Source of the DNA: Ferrimonas kyonanensis DSM 18153
Lineage (GTDB): Bacteria; Pseudomonadota; Gammaproteobacteria; Enterobacterales; Shewanellaceae
Direction: 5' to 3'
DNA length: 64,000 nucleotides
Assembly: GCF_000425405.1 (NCBI RefSeq)
Contig: NZ_AUDJ01000001.1
Location: forward strand, 62,001 to 126,000
The notes under the pieces were generated by a model that was given only the letters and a program-made list of their open reading frames with translations, was not told the origin of the DNA and did no database searches. How positions within the stretch are numbered: the stretch's first letter is position 1; each line of letters begins with the position of its first letter. The translations under genes and the position numbers were made by a program. Shown here in pieces: positions 1 through 64,000 of this stretch.

Positions 1-1
1 G

Positions 2-1201
2 ATCGTCGACATTCGCCTGCCGGGCCGCGATGGCATCGAGTGGAACGAGGCGCTGGATCCGGGCAGTCGTCGTTCGGACATTATCTTTATGACCGGCTAT
101 GCCGACATGGAAACCGCCATTCGCGCCCTGCGGGCCGGCGCCGCCGACTTTATTCTGAAACCCTTCCATCTGGAGCAGATGATGCAGGCGGTGGATCGCT
201 GCCTGGAGCGACGGTTGCTGCGCCGGGAAAACTTGCTGCTGAAGCGGGAAGTGGAGCAGAGCCACGTCGGCCACAACACCCTGATTGGCATCAGCGACGC
301 CATGGCGCAGGTGAAGGACGTCATTGGCCGGGTCGCCCCCACCAATTCGGTGGTGCTGATCGAAGGCGAGTCGGGCACCGGCAAGGAGTTGGTGGCGCGG
401 ATGCTGCACCAGAAGTCCGGTCGCAGCGGGCCTTTCGTGCCGGTGAACTGTGGCGCCATCGCTCCGGAGTTGCTGGAGAGTGAGTTGTTTGGCCATGTGG
501 CCGGGGCCTTTACCGGTGCCCGTAGTGCACGGGAAGGGCTGTTCAGCTTTGCCAGCGGCGGTACCATCTTCCTCGATGAGATTGGCGAAATGCCGCTGCA
601 GATGCAGACCGCACTGTTGCGGGTGCTGGAGCAGCGGGCCATTCGGCCAGTAGGCTCGGAAAAGGAGACGCCGGTGGACGTGCGGGTGATCGCCGCCACC
701 AACCGTGAGCTGATGGATGAGGTCAATGAAAACCGCTTCCGCCGCGACCTGTATTACCGGCTGAACGTGCTCAACGTGCGCATTCCAGCCCTGCGGGAGC
801 GTCAGGATGACATCGTTGAGCTGGTGCATCACTTTACCCGTCAATTGTCGTCGGAACTGGGCCTGAAAGAGGTCAGCTGGAGCCACGAAGACCTGGATTT
901 GATGACTCGCCACGACTGGCCGGGCAACATTCGTGAATTGCGAAACCTGGTGGAGCGCTGCCTGTTGCTGGGCAAGCCGCCGGCGGAGTACTGGCGTCAG
1001 CAGCAGAGCGTGCCGGTGGCGTCGGCCGAGGCTACCGAGAGTGGCTACCCTAACGAGATGCCGCTGAAAGAGGTGGAGCGGATGCACGTGATGCAGGTCG
1101 TGGACAGTCAACAAGGCAACAAATCGGCCGCTGCCCGAGTGCTGGGAGTGTCTCGCAAGACCCTGGATCGTAAATTCAAAGAGTGGGGCTTGCAGGAGTG
1201 A
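2..1201 (+). CDS. Sigma-54-dependent response regulator, NtrC family (5' end outside window)
   Basis: The reading frame is open from the first bases, so the gene is truncated only by the window edge. The first visible residues (VDIRLPGRDG) hold the phospho-acceptor Asp of a receiver domain, and the LKPF motif about 45 residues later is its conserved Lys. A linker leads to an AAA+ domain with Walker A GESGTGKE, the sigma-54 contact loop GAFTGA, and Walker B FLDEIGE. The last 50 residues form a Fis-type helix-turn-helix (GNKSAAARVLGVSRKTLDRK). Together this is a full activator of sigma-54 promoters. Its stop overlaps the start of the kinase gene (TGATG), so the two form a two-component pair. 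The signal and target genes cannot be read from the sequence; formate metabolism is only a guess by proximity. Confidence 0.93.
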   Translation: MVDIRLPGRDGIEWNEALDPGSRRSDIIFMTGYADMETAIRALRAGAADFILKPFHLEQMMQAVDRCLERRLLRRENLLLKREVEQSHVGHNTLIGISDAMAQVKDVIGRVAPTNSVVLIEGESGTGKELVARMLHQKSGRSGPFVPVNCGAIAPELLESELFGHVAGAFTGARSAREGLFSFASGGTIFLDEIGEMPLQMQTALLRVLEQRAIRPVGSEKETPVDVRVIAATNRELMDEVNENRFRRDLYYRLNVLNVRIPALRERQDDIVELVHHFTRQLSSELGLKEVSWSHEDLDLMTRHDWPGNIRELRNLVERCLLLGKPPAEYWRQQQSVPVASAEATESGYPNEMPLKEVERMHVMQVVDSQQGNKSAAARVLGVSRKTLDRKFKEWGLQE

Positions 1202-3291
1202 TGCTGTCCTCCTGGCGCGATCGAATCGAAGGGGATGTGCGGCTGCTGACCAGCACCGTGCGTTACCGTTTGCTGGTGCTGATGCTGTTGCCGGTGCTGC
1301 TGACCCTGGCCAGCCTGGTGTTCATTACCATCTACTGGAACGTCTCCTACACCGGCAGCCAGCTGTTTATGAAGGTGCGGGCGGATCTCGGCGTGGCTCA
1401 GGGGGTGATCCTGGAGCAGCTCAATGATCAGGAGCAGGTGATCTCTCAGGTTCAGAGTGCCTGGCGCCTGAAGAGCCTGCTGGGGGCCAAAGATTCCCAT
1501 GGGGTGGCCATCAATCAGCTGCTGGAACGCAACCGCGAGTTGTTGGGCCTGGATTTTCTGCGCTTGATTTCATTGCCGCAGGCCTCGGTGGATCCACGCC
1601 TTCGTAAACTGATTCCGGCGGAGCATGAGCGGGCCCGCTCCGGTATTCAGGTGCTGGACAAGCCGGAGCTGGCGGATCTGGGGCCGGTGCTGGCGCGGCA
1701 GGCGCAGATGCCAATCCAATCGACACCGATGGCCGCCGACAGCGTTCAGGGGATGGAGAGCCGCGGCATGGTGATGCGCACCCTGCTGAAGGTCAAAGAC
1801 ACCGATGGAACCGTGGTCGGCTACCTCGATGGCGGTGTGTTGCTGAACCGCAACCGCGACATGGTGGATAACATTCGCGATCTGCTGTACGCCCCGGGCA
1901 CTCTGCCCAACGGGGCGGTGGGGACCGTGACGCTGTTCCTGGATAACGTGCGCATCAGCACCAACGTTCCCGGTGGCGACAGCGGTGAACGGCGGGCCAT
2001 CGGCTCGTTGGTGTCGGATCAGGTGAAGATGAAGGTGCTGGAGCGGGGCCAGGTATGGATCGACCGTGCCTTCGTGTTCCATGACTGGTACATCTCGGCT
2101 TACGCGCCCCTGTACGACATCGATGGCCGCCGCATCGGCATGCTGTACACCGGTTTCACCGAAGCGCCGTTCATCCACAACTACCTGCTCAACATTCTGG
2201 AGCTGGGGTTCATCCTGATGGTGGTGCTGTTCCTGTCCGGGCTGGCGGTATACAAGGGCGCCACCGGCCTGCTGAAGCCATTGGATCGCATTCATACCGT
2301 GGTGCAGGCGATGCAGGCGGGCAAGGAGCGACGCATCGGCAACCTGGGGTTGGATCCGGACAACGAGTTGTCACAGCTGGCCCGTCAGTTTGACCGTATG
2401 CTGGATCTGCTGCAGCAACGCAATCGCGAAATTAAGGCCGCTGCCGAACAGTTAGAGTTCAAGGTGGATGAGCGTACCCGCAGCCTGAAACAGCGTACCA
2501 AGGAGCTGAAAGAGAACCTCAAATTGCTGGAAGAGACCCGGGCGCAGATGGTCACCAACGAAAAGCTGGTGGCACTGGGAGAGTTGACCGCCGGTATTGC
2601 TCATGAGATCAACAACCCGACGGCGGTGATCCTCGGCAACATGGAGCTGATGAAATTTGAGCTTGGCGATCGTGCCGACGACGTGGAGGAGGAGATTGAG
2701 CTGGTGCTGCAGCAGGTACAGCGGATCAAAGCGATCATCCAATCTCTGCTGCAGTACGCTCGCCCTGGCGATTTTGATGCACCGCTGGAGCGGCAGCAGA
2801 TCAACCCCATCGTTGAAGAGATGCGGGTACTGGTGCGCCACTCCATCGAGAAACAGGCCATCGATGTGGCGCTGGATCTGAAGGCGGATGCTCGAGTGGT
2901 GGTGAACTCTCAGCAGTTGCTGCAGGTGCTGATCAACCTGGTGATCAATGCCAGTCATGCCATGGAGGATCGGGGTCAGATTCGAGTCAGCAGTGACAAC
3001 TGGCTCGACGACGATGGCAAGGTCAAAGGCGTGACGCTGGCGGTGGCGGACACCGGTGTCGGCATCGAACCTGAGCTGCTGTCGCGAATCTTCGATCCCT
3101 TCTTTACCACCCGCAAGACCGGTACCGGCCTGGGACTGGCTCTGAGCTACGGCATTATTCGTCGTTTTGGCGGCCACATCGATGTGGATTCGGTGCTGGG
3201 TGAAGGCACCACCTTTACCATCCGTTTGCCGTCGGACGTGTTGCTGAAAGAGGACGCCCTGTCCGTCAATCTGCGCGGACTCGAGGGGTAA
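1201..3291 (+). CDS. Sensor histidine kinase with large periplasmic Cache-like domain
   Basis: This 696-residue kinase is the partner of the upstream NtrC-type regulator; the ATG overlaps that gene's stop. It has a membrane helix near residues 20-45, a periplasmic region of about 280 residues that resembles a Cache sensor, a second helix (about 330-350), a HAMP segment, a coiled coil rich in Glu/Lys, the H-box ELTAGIAHEINNP with phospho-accepting His468, and an HATPase domain with DTGVGIEPEL and GTGLGLALSYGI. A longer frame starting 18 bases upstream is possible, but the overlapping ATG is the natural coupled start. The ligand is unknown; Cache domains usually bind small organic acids or amino acids. 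A strong terminator follows immediately. Confidence 0.92.
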   Translation: MLSSWRDRIEGDVRLLTSTVRYRLLVLMLLPVLLTLASLVFITIYWNVSYTGSQLFMKVRADLGVAQGVILEQLNDQEQVISQVQSAWRLKSLLGAKDSHGVAINQLLERNRELLGLDFLRLISLPQASVDPRLRKLIPAEHERARSGIQVLDKPELADLGPVLARQAQMPIQSTPMAADSVQGMESRGMVMRTLLKVKDTDGTVVGYLDGGVLLNRNRDMVDNIRDLLYAPGTLPNGAVGTVTLFLDNVRISTNVPGGDSGERRAIGSLVSDQVKMKVLERGQVWIDRAFVFHDWYISAYAPLYDIDGRRIGMLYTGFTEAPFIHNYLLNILELGFILMVVLFLSGLAVYKGATGLLKPLDRIHTVVQAMQAGKERRIGNLGLDPDNELSQLARQFDRMLDLLQQRNREIKAAAEQLEFKVDERTRSLKQRTKELKENLKLLEETRAQMVTNEKLVALGELTAGIAHEINNPTAVILGNMELMKFELGDRADDVEEEIELVLQQVQRIKAIIQSLLQYARPGDFDAPLERQQINPIVEEMRVLVRHSIEKQAIDVALDLKADARVVVNSQQLLQVLINLVINASHAMEDRGQIRVSSDNWLDDDGKVKGVTLAVADTGVGIEPELLSRIFDPFFTTRKTGTGLGLALSYGIIRRFGGHIDVDSVLGEGTTFTIRLPSDVLLKEDALSVNLRGLEG

Positions 3292-3295
3292 GACA

Positions 3296-3319
3296 GGGCG
3301 CCGACAGGCGCCCTTTTTT
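3296..3319 (+). terminator. Rho-independent terminator after the two-component pair
   Basis: A 7-bp GC stem GGGCGCC/GGCGCCC with a GACA loop is followed by six T. It begins 5 bases after the kinase stop and lies between convergent genes. Confidence 0.85.
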
Positions 3320-3330
3320 GTGGCAGAGGC

Positions 3331-4812
3331 TTACCAGTCGGTAGTGTAGTCGACGATGGCCTCGACCTCGGGGTGGTCGCGACCGAACTGATGTTGCAGT
3401 GCTCCCAGTAACTCCTCCTGGACAAACAGTTCGTGGTCCAGGTCCAACTCATTGACCCAGGCGTGTACCGCCGGCAAGTATAGGGGGTTGCCGGTTTTGA
3501 CTAGCCCCATCACCAGATGACACAGGGCGGCGTAACCGCAGTTGAGGTCGTCATAAAGCACCTCGGCGTCCTCATACTGGGTAAAGTGAACCAGCATCTC
3601 CAGCAGTGGCTGCGGGTGGCTGAGGGCCGCTTGGCGGAAGAACTCGGCCTGATCCAGTTCTGTGCCTTGTGAGTCGGTCAACATAAAGGCGAAGCGTTTG
3701 CCTCGTCGCTGGCGGTCGATGTCAGCGCACAATGACACCATCCACTTCAGGGTGTCGGCAATGTTCTCTTTGACGGTCAGCGGAATGCGTCCCTGAATAC
3801 GGGCGCTGAACTCCGCTTCCGGGCTCCAACTGCGCTCTGGCTTATTCTCTTCTTCGGTCTTAACTTCGGTGAGGCCGCCTTGCAGATCCAGCTGCCATTG
3901 CTGCTGGTCCATGAACGTCATGGCCAACTTGTCTCCCTGCCACTCCAGTTGCTGCAGCTGCTCCATCAGGTCGTGCTGGGCGCGGCTGTAGGCTTTGCCG
4001 TCAGCTTCGGGACCGGCCTGAAGTTGCTCCAGGTCGTCCAGCTGTTCGTCTGAAAAGACGCGGGCGGTCAGGGTGCCCACCGGCTCGAAACTGTCGAGGG
4101 AGAACAGCAGCAGCGACAGCGGTGCACCCGGTTCGCCATCTTGCTGAGATTCCAGGGTGACCCTGGACCAGTCCAGCATCGCCCCCAGGCCCAGCTCCAG
4201 GTTGAGAGCGGGGCGGCACAGGTCGTCATCGGCGTTGCCCAGCCCGGGCAGGGAGCGAAACGTGCCGCGGCCACTGGCCAGATCCAGCTGGTAGTAGCCG
4301 TGGGACTCCGGCAGTTCCCAGCTGCAGTTGGCGCCGCAGCAATAAAACCAGGCTTGGCCGTTATTGGGCTGTTGAAACAGGCGGACGTCTGGCTCAATAT
4401 CGGCGTCGCAGTCGTCGTCGATCTGGTCCCAATCCGGCAGCAGATGCCGGGCCACCGGTTTGAGGGTGGGGATCTCCAGTACTTCCAGCACCTCCTGCAG
4501 GCCGTTGGACTCTTCGCAGTAGGCCACCAGGATCTGGCGTCCGTCCAGGCTGACCCGGGCGCTCATGGCGATGCGGGCGTCAAATTTGTGCTGGGCTTGT
4601 TGGCGACGGCTGGGAATGTGATAGAGGCTCAGATTGCCATACCAGTCGGCGATCACCAGGTGGGTGTCGTTCACCACTTCGATGAGAATCAACTTTTCGT
4701 CAGTCTTCATCGCCAGGTGCCAGATCACCCGCTCGCTGCCATCGGGCTGTGGCTCAATCAGTAGGACTTCAGGGGTGGTAGTGAACTCTTCCAGTTCGAC
4801 GCGGTACTTCAT
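3331..4812 (-). CDS. Conserved-looking hypothetical protein, 493 residues
   Basis: I do not recognise this protein. It starts at an ATG preceded by a strong AAGGAGGTCGC ribosome binding site. It is acidic, without signal peptide or membrane helix, so it is probably cytoplasmic. The N-terminal two thirds contain repeated short beta-strand-like segments (for example HLVIADWYGNLSLYHI, RQILVAYCEE) reminiscent of a WD/propeller-type fold. The C-terminal 150 residues look helical. A cysteine cluster YCCGANCSW sits near residue 155. It is monocistronic and converges on the two-component pair. Function cannot be assigned. Confidence 0.75.
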   Translation of the reverse strand: MKYRVELEEFTTTPEVLLIEPQPDGSERVIWHLAMKTDEKLILIEVVNDTHLVIADWYGNLSLYHIPSRRQQAQHKFDARIAMSARVSLDGRQILVAYCEESNGLQEVLEVLEIPTLKPVARHLLPDWDQIDDDCDADIEPDVRLFQQPNNGQAWFYCCGANCSWELPESHGYYQLDLASGRGTFRSLPGLGNADDDLCRPALNLELGLGAMLDWSRVTLESQQDGEPGAPLSLLLFSLDSFEPVGTLTARVFSDEQLDDLEQLQAGPEADGKAYSRAQHDLMEQLQQLEWQGDKLAMTFMDQQQWQLDLQGGLTEVKTEEENKPERSWSPEAEFSARIQGRIPLTVKENIADTLKWMVSLCADIDRQRRGKRFAFMLTDSQGTELDQAEFFRQAALSHPQPLLEMLVHFTQYEDAEVLYDDLNCGYAALCHLVMGLVKTGNPLYLPAVHAWVNELDLDHELFVQEELLGALQHQFGRDHPEVEAIVDYTTDW

Positions 4813-4876
4813 GCGACCTCCTTAGAATGGGAGGACCAGCATAAGGATGGATCTAGTAAAAGTCACTGATATTGTT

Positions 4877-4902
4877 GAAAAAGGCGGGCATGCGCCCGCC
4901 TT
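4877..4902 (-). terminator. Terminator of the fdhD-paralogue/regulator operon
   Basis: On the minus strand a 9-bp stem AAGGCGGGC/GCCCGCCTT with a 4-base loop is followed by TTTTT. It begins 8 bases after the stop of the regulator gene. Confidence 0.8.
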
Positions 4903-4909
4903 GTGCCTG

Positions 4910-5815
4910 CTAGCTTGGGCTCCAGATGATACGACCGCAATCGGACAAGTCGTAACCGCCAAGACGCTGGGCGAACGCCAGGGTGTCGGGTGTCTGCATC
5001 AGCTCAAACATCTGCTGCAGCAGGTAGCGGAAGTACACCCCTTGCGGCATCACCAGATCGAACGACTCTTTCCCCAGAGGCACGAAGGCCAGGCCGAACT
5101 CGCCGGCAATGCCCTGGCAGCCCATACCAAACTCGGCCTCGCCGCGGGCGATCATCCCGGCCATCTCTCGCTCGCTGTAGGCGGTACTGACCACATTCAG
5201 GTCGGTGCTGGTGCGGTGCATGCGGGTCAGCCAGTTGTCGAAATGGTGACGGGCACCTGCCCCCTCCTGACGAGTGACCCAGCGGTAGCGCAGCGCCAAG
5301 GTCTCATTCAGATCGTGGCACAGGTGCTGGTGTTCGCTGCGCAGCATGATGCCGTATTCGCGGCTGCAGGCGTGTACCATCACCCACTGCTTAAACTGCG
5401 GGTGACGCTTCAGTAAGGCGGTGTGGCGCAGATCCCGCTCCGCTTCGTCTCCCCAGTGCAGGGCGCAGACGTCGGCATGGCCCCGGGCCAGCTGATTCAG
5501 GCCCAGACGGGAGCCGGTGGAGCAGTAGTTCACCAGGCCGGCAGATTCGATGCGACGGCCGAGTCGGTTGATCACCCACTGCAGCAGCGGATCGTCGCTG
5601 CCGGTGATGATCAGGCGGTCGCTGAGCATGCCGAAGTGGCAGGACTCCATCACCCAGCGGTCGATCATCGGCTTGGGGAACAGCCATTTTCCGGTCACCT
5701 TGGTACCGGGAAGTTGCTGCTCGTTGGCCATGGCGTAGACTTTTTTCTCGTTCAGGTCGAGATACTCGGCCACCTCCTTGGCATTCATAAACAGGTTATC
5801 GCGTTCCGTCGTCAT
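4910..5815 (-). CDS. DNA-binding regulator: excisionase-type HTH fused to a periplasmic-binding-protein-like domain
   Basis: The first 60 residues form a helix-turn-helix of the excisionase/MerR-like class (NAKEVAEYLDLNEKKVYAM, then a wing ending near W44). The remaining 240 residues resemble the substrate-binding domain found in molybdate-type regulators (GSDDPLLQWV, STGSRLGLNQLARGHADVC, EGAGARHHFDNW, GEAEFGMGCQGIA). Such one-component regulators sense a small molecule directly; molybdate, tungstate or a pterin would suit the neighbourhood, but this is inference. Its ATG overlaps the stop of the upstream FdhD paralogue (ATGA), so the two are coupled. It is the best local candidate to bind the shared palindrome found ahead of all formate dehydrogenase units. 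Confidence 0.82.
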   Translation of the reverse strand: MTTERDNLFMNAKEVAEYLDLNEKKVYAMANEQQLPGTKVTGKWLFPKPMIDRWVMESCHFGMLSDRLIITGSDDPLLQWVINRLGRRIESAGLVNYCSTGSRLGLNQLARGHADVCALHWGDEAERDLRHTALLKRHPQFKQWVMVHACSREYGIMLRSEHQHLCHDLNETLALRYRWVTRQEGAGARHHFDNWLTRMHRTSTDLNVVSTAYSEREMAGMIARGEAEFGMGCQGIAGEFGLAFVPLGKESFDLVMPQGVYFRYLLQQMFELMQTPDTLAFAQRLGGYDLSDCGRIIWSPS

Positions 5816-6627
5816 GCTTGGACCTCGTCAAAATCAATGGTATCGGCGCCGTTGTACACCAGGAAATGGCGGCCCTTGGCCCGGGAGACCAGGGTAATGC
5901 CCATCTTTTGTGCCAGTTCCAGCCCCATCTCGGTTATGCCGGAGCGGGACACCAGCACCGGAATGCCCATCTTGGCCACCTTGATCACCATCTCCGACGT
6001 CAGTCGACCGGTGGTGTAGAAGATCAGGTCGTCGCCGTTCTGGCGTCCCAGAAACAGTTCCCCGGCCAGGGTGTCTACGGCGTTGTGGCGGCCGATGTCT
6101 TCCACGAACGACAGGATTTCTGCGTCGCGACAGACTCCGCAGCCGTGCACGGCACCGGCGTTTTTATAGGTTTCGTTGTATTCCCCGAGGTTTTTCAACA
6201 GCCCGTAGATGGTGGATTGTTTGATGGCGGGCACCGGCAGTTGGATCTCATCCAGGCCGGCCATGAAGCTGCCAAACACCGAGCCCTGGCCACAGCCGGA
6301 GGTGACGGTCTTCTCACTGAGTTTCTCTTTCAGCCCGTCGGTGGATTCACTGGTGATCACCGCGGCAGAGTTCACGTCCCAATCGACAATCACCGATTCA
6401 ACTTTGTCGATGTCGCTGATAAAACCCTGGTTCTTCAAATAGCCCAGGGCCAGTTTTTCGGGCCGGGCGCCCAAGGTCATCAGGGTGACGATGGGTTGCC
6501 AGTTAAGATACAGGGTCAACGGGCGTTCGCAGGCGATTTGACGTTCCTGTGGCTGGCCACTGGCGTCGATGGCAACCACGGACTTGGTCAGTGGAGCGTC
6601 GGTGTCGGTGCGACTGAACTGGGGCAT
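5812..6627 (-). CDS. fdhD: FdhD-family protein, non-canonical paralogue
   Basis: FdhD carries sulfur from IscS to the molybdenum cofactor of formate dehydrogenases and is needed for their activity. Family motifs are clear: VEDIGRHNAVD, TTGRLTSEMV, SRSGIT and the closing GRHFLVYNG. Oddly, the position where FdhD normally has its functional CxxC reads SGCGQGSVFG, so the second Cys is lost, and a CGVC pair appears instead about 50 residues later (AVHGCGVCRDAE), where canonical FdhD has the THAAA segment. The canonical copy is the other fdhD in this window (23085-23918). I chose the ATG at 6627 (MPQFSRTD); a TTG four codons upstream is the alternative. It is divergent from the first formate dehydrogenase operon and is probably specific to the Cys-containing enzymes. 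Confidence 0.88.
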   Translation of the reverse strand: MPQFSRTDTDAPLTKSVVAIDASGQPQERQIACERPLTLYLNWQPIVTLMTLGARPEKLALGYLKNQGFISDIDKVESVIVDWDVNSAAVITSESTDGLKEKLSEKTVTSGCGQGSVFGSFMAGLDEIQLPVPAIKQSTIYGLLKNLGEYNETYKNAGAVHGCGVCRDAEILSFVEDIGRHNAVDTLAGELFLGRQNGDDLIFYTTGRLTSEMVIKVAKMGIPVLVSRSGITEMGLELAQKMGITLVSRAKGRHFLVYNGADTIDFDEVQA

Positions 6628-6749
6628 AGGGGCTCTCAATTACGCGTGTAAGGGAATAAACAACGAATCAGTGCATTAGACTAGCAAAATTCGTTCCAGC
6701 CATAACCCGGGTGTTTGCCGCTGATGGCGTGATCTGGGTCACGGGATTA

Positions 6750-6796
6750 GGAACACAATGACCCACTGCGGGTAAGGGCTTGGGACAAAATGTCCT
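6750..6796. promoter_or_regulatory. Paired 15-bp palindromes (sites A1 and A2) between fdhD paralogue and the fdh operon
   Basis: Site A1 (6750-6764) reads GGAACACAATGACCC and site A2 (6782-6796) reads GGGACAAAATGTCCT. Both fit GGGnCA-N3-TGnCCC, and their centres lie 32 bp apart, close to three helical turns. The same element recurs at 15762 and at 33240-33380 ahead of the other formate dehydrogenase units. Binding by the regulator at 4910-5815 is inference. Confidence 0.55.
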
Positions 6797-6810
6797 GCCG
6801 ATGGCCAAAG

Positions 6811-6828
6811 TCGTGACTCGGTTCACGA
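6811..6828. promoter_or_regulatory. CRP-like site upstream of the first fdh operon
   Basis: TCGTGACTCGGTTCACGA is an exact 6-6-6 inverted repeat that contains the CRP core GTGA-N6-TCAC. It lies 73 bases upstream of the DUF3305 start. CRP-family control of anaerobic genes is usual in Shewanella relatives; occupancy here is untested. Confidence 0.45.
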
Positions 6829-6900
6829 AAAACAGGCTATTTTTATTGGAACGCTTTTTGCTTTGTTATTGCGGGTTTCCCAATCTAGGGCACAAAATCG

Positions 6901-7368
6901 ATGCAACGAACCGACAATATCTGGCCTCTGCAGGTCAAGCTGAAATCAAAACAGGTCACCATGGGCCGCTGGAGCCAGACCACCTGGGAGGTGGATCAGC
7001 TGCTGCCGGCGTCGGCGGATCCCATCGAGGGCGCCACCATCGTGGGTCTGGAGCTGTTTAAAGACGAACGCTCTAACTACCGGTTGAACCTGGATCTGGA
7101 TAACCCGTTGTTGTTTGTGGTGTGCGATGAAACCGAAGCTGGGGAGCCAGTTCCGATGCTGGTGACCGCGAACCAGAACATCGCTGCCGGTTGCCTGGAG
7201 AGCGATCAGCCGGTGTTTACCTGTCCCATTCCTCAGGCCATTGGTTGCTGGATTGAAGCCTATATTACTCGTCATGGCGAGCAGCCGATCTGTGCTCATC
7301 GACGCAAGCACATCGACGTGCGTGGTGAGCTGAAGGCCAAGCGGGAGAAGCGCGATGAGCGATACTAA
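6901..7368 (+). CDS. DUF3305-family protein of the formate dehydrogenase region
   Basis: This 155-residue cytoplasmic protein matches the DUF3305 type found next to Shewanella-class formate dehydrogenases. It has an all-beta N-terminal part (WPLQVKLKSKQVTMGRW, a central GLELFKDERSNYRLNL) and a basic tail. No catalytic motif is visible. It is the first gene of the operon, overlaps the DUF3306 gene by 14 bases, and is followed by the Fe-S protein and the chaperone, so a role in enzyme maturation is likely but unproven. Confidence 0.85.
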   Translation: MQRTDNIWPLQVKLKSKQVTMGRWSQTTWEVDQLLPASADPIEGATIVGLELFKDERSNYRLNLDLDNPLLFVVCDETEAGEPVPMLVTANQNIAAGCLESDQPVFTCPIPQAIGCWIEAYITRHGEQPICAHRRKHIDVRGELKAKREKRDERY

Positions 7369-7945
7369 ATCCGGCTTGCTGTCCCGCTGGCAGCAGCGCC
7401 TGACCAAGGTCAAGGAGGAGGAGCAGGCACTGGAGGCGTCGTTGCAACAGGCGGCGCCCGCCGAGGTTGAGCTTCCCGCCGAGGACAATGGGCCCGACGC
7501 CGTGGCGCAGGCCGAGACCGAGTCGGTCAGCGACAGCGGTGAAGCCGTCGAGACTGACGCTCTGCCGGATCCCGACGCCATTGAGGAGGGAGGCAGTTTT
7601 GCCCAGTTCCTGGCGGAAGGGATCGATCCGGACAAGAAAAAGAGCGCCCTGCAGGCGTTGTGGCGTCAGCCGCAGTACAACGTCACCGACGGCATGGCCG
7701 AGTACGCCCTGGATTACAGCAACCAGCCCAAGCTCAGCACTCAGGTGGCCAAAGAGGTGGCGAAAAAGGTGTTCCGACATCTGGATGCCAAGCTGGAGGA
7801 AGAGCGACGTCAGGAGGCGTTGGCCAAGGCGCGTGCCGAGGCGCCCGCACTGGACGAAAAAACGTCAGAATTACCCATCGTTGCCCAGGAGGATGGACAA
7901 AATGACCCATCCGATCCGGACATCGGCAAAGAACAGCAGAGCTGA
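7355..7945 (+). CDS. DUF3306-family protein of the formate dehydrogenase region
   Basis: At 196 residues it shows the DUF3306 layout: an N-terminal LLSRWQQRL segment, a long acidic low-complexity stretch (about residues 20-75), the core SFAQFLAEGIDPDKKKSALQ with ALWRQPQYNVTDGMAEYALDY, and an amphipathic charged C-terminus. It overlaps DUF3305 upstream. The acidic linker and lack of enzymatic motifs suggest an assembly or adaptor protein. The stop lies 124 bases before the Fe-S gene. Confidence 0.85.
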   Translation: MSDTKSGLLSRWQQRLTKVKEEEQALEASLQQAAPAEVELPAEDNGPDAVAQAETESVSDSGEAVETDALPDPDAIEEGGSFAQFLAEGIDPDKKKSALQALWRQPQYNVTDGMAEYALDYSNQPKLSTQVAKEVAKKVFRHLDAKLEEERRQEALAKARAEAPALDEKTSELPIVAQEDGQNDPSDPDIGKEQQS

Positions 7946-8069
7946 CCGGCATTTCCGTCAGCCATAGGCGCCAGGCCTTGGTACAGGCCTTGCAACTTAC
8001 CGACCACCAGCCACGACCCCGTCCGCTGCATGAGACGATGGCGATGGCGACAGAAAACAGGAACGCACA

Positions 8070-9746
8070 GTGAGCAACCCTCAACACGCCGTAGCCGAAC
8101 AGGCGCTGGCTCAGGTTCAGATGTTGGAGAACCTGATTCCGCAAACGGTCACCTATACCACCGCTGGTCATCTGTTGATCATCGGTGCTGAAGACGCCAT
8201 TCGCTTGGCCGCGGCCAGCCTCGATGGCATGGCCAGCATCACCTTGGTGGCCACCGACCCCATTACCAGCCAGGATGAGGCACATCTGGCCGAGGTGATG
8301 CGGGCGGTTGAACAAACTGAAACTCTGCCCAGCTACTACAGCAAACAGGTCAAGGTGAAAGGCTTTTTGGGTCAGTACCAGGCGTTCATCAAAGACGACA
8401 GCGGCAAAGAGCTGGAGTTGGCACCGGCGGCGGTGCGTCGTCCCCACTACGATCTGGTGCTGGATTTGGGCCAGCAACCGAGCCTGACGCTGGAGCTGTT
8501 GCCACCGGGGTATTTTCATGTCGCCGACGATGCCGACAAGCTGGCCGGCGCGGTGGCGCAGTTGCCCGAGCTGGTCGGAGAGTTTTCTAAGCCCAGATAC
8601 GTGAAGATCAATGCCGACATTTGTGCGCACCATGGCAGTGGCATCGATGGCTGCAACCGCTGTCTGAACTTCTGTCCGGCGGACGCCATTGCCAGCGTAA
8701 ACCACAAAATTGAGGTAGACCATAACCTGTGCCACGGTGCCGGCAGTTGCTCCAACGCCTGCCCCACCGGTGCCATAAGTTATGATCAGCCGTCCCCCAC
8801 GGTGTTGCAGGACTACCTGAAGCGCCTGGTGACCCGTTACATCGAGCTGGCCGACAGCCGTCCAGTGGTGCTGTTTCATGACATGACCGCCGGCGATGAG
8901 GCATTAAAAGCGTTGCAGGCCTTGCCGGGTGCGGTGCTGCCGGTGGCGCTGGAAGAGATTGCCGTTGCCGCCACCGACAGCTGGATGTCGGCACTGGCCT
9001 GGGGCGCTCGCCAGGTGGTGGTGTTGACCACCGAAGTGACGCCGCCGACCTTGATGGCCCTGTTGCAGCGCGAGCACAAGCTGGCGTCGGATCTGCTGCA
9101 GGCCATCGGTCTGGAAGATCGGATTCAGATGCTGGCCAGCGCCGAGTTGGACAGCCTGTCAGCATTGGTGGAACAGAGTGCCAGCTGGCCGGAACTGGCC
9201 ATCGCGGCCTACCCGTCCAACCTGCCCAAGCGGGACGCCTTCTACAACGGCCTGGATCATCTAAACGGCTGTGCCGCCGCCAATGATGAGACCCTGTCGA
9301 TTCCGCACCTGCCTTACGGCGCGGTGGTGGTGGATGCTGAAAAGTGCACCTTGTGTCAGAGCTGTTCCGCCCTGTGCCCGACCCGGGCCCTGATGGATGG
9401 CGGTGACATGCCAGCGCTGAACTTTACCGAGCAAGCTTGCGTGCAGTGTGGCTTGTGTGAAAAGGCCTGTCCGGAGCAGGCGATCACCTTGATCAGCCAG
9501 GTGACCCTGGATCGTGAGCATCGCCAGCAGTCCAGAGTGCTGCACGAAGAGGAGCCCTTCGAGTGCATTCGCTGTAGCAAGCCGTTTGCCACCAAGGCGG
9601 TGATCACCAAGATCACCACTCAGATGGAGAACCACAGCGCCTTCGCCGGCGATGCCCTTAAGCGGATTCAGATGTGTGAAGACTGTCGAGTTAAAGACAT
9701 GTTTGAAGACATCATGAACGATCCAGAAAAACAGTTGCGCGTCTAA
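8070..9746 (+). CDS. Multi-cluster 4Fe-4S protein of the formate dehydrogenase operon
   Basis: This 558-residue protein has no signal peptide, so it is cytoplasmic. Cysteine motifs occur in four blocks: CNRCLNFCPADAI with a second CHGAGSCSNACPTGAI (residues 180-240), CTLCQSCSALCP and CVQCGLCEKACP (about 425-475), and a C-terminal CIRCSKPF...CEDCR zinc- or iron-binding pair. That gives at least four ferredoxin-type clusters. Start is GTG, preceded by AGGAACGCACA; no in-frame ATG lies nearby. Homologues stand at this place in Shewanella fdh clusters. It may move electrons or assist cluster/cofactor loading before TAT export; which of these is not visible. Confidence 0.88.
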   Translation: MSNPQHAVAEQALAQVQMLENLIPQTVTYTTAGHLLIIGAEDAIRLAAASLDGMASITLVATDPITSQDEAHLAEVMRAVEQTETLPSYYSKQVKVKGFLGQYQAFIKDDSGKELELAPAAVRRPHYDLVLDLGQQPSLTLELLPPGYFHVADDADKLAGAVAQLPELVGEFSKPRYVKINADICAHHGSGIDGCNRCLNFCPADAIASVNHKIEVDHNLCHGAGSCSNACPTGAISYDQPSPTVLQDYLKRLVTRYIELADSRPVVLFHDMTAGDEALKALQALPGAVLPVALEEIAVAATDSWMSALAWGARQVVVLTTEVTPPTLMALLQREHKLASDLLQAIGLEDRIQMLASAELDSLSALVEQSASWPELAIAAYPSNLPKRDAFYNGLDHLNGCAAANDETLSIPHLPYGAVVVDAEKCTLCQSCSALCPTRALMDGGDMPALNFTEQACVQCGLCEKACPEQAITLISQVTLDREHRQQSRVLHEEEPFECIRCSKPFATKAVITKITTQMENHSAFAGDALKRIQMCEDCRVKDMFEDIMNDPEKQLRV

Positions 9747-9758
9747 ACAGAGGTAATC

Positions 9759-10388
9759 ATGACAGAACAACAACACCATCGAGTGGTTTCCGAAATTCAA
9801 CAGTTTCGCGCCGACATCTATCAGCTGCTGGCGGGCCTGTTGCGGGACGCTCCCTCTCAGGAGCTGCTGGATTTTCTGGGTAATCTTGAGGTTAACAGCG
9901 ACGACGACGGCGAGATGGTCAAAGCCTGGAGCAGCCTTAAGCTGGCGGCGCAGACCTACAGCGTGGAAACCGTGACTCAGGAGTACACCGACCTGTTTAT
10001 CGGTCTGGGCCATGGCGAGGTGATTCCCTACGCCAGTTGGTACATGACCGGGACCTTGATGGACACCCAACTGGTGCAGTTGCGCCAGGATCTGGTGCGC
10101 CTTGGTTTTGCCCGGGAAGACGCGGTCAAGGAGCCGGAAGATCACATCGCCGCCTTGTGTGAAGTGATGTCGGTACTGCTGCTGGAAAACCCTCAGCACG
10201 TGCAGTTGAGCTTCTGGCAGAAGCACCTGAAGCCCTGGGCCGATCGGCTTTGGAGCGACCTGGCTAATGCCCAGGGTGCCGCCTTCTATGCCGCCGTGGC
10301 CCATCTGGCGGAGCAGTTCTTTATTCAGGAGAAGGATGAGTTTGCAGCCCTGACCCTGGAGACCCCGGTGCAGGAGGGCACCCTGTAA
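9759..10388 (+). CDS. TorD/DmsD-family molybdoenzyme chaperone
   Basis: This all-helical 209-residue protein carries the TorD signature EYTDLFIGLGHGEVIPYASWYMTG and a PEDHIAALCEVM helix. TorD-type chaperones bind the TAT leader of a molybdoenzyme and hold it until cofactor is inserted. Its position 12 bases after the Fe-S gene and just before the small TAT protein and FdhA1 makes the formate dehydrogenases its likely clients. A second, diverged family member is at 55917-56507. Confidence 0.9.
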   Translation: MTEQQHHRVVSEIQQFRADIYQLLAGLLRDAPSQELLDFLGNLEVNSDDDGEMVKAWSSLKLAAQTYSVETVTQEYTDLFIGLGHGEVIPYASWYMTGTLMDTQLVQLRQDLVRLGFAREDAVKEPEDHIAALCEVMSVLLLENPQHVQLSFWQKHLKPWADRLWSDLANAQGAAFYAAVAHLAEQFFIQEKDEFAALTLETPVQEGTL

Positions 10389-10462
10389 AGGAGTGAAGTG
10401 TACAGGCTGTTCTACACTGAATAGCCAGTACCAGCGATTCCGTAAGACCGGAAACACCCGGC

Positions 10463-10489
10463 GGTGGGGCAGCCTGCAGTAGCCCCACC
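10463..10489 (+). other. Intercistronic hairpin between chaperone and small TAT gene
   Basis: An 8-bp stem GGTGGGGC/GCCCCACC with an 11-base loop lies in the 128-bp gap. It has no T-tract, so an RNA processing or stability element is more likely than a terminator. Confidence 0.5.
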
Positions 10490-10498
10490 TTAATCCAC

Positions 10499-10517
10499 TA
10501 ACACCTTGGAGGTGTTA
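10499..10517 (+). promoter_or_regulatory. Hairpin that buries the ribosome binding site of the small TAT gene
   Basis: TAACACC and GGTGTTA pair over 7 bp around the loop TTGGA. The Shine-Dalgarno GGAGGT and the first base of the ATG lie within the structure, so translation starts may depend on opening it. Confidence 0.55.
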
Positions 10518-10717
10518 TGAAAGACAGGCAACAACAACAGCGACGCAGTCTGCTCAAGGCCTTTGGCCTGGGAGCAGGGGCCCTGGCTTTGGCCAGCGGC
10601 AGCGTTAGAGCCCAGGCCAGTTCCCCGGCCGAGGCTTCCCCACCCGATGCGCAGCCCGACACCCGCTTCAAGGTGACGGCTCATGTTCAATCCTACTACC
10701 AGACCTTAAAGGACTGA
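10517..10717 (+). CDS. Small TAT-signal protein of the formate dehydrogenase region (copy 1)
   Basis: This 66-residue protein matches the 'formate dehydrogenase region TAT target' type. It has a twin-arginine leader (RRSLLKAFGLGAGALALASG, residues 9-28) ending near AQA, then a short Pro/Ala linker and the conserved tail VTAHVQSYYQTLKD. It is immediately upstream of FdhA1, whose own leader is also twin-arginine. The tail resembles that of copy 2 (HVRSYYASLRG). It is probably exported with, or attached to, the formate dehydrogenase complex; its exact role is unknown. The GGAGGT site lies in a hairpin. Confidence 0.85.
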   Translation: MKDRQQQQRRSLLKAFGLGAGALALASGSVRAQASSPAEASPPDAQPDTRFKVTAHVQSYYQTLKD

Positions 10718-10729
10718 CGGAGGGCGAGT

Positions 10730-13594
10730 ATGAAACTCATGCGCAATTCACACGCCAATGCATCCGCACGTGAGGCTGTCTCACTGGGGTTGAATCGGCG
10801 TCAGTTTCTGCAGCGGGCGGGCGTCACTACCGGCGGCATTGCGGCGGCGTCCATGCTGGGCACCGGCATGATTCGCAAGGCCGAAGCCGCAGGTGGCAAT
10901 GCATCCGGTACCGTGGAAACCAAGCGAACCATCTGCTCCCACTGTTCGGTGGGCTGCGGGGTGTATGCCGAGGTCAGCAATGATGTCTGGGTTGGTCATG
11001 AACCGGCGTTCGATCACCCCATCAACCGTGGTGCTCACTGCGCCAAGGGGGCGTCGCTGATTCATCACACCCACAGTGAAAAACGGGTCAAGTACCCGAT
11101 GAAACTGGAGGGGGGCAAGTGGAAGAAGCTCAGTTGGGAAGAGGCGATCGATCAGGTCGGTGAGCTGATGCTGAAGATTCGTAAGGAGTCCGGCCCCGAT
11201 GGCCTGTTCTTTATGGGCTCGGCCAAGTTTTCCAACGAAGGCTGTTATCTGTACCGAAAATTCGCCGCCATGTGGGGCTCCAACAACATCGACCACTCGG
11301 CACGGATCTGTCACTCCACCACGGTCGCCGGGGTTGCCAATACCTGGGGCTATGGGGCCATGACCAACTCTTACAACGATATGCGTAACTGTAAGAGTAT
11401 GATTTTTATTGGCTCTAACCCAGCCGAGGCCCACCCGGTTTCTCTGCAGCACATCCTGATTGGTAAAGAACGCGGCGCCAAGATGATCGTGGTCGACCCG
11501 AGGTTCACCCGTACTGCGGCCCATGCCGACGAGTACGTGCACATTCGCCCCGGTACCGACATTCCCTACATCTATGGCTTGCTGTGGCACATTTTTGCCA
11601 ACAACTGGCACGATCAGGATTTCATTGATCGTCGTGTTTGGGCCATGGAAGCGATTCAGGCCGAAGTGCAGAACTACCCGCCCGCGGAGGTAGAGAACAT
11701 CACCGGGGTGCCGGAAGCCCAGATGTACAAGGTGGCGAAGATGCTGGCGGACAACCGCCCTGGCACCATTGTCTGGTGCATGGGGGGAACTCAGCATACC
11801 GTCGGCAACGCCAATACCCGTGCTTACTGCATTTTGCAGCTGGCGCTGGGCAACATGGGCACCTCCGGTGGCGGTGCCAACATCTTCCGTGGTCACGACA
11901 ACGTGCAGGGCGCCACCGATCTGGGGCTGTTGTTCGATAACCTGCCGGGGTATTACGGCCTGTCGGACGGGGCCTGGAAGCACTGGTCTCGAGTGTGGGA
12001 TCTTGATTACAACTGGGTCAAGGGTCGCTTTGACCAGGGCACCTATCTGGGTAAGCAACCCATGAATACTCCGGGCATCCCCTGCTCCCGTTGGCACGAT
12101 GGTGTGATGGAAGACCCCACCAAGCTGGGCCAGAAAGACAATGTCCGCATGGCGTTCTACTGGGGACAATCGGTGAACACCGAAACCCGCGGTCGCGAGG
12201 TGCGCGACGCCCTCGACAAGATGGACGCGGTGGTGGTGGTGGATCCCTACCCAACCATGGCGGCGGTGATGCACACCCGTAAGGACAACGTGTTCATTCT
12301 GCCGGCCTGTTCTCAGTTTGAAACCTCCGGCTCGGTGACCGCCTCCAACCGCTCCATTCAGTGGCGGGATCGGGTGGTGGCGCCGGTGTTTGAGTCCAAG
12401 CCCGACCATGAAATCATGTACCTGCTGGCCAAGAAACTCGGCTTTGCCGAGCAGCTGTGCAAGAACATCAAGGTCAACGGCAATGAGCCGCTGGTGGAAG
12501 ACATTACCCGTGAGTGGAACCGCGGCATGTGGACCATCGGCATGACCGGTCAGTCGCCGGAACGTTTGAAGATGCACCAGCAGAACTGGGGCACGTTCGA
12601 GTTTGAAGATCTGGCCGCCAGAGGGGGGCCCGCCAAGGGCGATACCTATGGACTGCCCTGGCCGTGCTGGGGTACCCCTGAGCTCAAGCATCCCGGAACC
12701 CACATCCTGTACGACACCTCTAAGCACATCATGGAGGGCGGCGGTAACTTCCGAGCTCGCTTTGGTGTCGAGTTTGAAGGGCAGGACCTGTTGGCGGCGG
12801 ATCCCGGCTCCAAGGGCAACGAACTGGGAGCCGGTCATCCGGAATTCACTGCCGATATGCTCAAGCAATTGGGGTGGTGGGACGATTTGACTGCCGAGGA
12901 GAAACAGGCGGCCGAAGGTCGAAACTGGAAGACCGATCTGTCCGGTGGCATTCAGCGGGTGGCCATGAAGCATGGCTGCATTCCGTACGGCAATGCCCGT
13001 GCCCGTTGCCGGGTTTGGACTTTCCCAGATCAGGTGCCGGTGCACCGGGAGCCGTTGTACACCCCAAGGCGGGATCTGGTGCTGAAATACCCCAACCTAG
13101 ATGACCGCCAGGTGCACCGATTGCCAACCCTGTACAAATCGATTCAGGACAAGGTGATTGCCGAGAATCTGGATAAGAAGTTCCCGATGATCGTTACCAC
13201 CGGCCGCCTGGTGGAGTATGAAGGGGGCGGCGAAGAGACCCGATCCAACCCTTGGCTGGCGGAGTTGCAGCAGCAGATGTTCGTGGAGATCAACCCGGCG
13301 GACGCTGCCGACCGCGGCATTCGTGACGGCGACAATGTGACCCTGCATTCACCGGAGGGACCGGTATTGCACATTACGGCGTTGGTGACCGAACGGGTGA
13401 TTCCCGGCGAGTGTTTTATGCCGTACCACTTTGCCGGCATTTTCGAGGGCGAAAGTCTGGTGCCTCGCTATCCGGACGGAACCGTGCCGTACATCCAGGG
13501 GGAGTCGGCCAACACGGCCATGACCTATGGCTACGACCCGGTGACCCAGATGCAGGAAACCAAGGTGTCCATCTGCCAGATTAATCGAGCTTAA
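10730..13594 (+). CDS. fdhA: Formate dehydrogenase catalytic subunit FdhA1 (Mo/W-bis-MGD, Cys form)
   Basis: This 954-residue periplasmic catalytic subunit oxidises formate to CO2. The leader has NRRQFLQRAGVTTGG (TAT) near residue 22. The [4Fe-4S] ligands are CSHCSVGC with the later HCAKGA. The Mo ligand in ARICHSTTV is Cys194, not selenocysteine. The adjacent His and the GSNPAEAHPV cofactor loop are intact. RBS GGAGG lies 8 bases before the ATG. It sits in one operon with FdhB1 and FdhC1. Codon use is richer in GGC, CGC and rare codons than in the near-identical FdhA2, pointing to lower expression. Confidence 0.95.
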   Translation: MKLMRNSHANASAREAVSLGLNRRQFLQRAGVTTGGIAAASMLGTGMIRKAEAAGGNASGTVETKRTICSHCSVGCGVYAEVSNDVWVGHEPAFDHPINRGAHCAKGASLIHHTHSEKRVKYPMKLEGGKWKKLSWEEAIDQVGELMLKIRKESGPDGLFFMGSAKFSNEGCYLYRKFAAMWGSNNIDHSARICHSTTVAGVANTWGYGAMTNSYNDMRNCKSMIFIGSNPAEAHPVSLQHILIGKERGAKMIVVDPRFTRTAAHADEYVHIRPGTDIPYIYGLLWHIFANNWHDQDFIDRRVWAMEAIQAEVQNYPPAEVENITGVPEAQMYKVAKMLADNRPGTIVWCMGGTQHTVGNANTRAYCILQLALGNMGTSGGGANIFRGHDNVQGATDLGLLFDNLPGYYGLSDGAWKHWSRVWDLDYNWVKGRFDQGTYLGKQPMNTPGIPCSRWHDGVMEDPTKLGQKDNVRMAFYWGQSVNTETRGREVRDALDKMDAVVVVDPYPTMAAVMHTRKDNVFILPACSQFETSGSVTASNRSIQWRDRVVAPVFESKPDHEIMYLLAKKLGFAEQLCKNIKVNGNEPLVEDITREWNRGMWTIGMTGQSPERLKMHQQNWGTFEFEDLAARGGPAKGDTYGLPWPCWGTPELKHPGTHILYDTSKHIMEGGGNFRARFGVEFEGQDLLAADPGSKGNELGAGHPEFTADMLKQLGWWDDLTAEEKQAAEGRNWKTDLSGGIQRVAMKHGCIPYGNARARCRVWTFPDQVPVHREPLYTPRRDLVLKYPNLDDRQVHRLPTLYKSIQDKVIAENLDKKFPMIVTTGRLVEYEGGGEETRSNPWLAELQQQMFVEINPADAADRGIRDGDNVTLHSPEGPVLHITALVTERVIPGECFMPYHFAGIFEGESLVPRYPDGTVPYIQGESANTAMTYGYDPVTQMQETKVSICQINRA

Positions 13595-13606
13595 GGAGGA
13601 AGTCTG

Positions 13607-14185
13607 ATGGCTACGATGAAATTCTTGTGTGACACCAAACGCTGCATCGAATGTAACGGTTGCGTGGTCGCGTGTAAGAGTAAAAACGACTCTGCTCTGG
13701 AGTGGGGGATTCAGCGCCGCCGGGTGGTGACCCTCAACGACGGGCAGGTGGGCAAGGAAGCCTCCATTTCGGTGGCGTGCATGCACTGCTCCGATGCGCC
13801 TTGCATGGCGGTGTGTCCGGCGGACTGTTTCGAGCGGACCGCCGACGGCATTGTTCGTCATTCCAAGGACAAGTGCATCGGCTGTGGTTACTGCTTCTAT
13901 GCCTGCCCGTTTGGGGCACCGCAGTTCCCGAAACAGTCGGTGTTCGGCTCTAAAGGTAAGATGGACAAGTGCACCTATTGTGCCGGTGGTCCGGATGCAG
14001 AGCCGGGATCGGAAAAGGAGCGCGAGCTCTATGGGGCCAATCGCATCGCCGAAGGCAAACTGCCATTTTGTGCCGAAGTCTGCTCTACCAAGTCGCTGCT
14101 GGCCGGTGATGCCGAAACGGTGTCTCAGGTATTCCGTCAGCGGGTGGCACAGCGGGGTGCGGCGGAAGGCGGCTGGGACGGCTAA
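13607..14185 (+). CDS. fdhB: Formate dehydrogenase iron-sulfur subunit FdhB1
   Basis: This 192-residue electron-transfer subunit has four cysteine groups: CIECNGCVVAC, CMHCSDAPCMAVCP, CIGCGYCFYACP and the split CTYC...C, the layout of four 4Fe-4S clusters. There is no leader, as expected for a partner that is exported together with TAT-bearing FdhA. Its AAGGAGG site overlaps the FdhA1 stop, so the two are coupled. It passes electrons to the FdhC1 cytochrome. Confidence 0.93.
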   Translation: MATMKFLCDTKRCIECNGCVVACKSKNDSALEWGIQRRRVVTLNDGQVGKEASISVACMHCSDAPCMAVCPADCFERTADGIVRHSKDKCIGCGYCFYACPFGAPQFPKQSVFGSKGKMDKCTYCAGGPDAEPGSEKERELYGANRIAEGKLPFCAEVCSTKSLLAGDAETVSQVFRQRVAQRGAAEGGWDG

Positions 14186-14195
14186 GGAGATCATT

Positions 14196-15248
14196 ATGCG
14201 CAGTTGCAATATGAGCCGATGGTGGCGATTGCCCCTGTTGGCACTGCTGTTCAGCGTTGGGGTGGTGCAGGCTGCCACTCCAGACGCCGATGAGCAGGCG
14301 GGCAAAGCGTTGATGGCGGCCCAGGCGGCGGAGTTGCAGGCGGCGCCTGCAGATTCAGCCACCAATGAGCCCGATCCCCTGTGGACCGCGGTGCGCGCCG
14401 GAGAGTCCGGCCGTACCAGTGCTCAGGGGCCTTTTGCCGGGCAATTGATCAACGCCTATGATCCGGCGCTGGTGTCGACGCGAAGTGACACCACCGCACC
14501 GGTTCTTACCCTGGCCCTGTTTGGCATGATTGTGGTGTTCGCCCTGTTTGTGCTGGTCAACGGTCCGGCCAAGTTGTCGGCGGGGTTTTCCAATACCCTG
14601 GTGAAACGGTGGCCGAAGACTGATGTGCTGATCCATTGGCTGATGGCGATTCCCTGCTTGCTGCTGATCATTACCGGGCTGATGTTGTTGGCTGGCCGGT
14701 ATGTGTTCGGCGACTGGTTGGGGCCGGAAGCGGTGGGCGCCATGGCGGCCATGGCCAAGCCGATACACGACTATATGGCGATTCCCTTTGCCATTGCGGC
14801 GGTGTTGGCGATGGTTCGGTGGATGAAGCACAACATTCCTGCAGGCTATGACCTGAAATGGTTTGCGTCGGTGGGGGGCTACATCAATTTCGGGCCGTTC
14901 AAAGGCAAGCACCCGGATGCCGGCTTCTCCAACGCCGGTGAAAAGCTGTGGTTCTGGAGTTTCACCCTCTTTGGGCTGATTGTCATCGGTTCCGGGGTCA
15001 TCATGTTGTTCCCGAACCTGATGGAACCGACCCGAACCACCAGTCTGATCGCCATCACCCTGCATGGCCTCAGTGCCATTATTCTCACCGGCTTTACCGT
15101 GGTGCACATCTTTATGGCCACGGTGCTGTCTGAAGGGGGAATGGAGTGCATGGTATCTGGGTACTGTGATGAGAACTGGGCCAAGCAGCACCACAATGTG
15201 TGGTACGACGAAATCAAGGCTGACGGCTCGATTGAGTACCGTTCTTGA
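14196..15248 (+). CDS. fdhC: Formate dehydrogenase cytochrome b subunit FdhC1
   Basis: At 350 residues it has an N-terminal signal peptide (LLALLFSVGVVQA), a periplasmic linker, and four membrane helices. Heme-binding histidines appear in VLIHWLMAIP, AKPIHDYMAIP and GFTVVHIFMATV. The family signature near the C-terminus is SEGGMECM-SGYCDENWAKQHHN. It returns electrons to the quinone pool. I chose the ATG after AAGGAGATCATT, 11 bases past the FdhB1 stop, because the frame stays open upstream without a better start. The last 13 codons are duplicated twice downstream. Confidence 0.92.
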   Translation: MRSCNMSRWWRLPLLALLFSVGVVQAATPDADEQAGKALMAAQAAELQAAPADSATNEPDPLWTAVRAGESGRTSAQGPFAGQLINAYDPALVSTRSDTTAPVLTLALFGMIVVFALFVLVNGPAKLSAGFSNTLVKRWPKTDVLIHWLMAIPCLLLIITGLMLLAGRYVFGDWLGPEAVGAMAAMAKPIHDYMAIPFAIAAVLAMVRWMKHNIPAGYDLKWFASVGGYINFGPFKGKHPDAGFSNAGEKLWFWSFTLFGLIVIGSGVIMLFPNLMEPTRTTSLIAITLHGLSAIILTGFTVVHIFMATVLSEGGMECMVSGYCDENWAKQHHNVWYDEIKADGSIEYRS

Positions 15249-15438
15249 TGATAGTTGCTGTGAGCGCGGCGCTGAGTAGCACCAGCAACGTGTTCCGGTC
15301 GACGAAATCAAGGCTGACGGCTCCATTGAGTACCGTTCTTGATGATAGTTGCTGGGAGCACGGCGCTGAGTAGCACCAGCAACGTGTTCCGGTCGACGAA
15401 ATCAAGGATGACGGCTCCAGCGAGTACCGGACCTGATT
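15207..15438 (+). repeat. 94-bp tandem duplication of the fdhC1 3' end (two full copies plus a partial third)
   Basis: Copies begin at 15207, 15301 and 15395, an exact 94-bp period. Each begins with the codons DEIKADGSIEYRS and a stop, followed in copies 1 and 2 by a segment containing GTTGCTG...CAGCAAC arms. Copies 1 and 2 differ at only a few bases; the third is partial and more diverged (DEIKDDGSSEYRT). Only the first is the functional gene end. Confidence 0.9.
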
Positions 15439-15455
15439 GAGTCTAACTAACCCTC

Positions 15456-15482
15456 AAAAGGGCCCCGATGGGGCCCTTTTTT
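15456..15482 (+). terminator. Strong terminator of the first fdh operon
   Basis: AAAAGGGCCCC pairs with GGGGCCCTTTT over 11 bp around a 3-base loop and runs into six T. The A-tract on the other side also makes it potentially bidirectional. Confidence 0.9.
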
Positions 15483-15761
15483 GAGCCACCCTGGGACGTC
15501 GGTTATCAAACGCCTGACTTTGATTTCCCACCCTTGTTTTGTGATCTCGGTCGAATCGATGGCTTTTTGAGCGCCGCCCAAGGTCAAAAAAGCCGCAATT
15601 GGGCCGTTTGAGGTCAAAAAAATCACATCTTTTTGGAAAGCATTCTTCGCAATGGTGAAGAAATAGTCTGACCCATATGCCGCTGTTATGACCTTCAACC
15701 ACTGTGGTTATGGGGGCATTTGTCCCACTCTGTCCACTTGTTCACAACCTGATTACAACTG

Positions 15762-15776
15762 TGGCCAATATGTCCC
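15762..15776. promoter_or_regulatory. Shared fdh palindrome, site B
   Basis: TGGCCAATATGTCCC matches the GGGnCA-N3-TGnCCC element with one arm slightly degenerate. It lies about 50 bp upstream of the FNR box, a place suited to a second activator or repressor. Confidence 0.5.
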
Positions 15777-15817
15777 ATATCTGTTTGTTTTTCTCGGAAA
15801 ATCATACTGAAACAAAG

Positions 15818-15858
15818 TTGATTTGAATCACGTTTTTCCGCCTCTTTGTTGGCATAAT
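15818..15858 (+). promoter_or_regulatory. FNR box and extended -10 promoter of the second fdh operon
   Basis: TTGATTTGAATCAC at 15818-15831 matches the FNR consensus TTGAT-N4-ATCAA at 9 of 10 positions. An extended -10, TGGCATAAT, ends at 15858. If transcription starts near 15865, the FNR centre is at about -41, the classic class II activation position. This predicts anaerobic induction by the FNR/EtrA regulator. Confidence 0.75.
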
Positions 15859-15977
15859 CGCCAATGCCAATGTGAGCAAAATCAAAAAATGGATCGGAGT
15901 GTGATGGTTGTTGAGGCGGCGCTGCGCGTTGTTTCCAAATTGCACATTCGGCCCCGCTACCACGAAAGAGGTAACAA

Positions 15978-16175
15978 ATGACCAACAAGACCCAGCAGAC
16001 GCGACGCGCGTTTCTGAAAAATCTGGGATTGGGCACCGCTGCTGCCACTGCCGCCGCGGCCGTGACCAGCACCCAGGCGGTTGCTGCCACCCCTGCCCAC
16101 AGTGATGAGAAGCCCAGCGGTTACCGCGAGTCTGATCATGTCCGCAGCTACTACGCGTCTCTGCGTGGCCAATAA
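15978..16175 (+). CDS. Small TAT-signal protein of the formate dehydrogenase region (copy 2)
   Basis: This 65-residue paralogue of the protein at 10517 has a twin-arginine leader RRAFLKNLGLGTAAATAAAA, a cleavage-like AVAA, and the conserved tail SDHVRSYYASLRG. It starts 12 bases upstream of FdhA2, after the RBS GAAAGAGGTAACA. It leads the second operon, as copy 1 stands before FdhA1, which shows that whole blocks were duplicated. Confidence 0.85.
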   Translation: MTNKTQQTRRAFLKNLGLGTAAATAAAAVTSTQAVAATPAHSDEKPSGYRESDHVRSYYASLRGQ

Positions 16176-16187
16176 GCGAGGTTTTAG

Positions 16188-19058
16188 ATGAAACTGGAAC
16201 GTCAATCCAAGGTTGTCGCGGCAGAGAAAAAGGTCGGGTTAGGCCTTAACCGTCGTCAATTCCTGAAAAATGCCGGTGTGACTACCGGTGGCATTGCCGC
16301 TGCCTCCATGTTGGGCGCCGGTATGATTCGCAAGGCTGAAGCTTCTCAGGCTGTCGATCCCAATGCACCGACTGAAGTGAAGCGTACCATCTGTTCCCAC
16401 TGTTCCGTGGGTTGCGGTATCTACGCTGAAGTACAGAACGGTGTCTGGACTGGTCAGGAGCCGGCTTTCGATCACCCCATCAACCGTGGCGGCCACTGTG
16501 CCAAGGGTGCGTCTATCCGTCACCACGGCCACAGCGAAAAGCGGGTGAAGTACCCGATGAAGCTGGAAGGCGGTAAGTGGAAGAAGCTGTCCTGGGATAC
16601 CGCCATCGAAGAGATCGGCGATCTGATGCTGAAGATTCGTGAAGAGTCCGGTCCGGATTCTCTGTTCTTTATGGGATCAGCCAAGTTCTCCAACGAACAA
16701 TGTTACCTGTACCGTAAGTTTGCGGCCATGTGGGGCACCAACAACGTTGACCACTCGGCTCGTATCTGTCACTCCACCACAGTAGCCGGTGTTGCCAACA
16801 CCTGGGGTTACGGTGCGATGACCAACTCTTACAACGACATGCACAACTGTAAGAGCATGATCTTCATCGGCTCTAACCCTGCTGAAGCTCACCCTGTCGC
16901 GATGCAGCACATCCTGACTGGTAAAGAGCGCGGCGCCAAGATGATCGTTGTCGACCCTAGATTCACCCGTACTGCAGCGCACGCTGACGAGTACGTGCAC
17001 ATCCGTCCAGGTACCGACATCCCCTTCATCTACGGCCTGCTGTGGCACATCTTCGAAAATGGCTGGGAAGATCCTGATTTCATCCGTCGCCGCGTTTACG
17101 GCATGGAGATGATCCGGGATGAAGTGAAGAACTACCACCCTGCGGAAGTTGAGAACATTACCGGCGTAACCGGTGAGCAGATGAAGCGCGTGGCCAAGAC
17201 TCTGGCCGAGCACCGTCCTGGCACCATCGTTTGGTGTATGGGTGGTACCCAGCACTCTGTGGGTAACGCCAACACCCGTGCTTACTGCATCCTGCAGCTG
17301 GCTCTGGGTAACATGGGTACCTCTGGCGGCGGCGCCAACATCTTCCGTGGTCACGATAACGTACAGGGCGCGACCGACATCGGTCTGCTGTTTGACACCC
17401 TGCCAGGTTACTACGGCCTGAAGACCGGTTCCTGGAAGCACTGGGCCAACGTATGGGATCTGGATTACGACTGGGTTAAGAGCCGTTTCGACCAGGGTCA
17501 GTACCTGGGCAAGACGCCAATGAACACCCCGGGCATTCCGTGTTCTCGCTGGCACGATGGTGTGATGGAAGATCCGAAGAAACTGGGTCAGAAAGACAAC
17601 ATCCGCATGGCCTTCTTCTGGGGTCAGTCGGTGAACACCGAAACCCGTGGCCGTGAAGTGCGTGAAGCACTGAACAAGATGGATGCCATTGTGGTGGTTG
17701 ACCCATACCCAACCATGGCCGGTGTGATGCACCAGCGTAAAGACGGTGTGTATCTGCTGCCTGCGGCGACTCAGTTCGAAACCTACGGTTCCGTGACGGC
17801 GTCGAACCGCTCCATTCAGTGGCGCTCCCAGGTGATTGAGCCTGCCTTCGAAGCCAAGCCTGACCACGAGATCATGTATCTTCTGGCCAAGAAACTGGGC
17901 TTTGCTGAGCAGTTCACCAAGCGCATTAAGGTTCAGAACAACCAGCCTAACGTGGAAGACACTACGCGTGAGTGGAACCGCGGCATGTGGACCATCGGCA
18001 TGACTGGTCAGTCCCCTGAGCGTCTGAAGACCCATCAGGAAAACTGGGGCACCTTCTCCTGGGAAGACCTGGCTGCACCTGGTGGTCCGGCTAAAGGCGA
18101 AACCTACGGTCTGCCTTGGCCATGTTGGGGTACCCCTGAGGTGAAACACCCGGGTACTCACATCCTGTACGACACCTCCAAGCACATCATGAAAGGCGGC
18201 GGTAACTTCCGTGCCCGCTTTGGTGTTGAGCACAATGGCGTCAACATTCTGGCCGAAGACCCGGGTTCCAAGGGTAACGAGCTGGGTGACGGTCATCCGG
18301 AATTCACCGCCGACATGCTCAAGCAGCTGGGCTGGTGGGATGAACTGACTGCCGAAGAGAAGAAGCACGCCGACGGCAAGAACTGGAAGACCGACATCTC
18401 CGGTGGTATCCAGCGTGTGGCCATGAAGCACGGCTGTATCCCTTACGGTAACGCCAAGGCCCGTGTTCGTGTATGGACCTTCCCGGATGAGATTCCTCTG
18501 CACCGTGAGCCTCTGTACACCCCACGTCGCGACCTGATTGCCAAGTACCCGACTTACGATGACCGTCAGGTTCACCGTCTGCCGACCCTGTACAAGTCCA
18601 TTCAGCAGAAGGTCATCAAAGAGGATCTGGATAAGAAGTTCCCTCTGGTGGTGACGACCGGTCGTCTGGTTGAGTACGAGGGTGGTGGTGAAGAGACTCG
18701 CTCCAACCCATGGCTGGCGGAACTGCAGCAGGAGATGTTCGTTGAGATCAACCCTGCCGATGCGGCCGACCGCGGCATTCGTGACGGCGATACCGTTAAG
18801 CTGCAATCTCCTGAAGGGGCAGTACTGACCATTCAGGCGATGGTAACCGAGCGCGTCATCGAAGGTGAGACCTTCATGCCATACCACTTTGCGGGTGTGT
18901 TTGAAGGCGAAGAGCTGAAGTACCCAGAAAGTGGCGGTGTCAGCACCAAGCCATACGTTGTGGGTGAGTCCGCCAACACCGCCATGACCTACGGTTATGA
19001 CCCGGTAACTCAGATGCAGGAAACCAAAGTGTCCCTGTGTCAGATTGTTAAAGCTTAA
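16188..19058 (+). CDS. fdhA: Formate dehydrogenase catalytic subunit FdhA2 (Cys form)
   Basis: At 956 residues it is a close paralogue of FdhA1. It has TAT motif NRRQFLKNAGVTTGG, cluster ligands CSHCSVGC and HCAKGA, and Cys194 in ARICHSTTV as the Mo ligand. Differences from FdhA1 concentrate in the leader, surface loops and a C-terminal insertion (KYPESGGVSTKPYV). Codon choice is strongly biased to GGT, CGT, GTT and AAC, unlike copy 1, so this is likely the highly expressed enzyme. It is driven by an FNR-type promoter. Confidence 0.95.
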   Translation: MKLERQSKVVAAEKKVGLGLNRRQFLKNAGVTTGGIAAASMLGAGMIRKAEASQAVDPNAPTEVKRTICSHCSVGCGIYAEVQNGVWTGQEPAFDHPINRGGHCAKGASIRHHGHSEKRVKYPMKLEGGKWKKLSWDTAIEEIGDLMLKIREESGPDSLFFMGSAKFSNEQCYLYRKFAAMWGTNNVDHSARICHSTTVAGVANTWGYGAMTNSYNDMHNCKSMIFIGSNPAEAHPVAMQHILTGKERGAKMIVVDPRFTRTAAHADEYVHIRPGTDIPFIYGLLWHIFENGWEDPDFIRRRVYGMEMIRDEVKNYHPAEVENITGVTGEQMKRVAKTLAEHRPGTIVWCMGGTQHSVGNANTRAYCILQLALGNMGTSGGGANIFRGHDNVQGATDIGLLFDTLPGYYGLKTGSWKHWANVWDLDYDWVKSRFDQGQYLGKTPMNTPGIPCSRWHDGVMEDPKKLGQKDNIRMAFFWGQSVNTETRGREVREALNKMDAIVVVDPYPTMAGVMHQRKDGVYLLPAATQFETYGSVTASNRSIQWRSQVIEPAFEAKPDHEIMYLLAKKLGFAEQFTKRIKVQNNQPNVEDTTREWNRGMWTIGMTGQSPERLKTHQENWGTFSWEDLAAPGGPAKGETYGLPWPCWGTPEVKHPGTHILYDTSKHIMKGGGNFRARFGVEHNGVNILAEDPGSKGNELGDGHPEFTADMLKQLGWWDELTAEEKKHADGKNWKTDISGGIQRVAMKHGCIPYGNAKARVRVWTFPDEIPLHREPLYTPRRDLIAKYPTYDDRQVHRLPTLYKSIQQKVIKEDLDKKFPLVVTTGRLVEYEGGGEETRSNPWLAELQQEMFVEINPADAADRGIRDGDTVKLQSPEGAVLTIQAMVTERVIEGETFMPYHFAGVFEGEELKYPESGGVSTKPYVVGESANTAMTYGYDPVTQMQETKVSLCQIVKA

Positions 19059-19081
19059 GGCCGTTAAAGGAGATTAGCCTA

Positions 19082-19675
19082 ATGGCGACCATGAAATTCA
19101 TGTGTGATACCAAGCGCTGCATCGAATGTAACGGCTGTGTCACCGCTTGTAAGAACGAAAACGACAGCGCGCTGGAGTGGGGCATTTCCCGTCGCCGCGT
19201 TGTGACCATCAACGATGGTCAGGTGGGCAAAGAAGCCTCTCTGTCTGTAGCGTGCATGCACTGTGCCGATGCCCCTTGTATGGCGGTGTGCCCGGTGAAC
19301 GTATTCTCCAAGACCGACGACGGCATCGTGCTGCACGACAAAGAGCGTTGCATCGGTTGTGGTTACTGCCTGTACGCCTGCCCGTTTGGTGCCCCTCAGT
19401 TCCCGAAACAGTCGACCTTCGGCTCCAAGGGTAAGATGGACAAGTGCACCTTCTGTGCCGGTGGCCCGAACACCGAAGCCGGTAGTGCCAAGGAGCGTGA
19501 GCTCTACGGTGCCAACCGTCTGGCGGAAGGCAAGCTGCCTATGTGTGCCGAGCTGTGCTCTACCAAGGCGCTGCTGGCCGGTGATGCCAACACCGTATCG
19601 GAGATCTTCCGTGAGCGTGTGGTAAACCGTGGTGGCAACCAGGCCTTCGTGTTTAACACCAAGACAGGTGCTTAA
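19082..19675 (+). CDS. fdhB: Formate dehydrogenase iron-sulfur subunit FdhB2
   Basis: At 197 residues it has the same four cysteine groups as FdhB1 (CIECNGCVTAC, CMHCADAPCMAVCP, CIGCGYCLYACP, CTFC...). The C-terminus is different and slightly longer (NQAFVFNTKTGA). It starts after GGAGATTAGCCTA. Electron transfer from FdhA2 to FdhC2 is its role. Confidence 0.93.
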   Translation: MATMKFMCDTKRCIECNGCVTACKNENDSALEWGISRRRVVTINDGQVGKEASLSVACMHCADAPCMAVCPVNVFSKTDDGIVLHDKERCIGCGYCLYACPFGAPQFPKQSTFGSKGKMDKCTFCAGGPNTEAGSAKERELYGANRLAEGKLPMCAELCSTKALLAGDANTVSEIFRERVVNRGGNQAFVFNTKTGA

Positions 19676-19687
19676 GTAGCATCGGCC

Positions 19688-19723
19688 AAGGGGCACGAAC
19701 CGGTTTTCCGGCCCGTGCCCCTT
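19688..19723 (+). other. Strong intercistronic hairpin between fdhB2 and fdhC2
   Basis: AAGGGGCACG pairs with CGTGCCCCTT over 10 bp, and the loop holds a smaller CCGG-TTTT-CCGG stem. It lacks a full T-run. It is absent between fdhB1 and fdhC1. A transcript-stability or attenuation element lowering fdhC2 relative to fdhAB2 is plausible. Confidence 0.65.
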
Positions 19724-19742
19724 TCCTCGTTTGGAGCAACCT

Positions 19743-20732
19743 ATGTTGAAAACTCTGTTACGTCCTCTGTTGATGCTGGTCGCTCTGGCACTGCCTCTGG
19801 TTGGCGTTGCCGCCGACGATCCCGGCACTGTTGCCCAACAGGCTGGCAATCAGACCGAGGTGGTGTGGGAGGCGTTGAAGCAGGGGCAGGAGGGGTACAC
19901 CACCTCTCAGAGCCCATTCCATGCTCAGGCCATCAACACCTACGATGAGCGCATTATTCCGTTGCGGGAGCAGATTCTGGCTCCAGGACTGATGCTGGCA
20001 CTGTTCGGTATGATCGGCATCTTTGTGCTGTTTGTGCTGGTTAACGGCATCTCGAAGTTGCACGACGGCTATTCCGGTAAGATGGTGCTGCGCTGGTCCA
20101 AAGCCGACGTGGCGATTCATTGGCTGGGGGCCATTCCCTGCCTGACGCTGATCCTGACCGGATTGATGCTGATGGCCGGTCGTCATTTCTTTGAGCCAAC
20201 CCTGGGACAGAGCACCTTCGCCACCCTGATGGCGGCGATGAAGCCTATCCACGATTACATGGCGATTCCGTTCATTCTCGGATGGGCGTTGATGACCGTG
20301 AAGTGGGCCAAAAATCAGATTCCCGCCAAGTACGACCTGGACTGGTTCCTGGTGGTGGGCGGCTACATCAACTTCGGTCCGTTTAAGGGCAAGCACCCGG
20401 ATGCGGGTTTTGCCAACGCCGGTGAGAAGATGTGGTTCTGGTTCTTTGTGCTGTTTGGCGGTGTGATTGTGGCCTCGGGTCTGGTTCTGCTGTTCCCGAC
20501 CGTCTTTGAACCCAGCCGTACCCTGAGCTTGCTGGCGATCATCGCCCACGGCGCATCGGCGATCATCATCTGTGCCTTCTCCATTGTGCACATCTTTATG
20601 GCCACCGTGATGTCTGAAGGCGGTATGGAGTGCATGAAGTCCGGTTACTGTGATGAGAACTGGGCCAAGCAACACCACAATGTGTGGTACGACGAAATCA
20701 AAGCCGACGGCACCCTGGAGTACAAGTCTTAA
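19743..20732 (+). CDS. fdhC: Formate dehydrogenase cytochrome b subunit FdhC2
   Basis: This 329-residue membrane subunit has a signal peptide (LALPLVGVAA), four membrane helices, heme histidines in VAIHWLGAIP, KPIHDYMAIP and SIVHIFMATV, and the C-terminal signature SEGGMECM-SGYCDENWAKQHHN. The N-terminal periplasmic stretch differs from FdhC1. The ATG at 19743 has the RBS TTTGGAG; a TTG 12 bases upstream is less likely. It closes the second operon. Confidence 0.92.
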   Translation: MLKTLLRPLLMLVALALPLVGVAADDPGTVAQQAGNQTEVVWEALKQGQEGYTTSQSPFHAQAINTYDERIIPLREQILAPGLMLALFGMIGIFVLFVLVNGISKLHDGYSGKMVLRWSKADVAIHWLGAIPCLTLILTGLMLMAGRHFFEPTLGQSTFATLMAAMKPIHDYMAIPFILGWALMTVKWAKNQIPAKYDLDWFLVVGGYINFGPFKGKHPDAGFANAGEKMWFWFFVLFGGVIVASGLVLLFPTVFEPSRTLSLLAIIAHGASAIIICAFSIVHIFMATVMSEGGMECMKSGYCDENWAKQHHNVWYDEIKADGTLEYKS

Positions 20733-20921
20733 TTAGACCAATGCTGCGGGGTGGGTGATCGATAACTCACCGTCCTGGCCTCTGGTGGCAACGGTCACCG
20801 GAAGTCAGGGTCAACGACTCAGATTGGACTGCTGTCGCGATACGGCATCGGTGGAGCAGGTCAGGAGGCTTCACCCGCTGTTCGCTTCGGCGGTCCCCCA
20901 CTTCCTCGGAAGGGAAAACCC

Positions 20922-20956
20922 AAAGCCCCGGTTTGCATCGCGCACGGGGCTTTTTT
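20922..20956 (+). terminator. Terminator of the second fdh operon
   Basis: AAAGCCCCG pairs with CGGGGCTTT around a 14-base loop and runs into six T. It is about 190 bases after the fdhC2 stop; the intervening region shows no supported gene. Confidence 0.8.
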
Positions 20957-21236
20957 CGTGTCACGGTGGCAAAGTTTGAGACACCTAACCTGATACCTGT
21001 CAGTTGTTTTAGTCATTGGGCGTCAGCAGAAGCCGTTATCGATAGGCTGTTAACCCTAGGCGGCGGTGAATAATGGCTAACTAACAGGGCCTTAGACCGC
21101 TGCACCTTTAACGTCAGCACCTTTGCGGTTCGACAACTCTTAAAACCCAGCAGTAAAAATCGAGTCGGTATTTATAGTTACAAGCATGGGTATGACAAGG
21201 GCTGCCGTCGACATGCGGGAGCATGAAAGGGAAGCT
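20957..21236 (+). other. 280-bp gap without a recognised gene
   Basis: AT-richer than its surroundings. It presumably holds the promoter of the small membrane protein gene at 21237. No repeat, RNA gene or clear operator was recognised. Confidence 0.4.
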
Positions 21237-21437
21237 ATGGATGTCCTAAAAGCACTATTGGCGGCCTTTATTAACACGATGTTGTTCTTCGTGTTCTATC
21301 ACGGCTATCACTATTTCGGCTGGGAGTTGGACCTGGAGAGGATGATGTTCTTCTTCCAGTTGGCGTTTTGTGGGGTGACGTTGAAACTCTTCGGCGTTCG
21401 ATTAAGAACAGGCCGGGGGGATCGCTCGTCATTGTGA
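21237..21437 (+). CDS. Small two-helix membrane protein, 66 residues
   Basis: Not recognised. The chosen ATG follows AAAGGGAAGCT, a good ribosome site; an in-frame ATG 51 bases upstream has none. Two hydrophobic segments are visible: LLAAFINTMLFFVFYHGYHY and MMFFFQLAFCGVTLKLFGV, followed by a basic tail. It stands alone between a terminator and a convergent gene. Confidence 0.6.
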   Translation: MDVLKALLAAFINTMLFFVFYHGYHYFGWELDLERMMFFFQLAFCGVTLKLFGVRLRTGRGDRSSL

Positions 21438-21461
21438 CTGTGGTGGTTTTTCTGCTTGTGT

Positions 21462-21496
21462 CGGCCAGCCTCGGAGGCGTTTATCCGGGCTGGCCG
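21462..21496. terminator. Hairpin between convergent genes
   Basis: CGGCCAGCC pairs with GGCTGGCCG over 9 bp with a 17-base loop. It has no T-run on either strand, so termination is only suggested by its place between convergent genes. Confidence 0.35.
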
Positions 21497-21529
21497 TGTG
21501 TCCGGCCTTAAGGGGGCGCTGGCCTCGAG

Positions 21530-22282
21530 TCAGAACTGGTAGTTGAGGCCCATGGAGTACTCCAGCCCGTCGTTGGGGTTGGCGCCCAGGCTCTTATACC
21601 CCACCAGCTTGCCCTGAACACTCCAGTCCGGCCACAGTTGCCGCCGTGCCAGCAGAGTCAGTTGCTGGCCGGTGCCGGTGTAACCAAAGGTGGAGGCGTG
21701 GGCGTCGCTGCGGAAAAAGTGTCCCATCCAATCCAGGCTGAGTCGGGTGGAGCGGTTCGCCCAGTTCAGTTGAATGTTGGTGACCATGCCGCTCCAGTCG
21801 GCGTAATGCTGATCGGTAAAGTCCGAACGCCCGAAGGAGTAGTGGGCGCCAGCGCCCATACCCAATCCCAATCCCTGCCAGTGGCCATCCCGTCGCAGCC
21901 CCATAAACAGGTTGTTCTCGATGAGGGCGTCGCTGAGCATGGAGAAGTGCTGCAGCCACAACTGTGCCGGCACCGAGGCCAGGTTACCCTGGTATCGGGC
22001 GGAGATCTTGGCGGCCTGGCGGCCGGCCTGATGCTGCTGATTGTGGGCAGCCGCCCCCGGATTCTCCAGTTTCAGTGAAGCGGACAGGCGGTGTTGGTCC
22101 TGGGCATTCAGGTAGTTGAGAAGCAGGTAGGGTTGATCAAAGGCGCCGGGGTTCCGATTCAGAGTGGCCTGAGTGAAGCCCATATAGCCCACCTCGGCGG
22201 CGGTGATGCCACTGGCAGCCAGGTTGCCGGAAACGGCCAGTGTTGCCACCAGTATTGCCCATCCACTTCGTATGCGTGTCAT
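21530..22282 (-). CDS. Predicted outer-membrane beta-barrel protein
   Basis: This 250-residue protein starts with a signal peptide (WAILVATLAVSGNLAAS) if the ATG at 22282 is used; the frame extends 29 codons further, but that part is not leader-like. The rest alternates polar and aromatic residues and ends in SMGLNYQF, the terminal Phe typical of barrels that use the BAM complex. No specific family is recognised. It is monocistronic. Confidence 0.65.
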   Translation of the reverse strand: MTRIRSGWAILVATLAVSGNLAASGITAAEVGYMGFTQATLNRNPGAFDQPYLLLNYLNAQDQHRLSASLKLENPGAAAHNQQHQAGRQAAKISARYQGNLASVPAQLWLQHFSMLSDALIENNLFMGLRRDGHWQGLGLGMGAGAHYSFGRSDFTDQHYADWSGMVTNIQLNWANRSTRLSLDWMGHFFRSDAHASTFGYTGTGQQLTLLARRQLWPDWSVQGKLVGYKSLGANPNDGLEYSMGLNYQF

Positions 22283-22522
22283 TGATTGTCCTGTTGTCGT
22301 TAATCGTGAGGCCGGACAGCGCAAGTTGTATACCAGCGCGGCCATTGCTGAATAAAACGGCCGTTTCACCGTATTTCGTAATTACCGGGTGGGCGAATAC
22401 TGAGAGATTTCGTGATTGACGGTATTTCGTTTTTTCCGGCAGTTCAGTGGCTTGTTATGCGTCATGGCAATTTGAGTGCGGTTGGCCTACCCTGACTCGT
22501 TTGCAAACTCAGAGAGAGCCCC

Positions 22523-22996
22523 ATGAAGCCAAGCGCCGATGCCCTGATTCAGTCGTTACAACTGCAGCCCCATGTGGAGGGCGGTTACTATGCCCCCAGT
22601 TTCGCCTCCGACCGCCCGTTTGATGAGCAGCGAGGGTTGTGGACCAGCATCTATTTCTTGCTTAAGTGCGGCGAGGTGTCTCATTTTCATCGCTTGAGCG
22701 CCGATGAAATCTGGTATTTCCATGGCGGTGAATCGATGACCATTAGCATGATTCACCCGGACGGCCGACTGCAGCAGGTGCAACTGGGAATGGATCTGGC
22801 AGCGGGAGAGCGGCCTCAGGTGTTGGTGCCCAGAGGGGTGATCTTTGGGTCGGCCATGAACAACCCGGGCTATTCCCTGGTGGGTTGCATGGTGTCGCCC
22901 GGATTCACTTTTGGTGATTTCGAGTTGTTTGAACGGGCGGAGTTACTGGCGCAGTACCCGCAGCACCACAGCATCATTGAAATGCTGACCCGCTGA
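22523..22996 (+). CDS. DUF985-family cupin protein
   Basis: This 157-residue cytoplasmic protein carries the family signature HVEGGYYAPSF at the start and a cupin barrel: SHFHRLSADEIWYFHGGESM supplies the metal-binding His and Glu, and PRGVIFGSAMN the second half. Enzymatic activity of the family is not settled. RBS AGAGAGAG precedes the ATG. The stop codon lies within an octamer repeat. Confidence 0.85.
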   Translation: MKPSADALIQSLQLQPHVEGGYYAPSFASDRPFDEQRGLWTSIYFLLKCGEVSHFHRLSADEIWYFHGGESMTISMIHPDGRLQQVQLGMDLAAGERPQVLVPRGVIFGSAMNNPGYSLVGCMVSPGFTFGDFELFERAELLAQYPQHHSIIEMLTR

Positions 22997-23020
22997 CCCG
23001 CTGACCCGCTGACCCGCTGA
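22985..23020 (+). repeat. Octamer repeat (CTGACCCG x4) across the DUF985 stop codon
   Basis: Four perfect copies of CTGACCCG run from 22985 to 23016, followed by CTGA. As the period is 8 and each unit has TGA, successive copies place a stop in all three frames. Repeat number could change without lengthening the protein. Confidence 0.85.
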
Positions 23021-23042
23021 GTCGACCGTGGCGGGGTAGTTT

Positions 23043-23067
23043 CCCAGGCCGGTAAAACAGGCCTGGG
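23043..23067. terminator. Hairpin between DUF985 and fdhD (convergent)
   Basis: CCCAGGCC pairs with GGCCTGGG over 8 bp. It has no T-run, so it is a weak candidate that could serve both converging genes. Confidence 0.4.
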
Positions 23068-23084
23068 GCATTGATGGAAGTCGC

Positions 23085-23918
23085 TTAGATCACTTGGGAC
23101 AGGCGTGGTTGTCGCTCCAGGTTGAGGCGATGGCCATGGCTGTAGACGGTGGCACGGCCCTGGCGGCAGAAGCCCACCAGGGTGATGTTGCTACGCTGGG
23201 CCAGTTCCAGCGCCAGCGAGGTGACGGCCGACAAGGCAAACAGAATCTGAATGTTGGCGCTGGCGGCCTTTTGAACCATCTCAAAGCTGACGCGACTGGT
23301 GAGCAGCACTGCGGTGGGGGGACGGATGGACTGGCTGGCACACGCGCCGATGAGTTTATCCAGAGCGATGTGCCTGCCAATATCTTCATAGGCATCAATA
23401 ATAGTGCCGTTGTTATCGAGCCCCATGGCGGCATGAGTGGCCCCGGTTAATTCAAATTGGCTCTGATTGTCCTTTATTTCCGCAAGTGCTGTTTGCAGGT
23501 TTTGAATATCAAAACTAACATCGGACTCTAACTTTATTACTGGCTTTACTGCTTCTTCCAGTTGCGCCACACCACACAGGCCGCAGCCGGTACGCCCTGC
23601 CATATTACGTCGCTGATGTTTCAGAGCCATAAAGCAACGTTGGGTGATTTCCAATTGAATGATCACCCCTTCTTCGACGTGCTCAATTTCTACACTCTTG
23701 ATATCAGTAATTTTCGAGACAATTCTTTCCGATAGGCTGAAGCCGATGGCAAAGGCTTCGAGATCCCTGGGGCTGGCGAGCATAACGGTGTGGGCAATGC
23801 CATTATAGACGAGGGCAACACGCACTTCATTGGCGACAAAGTCGGTTAATTTGGAGGTGCCTTTATGCTCAACCAAAATAATCTCTTTTTTACTTATGAC
23901 ATCTTTAAAATAAGTCAT
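23085..23918 (-). CDS. fdhD: FdhD, sulfur carrier for formate dehydrogenase (canonical copy)
   Basis: At 277 residues it has every canonical feature: TGCGLCG with the functional CxxC (about residues 111-114), ELTGATHAA, YEDIGRHIALDK, LTSRVSFEMV and a basic terminal segment. It transfers sulfur to the bis-MGD cofactor, needed before export of the selenium-dependent enzyme. It is the last gene of the selenium module on this strand. The RBS AGGACTGGTTT precedes its ATG. Base composition is more AT-rich than its neighbours over the first 150 codons. Confidence 0.92.
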   Translation of the reverse strand: MTYFKDVISKKEIILVEHKGTSKLTDFVANEVRVALVYNGIAHTVMLASPRDLEAFAIGFSLSERIVSKITDIKSVEIEHVEEGVIIQLEITQRCFMALKHQRRNMAGRTGCGLCGVAQLEEAVKPVIKLESDVSFDIQNLQTALAEIKDNQSQFELTGATHAAMGLDNNGTIIDAYEDIGRHIALDKLIGACASQSIRPPTAVLLTSRVSFEMVQKAASANIQILFALSAVTSLALELAQRSNITLVGFCRQGRATVYSHGHRLNLERQPRLSQVI

Positions 23919-23971
23919 AAACCAGTCCTGAATTCAAATTTAGGTAATAAGTGTCTGGCTCGGATTTTAAA

Positions 23972-23989
23972 TTGAGATCGCGATCTCAA
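23972..23989. promoter_or_regulatory. 18-bp perfect palindrome between fdhD and selB/selC
   Basis: TTGAGATCGCGATCTCAA is perfectly self-complementary. Flanking GGATTT and AAATCC extend the symmetry with a six-base offset. It lies upstream of fdhD on one strand and of the selC promoter on the other, so it could be an operator for either, or a terminator for selB. Confidence 0.45.
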
Positions 23990-24014
23990 ATCCAAGCTAA
24001 TATATAAATTGCGG

Positions 24015-24043
24015 TTGTTATTTTAGAGGTCTGCTCTTATTAT
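24015..24043 (+). promoter_or_regulatory. Sigma-70 promoter of selC
   Basis: TTGTTA (24015-24020), a 17-bp spacer and TATTAT (24038-24043) predict a start near 24050, ten bases before the tRNA. It overlaps the selB stop codon on the opposite strand. Confidence 0.65.
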
Positions 24044-26038
24044 CACCTCGTCTTCAGATGGAAGAACGTCGTCTCCGGTGAGGCGTCCGGACTTCAAATC
24101 CGGGTGGGGCTGCCAGCAGTCCCAGGTAGGTTCGACTCCTATGTTCTTCCGCCACTTCTGCTCGCTTTGAAACAGCTCCCCATCACGAATCTCTCGATGA
24201 CTGCCGCCAAATTTGCGGCGGGTAAAGCCGCTGCGATCAAAAAACTCCAATAACTGAATGCTGACTTTGCGCCCCAGGCCGATCATCGTCTTAAACTCCC
24301 GGGTCTCCAGCTGCGGTTGATGCTGCAGGTGGGTGCGAATGCCGTCGGCGTAATGACACAGGGTGGTGGTCAGCAAGTAACGATCCTTGATGATGGCTGT
24401 CAGGTGCCCCTGCTGTACTAGCTGCACGCACAGTGGCCGCAGATCGGCCGCCGACACCGACAGCCACTGCGCCATCTCGGTGACCCACACCGGTGCACGG
24501 CTGGCAGCCAACAGCGGTTTCAGCGTTTGCCACTGCGCCTCGCCTTCTGCGCTGAGGGTGGCACTATGGCTTGGCAGGTGCAGCAGTGAGCCTCGTTGGC
24601 ACAGGCTGCCCTGCTGGCACCAGATGGCGAGCAAGCGATTGGCCAGGCTATCGGCAAGCGGACTATGGCTGATGCGCAACAGTCGTTGTCGTCCCAGCCC
24701 TAATTGGTCCGGGTGAGACTGGTGGTACTGACCCAGATGGGTGAGCAGCAATTGCTGTTGCTGCTGCAGGTAAGCTGGGCCAACCAGATGGTCACCCAGT
24801 TGGCTTAGGCCGGCACAATCCACGGCTTGCTGCAGCCCGGCGTCGGTCAGTTGCCAGCGCCACTGAATCTCCTTGGCATCAAGGGCGCTGTGAGTCGCCA
24901 GGGTCGTCAGAGCCGCGGTCACGGTGTTGCAATGGGCCAACTGCGTCAGCCGCGCCAAGCGCTCGGCGGTGCGTTTTTTCCGATTGGGACTGGTCAGGGC
25001 GATGACCCGGGCTGCACCCAGGGTGCGTTTGCCATCGGCATGACGCAATACGATGGTGTCGTCGTGCGCCAGCAACATCGGTTTGTCCAGTGCCAGTTCC
25101 GCCAGGTAGTGGCCGTTGTCGTCGGCCGGTCCCAACAGTGCCACCCGGCCCAGCAGGTGGTCGGCGCTGTGATGGCAGTGCACGCTTTGCCAGTGGCTCA
25201 GGGATTCAAATGGACGAATCTGTACGACTGGGCGTGGGCACGCCGCCGGCTGAACCTGGCTACTTAGCCAGTCGCCCCGACGCGGTGGTCGGTGGTTGTC
25301 GACACCGGTGACATTGATGGCGACCCGGGTGCCGGCTTCGGCCTGTTGAGCTTGCTGCCCCTGGCAACGCAGCCCGCGTACCTTCATCTGGCCTCGCTGA
25401 CCGGAGCTGTGCAGGACATCGCCGACGGCCAGAGAGCCGCTGATTACTGTTCCGGTGACCACCCAACCGGCACCGTTAATGGTAAAGGCGCGATCCAGGC
25501 TCAGTCGAAAGCTGTGGGGAATGGACGGGTTGTCCTGGCGTGGTGACAACGCCTGAAGATGACGCTTCAGGGTTGCGGTGTCGTTGCCGTCGTGGGCGGC
25601 CACGGCAAAGATTCGGTTGGCACTCAGCTGGAAGTGCGCTAGCAGGGCTTCGGCATCGGCCTGCACCTGCAGACAGCGCGCCTCGGTCACCAGGTCGCGC
25701 TTGGTCAGCACCAGCGTCAGGCTGTGCAGCGGCAGCAGTGACAGTATCTGCAGGTGATCCCGGGTTTGTGGCATCACGCCGTCGTCGCAGGCAATCACCA
25801 CCAGGGCGTGCTGAGCGTGACTGACGCCCACCAACATGTTGTTGATGTACTTTTCATGGCCGGGAACGTCGATGAAGGCCAACCGTTGGCCGTTGTCCAT
25901 CGGCAGGAAAGCGTAGCCCAGGTCGATGGTCATGCCCCGGCGCTGCTCTTCGGGCAGGCGATCGGCATCGATGCCGGTCAGGGTACGAATCAAGGTAGTT
26001 TTGCCGTGATCGACGTGCCCGGCGGTGACCAGAATCAT
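24023..26038 (-). CDS. selB: SelB, selenocysteine-specific elongation factor
   Basis: SelB carries Sec-tRNA to UGA codons that have a SECIS hairpin. The GTPase domain has [19 protein letters not shown] and TKRDL. EF-Tu-like domains follow, and winged helices at the C-terminus bind the SECIS. At 671 residues it is about 50 longer than E. coli SelB. The extra tail after [10 protein letters not shown] is encoded by the antisense of the selC gene (residues about 629-660) and its promoter. The ATG overlaps the selA stop (ATGA). Confidence 0.93.
24060..24154 (+). tRNA. selC: tRNA-Sec (anticodon TCA)
   Basis: This 95-base gene closely resembles E. coli selC. The acceptor stem GGAAGAAC pairs with GTTCTTCC (8 bp, as required for tRNA-Sec), the anticodon TCA is at 24094-24096 in ACTTCAAAT, the long variable arm runs from about 24103 to 24125, the T-loop is GGTTCGACTCC, and the gene encodes GCCA at its end. 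It lies wholly inside the antisense of selB. Confidence 0.95.
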
Positions 26039-27453
26039 AGCGAACGTCCTTGTTGCAACAGTTGCTCGGTCAGCTCGGCTTCGTCATCGACGCCGCGTAG
26101 ATCCAACAGCAGCCGGCCTTGACTGATCCGGCCGATGATCGGTCGCGTTGCCCGCTTAAAATGCTGTTCCAGATCGGAGCTGCTGTGCGGACCCAGGCCG
26201 GTAAACGTCAGGGCCACCGAGGCCAGGGTGGTATCCGGCTGGGCGCCGCTGCCGACCTGAGTGCGGGTCTCGGTCAGTTGCAGCAGGTAGCGGTCGGCAA
26301 AGAGCGGTTGCAGTGCTTGTAGCAGTCGTTCGCCCATGGCGTTCAGTTGACTCAGGCTGCGGGAAAACTTGGCCAGTATCGGCAATTGTTGATCCAGGGT
26401 CTCCGGGGTCAGGTAGTGAATTAGGGTGCTCTCCAGCGCGGCCAGAATCAGCTTGTCACAACGCAGTGCCCGTTTGAGGGGATGTTGCTGAAGCCGGTCG
26501 ATCAGGTGACGTTTGCCCACCACCAGTCCGGATTGAGGCCCGCCCAGCAGTTTGTCGCCGGAAAAACTCACCAGATCCACGCCGTCGGCCAGCATCGCCT
26601 GAGGGGACGGTTCCTGCTTTAAGCCGAAACGGCGCAGATCGGTGAGAGAACCACTGCCAAGATCGGAGATCAGGGCGATATTCTGTTGCTGGCACAGCTG
26701 CGCCAACTCGGCCTCGGCAACCGAGGCGGTGAAACCGCAGATGTGATAGTTGCTGGTGTGCACCTTCATGATGGCGGCGGTGTTGTCGGTGATGGCGTTT
26801 TGGTAATCCCGCAGGTGGGTACGGTTGGTGCTGCCTACCTCGACCAGGGTGCAGCCGGCCTGGCGCATGATGTCGGGAATGCGAAAGGCTCCGCCGATTT
26901 CTACCAGCTCGCCGCGGGAGACAATAACCTCTTTTCCCGGTGCGACCGCGGACAACATCAGCAGTACCGCGGCGGCGTTGTTGTTGACCACGCAGCACGC
27001 TTCGGCCCCGGTCAGGCGTCGAATCAAATCACTGATGGCGTTGTCGCGGTGGCCTCGAACGCCCGCCTGCAACTCAAATTCCAGTGGCGTCGGGTAGCGC
27101 ATCACCGAGGTCACCGCATCGATGGCCGCCTGAGACTGCTGTGCTCGGCCAAGGTTGGTGTGCAACAGGGTGCCGGTGAGATTCCAAACCGGCACCAGGC
27201 TGTGCCGATGCTGCTGTGACAGGCGATCAGCCAAACACTCGTACAACCGCTGTGGCTGTTCACACCATGACGGCAGGCTACGTTGCCGCGAAATGTCGAC
27301 TCGGGCTTGTTGCAGACAGGCATCCACGGCGTGTTTTACCGCGGTTTTGCCAAATTGCCGCAGCAGTGGTGCCAGATTCGGTTGCGCCAGCAGGCTGTCC
27401 ATGGAAGGCAGGGCCCGGTAGAGGGCGCGCTGAGTATCGGGTGTTTGGGTCAT
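26035..27453 (-). CDS. selA: SelA, L-seryl-tRNA(Sec) selenium transferase
   Basis: SelA is a PLP enzyme that converts Ser-tRNA-Sec to Sec-tRNA-Sec with selenophosphate. At 472 residues it has HTNLGRA, the active-site Lys in [14 protein letters not shown], and [16 protein letters not shown]. The frame is open far upstream inside fdhE, but the ATG giving MTQTPDTQ lies 56 bases past the fdhE stop and gives normal length. It is coupled to selB. Selenophosphate synthase (selD) is not in the window. Confidence 0.94.
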
Positions 27454-27508
27454 CGTCTGGTTCTTGTTGGTGGTGTAAAAAGGGGAGGGCCGCAGCCCTC
27501 CCGCTGAC

Positions 27509-28423
27509 TTAGTGATGGTCGTCGGCTTCGTGCGCCAGCAACAACGGGTTGACGGTGGTGGCACCGTAGCCCTGCTCATTGAGCTGGGCGTCCAGCACCA
27601 GGGTAGCCAGATCGTCGGCGGCCACATCCATCTGCGGATCCTGCTCCAGGAACAGCATCTTGGTGTAGCCATGGCAGTCGTCGCAGCTTTCGATGCGCAC
27701 CTTGGCCTGATGATCGTCCAGCGACCACAGCGTCATCTCTTTATCCTGACCACAGCTGCTGCAGTGGGCGCGGATATAGTGCCACTGGGTTTCACACAGC
27801 GAGCAGTGCAGATAACGCAACCCTGCGCGAGGCTCATCGACTATCACGCTGGCCACCGGATGACACCCGCAGACCGGACACAGACTCTGTTGCTCCACCT
27901 GACGGGCGTCCATGCGCTTAATCACTGGTGGAGCCCAATGGGACCAATACAGCGACATGGCAGACCACAGAAACAGGCTGAATCGGGCCGGTACATCACT
28001 GAAGCGGCCCTGACGCAAGGCTTGCCCCCAGTGGCCAATCTGGTCCGGAGACTGTTGCAGCAGCAGGCGAACCTGGCGAGCCAGGTTGTCATCGACCAGA
28101 GGCAACAGCTGAGCCAACAGTTGCTGCATCAGCCCCTGCCAGTAGCCGTCGATTTCCGGGCCGACGTCGGCCAACGGTGCGCCGGCTTTCTCTTGCCAGG
28201 CCGGGGGCTGACCGAAATCGGCCTCGGTGGCCAGGCGAGCCTGTATGGTCACCAGTTTCTGACACAACTGCAGGTAGTCGGCCAGTGGCGAGTCTTGGGT
28301 CAGTGCCTGCAACCGCTTGGCACGGTTGAGGTACAGGGATCCGGGATCCGCGGCCCGCAGGGGCTTCAGCTCCAGCGGCGATTCACTGCCGGGGACGACG
28401 GGTATCTCGGTGGCGGGGTTCAT
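27509..28423 (-). CDS. fdhE: FdhE, formate dehydrogenase assembly protein
   Basis: This cytoplasmic 304-residue protein checks or completes assembly of the exported formate dehydrogenase. The iron-binding rubredoxin-like centre has four CxxC pairs in order: CPVCG, CSLCE, CSSCG, CDDCH. Its ATG overlaps the fdnI stop (TAATG), so it belongs to the fdn operon. Confidence 0.93.
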
Positions 28424-29055
28424 TAATGGTTCTCCTTGTCGCCGTGGTCATTCAGCATCAGCGGGTGGTGCTTGCGGCACCAGGCCCGGGAGACCTTGCC
28501 GTACAGCATGCCCGGTACTGAGCCTTCGACCCAGGTGGCCATCCAGAAATGCACCAGCACAAAGATCAGCATGATGATGGCGCTGATGGCGTGAAGCAGA
28601 ATGGCCCAGTTGATGACGCTGGCTGAAAAATAAGGGGCAAAGTAGGGCTGCCACATGATGATGCCGGTGGCCGTCAGGGTCACGGCGGTCAGCACAAAGG
28701 CGCGAAACAGCACTTTTTGCCCCGGGTTGTAATGGCCGATGGGCGGGATCTTGTCTTCGTTCTCAAGCATCACCTCCTTGATGGCCAGCATCCAGGCCAG
28801 ATCGTGCTTCTCCCACTTGTTGTGGTGGTAATAGCGCACCAGCATCAGCATCAGCGGCAGACACATGGCCAGGCCGACGATGGGGTGGATGAAGCGGGCC
28901 AGTTGCGGGGTGCCGGCGATGGCCCCCAACCACTGGAAGGAGGGATAGAAGAACGAAAAGCCGGTCAGGAAGGTGACCAGGCCCGCCGCCACAATAAACC
29001 AGTGGCAGATGCGGTCGAACAGGGTATGACGAACGATCATTGCGGGCTTATTCAT
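28423..29055 (-). CDS. fdnI: Formate dehydrogenase cytochrome b556 subunit FdnI
   Basis: This 210-residue membrane subunit has four helices and heme-ligand histidines in [18 protein letters not shown] and [10 protein letters not shown], with the PGQK loop before the third helix. It takes electrons from FdnH and reduces menaquinone. It belongs to the FdnI/FdoI branch, clearly different from the FdhC type in the two Cys-enzyme operons. Its ATG overlaps the fdnH stop. Confidence 0.93.
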
Positions 29056-29963
29056 TTGCGGTCCTCCTGATCCTGTTGAGACTCGGAATCGGCACTGTCG
29101 TGACCGGACTCATCCTCTTCGACCACGTTGCGACCAACGGTGATCTTGTGCAGGGCGGCCACGGCCACGGTTGCCAGAATGCCGGCCGTTCCCAGCGGTT
29201 TGAGCCAATCCTGTTTCAGATTGACCGCCGCCGGGGTGGTCGGATTCTCCGGCAGGTTGTAGCTGCCCGGATTGGTGATGTCGTGCAGAATCATCATCAT
29301 GCCGGTGCCGCCGACGCCGTCGGGGTTGTACAGGCCGGCCTTGGGGAACCCCTTGGCGCGCAGTTCCTCAACCCGCTTTTCGGCCTGGAACAGCATGTCT
29401 TCCCGAGTACCAAAGCGCAGCGCGCCAGTGGTGCAGGACTTGACGCAGGAGGGTTCTTGCCCGACCTGCAGGCGGTCGGCGCACAGGGTGCACTTGTAGG
29501 CCTTGTTGTCCTTAGGATCGAGCTTAGGCACGCCAAACGGACAGGCACTGGTGCAGTAGCCGCAGCCGATGCACTTGTCCGAGTCAAAATTCACCATGCC
29601 GTTGGCATGCTGAACAATGGCACCGGCGGTGGAGCAGGCTTTGAGGCAGGCCGGATCGGCACAATGCATGCACGCGGTGTGGGTGAACTGCCAGCGCAGC
29701 TTGTTGTTGTCCATCACCTCGTTGAACTGCATCAGGGTCCAGCACTGGCCCGACAAAGACATCGGGTTCTGGTAACTGCCCTGAAAGCTGCCCACCTCTT
29801 CGCGCAGATCGTTCCACTCTGAGCACGACACCTGACAGGCCTTGCAGCCGTTGCACTTGGTGGCGTCAAACAGCTTGGCCACGGTCTGGCGGGCATTGCG
29901 GCCCTTAGCCGCCGGCGTTACGTCGGTGGTTCCCGAGCGTCGGATAATGTCTTGTGAAGCCAT
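29052..29963 (-). CDS. fdnH: Formate dehydrogenase iron-sulfur subunit FdnH
   Basis: This 303-residue subunit has four cysteine groups (CNGCKACQVAC-type at residues 36-46, CMHCADPACLKAC, CIGCGYCTSACP, CTLCADR...C) for four 4Fe-4S clusters. A C-terminal membrane helix (GTAGILATVAVAALHKI) anchors it, followed by an acidic tail. The frame reads upstream into fdnG, but the ATG with GGAGGTGTAATC is 3 bases past the fdnG stop and is the real start. Confidence 0.93.
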   Translation of the reverse strand: MASQDIIRRSGTTDVTPAAKGRNARQTVAKLFDATKCNGCKACQVSCSEWNDLREEVGSFQGSYQNPMSLSGQCWTLMQFNEVMDNNKLRWQFTHTACMHCADPACLKACSTAGAIVQHANGMVNFDSDKCIGCGYCTSACPFGVPKLDPKDNKAYKCTLCADRLQVGQEPSCVKSCTTGALRFGTREDMLFQAEKRVEELRAKGFPKAGLYNPDGVGGTGMMMILHDITNPGSYNLPENPTTPAAVNLKQDWLKPLGTAGILATVAVAALHKITVGRNVVEEDESGHDSADSESQQDQEDRK

Positions 29964-29965
29964 GA

Positions 29966-32900
29966 TTACACCTCCTTCGCTTTGGTGACATTGACCAGGA
30001 ATGCCTTGTATTCCGGCACCTGGCAGTTGGCGTCGCCCACTTCGGTGGTCAGCACGTTGCAGCTGTAACTCTTGCGGGTCAGGCCGCCGTGGGTACCGTG
30101 ACGAGGCAAGCCCACCATGTGAACCCATTGGCCGTTGACCTTGAGGGGCTGCAGGCGTTTGGTGACCAGGGCCTTGGTTTGGATCTGGCCCCGTTTGGAG
30201 CTGACGGTAACCCAGTCGCCGTTGTTGATGCCCTTCTCCTTGGCCATCACTTCGTCGATCTCAACGAAGGTTTCCGGCATGGAGATGGCGGCCAACTTGC
30301 AGTGTGCGGACCAGAAGTTGAAGTGCTCGGTCAGCGAGTAGGTGGTGGCAGCGTAAGGGAATTCACTGTTGTCACCCAGGGTGTCTTCAACCCCTTCCAG
30401 CATTCGAAGCACAGGGCTGCGGCTCACTTTCGGGTGCAGTGGGTTTCCACCAATAGGCGATTCCACCGGCTCGTAGTGCTCAGGGAACGGACCTTCTGCC
30501 ATCTTGCGCAGTGCGAACAGGCGACCGACGCCTTCCGGTTGCATGATGAACGGGTGGGCGGAATCTTGAGGGTTCAGCTTCATGTTGAAGTCACCCACAT
30601 CGATGCCGTGCCATTGGTCATCTTTCCATTCAACGATGGTCCGTTTCGGATCCCACGGCTTGCCATTAACATCACAGGAGGCGCGGTTGTAGAGTACACG
30701 CCGGTTCACCGGCCAGGAGAATGACCAGCCTGGGGTGATGCCCTTGCCGGATGGATCGTGGTTATCACGGCGGGCCATCAGGTTGCCCGCTTCGGTCCAG
30801 GAGCCGGAGTAGATCCAGCATCCACAGGCGGTGGAACCGTCATCTTTCAGCTGGCTGAAGCTGTCTAACTGCTTGCCGGTGTTCAGATCGCTGCCACTGA
30901 GCTCTTTTGCCACCTCTTCGGGGCTCGGGGCGTGCGGATTGGCATAATCCCATTTCACCGCTTCGATCGGCTCTGGCAAGACCCCGCCTTCGTCGGCGTA
31001 CAGGGATTTCAGCGTCATCATCAGCTCGGAAAGGATCTCCGAGTCCGACTTGGACTCACCCGGTGGGTTGGCGCCTTTCCAGTGCCACTGCATCCAGCGA
31101 CCGGAGTTGACGATGCAGCCTTCCTCTTCGGCAAAACAGGTGGTTGGCAGGCGGAACACTTCGGTCATGATTTCGGACGGTTCAACGTCGTTGAAGTCGC
31201 CGTCTTTCTGCCAGAAGTTGGAGGTGTCGGTGGCCAGAGGATCCAGCACCACCAAGTACTTCAGCTTACTCAGACCCGTCAGCATCTTGTTGCGGTTGGG
31301 CATCGAGTTGATGGCGTTGACGCCCTGCACGATGTAGCCGTTCACCTCACCGCGGTACATCATGTCGGTGTGCTTGGTGAAGTCGTATTGCAGATCCCAT
31401 TTCGGCAGCCAGTCGTAGCCGAAGTGGTTGTCGGCATGGGCGCGGTCTCCCCAGAAGCTCTTCATCTGCGAGACGAAGAATTTAGGGTAGTGGTGCCAGT
31501 AGTTGGTTTGTCCTGGGCGCAGAGGAACCGGGGTGTGGTTCTCTAAGTAGGTCGCCAGATCGGTGTCTTTGTCGCTGGGCAGTTTCAGGTAGCCTGGCAG
31601 CGCTTGTGCCAGTAGGCCCATGTCGGTGGCACCCTGAACGTTGGAGTGGCCACGCAGAGCGTTTACACCGCCACCCAGCACACCGATGTTACCCAGCAGC
31701 AGTTGCACCATCGCCATGGTTCGAATGTTCTGGGCGCCTTTACTGTGGTGCGTCCAGCCCAACGCGTACATGAAGGTCGCGGCGCGATCGTGGGTGTGGG
31801 TGCTGGCAATGTTCTGGCAGATCTCTTGGTAATCGTCTACCGGCGTACCGGTAATGTTGCTGACGGTGGCAAAATCATAGCGTTCAACGTGTTGTTTCAG
31901 CAGGTTCCAGACACAGCGAGGGTGCTCAAAGCTCGGATCCACCTTGGCGTAGCCTTGGTCATCCAATTCATAGAACCAGGATTCTTTGTTGTAGCTGCCG
32001 TTTTGCTCATCAAAGCCACTGAACAGGCCATCGTGGAAGTCGAAGTCTTCGCGAACGATGTAGCTGGCGTTGGTGTATGCCTTGACGTAGTCGAAGTTGA
32101 CCTGGTTGGTGTCGAGCAGGTAGCGGATGACACCCAGCAGGAAGGCGATGTCGGTACCCGAACGAATCGGCGCATAGTGATCCGCCAGAGAGGCGCTGCG
32201 GGTGAAACGGGGATCCACAACCAGCAATTTGGCGTTGTTGTGCTGCATCGCTTCCGTGACCCAACCAAACCCGACCGGGTGAGCCTCGGCGGCGTTGCCA
32301 CCCATAATGATGATAACGTTAGAGTTTTTGATGTCGATCCAGTGGTTGGTCATGGCACCACGCCCAAATGTTGGAGCAAGACTTGCTACCGTTGGGGAGT
32401 GTCAGTTACGCGCAATGGTGTCGATGGCAACCAGGCCCAGGGCCCGGGCAAACTTGTGAGTGATGAAGGCCCCTTCATTCGGCTGCGCCGATGAAGTCAT
32501 CATGCCGGTGGTGAGCCAGCGGTTTACCGTGGTGCCGTCGTCGTTCTTCTGAATCAGGTTGGCATCCCGGTCCGCTTTCATCAGCTTGGCAATGCGACTC
32601 AGGGCGTCTTCCCAACTGAGGCGAGTCCATTTGTTGCTACCCGGTGCGCGATACTCTGGGTAGTGGTTGCGGTTGGGGCTGTTGACGTAGTCCACCAAGC
32701 CTGCACCTTTTGGACAAAGTGCACCGCGGTTAACCGGATGATCGGCATCGCCTTCGATGTGGAAGATGCTCTGCTCGCTGTTCTTACCGCCACTGCCGTG
32801 GCTGTACATCAGCAAGCCGCATCCGACGGAACAGTAGCAGCAGTTGTTGCGGGTTTCTTTGGCCCTGAGTAGTTTGAATTCCCGAACGGCGGCAAAGGCC

Positions 32901-32983
32901 TTTTCGGACATCAACCCCAGAGCAGAGGCGGCGGACGTGGTCGCTCCGGCCGCGCACAGTTTAAAAAACTGACGTCTATTCAT
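29966..32983 (-). CDS. fdnG: Selenocysteine-containing formate dehydrogenase catalytic subunit FdnG
   Basis: This 1005-residue periplasmic enzyme oxidises formate with a Mo-bis-MGD cofactor. The leader carries RRQFFKLCAAG (TAT). Cluster ligands are CYCSVGC and LCPKG. An in-frame TGA at complement 32402-32404 is codon 194, in the context ARN-U-HSPTVASLAPTFGRGAMTNHW. The downstream DNA matches the E. coli fdnG SECIS region closely. Read as Sec, the two apparent frames join into a normal-length FdnG. It heads the selenium module and ends 3 bases before fdnH. Confidence 0.95.
32359..32404 (-). other. SECIS element and selenocysteine UGA of fdnG
   Basis: From the TGA codon (32402-32404) the transcript folds with CAC/GTG, CCC/GGG and AA/TT outer pairs and an inner AGCAAG-T-CTTGCT stem at 32375-32387. 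The apical GUC loop is that of bacterial SECIS hairpins bound by SelB. Confidence 0.88.
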
Positions 32984-33112
32984 GGTGTTCTCTCAATCAT
33001 TACGGTGATGAGTATCGGTAATGGCTGCCCGTAGGCCGCCATGACGAAAGTGAAAGACCTTCGACGGTTTGGATTATCTGCAAAACACCGTCTAAGTCAC
33101 AAATTGCGACAG

Positions 33113-33126
33113 GCGATCAAGATCAC
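33113..33126 (-). promoter_or_regulatory. FNR-like box upstream of fdnG
   Basis: Minus strand GTGATCTTGATCGC matches TTGAT-N4-ATCAA at 8 of 10 key positions. It is centred 136 bp before the fdnG start. Its spacing from the candidate -10 is not the classic one, so the assignment is moderate. Confidence 0.5.
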
Positions 33127-33239
33127 GTTTGTGCGCTAGCGATCCATTTGTGCTGTCTTGGTGCTGAATGTGGGTATTTAATTCTACTTGCTGCGCTCTT
33201 TGTGGCTAATTTGTTCGATTGAGTGGTGATTTTGCTGGT

Positions 33240-33277
33240 TGGTCAAAATGACCATTCTGATTGGTAAATAATGTCCC
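33240..33277. promoter_or_regulatory. Shared fdh palindromes, sites C1 and C2, upstream of fdnG
   Basis: C1 (33240-33254) TGGTCAAAATGACCA is a perfect 6-3-6 palindrome. C2 (33263-33277) GGTAAATAATGTCCC keeps one good arm. Their centres are 23 bp apart, about two helical turns. Confidence 0.55.
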
Positions 33278-33365
33278 ATTTTCAGAATTTATGAAGTCAT
33301 TTTCGGTTTGTTAGACGGTGTTTTCTGACCAAAAATGATGATTCGAGCAAAGGGGGAGCCGCAGT

Positions 33366-33380
33366 GGGTCATTGTGGCCC
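33366..33380. promoter_or_regulatory. Shared fdh palindrome, site C3
   Basis: GGGTCATTGTGGCCC fits GGGnCA-N3-TGnCCC at every defined position. It is almost 400 bp from fdnG and would be a distal site. Confidence 0.45.
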
Positions 33381-33444
33381 GATTCAATTGAGCAGGCCGT
33401 GCCCTTGAAGGTCGGGAAAGTGGCGGCATGGTGTGGGGGGGCAG

Positions 33445-33475
33445 AAAAGTCAGCCCCGATGGAACCGGGGCTGAC
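33445..33475 (-). terminator. Terminator of phoD
   Basis: On the minus strand GTCAGCCCC pairs with GGGGCTGAC over 9 bp, followed by TTTTC. It starts 15 bases past the phoD stop. Confidence 0.8.
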
Positions 33476-33490
33476 CTTAGTATTGCGGAG

Positions 33491-35824
33491 CTAGGCGGGG
33501 AATTGCTCCAGAGTGGTGCCGTCCCAGTTGAATCTGTGGGTACGCACCTGTGCCAGGAAGCGGGCCCGATCCGTATAGAACGAGGTCTTGACCCAGTCTA
33601 CACCATCCCAAACGGTGGGAACGTTGTGGTAGTCGACTTTAAAGCCACCGCCCCCTGCGGTGGCGACCCCGACCCCGTGCTCCCACATTCTGGAGAACAC
33701 CAGCTTGGAGCTGACGTCATCGCGTTTGCTGGCGGTCAGGGCGATGGCGTCAAAGAAGTACTTCAACTGACTGACCTCAGGCGGGACATCGCCCAGCTGG
33801 GCCAGCAGGCCGTTGAGGCCATCGTCGAGGAAGCTGCCAAAGGTGCCGGAACTGACCGATGAGGTGGTGAAGTCCACCGAGGCCAGCCCGGTGTTGGCGT
33901 TGGCCGGGTGCTGAGTGACAAAACTGGCATGAATGTCGCCAGACAAGCTAACCGTGCCGGTGGCGCTGAGCAGATCGTTGATCAGACCCGCTTTAAACTG
34001 CGGGAAGCCGTCCCAGTGATCCACATTGAGGTAGAAGCGTTGTTTCAGCGCTGAGGGCACCAGGTCCGAGTCCAGCACCGCTTCCAGGTCGACGATGCCG
34101 CTGTCCTCGCGGCTGGCGGACAGGTCGGCCAGTAATGGGGCAAATGAGACCGAGCTGGCCATCACCTTGTGGGTGGCGCCGGACTGGCTCAACACGCCCT
34201 GCAGCCAGCTGAACTGGGCGGCATCGTAGGGGGTTTGCACACTGCTACCCTGCTGCTGGGCCATAAACTCCAGGTAGCCGGCGTACAGGTCGAAGGTTTC
34301 CCGGATCACCAGGTAGCGGGCGCCCAGATCGGAAAACAATGTGGTCTTGCCCAGGGTATAGAAGGCCAGTCCGGTGTCGACGCCGGTTTCCGGCAGCGGT
34401 GGCAGCGCCTTCAGTGGGTGGCCGTCTGGTAGGGTGGCTTGCGCCTGAGTCAGCACCAGGTTCAAGTAGCTGCTGGTAAGCAGTCCCTGAATGGCGGCGG
34501 TGGCGCGCTCGCCAGCCTGAGCCAGGGCGCTGGCTTGATCCAGGTCCAGCCGGCTCATCAGCTCTTCGGTGTAAAGACCGGTGAAGATCTCCACAAAGGC
34601 GGCTTTGTAGGGAGCAAACGGCGCGGCATCGATGTCCACCACTGGGCTCATCTGTGCCAGGGTGGCATCGATGCCACCCTGGGGCATGCCTTGTCCTGCC
34701 AGAAACGCGGTCAGGGTGGTGCTGTTGATGGCCACGGTGGCGGGGAAGGCGTCCTCGGGAATCAGGTGATCTGGTCGGTAGGTGCGGTAGTCGGTCAGGG
34801 CCAGGTGCAGGTGCTTGCCGAACTGCAGATCGCGGTAGATCTTGGTGTGGGGGAACAGCTGATCGTCGCTGACCTCCAGGGCACCGCTGCCACTGTCGCC
34901 ATGAGGGGCGCTGTGGTCGATTGGCATAAATTCAAAGTACACCTGTTCGGCGTTGCGCTTGCGGCTGGTCTGCTCTTCATCGGCGGCGCCGGCCAGATAG
35001 GTGGCGTTGGTCTGCCAGCTGTCATCGGAGAATTCGTGGTCATCCCAGATGGCCACCAGCGGGAAGCGCTCGTGCAGCTCCTGCAAGACGGCATCGCTGC
35101 GATAGGTTTCATACAGTTGCCGATAGTTGTCGATGCTGTTGGCGGCTTGGAAAGCCGCTTCCCCGGTACCTATGGTCAGGGCACCGTCGGTATCACGGAA
35201 CTCGATGCTGCGCTCACCGCCGGTGTCTTGGAAACTGGCATCACCGGTGGTTTCGTAGATGTAGTCACCCAGGTGCAGCACGAAGTCCAGGTCGTCCCGG
35301 GCCAGCAACGACAAGTAGGTGTTGTAGTAACGGCCCAGGTAATCCTGGCAGGAGGCGAAGCCAAACTTGACCTCCACGTCGGCATCGCTGGCCGGGGCGG
35401 TTTTGGTGCGACCGGTCTTGGAGCTGTGCAGGGCGCCGTCTTTGCTGTACAGGAAGCGGTAATAGTAGTGTTGGTACGGGTCCAGCTCGGTCACCCGCAC
35501 CTTGATGCAGTGGCCATTGGCGGCCGCGGCGGTAAAGTCTTGTTCCACCACCACGGTGGCAAACTCTGGATCGCTGGATACTTGCAGAGTCAGCGCCAGA
35601 TCGCCATCACCGTCGACGGCGCGGGTCCATAGGATCACCGAGTCCGGGCGCGGATCGCCGGACATCACCGATTGTGGGAAATACTGGGGCGAGACCACCG
35701 GCAGGTTGTCCGGAGCCGGGGTGCTGCTGTTGTTGTCGTTGGAGCAGCCGGTCAGGCTGGACAGGGTTACGGCCCCGGCGGAAACCACCAGGGTGTGCAG
35801 AAAGCGGCGGCGGGTATAGCTCAT
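33491..35824 (-). CDS. phoD: PhoD-family alkaline phosphatase/phosphodiesterase
   Basis: This 777-residue exported metallophosphatase has a TAT-like leader YTRRRFLHTLVVSAG and then a lipobox-like SSLTGCS, so it may be an anchored lipoprotein. PhoD landmarks are FPQSVMSGDPRPDSVILWTR, FASCQDYLGRYYNTY, LHLGDYIYE, AIWDDHEFSDDSW and SGDIHASF, which hold the Fe/Ca ligands. It releases phosphate from phosphomono- or diesters in the periplasm. A candidate Pho box lies upstream. Confidence 0.9.
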   Translation of the reverse strand: MSYTRRRFLHTLVVSAGAVTLSSLTGCSNDNNSSTPAPDNLPVVSPQYFPQSVMSGDPRPDSVILWTRAVDGDGDLALTLQVSSDPEFATVVVEQDFTAAAANGHCIKVRVTELDPYQHYYYRFLYSKDGALHSSKTGRTKTAPASDADVEVKFGFASCQDYLGRYYNTYLSLLARDDLDFVLHLGDYIYETTGDASFQDTGGERSIEFRDTDGALTIGTGEAAFQAANSIDNYRQLYETYRSDAVLQELHERFPLVAIWDDHEFSDDSWQTNATYLAGAADEEQTSRKRNAEQVYFEFMPIDHSAPHGDSGSGALEVSDDQLFPHTKIYRDLQFGKHLHLALTDYRTYRPDHLIPEDAFPATVAINSTTLTAFLAGQGMPQGGIDATLAQMSPVVDIDAAPFAPYKAAFVEIFTGLYTEELMSRLDLDQASALAQAGERATAAIQGLLTSSYLNLVLTQAQATLPDGHPLKALPPLPETGVDTGLAFYTLGKTTLFSDLGARYLVIRETFDLYAGYLEFMAQQQGSSVQTPYDAAQFSWLQGVLSQSGATHKVMASSVSFAPLLADLSASREDSGIVDLEAVLDSDLVPSALKQRFYLNVDHWDGFPQFKAGLINDLLSATGTVSLSGDIHASFVTQHPANANTGLASVDFTTSSVSSGTFGSFLDDGLNGLLAQLGDVPPEVSQLKYFFDAIALTASKRDDVSSKLVFSRMWEHGVGVATAGGGGFKVDYHNVPTVWDGVDWVKTSFYTDRARFLAQVRTHRFNWDGTTLEQFPA

Positions 35825-35929
35825 TGAGTCATCCTTGTTAATTGTAGTTATCTTTGCCTCATATACCGGTCGGTATTACATCCTTATAGGCAGTCGGCTC
35901 AGAGAGGGTTTCATGAGCGCCCTATGTTG

Positions 35930-35958
35930 ATAACAGATTATTACAGAAGTGTGAACAG
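35930..35958 (-). promoter_or_regulatory. Possible Pho box upstream of phoD
   Basis: The minus strand has three CTGT half-repeats (CTGTTCA, CTGTAAT, CTGTTAT) at 12- and 10-bp steps, near the 11-bp period of PhoB boxes. Spacing is imperfect. Confidence 0.35.
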
Positions 35959-36044
35959 GTATGACCAGAAATTCTTCGGTTGGGGAAGAGAAGGAGGGTG
36001 GGGCCGGCGCTGGAAGATGAGGGAGGGACCGACCCCGACCCGAA

Positions 36045-37121
36045 TTAGAAGTAGTAGCCGACGTTGATGTTGATGCGGCTGTCCCAAGGGGCATCGGGAT
36101 TAGCCAGACCGACGCCCGGTCCACCGGCAAAAGTCATGTTATTGCCGACAATGTAATCAAAGTACGCCCAGATGGGGCCGCGATTGAACGACAGCCCCAG
36201 AACGTTCTGGGTTGAGTCGTCCTGATCCTGACCTTCGGGGACCACCAGCCCATAGTCGTTGTACAGGGTGATGTTGCCCCAGCGAGTATCGAAACGACGT
36301 GACAGGTTGAGGTTGTAACCCGTGGCTTCGCTGGCGATGTCGTAGGCGGCACCGACGACGCCCACGGTCAGGGTGTCGGCGTCGTCACTGCTGTTGTACT
36401 GATAGTGCGTTACCTGAGCCTGAAGGTTCCAGGGGCCGCTGACCCAGTCGGCGTGCAGGGCAGCGGCCCAGCGATCGCCGTTGTCTTCCTCTACCGCGTG
36501 GTACAGCTGCCCGGCTTCAAGGGAGCCGCCCAGATTCAGGTGGCCATCGGCCAACGGCAGTGAGTAGACCGCCCGCAGGTTCAGCTGATTGGTTTCCTCG
36601 TTGTCGCCGATGATGTCGGCGCCGTAACGATCCAAGGTATCACTGCCGTACTCCGGTCCTTTGATAAAGGCGGCATCCAATTGCCAGCGATCCCAATGGT
36701 GGACCACTTTAACCCCGGCGTCGTAGTTGTCTTCGAAGCCCAGGTAGTAGTTGGTGCTGAACCAGTAGCTGTTGGAGATGAACCCCGGCTTGCCGAACGG
36801 TACTTTGACGATGCCGACCTGTACCTGAGTGGTGTCGCTGACATCCATGTAGCCATAGGCACGCTTGACGTAGTTAAGGCCACTGGCGAAGCGGTAATCG
36901 ACGCTGACACCGATGTCGTCTATCTTGCCGTCGAAGGTGACCGACATGGCATCAAAGGCGAAGTCGCCACCTTTGTCTTTGGAGGCGTCGCTGTAGTCCT
37001 TCCAGCCGTAGTTGGCTCGGACGAAGCCGCCCAGTGCGATGTCCTGACTGGCGGCGTGCACCAAAGGGGTCAGGGTGAGTTGCGTCAGCGCCAGCAGGGT
37101 GGCGAGTTTTAACGGATGCAT
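36045..37121 (-). CDS. OprO/OprP-like outer-membrane porin
   Basis: At 358 residues it has a signal peptide (LATLLALTQLTLTPLVHA) from the ATG at 37121, then GGFVRANYGWKDYSD, a string of amphipathic strands and a C-terminal NVGYYF. The middle part VQVGIVKVPFGKPGF is typical of phosphate-selective-type porins. It follows the DUF3299 gene by 35 bases. Neighbouring PhoD suggests a phosphate or organophosphate role, whereas the cupin/flavoprotein genes upstream suggest an organic substrate; sequence does not decide. Confidence 0.8.
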   Translation of the reverse strand: MHPLKLATLLALTQLTLTPLVHAASQDIALGGFVRANYGWKDYSDASKDKGGDFAFDAMSVTFDGKIDDIGVSVDYRFASGLNYVKRAYGYMDVSDTTQVQVGIVKVPFGKPGFISNSYWFSTNYYLGFEDNYDAGVKVVHHWDRWQLDAAFIKGPEYGSDTLDRYGADIIGDNEETNQLNLRAVYSLPLADGHLNLGGSLEAGQLYHAVEEDNGDRWAAALHADWVSGPWNLQAQVTHYQYNSSDDADTLTVGVVGAAYDIASEATGYNLNLSRRFDTRWGNITLYNDYGLVVPEGQDQDDSTQNVLGLSFNRGPIWAYFDYIVGNNMTFAGGPGVGLANPDAPWDSRININVGYYF

Positions 37122-37156
37122 GGTGTTTTCTTGTCCCTTGTAATAAGCAAACCGGG

Positions 37157-37621
37157 TCATTGGCTGGGGTATTCGGCGGTGTCGGATACCACTAGGGTGT
37201 AGGCGGTGCTGAACAGACCGGAGAGGTGTTTCTCCACCTGCAGTTCGCCAATCAGATACACCGGTTTACCCTCTGTGGCCTTGACCTCAACCCCGGGCAA
37301 CAACTTGACTTGAATCAGCTGGTTGGCCGGTGGTGGTGGCTTGTGAAAGCAGATCTCCGGCTGTGGACTGAGCACGGTAATGGTTGGCTGATCGCTGTCG
37401 GCCTGATGGTGATGATCGTCGCCGAGATGACTGGCAACGCTGTTTTCAATCACAAAGCCGGGAATCACCACCTGTTGGCCATTCAGTTCGGGGTTGATGC
37501 GTTCAAATACCGAGCTGGCGTTGGCATTGGCGTTGAGATCCGCCCACAGCAGGGAGTGGGGGGCAGCGAGGGCTTGGCCACTGGCCAGTGCGGCCAGAAG
37601 CAGCAGGGGAATCAGTTTCAT
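37157..37621 (-). CDS. DUF3299-family secreted protein
   Basis: This 154-residue protein has a signal peptide (LLLLAALASGQALA) and the DUF3299 core QVVIPGFVIEN, then ICFHKPPPPANQLI, then VYLIGELQV. A His-rich stretch GDDHHHQAD near residue 70 could bind metal. DUF3299 proteins are periplasmic and often sit beside transporters, with no known activity. It starts 14 bases after a terminator and ends 35 bases before the porin. Confidence 0.82.
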   Translation of the reverse strand: MKLIPLLLLAALASGQALAAPHSLLWADLNANANASSVFERINPELNGQQVVIPGFVIENSVASHLGDDHHHQADSDQPTITVLSPQPEICFHKPPPPANQLIQVKLLPGVEVKATEGKPVYLIGELQVEKHLSGLFSTAYTLVVSDTAEYPSQ

Positions 37622-37634
37622 AGGTATGGCCCGG

Positions 37635-37660
37635 AAAAAAGGGTCAGCGGATGCTGACCC
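37635..37660 (-). terminator. Terminator between the secreted cupin and DUF3299
   Basis: On the minus strand GGGTCAGC pairs with GCTGACCC over 8 bp with a 4-base loop, followed by six T. It splits the run of genes: the flavoprotein, cytochrome and cupin form one unit, and DUF3299/porin would depend on read-through or a cryptic promoter. Confidence 0.78.
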
Positions 37661-37750
37661 GATGAGAGATAACCTTGGGTCAGTAAGATGAGCATCTCGG
37701 AACCGATACCACCCGGGGTGAAACGGGTGGCACCGGTAGCGGACGACAAA

Positions 37751-38491
37751 TTACTGAGGACGCACCGCGTCGAACCCATAGCCGCCTTTGCCTTCACGCA
37801 CGGCGTGCGATTGGGTGTAAGGAATGAAGTCGAACATCAGCGTTTCGCCGGCACCCACATCCTGAGGCCACTGGTACTTGAAGGTAGAGAATTTGCCATC
37901 TTGCGGGAACCAGTACATGTAGATCAGATCCTGATCGTCATAGGTGTTGGGGGTGTAATGCATCGCCTTGGACGGGATCTCGATGTAGTCACCAGGCTGG
38001 AAGTGTTGCATGCGACCCTGAGACCAGGTCAGGCCCTCGCCACTCAGACCGTAGTAACACTCCATTTCACGGTGGTAGTGAGGAATGGCGGTACCCGGTG
38101 CCACTCGTACCAAACCGATAACGGTCGGTTCATCGTTCAGCTCTTTCCAGCACATGCCCACTTCGGTGGCGGCGGCGCCCCCCTTAGGGCAGGGGATCAG
38201 GTTTTCCGGATCGTCGATGCGCCAGGTCAGCCAACCGGAGTCGTTGGCACCCTTACCGCCATGGTCGTTGGACTTAACGGTGTAGATGTCCTTCTTGCCG
38301 GACTGCAGCTCTTCCAGGTAGGCCAGTGCTTGCTCCTGCTTACACACTTGTGGCATCAGCTTGGTCGGTGCGTACGGCGTGTAAGGCAGTGGCTTATCGT
38401 TGTGCCAGGGCTTGTCGGCAGGTTTGCCGGCGGCACAGGCGGCCGTGCTGGCGACCAGCAGCGCGGTGGTGATTGTCAGTTTCTTCATCAT
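37751..38491 (-). CDS. Secreted cupin with a DMSP-lyase-like metal site
   Basis: At 246 residues it has a signal peptide (ITTALLVASTAACA), so it acts in the periplasm. The single cupin barrel has PHYHREMECYYGLSGEG, i.e. HxHxxxExYY, and the second half PGDYIEIPSKAMHY supplies the last His. This His-His-Glu-Tyr-His set is the pattern of DMSP-lyase cupins (DddK, DddQ, DddL, DddY), where the Tyr is the catalytic base. The protein is shorter than DddY (about 400). It lies 25 bases after the cytochrome gene, in the same operon as the flavoprotein. DMSP lyase activity is a hypothesis; other cupin lyases or isomerases remain possible. Confidence 0.7.
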   Translation of the reverse strand: MMKKLTITTALLVASTAACAAGKPADKPWHNDKPLPYTPYAPTKLMPQVCKQEQALAYLEELQSGKKDIYTVKSNDHGGKGANDSGWLTWRIDDPENLIPCPKGGAAATEVGMCWKELNDEPTVIGLVRVAPGTAIPHYHREMECYYGLSGEGLTWSQGRMQHFQPGDYIEIPSKAMHYTPNTYDDQDLIYMYWFPQDGKFSTFKYQWPQDVGAGETLMFDFIPYTQSHAVREGKGGYGFDAVRPQ

Positions 38492-38516
38492 CTTTTTCCT
38501 TGGAAGGGAGGTATTG

Positions 38517-38870
38517 TTATTTAAACTTCGGGTAATTGAAGTTGTGGCATTCCTGGCACAGCGCTTTCTTGGGCGTGTGCTCGCCGTGGCACTCCTGACA
38601 CGGGGCCTCTTTGCCGTAGTGCATGCTGTTGTGCGGGTTTTGTTTAACCTCGTCGCCTTCGCGGGCGGTCATCTTGGCCACATCATCAACGTCATGACAC
38701 TGCAGGCAGGCTTCATCGGATGGGAACTTGCCCATGCCCTGATCGTGGCAGCTGTCGCAGCCGGCTTCGTACACGGTGGCGTGGTGTTCACGCTTGTTCA
38801 TGGCCTGAGTGTTAAAGCTGGCGGCCAGGATAACGGCAGCGGCGGTAAGCAGTACTTTTGAGCGGGTCAT
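38517..38870 (-). CDS. Periplasmic tetraheme cytochrome c
   Basis: This 117-residue protein has a signal peptide (LLTAAAVILAASFNTQA) and four heme motifs: CDSCH, CLQCH, CQECH and CQECH. Extra His residues (HHATVYE, NPHNSMHYG) can serve as distal ligands. The order and spacing resemble the N-terminal heme domain of Shewanella flavocytochrome c fumarate reductase, here as a separate protein. It starts 5 bases after the flavoprotein gene and is its likely electron donor, fed by a CymA-type quinol dehydrogenase. Confidence 0.9.
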   Translation of the reverse strand: MTRSKVLLTAAAVILAASFNTQAMNKREHHATVYEAGCDSCHDQGMGKFPSDEACLQCHDVDDVAKMTAREGDEVKQNPHNSMHYGKEAPCQECHGEHTPKKALCQECHNFNYPKFK

Positions 38871-38875
38871 GGCGA

Positions 38876-40384
38876 TTAGGCCTCCATAATTGAACGAGCG
38901 GCTGTCACGCCGAATGCCAGACATTCCGGGGTAGAGCAGCCACCCAGTCGGCTGACGCCGTGGATACCACCGGTCACTTCGCCCGCAGCGAACAGGCCTG
39001 GAATCGGCTTGCCGGTCTTGGCGGCCAGCACTTCGGCTTTGGTGTTGATCTGGATGCCACCCTGGCAGTAGTGCACCTTGGGCCACAGACGCTGAACGAT
39101 GAAGGGGGCGGTCAGCTTGATGCCGCGACCGGCGTTCATGCGCTTGCCAAATTGTGGGTCTTCACCCTTGTCGACGTAGCTATTCCAGTCGGCGATCTGT
39201 TGCTTCAGTGCCTTCAGGGGCACATCGAAGTGCTTGGCGATGGCTTCCACGGAATCGAATTCCCACGCCACGTTGTACTTCAGTACCTTAGCCATGGAAG
39301 GATCGTTCTTGGCTTCGTGCTTAGGCGCAATCAGCAGGGCAGGGTTGGGATTGCCGTCCTGGTCGCGACGCTGCAGCTCCAGATCGGCGCGGGTCTTACG
39401 GTCGGCGATCTCGTTCATGAAACGCTGGCCGGTGTTGCGGTCGATGGCGATGGAGTGGGGGAAGTTGTACAGCGAGAAACCGGCACCGTAGCCGAAACCG
39501 CCTTCATCGGGCGAGGCCCAGGGGCCGGACTGAATGTGGGCCAGGTGCACCGGAGTGGCGCCGGCGGCCAGCATTTCGATCAGGCCATCGCCGGTGGCAC
39601 CTTTGGCGTTGGTACAGCCAACTTCGGCGGTCAGGGTTGGATCCTGGGCCTGTCTCAGGCTGATGTTGTAACCAAAACCTCCGGTGGCGATGATGACGCC
39701 GCGCTTGGCTTTGATGTTGATTAGCTCGCCGCTGTCCTCAAAACCGAAGTGGTAGCCTTTGCGAATGTTGACGCCGATAACCCGGCCTTCTTTGTCGTGG
39801 ATCAGGTGCTCAAACTTGTGACGGATCTGAGTCTCAACCCCCATCTTACGGGCAGTTTTCAGCATGGGCTGAATGAAGCCGGAGCCGGAGCGCTCCACCA
39901 CCTGGTGGCTGCGAGTGGCGCTGGTGCCACCGGTGGTGATGATGAAGTCGCGGTAGACGCAGCCGCAGTCTTTGGTCATCTGGTACACGTAGGGGCCGAG
40001 CTCGGCACTGTGGCGCAGCAGAGACTCGCTGGCGACACCGCGGCCGGATTTCAGCTGGTCCTTAACCATCAGCTCGGCACTGTCGTTGATGCCCAGCTTC
40101 TTCTGCAGATCGGTACCGGCAAAGCAGGCCTGACCGGCGTTAAGGGTACTGTTGCCGCCGTACACGCCCATCTTTTCAAAGACGACCACGTCTTTGGCGC
40201 CTTTGTGCTTGGCTTCCACCGCCGCTGCCAGGCCAGCAAAACCGGAGCCGATGATCACCACTTCGTACTCACCGTCCCAGCTGACGTCGTCTTCGGCGCA
40301 CTTGGCGGAAGCGGTTAGGGGTAACATGGCTCCGGCGGCGGCCACACCGGCGCCGAGCTTCATAAACGAACGTCTGTCATGCAT
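38876..40384 (-). CDS. TAT-exported flavoprotein reductase, fumarate-reductase superfamily, non-fumarate substrate
   Basis: At 502 residues it has twin-arginine RRSFMKLGAG and the FAD fold EVVIIGSGFAGLAAA. The acid-catalyst Arg of flavocytochrome c is kept (about residue 328, RFMNEIADRK), as is the carboxylate-binding Arg in GVSRLGG. The His of AHPT and the Thr-Glu pair that hold the second carboxylate of fumarate are absent, and the HH pair has become HY (VHYCQGG). A monocarboxylic enoate such as acrylate or methacrylate is therefore likelier than fumarate. With the next gene it forms a split flavocytochrome c. Confidence 0.85.
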   Translation of the reverse strand: MHDRRSFMKLGAGVAAAGAMLPLTASAKCAEDDVSWDGEYEVVIIGSGFAGLAAAVEAKHKGAKDVVVFEKMGVYGGNSTLNAGQACFAGTDLQKKLGINDSAELMVKDQLKSGRGVASESLLRHSAELGPYVYQMTKDCGCVYRDFIITTGGTSATRSHQVVERSGSGFIQPMLKTARKMGVETQIRHKFEHLIHDKEGRVIGVNIRKGYHFGFEDSGELINIKAKRGVIIATGGFGYNISLRQAQDPTLTAEVGCTNAKGATGDGLIEMLAAGATPVHLAHIQSGPWASPDEGGFGYGAGFSLYNFPHSIAIDRNTGQRFMNEIADRKTRADLELQRRDQDGNPNPALLIAPKHEAKNDPSMAKVLKYNVAWEFDSVEAIAKHFDVPLKALKQQIADWNSYVDKGEDPQFGKRMNAGRGIKLTAPFIVQRLWPKVHYCQGGIQINTKAEVLAAKTGKPIPGLFAAGEVTGGIHGVSRLGGCSTPECLAFGVTAARSIMEA

Positions 40385-40451
40385 AGTTTTTATCTCATGC
40401 TGTGAATGTGAAATTACTGTAGCGCTGTTAACGCGGGGTAAAATAAGCGCT

Positions 40452-40468
40452 GGATCACAGTGAGATCC
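40452..40468. promoter_or_regulatory. Candidate TetR operator between flavoprotein and tetR
   Basis: GGATCACAGTGAGATCC is a 17-bp pseudo-palindrome with 7 of 8 pairs matched. It lies in the 225-bp divergent region, 67 bp from the flavoprotein start, so it could control both directions. Confidence 0.5.
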
Positions 40469-40609
40469 GGTTGAAAAAAGTTTTCGTGAAGGGGTCTCAA
40501 AAAAAGATTTTGGCGGGGTTTAGCAAATAATTTTTGTGGCCTTAACACCGAATTTTTTTCTGGCTCTGTGCGAAAGTAGCGTCAACTTAATTGCCGACAG
40601 GTCTTTCTC

Positions 40610-41380
40610 ATGCATTGCCCGAAAACCAAACTGGACAGCCTGCGTTGTAATCAGTTATTGGACGTTGCCGAAGAGTTAGTGGATGAACATGGGGTGGTCT
40701 CATTCCGGTTTGCCCAGATCGCGAAAGAGGCGCAATGCTCTAATCACACCCTGTATAAGTTCTTTCAATCCAAGGAAGATGTGTTGGTGTGCCTGTTCCT
40801 GCGCAATTGCACCTCCAACTACATTCCGCTGTTTCTGGAGTGCCATCCGGAGTTGACCGATCTGGAGCGGGCAGCGCTGCCGGCGGTGTTTTCTCTGGTG
40901 GCGGTGGAGAAGAGCCCAACCTTCAATATTCTGCGGGTGGTGTCGATCAACAGCATGTTCTGGCAGATGGCCAGCGATGAAAAAGTGAACCTGCTCAGGG
41001 CCAGGGTCAATATGTTCTGGAGCCGGGTGCATCTGCATATTGAGGAGGCGCAGCAGAGCGGGGCGCTGCACGCCAACGAGGCTCAGGTGATGGAGTTAAC
41101 TCAAGCCATCTATTTCTTTATGGCTGGGTGCTTGTCTTCTTATGAAAGTCAGTTGATGGAGCCGAAGTACCTGACCGAGAAAAATCCGACCTACCTTCGT
41201 CACCTGGCAGAGATGATGAATCGTTATCAGTGGAACGAGATCGCCACCGCCAGTAAATTTGAATCCCTGTTCAATAAAGTGGATGGGTTTTTTACCCAAC
41301 ACTACCAACCCAATAAGAACTGCCAGCGCTGCCAGCAGCTCAATGGTCTTAATGACTGCCGTCAGTTGACCTCTGAATGA
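40610..41380 (+). CDS. TetR-family regulator with C-terminal cysteine motif
   Basis: This 256-residue protein has a TetR helix-turn-helix (VSFRFAQIAKEAQCSNHTLYKFF, read as consecutive segments) and a long ligand-binding domain. It is 50 residues longer than usual, and the tail has NKNCQRC followed by C ten residues on (CxxC-x9-C), suggesting metal or redox sensing. It is divergent from the flavoprotein/cytochrome/cupin operon and is its probable regulator. AcuR, the acrylate-responsive regulator of DMSP genes, is also TetR-type, but this similarity is only of family. Confidence 0.85.
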   Translation: MHCPKTKLDSLRCNQLLDVAEELVDEHGVVSFRFAQIAKEAQCSNHTLYKFFQSKEDVLVCLFLRNCTSNYIPLFLECHPELTDLERAALPAVFSLVAVEKSPTFNILRVVSINSMFWQMASDEKVNLLRARVNMFWSRVHLHIEEAQQSGALHANEAQVMELTQAIYFFMAGCLSSYESQLMEPKYLTEKNPTYLRHLAEMMNRYQWNEIATASKFESLFNKVDGFFTQHYQPNKNCQRCQQLNGLNDCRQLTSE

Positions 41381-41384
41381 GGAT

Positions 41385-41410
41385 CTCCGCGGTGCCTGAG
41401 CACCGCGGAG
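41385..41410. terminator. Bidirectional hairpin between tetR and rhomboid genes
   Basis: CTCCGCGGTGC pairs with GCACCGCGGAG over 11 bp around CTGA, between convergent stops. It has no T-run. Confidence 0.5.
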
Positions 41411-41416
41411 TGCCCA

Positions 41417-42499
41417 TTAGCGACGAACCTTGATGCTGTCGGAGTTCAGCATCGCCAGCACCGGATTGGTTGCCATCACCGACGGCTTCAGCCACCAACC
41501 CAGCCCCAGTCCGGCGGCAAAGCCTCCGATGTGGGCCCAGTACGCGACGCTGCCCTGAGCCTGCCAGGCACCGAACAGGTTCAGGGCCAGCCAGATGGCA
41601 AAAAAGGCCATTGGCGACAGTTTTTTCTGGTAGATGAAGAACATGAACGTCAGGCTGGCATTCTTAAACCACAGCAGGTACATGCCGAACAGGCCGGCGA
41701 TGGCGCCACTGGCGCCCACCATGGCCGTGGTGGAGCCTGGATCGGACAAGATCTGCGCCGCAGCCGCGGCAAAACCGCACAGCAGGTACAGCATCAGGAA
41801 ACGCACCGATCCCAGCGCGTCTTCGATGTTATCGCCCACCACGTATAAGAAGTACATGTTGCCCAGCAGGTGAGTCAGACTCCCATGCAGAAACATGTGG
41901 CTGAGCAGGGCGCCGAAATGGTGCCCCTGCAGCAGATAATCGGAACGCAGGGCGAAGGCCTCAAACACCTGCTCGGCCAGCTGACTGTCGCTGTTGTAGC
42001 CAAAGAAGATCAGGATGTTAAGGGCAAGCAGCAGGTAGGTCATCCAGGGCGTGGAGTGAGCCTTGACGTTGTATTCCACCGGCATCCTCAGTAGAAACTG
42101 AAACAGCCAGGTCTTGGTGCCGGTGGGTTGATTCATCTGCTCCAGCGCCGACTGAATTCGAGGTGACTGGACCACTTTTTCCCGCTCACTGTCATTGACC
42201 CAGATGCCGGTGCAGCTGTGGCACACCTCCACCTCGACACTGAAATCCTGCAGCAACTGGTAGTAATGCAGGCCGCCGCTGCATCGGCAGCAACTGCGTG
42301 GCGAGGCTCCCAGATGGCTGCCAAGATTGTGTTCGATGCCGACGTCATCGTCACCATTGTCGGCCTGGGACAGGGCGCCGTTGAGTTCACCGTGATCAAA
42401 CCAGATGCCGCCGCACAGGGTGCAGCGGTCCACTTTCTGGCCGTGGAAATGCAGCTCTCGCATCTGCTGGGTCTGGCAGTTGGGGCAGGTGATGGCCAT
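41417..42499 (-). CDS. Rhomboid intramembrane serine protease with N-terminal zinc-ribbon-like domains
   Basis: At 360 residues it starts with two zinc-ribbon-like units: CPNC...CTLCGG with IWFDHGEL, then CCRC...CHSCTGIWV. A six-helix rhomboid domain follows, with the HMFLHGSLTHLLGN loop, the catalytic Ser in GASGAIAG and the catalytic His in HIGGFAAG. It cleaves membrane-embedded substrates. The two ribbons, of the TFIIB-like type, probably recognise partners. It is followed by a 195-residue membrane protein gene upstream on the same strand. Confidence 0.88.
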   Translation of the reverse strand: MAITCPNCQTQQMRELHFHGQKVDRCTLCGGIWFDHGELNGALSQADNGDDDVGIEHNLGSHLGASPRSCCRCSGGLHYYQLLQDFSVEVEVCHSCTGIWVNDSEREKVVQSPRIQSALEQMNQPTGTKTWLFQFLLRMPVEYNVKAHSTPWMTYLLLALNILIFFGYNSDSQLAEQVFEAFALRSDYLLQGHHFGALLSHMFLHGSLTHLLGNMYFLYVVGDNIEDALGSVRFLMLYLLCGFAAAAAQILSDPGSTTAMVGASGAIAGLFGMYLLWFKNASLTFMFFIYQKKLSPMAFFAIWLALNLFGAWQAQGSVAYWAHIGGFAAGLGLGWWLKPSVMATNPVLAMLNSDSIKVRR

Positions 42500-42507
42500 G
42501 GTGTCGG

Positions 42508-43095
42508 TTACTCCACAATGATGTCGGCGGCTTTCAGTTCAGCCGCCAGGGTCTGGTAGTTGAGCTGCAGCGCGGGCAGGGTATGGGTGCTGATGCCGGC
42601 GGTCAACTCCTTAAGCTGATTGGCACCGTAGTGAGAACCGTAGGTACGGTTTTCCATCTTTTGAATGATGTCGGCGGCCGCCATATAAAAGCGGCGGGTC
42701 TCGGTCAGAATTTGAGTCGGCGTTTCCAGCGTCTGGTTGGAGTAGCGCATGTTGTTCCAGACAAACTGGGCCAGTTGCGGATGGATGGTCTTCAAATTGC
42801 TGTGGGATTCGGTCAGCACGGTGTTGGCGTAGTCATTGATGATGGTGACGTTGTCGTTGACCTCATCATACAGAGCATGGCGCAGGTAGTAGTTGTTCTG
42901 TTTACTGGTCAGGGCATCGAAGGCAATGGCCTGGGACAGGCCCTGTTGGGCCGCCAGGTAGACACCGGCAACGGTGGCGATGAGCATAAAGATCTGACTG
43001 ACCCAGAAACTGGTTTTGACCAGATCCTGATTGTCCAGCTTGGGCCGGCGTTTGCCTGCTGAGGTCGAGGCTTGTGCTTTAGGGTCGATTGTCAT
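42508..43095 (-). CDS. Single-helix membrane protein of unknown function
   Basis: Not recognised. The 195 residues comprise a basic cytoplasmic N-terminus, one membrane helix (FWVSQIFMLIATVAGVYLA) and a mostly helical, presumably periplasmic domain with no cysteines. Its stop lies 8 bases before the rhomboid start, so the two are co-transcribed and it might be a partner or substrate of the protease. Confidence 0.7.
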   Translation of the reverse strand: MTIDPKAQASTSAGKRRPKLDNQDLVKTSFWVSQIFMLIATVAGVYLAAQQGLSQAIAFDALTSKQNNYYLRHALYDEVNDNVTIINDYANTVLTESHSNLKTIHPQLAQFVWNNMRYSNQTLETPTQILTETRRFYMAAADIIQKMENRTYGSHYGANQLKELTAGISTHTLPALQLNYQTLAAELKAADIIVE

Positions 43096-43252
43096 AGAGT
43101 CCGTGATTCCTAAAAAACTGAAAAAAATTCGTTCGACAGTGTGAAAAAACGCACAGCATATATAAAAAAATTTTCAGTATCTACAACAACTTACGCCAAG
43201 GATTTGATTCGGCGGGAAAATAATATTCATAAGTAGAAACAGGGGTCAAAAA

Positions 43253-44107
43253 ATGGATTTACCAGTAACACGCTTGGAAGCTGTGGATTTTCAAAGCGAT
43301 GGCGCGGCGGAACAGTTCGTGCAGTCGTTGCGGGAGACCGGTTTCGGCGTCCTCAAGAACCACCCGTTGTCGCAATCGGCAGTGCAGAGCATTTACGATA
43401 ACTGGCTGAACTTCTTCGGCAGTGACCAGAAACACCAGTTTGCCTTTAATGCCGACGCTCAGGACGGCTTCTTTGCCGCCAAGGTGGCCGAAACCGCCAA
43501 GGGATCGGATAAGCGCGACATCAAGGAGTACTACCACTACTACCCTTGGGGCCAGTGCCCATCGCACCTGAAAGCCGAGTTGCAGGCTTACTACGACACC
43601 ACGCTGGCCTTTTCGGCAACCCTGCTGGAGTGGATTGAACGTTACACCCCGGCGGAGGTGGCCAAGCGCTACCGTGAGCCATTACCCAACATGATCAGCG
43701 GCAGCGATCAGTCTCTGCTGAGGGTGCTGCATTACCCGCCGATGCAAGGGGATGAAGAGCCGGGGGCCATTCGTGCTGCCGCCCATGAGGACATCAACCT
43801 GATCACCATCTTGCCGGCGTCCAATGAGCCGGGATTGCAGGTGAAAGGTAAAGACGGCCAGTGGCTGGATGTGCCTTGCGATTTTGGTAATCTGATCATC
43901 AACATCGGCGACATGCTGCAGGAAGCCTCCGGTGGCTATTTTCCTTCGACCACCCACCGGGTGATCAATCCCAAAGGCATGGTTCACAATCGCTCCCGGG
44001 TATCGCTACCCTTGTTTATTCACCCGCGCCCGGACGTGGTGTTGTCGGATCGCCACAGCGCTCACAGCTATCTGATGGAGCGACTGCGGGAGTTGGGGGT
44101 CATCTGA
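43253..44107 (+). CDS. 2-oxoglutarate/Fe(II) oxygenase, isopenicillin N synthase family
   Basis: This 284-residue cytoplasmic enzyme has the metal triad HED (AAHEDINLI) and H (STTHRVINP), with the co-substrate RxS motif (NRSRVSLP). The N-terminal DIOX_N part has RETGFGVLKNH. Substrate unknown. It stands alone after an AT-rich promoter region and is followed by a terminator. Confidence 0.88.
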   Translation: MDLPVTRLEAVDFQSDGAAEQFVQSLRETGFGVLKNHPLSQSAVQSIYDNWLNFFGSDQKHQFAFNADAQDGFFAAKVAETAKGSDKRDIKEYYHYYPWGQCPSHLKAELQAYYDTTLAFSATLLEWIERYTPAEVAKRYREPLPNMISGSDQSLLRVLHYPPMQGDEEPGAIRAAAHEDINLITILPASNEPGLQVKGKDGQWLDVPCDFGNLIINIGDMLQEASGGYFPSTTHRVINPKGMVHNRSRVSLPLFIHPRPDVVLSDRHSAHSYLMERLRELGVI

Positions 44108-44128
44108 TTGTCACCCGCCCGACCCACC

Positions 44129-44163
44129 AACGCCGCTGCTGAGTCAGCGGCGTTGCCGTTTTT
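44129..44163 (+). terminator. Terminator of the oxygenase gene
   Basis: AACGCCGCTG pairs with CAGCGGCGTT over 10 bp around a 6-base loop, with TTTTT four bases on. Confidence 0.65.
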
Positions 44164-44224
44164 GGGGCCTCTCTGGCGACGACGGGTGCGGTTCCGAGCA
44201 CCGGGGGCCAGCTGGGCCGTTAAC

Positions 44225-45130
44225 TTAAGCGGCCGTCGGCGCAGTAGTGGGATACTGGACGCCGGTCAGTTGTTCCGACAGCGTCCACAAGCGGCTTCGA
44301 ATCGCCGGATCGAGCACCTCGTCTGTTAAAGCAATCGGCCTGGGTGGGCCCCAGATCCCAAACCTCGGCCCCCAGAACTGACCGCCGCTGAGGTCGGCCG
44401 AGGTGGCGGCCAGCAGTTGAGGCCGCACTCCCTGAGTGACAGGCGTTGCCAGCCGACGGCTCAACCAGCCGCCGATGCCGATGCTCTGCTGGCGCTCGGT
44501 GGCGCTGAGTCCCGGGTGGGCAGCCAGTGACAGGGCTGGGCTGCCTAGTTGGCGGAAGCGTCGTTGCAGCTCATCCATGAACAACAGGTTGGCCAGCTTG
44601 CTGTCACCGTAGGCTTTGACTCGATGATAGGGACGTCGATGCCAGTTCAGGTCGTCGAAATCGATGACGCCCCATTTGTAGCCGCCGCTGCTGACGGTCA
44701 CCACTCTGGCCTCGGGGGCCGCCAACAGTTGAGGCATCAGTCGGCCGGTCAGGGCGAAATGGCCAAGGTGATTGGTGGCCATGTGCATCTCATGACCGCA
44801 CTCGTTGCGGCACAGCTGAGGCAGATTGACCACGCCGGCGTTGTTCAATAGCAGATCCAGGTGATCGAAGCGGCTGGCGAAGCGTCGACTGAAGCGTTCG
44901 ATGGACTCGGCTCGAGTGAGATCCAGCCCCAGTACGCTGATATCGGCCCGGGGCTGTTGCCGCAGAATGCAGGCCTTGGCCTGTTCGCCCTTGTTGGTGT
45001 CCCGGCAAGCCAGTATCACTTGGGCACCGGCCTGGGCCAGTTGACGGACCGATTCGTATCCCAGTCCGACGTTGCCGCCGCTGACAATGGCGATGCGACC
45101 CTGCTGGCAGGCGAGAGAGGGGAGGCTCAT
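44225..45130 (-). CDS. Short-chain dehydrogenase/reductase, retinol-dehydrogenase-like
   Basis: At 301 residues it has the cofactor motif SGGNVGLGYES, NNAGV, the catalytic Ser in VTVSSGG and YGDSK (YxxxK). The ATG at 45130 follows AGGAGCATCCTC; the frame upstream runs into the MBL-fold gene and is not used. It forms an operon with that gene, 10 bases downstream of it, under the divergent TetR. Confidence 0.88.
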   Translation of the reverse strand: MSLPSLACQQGRIAIVSGGNVGLGYESVRQLAQAGAQVILACRDTNKGEQAKACILRQQPRADISVLGLDLTRAESIERFSRRFASRFDHLDLLLNNAGVVNLPQLCRNECGHEMHMATNHLGHFALTGRLMPQLLAAPEARVVTVSSGGYKWGVIDFDDLNWHRRPYHRVKAYGDSKLANLLFMDELQRRFRQLGSPALSLAAHPGLSATERQQSIGIGGWLSRRLATPVTQGVRPQLLAATSADLSGGQFWGPRFGIWGPPRPIALTDEVLDPAIRSRLWTLSEQLTGVQYPTTAPTAA

Positions 45131-45140
45131 GAGGATGCTC

Positions 45141-46208
45141 CTAGGGAGTGGCCTGAGCGAATTCGGTTTCGACCGAAGGGGCTGGCCACCAGCTTTGACT
45201 GACAAATTCCCGTTGCAGCGGCACCGCTTCGCCAAAGATCGGAGTCGCCAGTGTCACACCATGCTGGCGGGCCAACTGTTGAATCCGTTGCAGGGGCTCA
45301 AACCAGTCGTGCAGAGCCAAATCAAAGGTACCATTGTGAATCGGCAGCATCACCTTGCCGCGCAAGTCCAGGTGCGCCTGCAGGCTCTCCTCCGGCAACA
45401 TGTGTACTTCGCTCCAGAGGTCGTTATAGGCGCCGGTTTCGACCAGAGTCAGGTCAAAGGGGCCGAGGCGGTCGCCGATCTCCTTGAAGCCACTGAAGTA
45501 GCCAGAATCGCCGCTGAAGAACACGCGAGTGTCGGCCCCGGCCACGACCCAGCTTGCCCATAGGGTGCGATCCCGATCCAGCAGGCCTCGCCCGGAGAAG
45601 TGTTGGCTTGGGGTAGCGGTCAGGATCAGGCCCTCAATCACGGTCTGTTGCCACCAGTCCAGCTCGATGATTTTGTCGTCGTCAATGCCCCATTGCCGCA
45701 GGTGGTTGCCGACCTTCAGTGGTGTGACAAACCAGTCAACCTTGGCATCCAGGGCCTGGATGGCGGCCTTATCCAAGTGATCATAGTGGTCGTGGCTAAT
45801 GACCACCGCGGTGATTTCCGGCAGGTCCGCCAATGCCAGTGGTGAGTCATGAAAGCGCTTGGGACCCGCCCACTGGACCGGGGAAGCCCGTTCGCTGAAG
45901 ACCGGATCAGTGAGCAGCCATTTGCCGTCCAATTGCATCAACACCGTGGAGTGGCCGAGGCGGTAAACCCGGGCTTCACTTCGTTCCAACTCCTGGGTGG
46001 CAATTGGCTGCAGTGGGATCGGTTGTGTGGGAGTCGCGGCCAGCCTCTGGTCTTGGAAGTAGGCCTTGGTGATCTGCCACAGGGTGCCGGCATCGTTGCG
46101 GATGCTCACTTCGCTGTTGGTGAATTTGGGCTGCCGTCGGGCATCGGAACTCAGGGCACAACTGGTCATAACAAGGGCTCCTAACAACAGGGTGAACAGA
46201 ATCTTCAT
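45141..46208 (-). CDS. MBL-fold metallohydrolase lipoprotein, NAPE-PLD/RomA-like
   Basis: At 355 residues it has a lipoprotein leader (LLLGALVMTSCALS), the zinc motif SHDHYDHLD, then TPSQHFSGRG, FFSGDSGYF and PIHNGTFD. The layout matches the N-acylphosphatidylethanolamine phospholipase D type. Substrate here is unknown; membrane lipids or acylated compounds are likely. It is divergent from a TetR gene that has a clear operator between. Confidence 0.87.
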   Translation of the reverse strand: MKILFTLLLGALVMTSCALSSDARRQPKFTNSEVSIRNDAGTLWQITKAYFQDQRLAATPTQPIPLQPIATQELERSEARVYRLGHSTVLMQLDGKWLLTDPVFSERASPVQWAGPKRFHDSPLALADLPEITAVVISHDHYDHLDKAAIQALDAKVDWFVTPLKVGNHLRQWGIDDDKIIELDWWQQTVIEGLILTATPSQHFSGRGLLDRDRTLWASWVVAGADTRVFFSGDSGYFSGFKEIGDRLGPFDLTLVETGAYNDLWSEVHMLPEESLQAHLDLRGKVMLPIHNGTFDLALHDWFEPLQRIQQLARQHGVTLATPIFGEAVPLQREFVSQSWWPAPSVETEFAQATP

Positions 46209-46220
46209 CTCGCCACCTAC

Positions 46221-46267
46221 AAGTAAACTAATCGGTGTAGTTTACTTCTTGTCCTTTAAAAGTAAAC
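46221..46267. promoter_or_regulatory. TetR operator between MBL-fold gene and tetR
   Basis: AAGTAAACTA and TAGTTTACTT form a perfect 10-bp inverted repeat with a 7-base spacer (46221-46247). A further half-site AAGTAAAC is at 46260-46267. It overlaps the region where both divergent promoters must lie. Confidence 0.75.
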
Positions 46268-46311
46268 CGACAAGTGTAAAATTATGTGTGAGACAACTGG
46301 ACGGCAGCAGC

Positions 46312-46929
46312 ATGGCTATGAATGAAGTAAAACGAACCCGCAGTGAGATAAAGCGACAGGCGATCATCGAAGCCGCCCGCCAGGCGTTTACCGATCAAGG
46401 GGTTCAGGGAACCAGTATGGATAAGGTGGCGGCATTGGCACAGGTGTCCAAGCGCACGGTGTACAATCACTTCCCCAACAAGGAGGCGTTAGTGATGCAC
46501 CTGCTCAGCCAGGTGTGGCAACAGGCGCTGACCCAGACTGAGTTGCAGTATCAGCCGGATCAACCGTTAGCACCACAGCTACAGGGGCTGCTGGAAGAGG
46601 AGCTGACCTTGTTGTGTGATCCCATCAATCTGGATATGACGCGGGTGGCATTCAGCCACTTTTTGTTTCATCCGCAGCAGTTGCAGGTCGAGATGGCCAA
46701 ATTCAATGAGTTGGAAACTGGATTGCAGCGCTGGCTGACGGCGGCGGTGGCCGATGGTCGCCTCAAGCCGATGGAGATCCGCTTCGCCATGGAACAGCTG
46801 CATGGCCTGATTAAAGGCTGCGGTTTCTGGCCCCAGGTAATGATGTCGATGCCGCCTCTGCCGGAGCCGCAGCGGCGCCAACTGGCGGCAGAATCTGCCG
46901 CCATGTTCCTCAGTCATTATCAGGTTTGA
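46312..46929 (+). CDS. TetR-family repressor of the MBL-fold/SDR operon
   Basis: This 205-residue regulator has the TetR DNA-binding domain (QAIIEAARQAF, SMDKVAALAQVSKRTVYNHF) and a typical TetR_C domain. The ATG at 46312 is preferred; MNEV at 46318 is possible. The frame upstream runs through the operator and is not coding. It most likely represses itself and the divergent operon. Confidence 0.88.
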   Translation: MAMNEVKRTRSEIKRQAIIEAARQAFTDQGVQGTSMDKVAALAQVSKRTVYNHFPNKEALVMHLLSQVWQQALTQTELQYQPDQPLAPQLQGLLEEELTLLCDPINLDMTRVAFSHFLFHPQQLQVEMAKFNELETGLQRWLTAAVADGRLKPMEIRFAMEQLHGLIKGCGFWPQVMMSMPPLPEPQRRQLAAESAAMFLSHYQV

Positions 46930-47025
46930 CGTCACTAGCGGGGCCCGGTGAGTCATCACTGAGCTTCGATGGCTAGGTCGATTGGATTCCGCCTAGGGCA
47001 GCCTGATCGGGATCGTCACCGGGCG

Positions 47026-47712
47026 TCAGAACTGCGCCACCTCTTCGTCGCTGAGGTAGCGCCATTGGCCCGGAGACAGGCCAGCATCCAACTCCAGAGC
47101 GCCGATCTGTTGGCGATGCAGGCCCACGACCTTGTTGCCGACGGCGGCGCACATCCGCTTGACCTGGTGGTACTTACCTTCTTCGATGGTCAGCCAGATC
47201 TGGCGTTCGTCGATGCGTTCCACCTGGCCGCGCACCGGGCTGTCTTCGCCGTGCAGCAGCACCCCGTCGCGCAGTTGCGTTAGCGCCTCGTCGTTGATGG
47301 CAGTCTCAAGGATCACCCGATAGCGCTTACCACAGCGGGCGTTGGGTGAGGTGATGCGGTGAGACCATTGGCCGTCGCTGGTCAGCAGCAGCAAGCCGGT
47401 GGTGTCGGCGTCGAGGCGGCCGACAATCTTCAGCTGCTCCCGCTTAGGCAGGTCCAGAAGCGTCAGTACCGACGCGTAGCCATCATCGACGCTGGAGCAG
47501 ACCGTATCCACGGGTTTGTGCAGCATCAGGTAACGGGAGCCTCGCACTTCGGTCGGTTCGCCATTGATGCAGATGGTGTGTTCGGGTGACACCTTGAATC
47601 CGGGATCCTTGATGATCACGCCGTCGCAGGTGACTTCGCCGCGATGGAGCATTTTCTTGGCCAGGGAACGGGTCAGTTCGGTGGCATTGCACAGGTATTT
47701 GTCCAGTCTCAT
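47026..47712 (-). CDS. rsuA: RsuA, 16S rRNA pseudouridine-516 synthase
   Basis: At 228 residues it has an N-terminal S4 RNA-binding domain (MRLDKYLCNATELTRSLAKK), the catalytic Asp in GRLDADTTGLLL, and KRYRV and KYHQVKRM. The length and motifs fit RsuA rather than RluB/E/F. It converges with the tetR gene; GCCCGGTGA (46943) and TCACCGGGC (47016) form a distant inverted repeat in the gap. Confidence 0.88.
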   Translation of the reverse strand: MRLDKYLCNATELTRSLAKKMLHRGEVTCDGVIIKDPGFKVSPEHTICINGEPTEVRGSRYLMLHKPVDTVCSSVDDGYASVLTLLDLPKREQLKIVGRLDADTTGLLLLTSDGQWSHRITSPNARCGKRYRVILETAINDEALTQLRDGVLLHGEDSPVRGQVERIDERQIWLTIEEGKYHQVKRMCAAVGNKVVGLHRQQIGALELDAGLSPGQWRYLSDEEVAQF

Positions 47713-47854
47713 AGGGGACTCGGTGGAAGAATTCTGCTGCCATTATCCTTGATCTGCGGATCCTTGACCATGGGCAGTGATGCCAGGCGGGGTTGCGTCG
47801 GTGCCCATCTTGCCTCAGGCTGAGGCTTTTGCTTTCCCTGCGGTGACTGCCGGC

Positions 47855-48760
47855 ATGGCTACGGACTACCAACAACGTCTTCAACCTGTGATTCGCTATC
47901 TGGAGCGTCATTACAACCAACCCCTCAACCTGAGTGAGGTCGCGGCCCTGGCGCACCTGTCCCCCTATCATTTTCATCGCATCTTTAAGGCCGTCACCGG
48001 GGAGACCCTGAGTGACTATCTGCGTCGGTTGCGGCTGGAAGGGGCAGCCGGTGATCTGTTCTATACCAAGGCACCGGTACTGACTGTGGCCATGGAGTAT
48101 GGCTTTTCCAGCTCGCAGAGTCTGGCCAAGGCGTTTCGGCAGCACTTTGGGTTGACCCCGACCCGGATTCGCGATTGCCAGGAGCTGCAGGAGCTGTCTC
48201 TGGTGCTAAGAAGCAGCAAGATTGGACACCGGCTTCGCAAGCTGGGACACGAATCAGCCGGCGCGCCGGCCTACACTGAAGCGGTGTTTAATTCGTGGAG
48301 TACAGAGATGAAACATCAGCATTTTGAACCCGGCCTCATGGCCTTCATTCGCGTCACCGGCCCCTACGGCCAAGGCTACGAGGCGCCTTGCACTCGATTG
48401 CACCAGTGGGCTCAGGCCAGCGGCCTGGGCCAGTGCAAGTGTCTGTTTATTTACCATGATAATCCGGAAATCACCCCGGCGGAGCATTGTCGTACCGACA
48501 TCGGTTTGTTGGTGCCAGATGGCACTCAGGTGCCAGCGGGCATAGAGTTACAGCCCTTTGCTGGCGGTGACTATGCCACCATCCGCAAGACGGTGACCGA
48601 GCATGACCAGTATGTCTCTAACTGGAATGAGTTGCTGGGACAGGTGGTGGCCGGAGGCTTGGAATGCGACGACCGCTTCTGTTTCGAGTGGTATCACAGC
48701 TTTGACCTCGCCACCGGCGCCGCCGACGTCAGCTTCTGCACCGCCATTCGGGCCGGTTAG
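47855..48760 (+). CDS. AraC-family regulator with GyrI-like effector domain
   Basis: The AraC helix-turn-helix pair is N-terminal (LNLSEVAALAHLSPYHFHRIFK; second helix SSSQSLAKAFRQHFG), and the last 150 residues form a GyrI-like small-molecule-binding domain (GLMAFIRVTGPY; AGGDYATI). Such regulators sense drugs or metabolites. I chose the ATG giving MATDYQQRL; the frame continues 26 codons upstream to a GTG at 47777, which is possible. It converges with LysR1. Confidence 0.85.
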   Translation: MATDYQQRLQPVIRYLERHYNQPLNLSEVAALAHLSPYHFHRIFKAVTGETLSDYLRRLRLEGAAGDLFYTKAPVLTVAMEYGFSSSQSLAKAFRQHFGLTPTRIRDCQELQELSLVLRSSKIGHRLRKLGHESAGAPAYTEAVFNSWSTEMKHQHFEPGLMAFIRVTGPYGQGYEAPCTRLHQWAQASGLGQCKCLFIYHDNPEITPAEHCRTDIGLLVPDGTQVPAGIELQPFAGGDYATIRKTVTEHDQYVSNWNELLGQVVAGGLECDDRFCFEWYHSFDLATGAADVSFCTAIRAG

Positions 48761-48770
48761 GCGGCTCGGG

Positions 48771-49748
48771 TTAGAGCTCTGGTACCGGCTGGCCCAGGTT
48801 GCGGTACCATTCCGCCCTTAAGCTCTCCAGCAGTTGCTGTTTGACCCAGTTGTGGGTCGGAGATTGATTGATCTGTGAGTACACCAGGTAGTTGCCGACG
48901 GTGCGCCCGACGTCGATCAGGTCAATCAGTTGCCGGGTCACCGCTTTGGGCAGGGTGCAGGTGCGCAGGTTGCGCACCAATTTCAGGTACTCCCGAGTGA
49001 AGGCGTTGCAGCTCAGGGCGATGGCGTTGGTGTCCATCAGATGGCGGCTCAGGGCCGCCAGGTTGTCGGTGTAGCCGGCGACTTTCAGCTCCAGTCCATG
49101 CTGACTGGCGACCTGACACAGCAGCGGGCAGGGGATGTCATCGAAGTTATCCAGCTCGAAGTAGGGGTGACGGCAGAGGTTCTCCAGCGTCGGCTCGGCA
49201 TTGAATACCGGGTGTCCCTCCTTGGCAATCAGGTACATCTCCTCGGTTGGGGAGATCAACTCACCGATCAACTTGTCCCCGCCGAAGTTCTCGTACACCA
49301 CCGCAAAGTCGATGTCACCGTTCTCAATGGCCCTGCTGCAGTCGGAAGACAGCGTCCGTACCTCAAAGCTCAGGTTGGGGGCTTTGGGCAGAATCACCTC
49401 ATTGACCGCCTTGTTGGTGATGTAGGTAAACTCGTTATAGGCATAGATGGTGAAATGCTCCCGGGCGGTGCTGGGATCAAACTGAGTATGGCTGCTTTTC
49501 AGCTCCTGGTAGTCCATCAGGATGCGGTTGATGATCGGCAGAATCTGAGTGGCCTTGTCGGTAGGCACAAAGCCGTGGCAGCGGCGAATGAACAGCACAT
49601 CCTGAAACACCTCACGCAGGTTGGCCATGTGGCGGCTGACCGTGGAGCTGCTCATGCCCAGCTCGTTGGCGGCAAGTCCGGCGTTCAGGTGGCGGGAGAC
49701 GGATTCAAAAACCGTCAGTGAGCGGTAGTCCAGGTGTTCGATGTCCAC
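48771..49748 (-). CDS. LysR-family regulator (paralogue 1)
   Basis: At 325 residues it has a LysR winged helix (LTVFESVSRHLNAGLAANELGMS, STVSRHMANLREVF) and a periplasmic-binding-like effector domain. It starts with GTG after AAGGAACTGTC. It shares unusual features with the LysR at 50222: DIDF(A/M)VVYE, AGYTD, an acidic LELDN(F/Y)(D/N)D segment and a FNWVK/HNWVK end. The two are divergent paralogues flanking a 473-bp region. Confidence 0.87.
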   Translation of the reverse strand: MDIEHLDYRSLTVFESVSRHLNAGLAANELGMSSSTVSRHMANLREVFQDVLFIRRCHGFVPTDKATQILPIINRILMDYQELKSSHTQFDPSTAREHFTIYAYNEFTYITNKAVNEVILPKAPNLSFEVRTLSSDCSRAIENGDIDFAVVYENFGGDKLIGELISPTEEMYLIAKEGHPVFNAEPTLENLCRHPYFELDNFDDIPCPLLCQVASQHGLELKVAGYTDNLAALSRHLMDTNAIALSCNAFTREYLKLVRNLRTCTLPKAVTRQLIDLIDVGRTVGNYLVYSQINQSPTHNWVKQQLLESLRAEWYRNLGQPVPEL

Positions 49749-50221
49749 GACAGTTCCTTAACAGGTATTGAGGTGCCCATTTTTCATGGCCGCCGAGGCT
49801 GGCGCGGTGCGGTGGATCACAGCCCCCCGGATTCAATTGTTAAAACTGTTAAGCCGTACCGAATTTGCACGAACCGCAAAATGCGTTTTGCCAGTGCTGA
49901 AAATGGTCGGAGCCGTGTGGAGTTTGACGACGGGTGGATTTTGACGCATTTTGAGAGCTGTCCCCGCAAACGACTTACCGGTGCTAATGTGCGCCTTAAG
50001 TTGACAGCAGTGAGGTGAATGCGATTTCAGTGCTTTTCAGAGTGAGGAAAGTCACATCTGAATTGCCGATGGAAAAATAAGGAAATATCGAATAGTGAAA
50101 CTTAGGTGAGATCTCATGTTCTTCGAATTTAGCCCCCCCATAATGTGATCTGTGTAATAGTCAGCCAATCCGTAAAGTTAGACCATCTGCGCACACCAAT
50201 TATTTCGCGAATAAGAGTGTC
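49749..50221. other. 473-bp region between divergent LysR paralogues
   Basis: No supported gene. AT-rich towards the second regulator. A 10-bp perfect palindrome TGAGATCTCA is at 50107-50116. The length and symmetry suggest cross-regulation by the two LysR proteins, but no T-N11-A box is convincing by eye. Confidence 0.45.
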
Positions 50222-51184
50222 ATGAAGCTGGATCAATTAAATTACAACCAACTGAAAGTGTTACTTGCGGTTTACAAGCATGGCCAAGGACATCAGGCCG
50301 CAAATGAGTTGGGAATGACCGCTTCTGCCGTCAGCCGGACCTTGAAGGGACTGCGTGACATTTTTAAGGATTCACTGTTTGTGCGTCGCTCCTGTGGATT
50401 GATCCCCACAGAAAAGACTAACCAACTGATTCCTTTGGCAAAAAAGCTGGTAGATCAGTATCAGCAAATCGAGCAGCACTACTCGGTATTTACCCCGGAA
50501 GAATCCGGTGGCCAGTTCATTATTCTGGCGTACGACGAGTTTGTGTATGCGGTACAGAAAGTGGTGAATCAGCACATCATGCCTGAGGCGCCAAACCTGA
50601 AGTTTGAAATTCGAACCCTGAGTCATGACTGTACCGCCGAGGTGGCCAATGGCGACATCGACTTCATGGTGGTCTACGAAGGCTTCGAGGGAAAAAACCT
50701 GAATTGGGATATGTTTGCTGAAACAGCCGACCTTTATATTTTGGCTAACAGCAGACACTCGATATTCAATAAGGAACTGACTCTGGATATGCTGAGTCGT
50801 TATCCTCTGTTGGAGTTGGACAACTATAACGATCTTGCTTGCCCTTTACTGGTGAACTTATGTCGTGAGATTGGCTGTGAGATGGAAGTGGCCGGTTATA
50901 CAGACAGTGTGGCAACGGCCATGAGATTACTGGCGGAATCCAACAGTATTACTCTCAGTTGTAACCAGTTCACTCGTGAATTTGTCGATATGGTTCCCGG
51001 GGTTGATTATGTACGACTCCCTGATGAGTTGGCGCGTAGAATTCGCGAACGTCGCCGAACTGAACGAGATATCGGAAACTATATCCTGTATGGGGATATT
51101 AATAATTCGGCCTCGTTCAACTGGGTGAAGTCGAAACTGATTTACGGATTAGAAAAGGAATGGCGTAAAGCCTCCGAGCGCTAA
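50222..51184 (+). CDS. LysR-family regulator (paralogue 2), likely regulator of the molybdoenzyme cluster
   Basis: At 320 residues it has the HTH LKVLLAVYKHGQGHQAANEL, GMTASAVSRTLKGL and an effector domain with DIDFMVVYEGFEG and LLELDNYNDLACP. It lies directly upstream of, and in the same direction as, the molybdoenzyme cluster at 51.3-58.7 kb, so control of that cluster is likely. It has lower GC than its paralogue. Confidence 0.87.
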   Translation: MKLDQLNYNQLKVLLAVYKHGQGHQAANELGMTASAVSRTLKGLRDIFKDSLFVRRSCGLIPTEKTNQLIPLAKKLVDQYQQIEQHYSVFTPEESGGQFIILAYDEFVYAVQKVVNQHIMPEAPNLKFEIRTLSHDCTAEVANGDIDFMVVYEGFEGKNLNWDMFAETADLYILANSRHSIFNKELTLDMLSRYPLLELDNYNDLACPLLVNLCREIGCEMEVAGYTDSVATAMRLLAESNSITLSCNQFTREFVDMVPGVDYVRLPDELARRIRERRRTERDIGNYILYGDINNSASFNWVKSKLIYGLEKEWRKASER

Positions 51185-51216
51185 TCCGCACAAATTGAAA
51201 TAACACTTTTTATTTA

Positions 51217-51256
51217 GGGTGGCTTCTTATTCTGAGAAGCCATCGAGGACCCTTTT
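51217..51256 (+). terminator. Structured terminator-like element after LysR2
   Basis: GGCTTCT/AGAAGCC (7 bp) lies inside outer arms AGGGT/ACCCT and is followed by TTTTT. It separates the regulator from the next cluster, or acts as its leader. Confidence 0.5.
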
Positions 51257-51275
51257 TGCCTAATCGAGGTGGCAG

Positions 51276-51443
51276 GTGGAATTTACTAACTTTTGCATTA
51301 TGGCTTTTGCGGCCTATTTAGTGCTGAAAAAGCCTGAAAAAGAAAAGCTGGCGGATCGGCTTTTATTTGGCTCTATCGCATTGAGCTTCTTTATCTGGAT
51401 CATGATGTCTTGGGGCACTTTGATGCCCATCGGTAACTATTAA
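51276..51443 (+). CDS. Small membrane protein, 55 residues, upstream of the DsbB-like gene
   Basis: It starts with GTG after GAGGTGGCAG and ends 6 bases before the next gene. Two hydrophobic segments, TNFCIMAFAAYLVL and LLFGSIALSFFIWIMMSW, are joined by a charged KKPEKEKLADR turn. Too short to assign. Good RBS, tight spacing and consistent codon use support it as a real gene, possibly a subunit of the DsbB-like protein. Confidence 0.65.
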   Translation: MEFTNFCIMAFAAYLVLKKPEKEKLADRLLFGSIALSFFIWIMMSWGTLMPIGNY

Positions 51444-51449
51444 GGAAGC

Positions 51450-52916
51450 ATGATGAACAGTCGTGGAGATATTTTTAATAAGCTGGCGTCACTGGCTTCC
51501 ATCGTAATCATGGCGCTGCCGGTGGGCATCGCCTGCTTCGTGTTCGGCTTTATCATGAAGGACAACCCTTGTGCCTTCTGTTGGGAAGAGCGGACCGCCA
51601 TGGTACTGGTGGCACTGACCGCCATCTACATCGTCCGTTATGGCCTCAAGCCGAAGTACATTGCGGCGTTGGTGTTCCTGGGTATCTACGGTGCCTACAT
51701 GGCCTCGGTACACACCGGCTTTAACTTTGCCAGCGACATCGGTCAGGGCTTCTCAGTCAAGATCATGGGCGCTCACACCTACTCCTGGGCCCTGTTTGTG
51801 TTCCTGGTGGTGCTGGTGGTGGTTGCAGCGTTGCTGATGTTCCTGGGCAATAAGTTCCCCGAGCACAGCCCTCGCAGCAGCAAGAATGACGGCCTGGTGA
51901 AAGCGGCCAGCTACGTGTTCCTGTTTGTGATTGCCGGCAACATCGTTCAGGCCTTTACCCAAACCGGCCCCGCGCCTTTCGTCGGTCAGGACAGCCCGGG
52001 TCGGGTGTCATTCAATCCCAAGTACATGAGCTGGGAACTGGATCACTGGCCAAGCTACTCCCCGGATGCCCGCGGTCCTTATGCCGTATCGGATCCTGAC
52101 TACGATGCCATCACCGCTACTGCGCCTATCTACAAAGGGGCGGCTCAGCAACCGATGAGCACCCTGTCTCTGCCAGCAGAGATCGCGACTCGTGTTACCG
52201 GCATCGATTACCAGCCGGAAGCCAAGCTGTACGCCGTAACCACCACCGACATGTGGGTCTACATCCTGGACGCCACCATGACCAAGGTGATCACCAAGGC
52301 CGACATCGATGGCATGTACATGCTGCACATCTCTCCGCTGGTGGGCGTGGGCTTCGTGTCCCCGACTGAGCTGGTCGTGATGGGAGACAATAAGGCATTT
52401 GCCAAGCTGGTTCTCAGTAATGATCAGACTTGGGAAGTAAACTATCGTCGTTTCAATGAAAGCAGCGATGGCATCGGTGAAACCGAGCGTGGCCAGTTTG
52501 CCACCGTGCGTGCTAAGCACAGCTACTCCGTTGCCTTCGGCTTTGACAGCGACAAGCAGCAGTTCGTCAGCGTAACCGCCAAGAACGAACAAACCGAAAA
52601 CCTGGTGGCTTCCCGCTTTGCGCTGGAAGACATGACTCTGTCAGCCGAACAGCCGTTGTCCGTGGCTGCGAAGCAGGGACAGTGGTTGCAGAACCTGCCA
52701 CTGGTCACAGGTATCAGCGTCGATAATGGCGCCAGCTACTTGCTGAGCAATTCCGGTTCTGAAGTACTGGTGATGGATAACGAATCCGGAGAGATTGAAA
52801 AAGGCATCAAACTGGCGGCGCCGGTTAATCCTTACGGTCTGGTTAAGACTGGCAACTCTCTGTTGGTGACCGGATTCGAAAATGGAATTAATAAGGTTTA
52901 TCAGTACGCACTTTAA
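51450..52916 (+). CDS. DsbB/DsbI-like membrane protein fused to a beta-propeller-like domain
   Basis: The first about 170 residues are a four-helix DsbB-type quinone-linked thiol oxidoreductase, with NPCAFCWEER (CxxC plus the Arg that contacts quinone) after helix 1. A further hydrophobic segment (ASYVFLFVIAGNIVQAF) leads into about 310 residues with repeated beta segments (KLYAVTTTDMWVYIL, GASYLLSNSGSEVLVMD) of propeller-like character. The usual second DsbB Cys pair is not visible. I know of no described fusion of this sort. It precedes a molybdoenzyme cluster, suggesting a link between thiol chemistry and that respiratory enzyme. Confidence 0.75.
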   Translation: MMNSRGDIFNKLASLASIVIMALPVGIACFVFGFIMKDNPCAFCWEERTAMVLVALTAIYIVRYGLKPKYIAALVFLGIYGAYMASVHTGFNFASDIGQGFSVKIMGAHTYSWALFVFLVVLVVVAALLMFLGNKFPEHSPRSSKNDGLVKAASYVFLFVIAGNIVQAFTQTGPAPFVGQDSPGRVSFNPKYMSWELDHWPSYSPDARGPYAVSDPDYDAITATAPIYKGAAQQPMSTLSLPAEIATRVTGIDYQPEAKLYAVTTTDMWVYILDATMTKVITKADIDGMYMLHISPLVGVGFVSPTELVVMGDNKAFAKLVLSNDQTWEVNYRRFNESSDGIGETERGQFATVRAKHSYSVAFGFDSDKQQFVSVTAKNEQTENLVASRFALEDMTLSAEQPLSVAAKQGQWLQNLPLVTGISVDNGASYLLSNSGSEVLVMDNESGEIEKGIKLAAPVNPYGLVKTGNSLLVTGFENGINKVYQYAL

Positions 52917-53150
52917 ATCGTAACTCGTTTATTTTCGACCTGCTATTTCAGGCTTATTTGTTGGTGCAGTTTCAGGCTCGGTGGTGAGGTTAATCTCTCT
53001 CATTCCCTGCTCAAGAATGACCCTTAGTTGTCCTCAAGCAAAATTGACTTTGCCATTGAGCCTGACTTTTTAAGTTACTGAAAATAGCTGGTTAAAAACG
53101 TAGCGATATTTTGACCTTGAATTCATAGATTATAAAAGGTTGGTAGTAAG

Positions 53151-55358
53151 ATGATGAAAATCGATAGACGTAAGTTCTTGCAAGGGGTCGGTGCTACATC
53201 GGTATTCACCTCCTTGTCCGGACTGGCTCCTGGTGTTGCGAACGCCAAGCCTCGGGGCGGAAATGACAGCCTGCTCGACAAACGCAATGGTGAAATTAAA
53301 TACCACACCTGTGCCCGTAACTGTGCTGACCGTTGTCTGCTGAAGTTCCGTGTTCAGGATGGTCGTATGACCTACGTCAGTGGTGCCGAAGAGCAAGAGA
53401 AGACCGGTACTTCTCCTTGCGTGAAAGGCCACACCTACGTGCAGTACACCTATGCCGCAGACCGCATCCTGCACCCCATGAAGCGGGTGGGCAAGAAAGG
53501 CGAAGGCAAGTGGAAGCGCATCAGCTGGGATGAGGCTTACGCCGAAATCAGCACCAAGCTGAAGAGCATCGTAGCCGAGCACGGCCCGGAAGCGGTCCTG
53601 CCTTACTCCTACTCCGGCCACGAAGGCATGATCGGCAAGTACGGCGGCCCATGTCGCTTCTTCCACAAGTTGGGCGCCACTCAGTTGGACCGTCTTGTGT
53701 GTGTATTTGCTGCCTATGAAGGCCTGAAGTCTGTGACCGGTACCTGGCGTGGTCCCGATCCGGAAGATACACCGAAGACCAACTGCTACATCGCCTGGGG
53801 TCAGAACGAGACCGCCACCAACGTTCACGGCATCAAGTACATCAACCGTGCCCGTGACAACGGTGCCAAGCTGTTGGTTGTAAACCCTATCCGTACGCCA
53901 ATTGCGTCTCAGGCCGACATCTGGTTGCAGCCTAAGCCAAGTACCGATACTCACCTTGCCGCCGGTATCATGAAGTATCTGGTGGAGAAGGATCTGGTGG
54001 ACCACGAGTTCATCAAGAAGAACACCCTGGGTTACGACGAGCTGGTGAAACGCCTGAATGAGATCAGCTACGACGAAGTCGAGCAGGTCACCGGTGTGCC
54101 ACGGGCCAAGATGTTTGAATTTGCCAAGGTATACGGTGAGTCCAAGCTGTCGGTTCTGCGCCTGGGTTACGGCATGCAGCGTAACTACAACGGTGCCCGT
54201 ATGACCCGTGCCATCGCCATGATGCACGCCATCGGTGGTAACTTCGGTCAGATCGGTAACGGTTTCATCTACGACAACGTTCAGGCCGACGACGGCATGA
54301 ACTACGCCAAGGGCACCGCGTCCCACCTGCGTACCAACTCCGACACCGTTCAGCACGTCAACATGACCGAGATCGCCAAGGCGATTCATCCGACCAACCC
54401 GACGGCCTACGGTAAGCCGATCAAGCCGATTCACGCGCTGATCAACTACAACGGCAACTTCGTTGCAGTGGCGCCGGATTCCAACGCCTGTCGACTGGGC
54501 GCCATGCGTGACGATCTGTTCCTGGTGGTGCATGACTTCATCATGACCGATACCGCTGAGCTGGCCGACATCATCGTACCGGCGGCGACTCAGTTTGAGT
54601 CTGACGACTACTGCCCTGACTACAACTGCTACTACCAGCAGATCTGTGAGAAGGTGATCGAGCCTGTAGGCGAGTCCAAAGACAACTGGACCTTCTTCAA
54701 AGAGCTGGCGCACCACATGGGCTTCGATGATCCGGAGTTCCAGGTTGACCACGAAGGCATTCTGCGTGACTTCATGGACACCGATGACTACGCCTATGAA
54801 GGCATCACTTACGAGCAGATTGCCCGTGAGAAATTCGTTAAGGTGAACGTGCCACGGCCATTCTTCGGTGACGGCAAGTACCACACCGAAAGCGGCAAGA
54901 TCGAACTGTTCTCCGACTACATGGCCAATGCCGGCTTCGATCCGGTCATCGACCTGGGTCTGCCGGAAGACGAGATGATCAAAGAGGAGCGTGAACTGCC
55001 GTTCCGTCTGCTGTCTCCTGCGATCCCTCAGCGGGCCAACAGCTCCTTCTACAACGTGAAGTACATGCGTACCTTCCCGGCTTACTTCGCCAAAATCCAC
55101 CCTCAGGATGCAGAGAAGTACGGCATTAAGCACAACGATCGGGTGCGTCTGAGCAACCATCGTGGTGAAGCCCACTTCGTGGCCATGGTGACCAGCCAGG
55201 TGGTTCCAGGAACCATCATGGCGCCAAAGAACAACTGGCGTCGCATGGACCCTCAGGGCAAGGCCAGCTGTACCAACAACCTCACCACCGACAAGTTGAC
55301 CGATATGGGCGGTTGCTCGGCCTATCACTCAACCCGCGTCGGCCTGGAAAAGGCTTAA
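53151..55358 (+). CDS. Molybdopterin oxidoreductase catalytic subunit, DMSO-reductase superfamily, unknown substrate
   Basis: At 735 residues it has TAT leader DRRKFLQGVGATSVF, cluster ligands CARNCADRC with PCVKG, and a bis-MGD fold (LPYSYSGHEGMIGKYGG; ADIIVPAATQFESDDY). The Mo-ligand region LVCVFAAYEG suggests Cys but is uncertain. It resembles the general BisC-like group rather than DmsA, TorA, NapA or FdhA. The following genes encode an Fe-S subunit, a chaperone and a cytochrome b, so it is a membrane-linked respiratory oxidoreductase facing the periplasm. Confidence 0.88.
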   Translation: MMKIDRRKFLQGVGATSVFTSLSGLAPGVANAKPRGGNDSLLDKRNGEIKYHTCARNCADRCLLKFRVQDGRMTYVSGAEEQEKTGTSPCVKGHTYVQYTYAADRILHPMKRVGKKGEGKWKRISWDEAYAEISTKLKSIVAEHGPEAVLPYSYSGHEGMIGKYGGPCRFFHKLGATQLDRLVCVFAAYEGLKSVTGTWRGPDPEDTPKTNCYIAWGQNETATNVHGIKYINRARDNGAKLLVVNPIRTPIASQADIWLQPKPSTDTHLAAGIMKYLVEKDLVDHEFIKKNTLGYDELVKRLNEISYDEVEQVTGVPRAKMFEFAKVYGESKLSVLRLGYGMQRNYNGARMTRAIAMMHAIGGNFGQIGNGFIYDNVQADDGMNYAKGTASHLRTNSDTVQHVNMTEIAKAIHPTNPTAYGKPIKPIHALINYNGNFVAVAPDSNACRLGAMRDDLFLVVHDFIMTDTAELADIIVPAATQFESDDYCPDYNCYYQQICEKVIEPVGESKDNWTFFKELAHHMGFDDPEFQVDHEGILRDFMDTDDYAYEGITYEQIAREKFVKVNVPRPFFGDGKYHTESGKIELFSDYMANAGFDPVIDLGLPEDEMIKEERELPFRLLSPAIPQRANSSFYNVKYMRTFPAYFAKIHPQDAEKYGIKHNDRVRLSNHRGEAHFVAMVTSQVVPGTIMAPKNNWRRMDPQGKASCTNNLTTDKLTDMGGCSAYHSTRVGLEKA

Positions 55359-55368
55359 GGAGTAACCG

Positions 55369-55917
55369 ATGGAAAACAAACACCAACTTGGATTTGTATT
55401 CAGACAAGAGAACTGCGTCGGTTGCGGTGCCTGTACCGTGGCTTGTCAGATTCACAACGAACTGCCAGAGAACGTGCGCTTCCGTAAGGTAGACCGTTAC
55501 GAAGTCGAAAAAGGCGACGGCATTGTTGATGTGTGGTTGAGCCACTCTTGCATGCATTGTGGCAACCCTGCCTGTCTGATGGTGTGTCCGGCTCAGGCCT
55601 ACACCATTCGTCACGACGGCCTGGTGGTCCTGGATCGCGAGAAGTGCACCGGCTGTGGTCTGTGTGTGTCCGCCTGTCCTTACGACGCGGTGGCCATGGT
55701 GGATACCGACGGCAAAGCGGCCAAGTGCAACATGTGCATCGAGCTGATTGACCAGGGTAAGAAGCCTGCCTGTGTTGATGGTTGCCCGGTACAGTGCCTG
55801 GATCAGGACAAGATCCACCAGGTTCTGGACCAGAAGGCATCCGCCAGTAAAGAGGGTATCGGTTACTCAGACTGCGTGACCAAGCCAAACATGGTGATTA
55901 TCAAGGAGCGTGCGTGA
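55369..55917 (+). CDS. DmsB/NrfC-type iron-sulfur subunit
   Basis: At 182 residues it has four cysteine groups (CVGCGACTVAC, CMHCGNPACLMVCP, CTGCGLCVSACP, CNMC...C) for four 4Fe-4S clusters. It has no leader and would be exported with its TAT partner. It starts 10 bases after the catalytic subunit gene, with AAGGAGTAACCG. Confidence 0.92.
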   Translation: MENKHQLGFVFRQENCVGCGACTVACQIHNELPENVRFRKVDRYEVEKGDGIVDVWLSHSCMHCGNPACLMVCPAQAYTIRHDGLVVLDREKCTGCGLCVSACPYDAVAMVDTDGKAAKCNMCIELIDQGKKPACVDGCPVQCLDQDKIHQVLDQKASASKEGIGYSDCVTKPNMVIIKERA

Positions 55918-56507
55918 TGAATTGCGACTATGGACCGATCGCCTCCGCGTACCACGCCCTGAAAGGCATGGTGTTTGCCCCCTCCAATCCGGAGTCTGTG
56001 GCTAACCTCATCGCCTATCTGGAGGCCAGCGGCAGCAATCCCGAATTGTTGGCTGAAGCGCAGCGGTACGCCGACGCGCCAGAGGATTTGGAGTGTGACT
56101 TCAACCGCATGTGCATCGGCCCATACCGCTTACTGGTGCCGCCCTACGAGTCTGTCTACTGCGCCAGCGGCCGTCAAATCAATACCGATGACACCGTCAA
56201 GGTGGCTGATTTCTATCAGAACATCGGTCTGGTAATCGACGAAAAGCTGAACGAGCCGGCAGACTACATCGGCAACGAACTGGAGTTTCTCTACTGCGTA
56301 GAGGCTCTGGTGAGTGAGCACCAGAAACAGGAAAACAGCGACACGGCGGCGGCCCTGGAGGAGTTGGCTCAGGAGTTTTTGAGCCTGCACCTGGGGACCT
56401 GGTACCAGAAGTTTACCGAAGGCATGGAGAAGCATGCCCAGACCGACTTCTGGCGCCTGTATGCCGGTGAATTGCGTCGCTTCCTGTCATCACGAATGAC
56501 TCATTAA
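55917..56507 (+). CDS. TorD-family chaperone for the molybdoenzyme
   Basis: This 196-residue helical protein has the TorD pattern FNRMCIGPYRLLVPPYESVYC and ADYIGNELEFLYCVEAL. Its ATG overlaps the Fe-S subunit stop (TGATG). It is distinct from the fdh chaperone at 9759 and is probably dedicated to this cluster. Confidence 0.88.
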   Translation: MNCDYGPIASAYHALKGMVFAPSNPESVANLIAYLEASGSNPELLAEAQRYADAPEDLECDFNRMCIGPYRLLVPPYESVYCASGRQINTDDTVKVADFYQNIGLVIDEKLNEPADYIGNELEFLYCVEALVSEHQKQENSDTAAALEELAQEFLSLHLGTWYQKFTEGMEKHAQTDFWRLYAGELRRFLSSRMTH

Positions 56508-56568
56508 TTCTGGTGGGGTAACCACTCCCCGCCTGTACGGGAGCCTGTTTGGCACCTAAGGATTAAAA

Positions 56569-57531
56569 ATGAAACGTTTGATTGCTTTATTTCAGCTGGT
56601 GTTGGTGTCGGCATTTGCCAGCCAAGCCGTCGCGGCCCCTAAGGCCGAACTTCAGCCTCAGCAGTGGCAGCCGATCCAGGAGATCAGCATTCAGGGTGAT
56701 ATCCCTGAGCTGCGTGGCATGCCCATGCAGCCTGAGTTGCCGGTGGTGAACACCGTCGTCAACCAGGGCTACCTGGAGACCTTGTCTCCGGCCAGCTACT
56801 GGGCCGATCTGCTGATCTACTCGTTCTTCGGCATGATTGCCCTGCTGGCCGCGTTCGTGGTCATCAACGGTAAGTCGAAGCTGACCAATGGTTTCTCCGG
56901 CAACAAGATCGACCGCTGGAGTGGCATGGACGTGTTTGTGCACTGGGTTGGCGGCATCGCCTGTCTGTTCCTGATCGGTACCGGTCTGGTGATCGGCGCT
57001 GGCCGCTTCCTGCTGGAGCCGAACATGGGCGCCAGCCACTGGATCGGCGTGATCAACACCTCGGTGTCTCTGCACGACATGATGGCTTTCCCCTTCATTC
57101 TGGGTTGGGCCGTGATGGTGCTGAAGTGGGCACCGAAGCAGATGCCAGAAGCCTGTGACCTGGGCTGGTTCAAAGCCGCCGGTGGTTACCTGAACTTCGG
57201 TCCCTTCAAGGGCAAGCACCCGGATGCGGGCTTTGCCAACGCCGGTGAGAAGCTGTGGTTCTGGTGTTTCGCCATCTTCGGTCTGGTGATGATCGGTTCC
57301 GGCCTGGTGATGATGTTCCCCAGCCTGGCGGAGACCAAAGACGGTGCCAACCTGGCCCTGATTCTTCATCTGGTCAGTGCCGTGGTTCTGGGCGCCTTCG
57401 CCGTGGTGCACATCTTCATGGCAACCATCATGTCTGAAGGTGGTATGGAGTGCATGGTTTCCGGTAAGTGTGATGAAAACTGGGCCAAGCAACACCACAA
57501 CCTGTGGCTGAAACAGGTACGCAAGTCCTAA
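56569..57531 (+). CDS. FdhC-like cytochrome b subunit of the molybdoenzyme (third paralogue)
   Basis: This 320-residue protein is clearly homologous to FdhC1 and FdhC2: signal peptide (VLVSAFASQAVAA), four helices, heme histidines in VFVHWVGGIA, SLHDMMAFP and VVHIFMAT, the GYLNFGPFKGKHPDAGFA stretch and the SEGGMECM-SGKCDENWAKQHHN end. Here it serves an enzyme that is not FdhA-like. It exchanges electrons with quinone. Confidence 0.9.
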   Translation: MKRLIALFQLVLVSAFASQAVAAPKAELQPQQWQPIQEISIQGDIPELRGMPMQPELPVVNTVVNQGYLETLSPASYWADLLIYSFFGMIALLAAFVVINGKSKLTNGFSGNKIDRWSGMDVFVHWVGGIACLFLIGTGLVIGAGRFLLEPNMGASHWIGVINTSVSLHDMMAFPFILGWAVMVLKWAPKQMPEACDLGWFKAAGGYLNFGPFKGKHPDAGFANAGEKLWFWCFAIFGLVMIGSGLVMMFPSLAETKDGANLALILHLVSAVVLGAFAVVHIFMATIMSEGGMECMVSGKCDENWAKQHHNLWLKQVRKS

Positions 57532-57549
57532 TCATCGTTTGATGCATTA

Positions 57550-57573
57550 ATGGCCCCACATTCGTGGGGCCAT
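57550..57573 (+). other. Hairpin between the cytochrome and porin genes
   Basis: ATGGCCCCAC pairs with GTGGGGCCAT over 10 bp around ATTC. With no T-run, it may partly terminate or stabilise the upstream transcript. Confidence 0.55.
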
Positions 57574-57654
57574 CTCATTGATACCCATGCTGCACGCCTC
57601 TCCATCATGGAGCAGGTGCAGCCCCGTAGTGCTTTATGGAATGAGTTTGTAACA

Positions 57655-58716
57655 ATGAATACCAAAATGACTTTGATGGCCGCCGCCATCGCCGCAGTAT
57701 CCGTGAACGCCGTTGCCGCCGATTCTCTGGAAGAGCAGGTTCGTGTCCTGTCCGAGCGCGTTCAGCAACTGGAGCAGCAGACCCCGACCCTGGCCGAAGG
57801 CACCAGCTTCAACCTGTATGGCAGCCTGCGTCCGACCTTCAACTACCTGGACGATGGTGACAACGGCAAGTGGGACGTGCGCGATGCCCTGTCCCGGGTT
57901 GGCATTAAGGCTCAGACCGAACTGAGCAATGGCTGGGTAGCCATCGCCCAGGGTGAGTGGAGCGTTGATATCTCCAACAATGGCGACTTCGGTAAGGCCC
58001 GTCAGGCGTACGTGGCGCTGGCGACCCCTTATGGTCAGCTGGGTGTGGGCAAGCAACGTCCGGCCCAGTACACCCTGGTGGCGGAGTACGTGGACATCTT
58101 TAACCACGGCAACAGCCCGTTTGCCTATGACGCCGAAAGTCCATTCTTTGTCGACAACTTTGTCACCTACAAGCTGCAGAAGCAGGGCTTCACCCTGATG
58201 GCCGGCGCGCAAATCAACGGTGACAAAGGCGACGATAACGCCGACATGGTTAACGTTGGCGTCGGCTATGACCTGGCTGGTCTGCACCTGGGTCTGGGGT
58301 ACGTGACCCAGGATCGTCTCGACGACAGCAACCAGGTGGTTGGCGATGACCAGACCATTGGTGGCGTGGTGGCGTACAGCTTCGACAACGGCCTGTACCT
58401 GGCCGCCGCTTACCAGGATAAGGACTACAACCTGGACAACGGTGTCGACCGCAGTGGCAGCACTCTGGACACCGCGTTGGCCTACCCTTTTGCCGATCAA
58501 TACAAGGTGAAACTGGGTTACTTCATCTTTGAAGATGGCGTCAAGGACAACAGCAGCAAGGATTACGACGGCTACAACACCACCCTGGAGTGGAACGCCG
58601 CCGACAACCTGCGCTTCCACGTCGAGTACCTGGTGAAAGACTTTGACTACAGCGACAAGGACACCTCCATCGCCGTGGGCATGCGTTACGACTTCGATCT
58701 GGGTTGGAACTTCTAA
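57655..58716 (+). CDS. Outer-membrane porin with N-terminal coiled coil
   Basis: At 353 residues from the ATG at 57655 it has a signal peptide (LMAAAIAAVSVNAVAA), a short heptad stretch (LEEQVRVLSERVQQLEQQ), and strands beginning FNLYGSLRPTFNYLDDGD to the terminal LGWNF. The coiled coil is typical of trimeric porins with a peptidoglycan-side extension. It ends the cluster and may supply the substrate. The frame runs 35 codons upstream over the hairpin and is not used there. Confidence 0.87.
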   Translation: MNTKMTLMAAAIAAVSVNAVAADSLEEQVRVLSERVQQLEQQTPTLAEGTSFNLYGSLRPTFNYLDDGDNGKWDVRDALSRVGIKAQTELSNGWVAIAQGEWSVDISNNGDFGKARQAYVALATPYGQLGVGKQRPAQYTLVAEYVDIFNHGNSPFAYDAESPFFVDNFVTYKLQKQGFTLMAGAQINGDKGDDNADMVNVGVGYDLAGLHLGLGYVTQDRLDDSNQVVGDDQTIGGVVAYSFDNGLYLAAAYQDKDYNLDNGVDRSGSTLDTALAYPFADQYKVKLGYFIFEDGVKDNSSKDYDGYNTTLEWNAADNLRFHVEYLVKDFDYSDKDTSIAVGMRYDFDLGWNF

Positions 58717-58784
58717 CCGGATTGAAACGCTGTGATGGTTCGAGTTAGCCCCTGACCATCCTGCGGACTTATCTCCTCACCTCC

Positions 58785-58811
58785 AAGGCAGCCGCAAGGC
58801 TGCCTTTTTTT
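58785..58811 (+). terminator. Terminator of the porin gene
   Basis: AAGGCAGCC pairs with GGCTGCCTT around GCAA and is followed by a T-run, between convergent genes. Confidence 0.88.
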
Positions 58812-58812
58812 G

Positions 58813-59334
58813 TCAGCAGCCACTGAACTCCAGCTGATAGTTGGGGGCGGCATTGGGGTCGTCGCGATCGCAACTTGGCGGGTTGGTGGTGCCGTAGGCT
58901 TGCTGATACATGAAGTAACACTGGCTGGCCTTGATGTTGCTGTCGCCGAAGCCGAAGTAGACCTTGTCCACCCCTTCGTACTCAAATCCGAGGTTGTCGT
59001 CACTGTAGTCGAGGCGTTTGGCGACGTCGGTGTTGTCCAGATAACCGCACTTCAGGCGGGTCTCAAAGGTGCCGTCACCATCGACGTCGACGTCGGTAAG
59101 ATCGCCGCGGCCGGACACCGGCCGGGCCCGGTAGCTGGGCAGTTTCGACAACAGGTACATCTGTTGGTTGGCTTCCTCGACGGCGGCGCCGAACTGAGTC
59201 AGTACCCCGGCCCGGGCATCGGCACTCAGGCCGATAAAGCGCGGTGTAGCCACCACCGCCAGGATGCCCAGCAGCACCAGTACCACGGTCAGTTCAATCA
59301 GGGTGAAGCCCTTAGTCGGCGATACAGTGTTCAC
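58813..59334 (-). CDS. Type IV pilin-like / pseudopilin protein
   Basis: At 173 residues it has the prepilin motif KGFTLIEL after a 9-residue leader, then the hydrophobic helix TVVLVLLGILAVVATPRFI. The globular part has a Ca-binding-like DVDVDGDGTFE and three Cys; the last (FSGC) could close a terminal disulfide. It resembles MshA-type pilins. Starts with GTG. It stands alone, without pilus genes nearby. Confidence 0.83.
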   Translation of the reverse strand: MNTVSPTKGFTLIELTVVLVLLGILAVVATPRFIGLSADARAGVLTQFGAAVEEANQQMYLLSKLPSYRARPVSGRGDLTDVDVDGDGTFETRLKCGYLDNTDVAKRLDYSDDNLGFEYEGVDKVYFGFGDSNIKASQCYFMYQQAYGTTNPPSCDRDDPNAAPNYQLEFSGC

Positions 59335-59441
59335 AGTGTTGGTTCCGTCAGGGGATGCAGTTTAAGAAGGGAATTTTGAGCCACAATGCCAATCTGTTCA
59401 AGTTCTGGTCGTAGCTGACCGGCTGCGGAGGGGCAAACTGT

Positions 59442-59462
59442 GAGCCCGGCAGGACCGGGCTC
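59442..59462 (-). terminator. Hairpin after prpF
   Basis: GAGCCCGG pairs with CCGGGCTC over 8 bp just past the prpF stop. No T-run follows, so it is weak. Confidence 0.4.
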
Positions 59463-59469
59463 CTCAGGG

Positions 59470-60648
59470 TTAAAGCATCAGGGTCTCGGCGGGGAGTCGC
59501 ACCCAGCCCTCCATCAGCACTCGGGCGCTGCGGCTCATGGTGGCGGCATCGATGTGCCACTGTTGCTGACGCTGTTGGGCACTAGCGCCCACCTTGAGGG
59601 TGCCCGAGGGGTGGCCGAAGCGCACCGAGTCCCGCTCGCCGCCCCCGGCAGCGAGGTTGACCAGGGTGCCGGGTACGGCGGCGGCGGCGCCAATGGCCAC
59701 TGCGGCGGTGCCCATCATGGCGTGATGCAGTTTGCCCATGGACAGCGCCCGCACCGTCAGGTCGATGGCGTCGGCCTCAACCCGTTTGCCGCTGGAGGCC
59801 TGGTAGCTGGCGGCAGGGGCCACAAAGGCGATTTTTGGGGTGTGCTGGCGCTGGGCCGCTTCGTCGATGTGGCCAATGAGGCCCATTCTGACGGCACCGT
59901 AGGCGCGAATGGTTTCAAACCGCGCCAGCGCCTCGGCGTCACCGTTGATGGCATCCTGCAGTTCGGTGCCGCGGTAGCCAAGATCCTCGGCTCGCAGAAA
60001 CAGGGTCGGAATGCCGGCATTGATCAGGGTGGCGTCGAATTGGCCGATGCCGGGCACCTCGAGGCGATCGACCACCCGACCGGTGGGGAACAGGTCGCCG
60101 TCGCCCGGATCGGCAAACGCCACCTCCACTTCGGCGGCAGGGAAGGTGACACCATCCAGTTCAAAGTCGCCGCTCTCTTGCACCTGGCCATCTCGGATGG
60201 GGACCCGGGCGATGATGGTTTTTTCGATGTTGGCCTGCCAGATGCGGACGGTAGCCTGGCCGTTGCGGGGAATGCGGTCGGCGGCCACCAGACCATTGCT
60301 GATGGCAAAGGCGCCGACGGCGGCGGTCAGGTTGCCACAGTTGCCGCTCCAGTCCACGAACGGGCGGTCGATGGCCACCTGGCCAAACAGGTAGTCGACG
60401 TCGTGATCCGCTCGTTCGCTGGCGGACAGGATCACTGTTTTACTAGTGCTGGAGGTGGCTCCGCCCATGCCGTCGATCTGTTTGCCGTAGGGATCGGGGC
60501 TGCCGATGACCCTGAGCAGCAGGGCATCCCGGGCCGGGCCGGGGACTCGGGCCGCTTCGGGCAGATCATTGAGCGCGAAAAACACCCCTTTGCTGGTGCC
60601 GCCGCGCATGTAGGTGGCGGCTACGCGCAGTTGAGGAAGATGAGCCAT
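59470..60648 (-). CDS. prpF: PrpF, 2-methylaconitate cis-trans isomerase
   Basis: This 392-residue cytoplasmic enzyme helps AcnD convert 2-methylcitrate in propionate breakdown. Signature segments are YMRGGTSKGVFF, IDGMGGATSSTSK, VDWSGNCGNLTAAVG and LHHAMMGTAA. It follows acnD by 53 bases, the usual order of the prpC-acnD-prpF operon in Shewanella relatives. Confidence 0.94.
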   Translation of the reverse strand: MAHLPQLRVAATYMRGGTSKGVFFALNDLPEAARVPGPARDALLLRVIGSPDPYGKQIDGMGGATSSTSKTVILSASERADHDVDYLFGQVAIDRPFVDWSGNCGNLTAAVGAFAISNGLVAADRIPRNGQATVRIWQANIEKTIIARVPIRDGQVQESGDFELDGVTFPAAEVEVAFADPGDGDLFPTGRVVDRLEVPGIGQFDATLINAGIPTLFLRAEDLGYRGTELQDAINGDAEALARFETIRAYGAVRMGLIGHIDEAAQRQHTPKIAFVAPAASYQASSGKRVEADAIDLTVRALSMGKLHHAMMGTAAVAIGAAAAVPGTLVNLAAGGGERDSVRFGHPSGTLKVGASAQQRQQQWHIDAATMSRSARVLMEGWVRLPAETLML

Positions 60649-60701
60649 GGGAATGGGGTTCCTTATTCAGTGCGGCGGCACTCGAGGTGCCGCCATCACG
60701 G

Positions 60702-63311
60702 TTAGCGGTTGGCTTCGGCGTCGAGGAAGTCCTTGGCGAAGCGTTGCAGTACTCCGCCGGCTTCGTACACCGACACCTCTTCGGCGGTATCCAGCCGGCA
60801 GGTCATCGGCACCTGCAGCTGTTCACCATTGGCCCGGTGCACCACCAGGGTCAGGTCCGTCCCCGGTGCGGGGGTGCCGATGACGTCGTAGCATTCGCTG
60901 CCATCCAGCCCCAGAGTCAGGCGGGTGGTGCCGGGTTTGAACTGCAGCGGCAGCACCCCCATGCCGATGAGGTTGGTGCGGTGAATGCGCTCAAACCCTT
61001 CGGCGGCGATGGCTTCCACGCCGGCCAGCCGCACCCCTTTGGCGGCCCAGTCGCGGGAGGACCCCTGGCCATAATCGGCACCGGCGATAATGATCAGCGG
61101 CTGCTTGCGTTCCATGTAGGTTTCGATGGCTTCCCACATGCGGGTAACGGTGCCCTCAGGCTCAATGCGAGCCAGGGATCCCTGAGTGATGGCGCCATTG
61201 TCTTTCACCATTTCATTCAGCAGCTTGGGATTGGCAAAGGTGGCCCTTTGCGCCGTCAGGTGATCACCGCGGTGGGTGGCGTAGGAGTTGAAGTCTTCCT
61301 CCGGCAGGCCCATTTTTGCCAGGTATTCCCCGGCGGCACTGCTGGCCAGAATGGCGTTGGAAGGCGACAGGTGGTCGGTGGTGATGTTGTCTCCTAGCAC
61401 CGCCAGAGGCCGCATGCCGCTGAGGCTGCGGGTTCCGGCCAGCGCGCCTTCCCAATAGGGCGGTCGGCGAATGTAGGTGCTGGTGGGACGCCAGTCGTAC
61501 AAGGGGTCGATGCCATCGCCATAGTCGACATCGAGATCAAACATCGGTTCGTACACCTGACGGAATTGCTCCGGTTTCACCGCCGTGGCAACGATGGCGT
61601 CGATCTCGTCGTCACTGGGCCAGATGGATTTCAGGGTGATTGGGTTGCCGTCGGCATCGTGGCCCAGTACGTCTTTCTCGATGTCGAACCGCACGGTGCC
61701 GGCAATGGCATAGGCCACCACCAAGGGCGGCGATGCCAGGAAGGCTTGCTTGGCGTAGGGGTGAATGCGGCCATCGAAGTTGCGGTTACCCGACAGCACG
61801 GCGGTGCTGTACAGATCGCGATCGATCACCTCTTTTTCGATGGCCGGATCCAGCGCGCCGCTCATGCCGTTGCAGGTGGTGCAGGCGTAGGCGACGATGC
61901 CGAAGCCGAGCTTCTCCAGCTCCGGCAGCAGCCCCGCCTCCTGCAGATACAGGCGGGCCACTTTGGAGCCTGGGGCAAAGGAGGTCTTGACCCAGGGCTT
62001 GCGCACCAGCCCCAGGGCATTGGCTTTCTTGGCCACCAGGCCGGCTGCCACCACGTTTCTGGGGTTGGAGGTGTTGGTGCAGCTGGTGATGGCGGCGATG
62101 ATCACCGCGCCATCGGGCATCAGTCCTTCGGCTTCCTGGGCGTGTGCCTGGGCCAGATCGGTGGCGATGCCTCGTTGGCTCAGGTCACTGGTGGGCAGGC
62201 GTCGATGCGGGTTGGACGGCCCGGCCATGTTGCGGCCGACACTGGACAGGTCAAAGGTCAGCACCCGCTCATAGCGGGCCTGAGCCATGGCGTCGGCCCA
62301 CAGACCGGTGGTCTTGGCGTACTGCTCCACCAGGGCCACCTGCTCCGGTTCGCGACCGGTCAGTGTCAGGTAGTCGATGGTTTGCTCGTCGATGTAGAAC
62401 ATGCCAGCGGAGGCGCCGTACTCCGGGGTCATGTTGGCGATGGTGGCGCGGTCGCCAATGGTCAGGCTGCGGGCGCCGTCGCCATAGAATTCCAGATAGG
62501 CCGAGACCACCCGTTGGTTGCGCAGGAACTCGGTCAGTGCCAGGACGATGTCGGTGGCGGTGATGCCGGGTTGGCGCTGGCCGGTCAGTTCCACGCCGAC
62601 GATGTCGGGCAAACGCATCATCGAGGGGCGTCCCAGCATCACGGTTTCCGCTTCCAGGCCGCCGACGCCGAGGGCGATCACCCCCAGGGCGTCGACGTGG
62701 GGAGTGTGCGAATCGGTGCCGACACAGGTGTCGGGGAAAGCCACACCATCACGGGCCTGTATCACCGGTGACATCTTTTCCAGGTTGATCTGGTGCATGA
62801 TGCCGTTGCCGGCGGGAATCACATCGACGTTTTTAAAGGCGGTTTTGCACCAGTCAATGAAATGAAACCGATCGGCGTTACGGCGCTCTTCGATGGCGCG
62901 GTTCTTCTCAAAGGCATCGGCGTCGAAGCCGGGATGCTCTACTGCCAGCGAATGGTCGACGATCAGCTGGGTGGGGACCACAGGATTAACCCGGGCCGGG
63001 TCGCCCCCTTGCTCGGCGATGGCGTCCCGCAGGCCGGCCAGGTCCACCAGAGCGGTTTGTCCCAGAATGTCGTGGCAGACCACCCGGGCCGGGAACCAGG
63101 GGAAGTCCCGCTCCCGTTTGCGCTCGATGATCTGGCTCAGGCTGGCGGTCAGGGTGTCCGGATCGCAGCGACGGACCAGGTTTTCGGCCAACACCTTGGC
63201 GGTGTAGGGCAGGGCATCGTAGGCGCCGGGTTGGATCGCCTCGACGGCGGCACGGGTGTCGAAATAGTCCAGCCCGGTGCCGGTTAGGGTGGTGCGATAG
63301 GCAGTGTTCAT
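60702..63311 (-). CDS. acnD: AcnD, Fe-S-dependent 2-methylcitrate dehydratase
   Basis: At 869 residues it is an aconitase-superfamily enzyme. Cluster cysteines occur in TSCTNTSNP and CTTCNG. Substrate-site segments include CVGTDSHTPHVDALG and GADYGQGSSRDWAAKG. Its place between prpC and prpF identifies it as AcnD rather than AcnA. It converts 2-methylcitrate to a methylaconitate isomer that PrpF handles. Confidence 0.94.
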   Translation of the reverse strand: MNTAYRTTLTGTGLDYFDTRAAVEAIQPGAYDALPYTAKVLAENLVRRCDPDTLTASLSQIIERKRERDFPWFPARVVCHDILGQTALVDLAGLRDAIAEQGGDPARVNPVVPTQLIVDHSLAVEHPGFDADAFEKNRAIEERRNADRFHFIDWCKTAFKNVDVIPAGNGIMHQINLEKMSPVIQARDGVAFPDTCVGTDSHTPHVDALGVIALGVGGLEAETVMLGRPSMMRLPDIVGVELTGQRQPGITATDIVLALTEFLRNQRVVSAYLEFYGDGARSLTIGDRATIANMTPEYGASAGMFYIDEQTIDYLTLTGREPEQVALVEQYAKTTGLWADAMAQARYERVLTFDLSSVGRNMAGPSNPHRRLPTSDLSQRGIATDLAQAHAQEAEGLMPDGAVIIAAITSCTNTSNPRNVVAAGLVAKKANALGLVRKPWVKTSFAPGSKVARLYLQEAGLLPELEKLGFGIVAYACTTCNGMSGALDPAIEKEVIDRDLYSTAVLSGNRNFDGRIHPYAKQAFLASPPLVVAYAIAGTVRFDIEKDVLGHDADGNPITLKSIWPSDDEIDAIVATAVKPEQFRQVYEPMFDLDVDYGDGIDPLYDWRPTSTYIRRPPYWEGALAGTRSLSGMRPLAVLGDNITTDHLSPSNAILASSAAGEYLAKMGLPEEDFNSYATHRGDHLTAQRATFANPKLLNEMVKDNGAITQGSLARIEPEGTVTRMWEAIETYMERKQPLIIIAGADYGQGSSRDWAAKGVRLAGVEAIAAEGFERIHRTNLIGMGVLPLQFKPGTTRLTLGLDGSECYDVIGTPAPGTDLTLVVHRANGEQLQVPMTCRLDTAEEVSVYEAGGVLQRFAKDFLDAEANR

Positions 63312-63340
63312 AACATCAGAAACCCAAAAAGTGATCGTCG

Positions 63341-63366
63341 ACCGGGTGGGCCGAAACCCACCCGGT
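63341..63366 (-). other. Intercistronic hairpin between prpC and acnD
   Basis: ACCGGGTGGG pairs with CCCACCCGGT over 10 bp around CCGAAA. It lies in the 61-bp gap and has no T-run on the coding strand, so it likely stabilises or balances the transcript. Confidence 0.55.
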
Positions 63367-63372
63367 ATCCGG

Positions 63373-64000
63373 TTAGCGGCGCTGATTCAGAGCCGGAACG
63401 TCCCGGGGCTCGGGGCCGGTGTAGTCGGCGCTGGGGCGGATAATGCGGTTGTTGGCCCGTTGCTCCATGATATGGGCGGCCCAGCCGCTGAGGCGGGAGC
63501 AGACGAAGATCGGTGTAAACAACTTCGTGGGGATGCCCATGAAGTGGTAGGCGGAAGCGTGGAAGAAGTCGGCATTGCAGAACAGCTTCTTTTCCTCCCA
63601 CATGGTTTGCTCACAGGCCACGGACACCCGGTACAGGCGGTCGTCACCGAACTCCTCGGCCAGCTTGGCGGCCCAGCCTTTGATGATGGCGTTGCGGGGA
63701 TCCGATTCCCGGTAGATGGCGTGGCCGAAACCCATGATCTTCTCTTTGTCGGCCAGTTTCTGCTTCAGGGTGGCGATGGCATCCTGCTCATCCTGCATTG
63801 CTTCGATCAGCTCCATGGCGGCTTCATTGGCGCCGCCGTGCAGTGGCCCCCTCAGCGAGCCGATGGCACCGGTGACGCAGGAGTGCATGTCCGACAGGGT
63901 GGAGGCGCAGACGCGGGCGGTGAAGGTGGAGGCGTTGAACTCATGTTCGGCGTAGAGAATCAGCGAGACATCCATCACCTTGGCATGCAGTTCACTGGGC
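63373..64000 (-). CDS. prpC: PrpC, 2-methylcitrate synthase (5' end outside window)
   Basis: Only the C-terminal 209 residues are present. They show the citrate-synthase fold with EHEFNASTFTARV, GGANEAAMEL, MGFGHAIYRESDPRN and the end NRIIRPSADYTGP. The enzyme joins propionyl-CoA and oxaloacetate. The GHxxY segment and operon position favour methylcitrate over citrate synthase. Confidence 0.93.
   Translation of the reverse strand, partial: PSELHAKVMDVSLILYAEHEFNASTFTARVCASTLSDMHSCVTGAIGSLRGPLHGGANEAAMELIEAMQDEQDAIATLKQKLADKEKIMGFGHAIYRESDPRNAIIKGWAAKLAEEFGDDRLYRVSVACEQTMWEEKKLFCNADFFHASAYHFMGIPTKLFTPIFVCSRLSGWAAHIMEQRANNRIIRPSADYTGPEPRDVPALNQRR

Follow-up and report, generated by a model that had tools for sequence, protein, structure and literature searches.

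Gene organization of the cassette

The window, a stretch of 64,000 nucleotides from Ferrimonas kyonanensis DSM 18153, carries on its reverse strand the genes for a heme-free flavoprotein that belongs to the flavocytochrome c family (502 aa, 38876–40384), a secreted tetraheme cytochrome c (117 aa, 38517–38870) and a secreted cupin, here called cupin A, which is a putative DddK-like beta-eliminating lyase (246 aa, 37751–38491). A gene for a TetR-type regulator is located divergently on the forward strand (40610–41380). The preliminary description of this DNA had reported a TAT flavoprotein, a separate tetraheme cytochrome and a secreted cupin opposite a TetR regulator, and all of these were present and matched their families. 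Further along the reverse strand are the genes for a DUF3299 secreted-type protein (37157–37621; PF11736, 52.8 bits) and a porin-like outer-membrane protein (371 aa, 36045–37160). With gaps of 5 bases between flavoprotein and cytochrome and 25 bases between cytochrome and cupin A, these three genes likely form one transcription unit, as had been suggested. A terminator-like hairpin followed by TTTTTT lies between cupin A and DUF3299 (37641–37660, reverse strand); such sites were not above chance as a class (4 found in the region, 4.9 expected), and the DUF3299 and porin-like genes beyond the hairpin may or may not be part of the unit.

The gene set of the window recurred at all 22 distinct cupin-A loci, which were distributed over Ferrimonas and Shewanella. 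The DUF3299 gene, identified by profile and alignment, was found at 22 of 22 loci. Porin-like relatives followed in 19 of the 22 and also occurred in the cassettes of DddY and of the related cupins B and C; the gene in the window had no Pfam match, and its description as a porin was read from the sequence. The DUF3299 and porin-like genes, which were missing from the preliminary description, belong to the conserved set.

The regulator matched TetR_N with 34 bits (cut-off 24), and its residues C3, C61 and C238xxC241 were conserved in all 20 rows of an alignment made without the short TetR of locus L048. The candidate identity of AcuR was rejected (12 bits against 247 for the NCBIfam model). The region between the flavoprotein and TetR genes (40385–40609) contains a TGTGA-containing block conserved in a ten-row alignment, and from its sequence it likely includes the promoter and operator. 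In this gap of the window, no palindrome passed the criterion of the operator search. A sigma-70 scan gave 0 sites compared to 1.9 expected.

Putative active site of cupin A

Cupin A matched the Pfam family Cupin_2 with 43.7 bits (cut-off 27.2). The HxHxxxExYY motif and distal His noted earlier were found as HYHREMECYY (residues 138–147) and His178, and none of H138, H140, E144, Y146 and H178 varied among the 30 aligned relatives, Y147 being kept in 29. In this genome, the motif was present in the three members of the cupin family and in DddY, and in none of 12 reading frames at the seven other Cupin_2 places, one of which (L173) had HxHxxxE. The occurrence of the motif in cupin A is more than chance.

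The top PDB match of cupin A by sequence was DddK (E = 5.4e-7; profile E = 7.6e-8), and DddK occupied ranks 1–6 of a Foldseek search (E = 1.3e-9 to 5.2e-9), with a match spanning only about 100–110 of the 246 residues (TM-score by query 0.36–0.38) and with RemF, quercetinase YxaG, TM1459 and oxalate decarboxylase close behind. Pfam DMSP_lyase scored 21 bits, below its cut-off of 27; this model is a poor judge, giving only 17.2 bits for the DddY of the same genome. Neither NCBIfam DddY model matched cupin A at E up to 1, and hhalign comparison of the cupins with DddY after removal of signal peptides recovered only a 10-residue motif (probability 0.2%). Together with its length, these comparisons rule out cupin A as a plain DddY, as had been stated before.

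The SAR11 enzyme DddK (PDB 6a53, 5tfz) is the closest solved relative of cupin A, sharing its metal ligands and both tyrosines. The ligands His56, His58, Glu62 and His96 correspond to H138, H140, E144 and H178 of cupin A, Tyr64 to Y146 and Tyr122 to Y206, all conserved in 30 of 30 relatives. The accessible text of PMC10686828 and PMC12582016 describes the roles of the DddK metal ligands, of Tyr64 in catalysis and of Tyr122 in carboxylate binding. The sulfonium box was compared at its three alignable residues, DddK Tyr21 and Trp26 being outside the alignment: Trp110 corresponds to W194 (30 of 30 relatives), Phe117 to F201 (F in 27, W in 3), and Phe108 to M192 (M in 18, F in 5, L in 5, I in 2), so that DddK has Phe where cupin A has Met. 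The two proteins also differ in size, DddK chains having 136–150 aa, whereas cupin A has a signal peptide and extends beyond DddK by ~80 residues ahead of the aligned stretch and by ~25 behind it.

The reductase, its cytochrome and related cassettes

The flavoprotein scored 554 bits against TIGR01813 (cut-off 285) and was one of eight flavocytochrome-type proteins of the genome above the family cut-off. It has the twin-arginine motif MHDRRSFMKLGAG, with a Pfam TAT_signal score of 20.5 just below the cut-off of 22.7, and no heme motif was found in it. FccA (1d4c) and UrdA (6t85) share its family and aligned over 460 residues, from the 38–40 region to the end; FccA has a fused tetraheme domain, whereas the window flavoprotein has no fused hemes. 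At the positions of the two FccA residues that hold the second carboxylate, His365 and Glu378 in Fcc3 numbering, the flavoprotein has Gly287 and Ala301; Arg329, His438 and Arg479 are retained. On these pocket residues, a fumarate reductase was rejected. We propose the flavoprotein as a reductase of a monocarboxylic enoate. The cytochrome, read from the Met at 38870 to the stop at 38517, is conserved beside the flavoprotein, contains four CXXCH motifs and matched Cytochrom_c3_2 with 43.9 bits (cut-off 25); we propose it as the electron donor to the flavoprotein. Its identification as CctA was rejected (24 bits against 180).

The genome contains two further cassettes whose reductase and cytochrome are of the same kind, one with an aromatic-amino-acid lyase (412 bits) and one with a genuine DddY (L162; DddY 708 bits, NCBIfam cut-off 650; AcuI 443 bits, cut-off 440). 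The DddY cassettes of Shewanella and Ferrimonas (dddY, acuI, fccA, fccB) resemble that of the window in combining a periplasmic cupin-type lyase with a separate flavoprotein and tetraheme cytochrome, and often a porin; the location of DddY near fccA and fccB is already reported in the accessible text of PMC3338564. Their flavoproteins were 57–61% identical to the window flavoprotein, in a comparison that set aside the rows labelled CupA at about 40% as cassette-B reductases lying close to a cupin A. The lyases themselves differ, since DddY is a two-domain protein of about 420 aa and its likeness to cupin A is recognisable only in the HxHxxxExYY motif, and so do the neighbours, with acuI and LysR-type regulators in the DddY cassettes but TetR and DUF3299 in the window cassette, where acuI was absent by eye. 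DddY was also present in 19 of the 23 Shewanella genomes with cupin A, in a survey that split cupins A and B by score and left out one 171-bit second match (G437). Cupin A thus travels with DddY rather than substituting for it.

In a tree of 44 hand-picked flavoproteins out of 102, the reductases of the cupin A and cupin C groups clustered together (99/98), and both joined the DddY-linked clade (98/93), with the window reductase being sister to the DddY branch and outside it. The pocket loop IQSGPWASPDEGGFGY was shared without change by all 21 rows of cupin-A, cupin-C and DddY-linked reductases, aligned without L166, and differed in the reductase groups of cupin B and the aromatic lyase. At loop 300–303, the window reductase has GAGF versus VSNY in the DddY-linked reductases. 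Between the cupin-A and DddY-linked reductases, 59 fixed differences were counted, some within the pocket loop; the DddY group of 10 used here includes L150, L151 and L154, which have no adjoining DddY.

Other lyase–reductase pairs have been reported, for example hydroxycinnamate reductases. Our search of largely open-access literature found no short DddK-like secreted cupin with a reductase of the kind in the window. The flavoprotein Mrd and separate tetraheme cytochrome Mcc of Geobacter sulfurreducens AM-1 reduce methacrylate and acrylate, not fumarate, according to the accessible text of PMC4427408. Like the window proteins, they comprise a TAT flavoprotein without heme and a separate tetraheme cytochrome in one operon, with catalytic Arg, His and Arg. 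The likeness lies in architecture and catalytic residues, and the same accessible text mentions no lyase or porin.

Possible function of the cassette

The cassette in the window is probably a respiratory system of the cell envelope that is fed by a lyase, the enoate product of the cupin serving as terminal electron acceptor. The sister cassettes, the reductase clade and the pocket loop make respiration of an acrylate-type enoate supplied by a lyase the best reading. The core idea of the preliminary description, that a periplasmic lyase supplies the adjoining flavoprotein and cytochrome with the unsaturated acid they reduce, gains support from these comparisons, including the DddK-like site with both catalytic tyrosines and the two further lyase–reductase cassettes, and is put forward here as a prediction. 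Loci L089, L092, L097 and L101, which carry a cupin-A-type reductase and cytochrome without cupin A, speak against it.

We infer lyase activity, product, electron flow, transport and regulation as follows. The porin-like protein is proposed as the substrate entry route and would admit a small beta-substituted carboxylic acid. Secreted cupin A would act like DddK as a mononuclear metal lyase, the metal bound by H138, H140, E144 and H178 holding the carboxylate together with Tyr206, and Tyr146 would take the alpha proton so that the beta substituent is expelled. This would leave a monocarboxylate with an alpha,beta double bond, acrylate or a near relative of it being the most likely candidate. 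The double bond would then be reduced by the exported flavoprotein, giving the saturated acid; the electrons would come from the tetraheme cytochrome and presumably, before that, from the quinone pool. The lyase product would therefore be the terminal electron acceptor and be made harmless at once. The TetR regulator may control these genes, its cysteines perhaps detecting the electrophilic product.

The precursor is a separate matter, and that it is DMSP itself seems doubtful. Cupin A could be a second periplasmic lyase of DMSP or DMSOP, providing acrylate as acceptor, with DddY and cupin A serving different conditions or concentrations. The DddK-like site and the sister position of the reductase to the DddY-linked clade are consistent with this, as is the finding, in the accessible text of PMC10686828, that the cupin DMSP lyases tested all cleave both DMSP and DMSOP, DddK being more efficient on DMSOP. 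However, this genome and most Shewanella genomes with cupin A already have DddY, the window cassette lacks acuI, and the two kinds of reductase differ at loop 300–303; we regard this reading as rather unlikely. Because cupin A accompanies DddY, another beta-substituted acid is possible as the precursor.

Cupin A may instead be a secreted metal enzyme of another kind (for instance an isomerase, dioxygenase, decarboxylase or sugar-acid enzyme) whose role is to prepare or modify the substrate of the reductase. The cupin fold serves many reactions, as the enzymes ranking just behind DddK illustrate, and the cupin-B relative of Falsirhodobacter (L094) adjoins an alginate lyase (PF08787, 183 bits), which suggests that at least one cupin B works on sugar acids. 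We hold a non-lyase function to be rather improbable, given the first six fold ranks of DddK, the invariance of both DddK tyrosines and Trp110 in the family, and the lyase that stands in the same place in the two other cassettes of the genome. A lyase could also be present without respiration: the cupin would form a toxic enoate in obtaining carbon or sulfur, and the reductase would remove it with no conservation of energy. In the accessible text of PMC4427408, such reductases are proposed to have evolved to transform toxic acrylate from lyases, and the invariant TetR cysteines are as an electrophile sensor might have; yet, according to the same text, respiration in Geobacter AM-1 is supported by two-component enzymes of this type, and the eight flavocytochrome-type proteins fit a respiratory repertoire. 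We regard pure detoxification as unlikely.

Extending the reading of a lyase-fed respiratory cassette, we tentatively suggest, at somewhat less than even confidence, that cupins A, B and C are an undescribed family of exported DddK-like lyases, each producing its own electron acceptor within the periplasm from a different beta-onium or other beta-substituted acid. Together with DddY and the exported aromatic-amino-acid lyase, they may follow a plug-in principle, with unrelated lyases placed on one reductase–cytochrome–porin chassis, respiratory acceptors formed on site by Ferrimonas and Shewanella out of osmolytes and amino acids, and lyases and reductases swapping partners in evolution. If true, the marine onium-acid cycle would include a further secreted lyase family tied to anaerobic respiration, and the fate of acrylate-type acids formed in the periplasm, respiration or mere removal, would become testable. 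Each lyase has its own reductase as neighbour, so the substrate of either enzyme would predict that of its partner, and several orphan reductases of Shewanella and Ferrimonas could therefore be tested directly. Cupin-B relatives are also found where no reductase is nearby, in Falsirhodobacter, F. senticii (L100) and a member of the Granulosicoccaceae (L115), and the cupin family is therefore not tied to respiration.

Gene content and conservation of the cassette

The preliminary description had placed a flavoprotein, a cytochrome and a cupin on one strand, opposite a TetR regulator; all four genes were present, and family scans agreed. The TAT flavoprotein reductase (38876–40384, minus strand) matched TIGR01813 flavocytochrome c with 554 bits (cut-off 285), while the tetraheme cytochrome (38517–38870, minus), the 246-aa secreted cupin, cupin A (37751–38491, minus), and the divergent regulator (40610–41380, plus) matched c3-type, Cupin_2 and TetR_N families, respectively. 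Downstream of cupin A on the minus strand are genes for a DUF3299 protein (37157–37621), which carries a DDHHHQ run as well as a conserved CxH, and for a porin-like protein (36045–37160) with no match in a Pfam scan. Eight flavocytochrome c-type proteins in the 4.93 Mb assembly (contigs C1, C3, C5, C6 and C11) exceeded the TIGR01813 cut-off, which was exceeded in one of 14 control genomes in the same search.

Comparison lends good support to the prediction that the cassette would serve lyase-fed enoate respiration. Since DddY with fccAB and the two-component methacrylate redox system Mrd/Mcc are already known, we regard it as a variant of a known scheme. A literature search did not find the short secreted DddK-like cupin or its two sister groups, cupins B and C, in print.

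We compared 22 distinct cupin-A loci (the window, L042, L045 and L067–L085; L043 and L044 share their contigs with L068 and L067, respectively, and were not counted again). The flavoprotein and cytochrome genes lay immediately upstream in all 22, the flavoprotein of L076 being truncated at a contig end, and DUF3299 followed cupin A in every case. The divergent TetR was found in 21 loci, the exception being L076, cut by the contig end, and the porin followed DUF3299 in 19 (missing in L071, L074 and L078). Four other loci (L089, L092, L097 and L101) count against the regularity of this gene set: the cassette that comes next begins directly after a cupin-A-type reductase and cytochrome, and cupin A is missing. 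Among the loci compared, DUF3299 occurred only in cupin-A cassettes.

The related cupins B and C occupy similar cassettes. Flavoprotein and cytochrome were within the locus in 26 of 31 cupin-B loci and in all three distinct cupin-C loci (L027, L051 and L057). The cupin-B exceptions were L094, L100, L104, L110 and L115, of which L104 and L110 begin ~1.4 kb from a contig end. The family was rare beyond Ferrimonas and Shewanella, occurring in two of 369 genomes in a class sample, one of them the window's own. A named collection of 51 loci, retrieved with patterns from an alignment, was mostly Shewanella and Ferrimonas, with one each from Paraferrimonas, Falsirhodobacter and a Granulosicoccaceae member. 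In Falsirhodobacter sp. alg1 (L094, 8001–8816 and 8959–10521), a cupin-B relative adjoins an alginate lyase (PF08787), and no flavoprotein was found at this locus. At another locus (L054, 7726–9705), cupin B stands opposite its own TetR, with no reductase or cytochrome within the locus.

Relationship of cupin A to DddK

The proposal of a DMSP-lyase-type cupin was borne out in part by PDB sequence searches and a structural model. DddK was the best match in a PDB sequence search (E = 5.4e-7; 7.6e-8 by profile), but no NCBIfam model matched cupin A at E up to 1, although the library includes two DddY models, and Pfam DMSP_lyase gave 21 bits, below its cut-off of 27. The Pfam result is not decisive, because the genome's own DddY, the known longer DMSP lyase, itself scored just 17.2 bits. 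For the structure of cupin A predicted by AlphaFold (mean pLDDT 79.7, with at least 79 in the blocks within residues 31–220), DddK took ranks 1–6 of the fold matches (E = 1.3e-9 to 5.2e-9, 27–29% identity), with TM-scores of 0.66–0.70 by target but only 0.36–0.38 by query. RemF, dioxygenase YxaG, TM1459 and oxalate decarboxylase followed, and DddY was absent from the best 50 of 1766 matches. Compared with DddK, cupin A has ~80 more residues before the aligned stretch, with a Sec-type signal read by eye at its N-terminus, and ~25 more after it.

According to excerpts of PMC10686828 and PMC12582016, DddK binds its metal through H56, H58, E62 and H96, uses Tyr64 as the base, fixes the carboxylate with Tyr122 and boxes in the sulfonium group with Tyr21, Trp26, Phe108, Trp110 and Phe117. 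The sequence alignment paired cupin A H138, H140, E144, Y146 and H178 with H56, H58, E62, Y64 and H96, and W194, F201 and Y206 with W110, F117 and Y122. The four metal-ligand positions, both tyrosines and the tryptophan were invariant in 30 aligned rows, and position 201 was F in 27 and W in three. The F108 position is M192 in cupin A (18 M, 5 F, 5 L and 2 I among the rows). Cys50 and Cys145 of cupin A were also invariant in the aligned rows. In a within-genome control against the DddK piece, cupin A had the highest score with 29.6 bits, ahead of cupin C (25.1) and cupin B (17.4); the next cupin reached 13.5 and DddY 3.1. Among this genome's cupins, HxHxxxExYY was found only in cupins A, B and C and in DddY.

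Reductases and the lyases beside them

The same genome pairs similar reductases with other lyases. Besides a flavoprotein 58% identical to that of the window, locus L162 encodes a porin, a tetraheme cytochrome, AcuI (NCBIfam, 443 bits, cut-off 440) and DddY, which matched the NCBIfam model with 708 bits (cut-off 650) and PDB 5y4k 'DMSP lyase DddY' with E = 2.4e-73. Locus L163 (G000:C1:230000-246000, 5905–9911) combines a flavoprotein and tetraheme cytochrome with a protein of the aromatic amino acid lyase family, which matched PF00221 with 412 bits and scored 276 bits against the histidine ammonia-lyase model, under the cut-off of 539; a porin lies on the far side of an oppositely oriented gene. 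This cassette type may be a version fed by histidine, phenylalanine or tyrosine. The same three-gene combination also occurs in Shewanella (L157, L158, L160 and L161). Excerpts of PMC3338564 report dddY in F. balearica and a nearby acuI in eight of nine Shewanella having dddY; in the same paper, the legend to a figure locating acuI and ddd genes includes the fccA and fccB genes of Shewanella sp. MR-4.

In a tree of 44 flavoproteins, hand-picked from 102, the reductases clustered according to the adjoining lyase, although the DddY clade includes L150, L151 and L154, without an adjoining DddY. Cupin-A and cupin-C reductases grouped together (support 99/98) and then with the DddY-linked ones (98/93), with the cupin-B and aromatic-lyase groups outside. 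Cupin identities gave a different order (B–C 47%, A–B 33%, A–C 34%), which suggests that lyases and reductases have exchanged partners, although the cupin tree has long branches and no outgroup.

The positions that correspond, in Fcc3 numbering, to the residues with which the fumarate reductase FccA binds a second carboxylate are Gly287 and Ala301 in the window reductase. It keeps catalytic Arg329, His438 and Arg479, an Arg-His-Arg set that is named for Mrd in an excerpt of PMC4427408, where such reductases are suggested to have arisen for transforming lyase-derived acrylate. Every one of the 21 rows from the cupin-A, cupin-C and DddY groups had the identical pocket loop IQSGPWASPDEGGFGY, and 14 positions fixed across these groups were absent in the cupin-B and aromatic-lyase groups. 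Cupin-A and DddY-linked reductases were separated by 59 fixed differences, including GAGF versus VSNY at 300–303. Because of this shared pocket and these differences, the substrate is read as acrylate-type, either the same as that of DddY-linked reductases or somewhat differently substituted.

Precursor, co-occurrence with DddY and regulation

The cupin product is likely to be acrylate-type; the earlier DMSP/acrylate label is a fair lead, with DMSP itself a rather doubtful precursor for cupin A. Of 36 genomes searched, 11 had DddY; these 11 were all Ferrimonas and included the window's own as well as the other three Ferrimonas genomes with cupin A (G002, G008 and G011). Among 107 Shewanella genomes, 48 had DddY, 23 cupin A and 40 cupin B, the two cupins being separated by score. 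With kinship ignored, DddY was commoner in genomes with cupin A (19 of 23, versus 29 of 84 without it; Fisher p = 4e-5), and likewise in those with cupin B (27 of 40, versus 21 of 67 without it). Cupin A travels with DddY and does not replace it, which favours a different precursor or condition over a plain substitute for DddY.

All 20 aligned TetR proteins from beside cupin-A, -B and -C cassettes (the window's and 19 relatives) had Cys3, Cys61 and Cys238-x-x-Cys241. It is possible that they sense a metal or an electrophile. NemR is a thiol sensor of electrophiles, and by analogy our guess is that the cassette TetR might sense an electrophilic product through its thiols. Another guess is that DUF3299 handles metal for the cupin. 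Since a terminator-like hairpin lies upstream of DUF3299, this gene and the porin-like gene may be transcribed less, or separately. Upstream of the flavoprotein (40385–40609), a TGTGA block was conserved among ten aligned cupin-A loci and could be a CRP-type half site.
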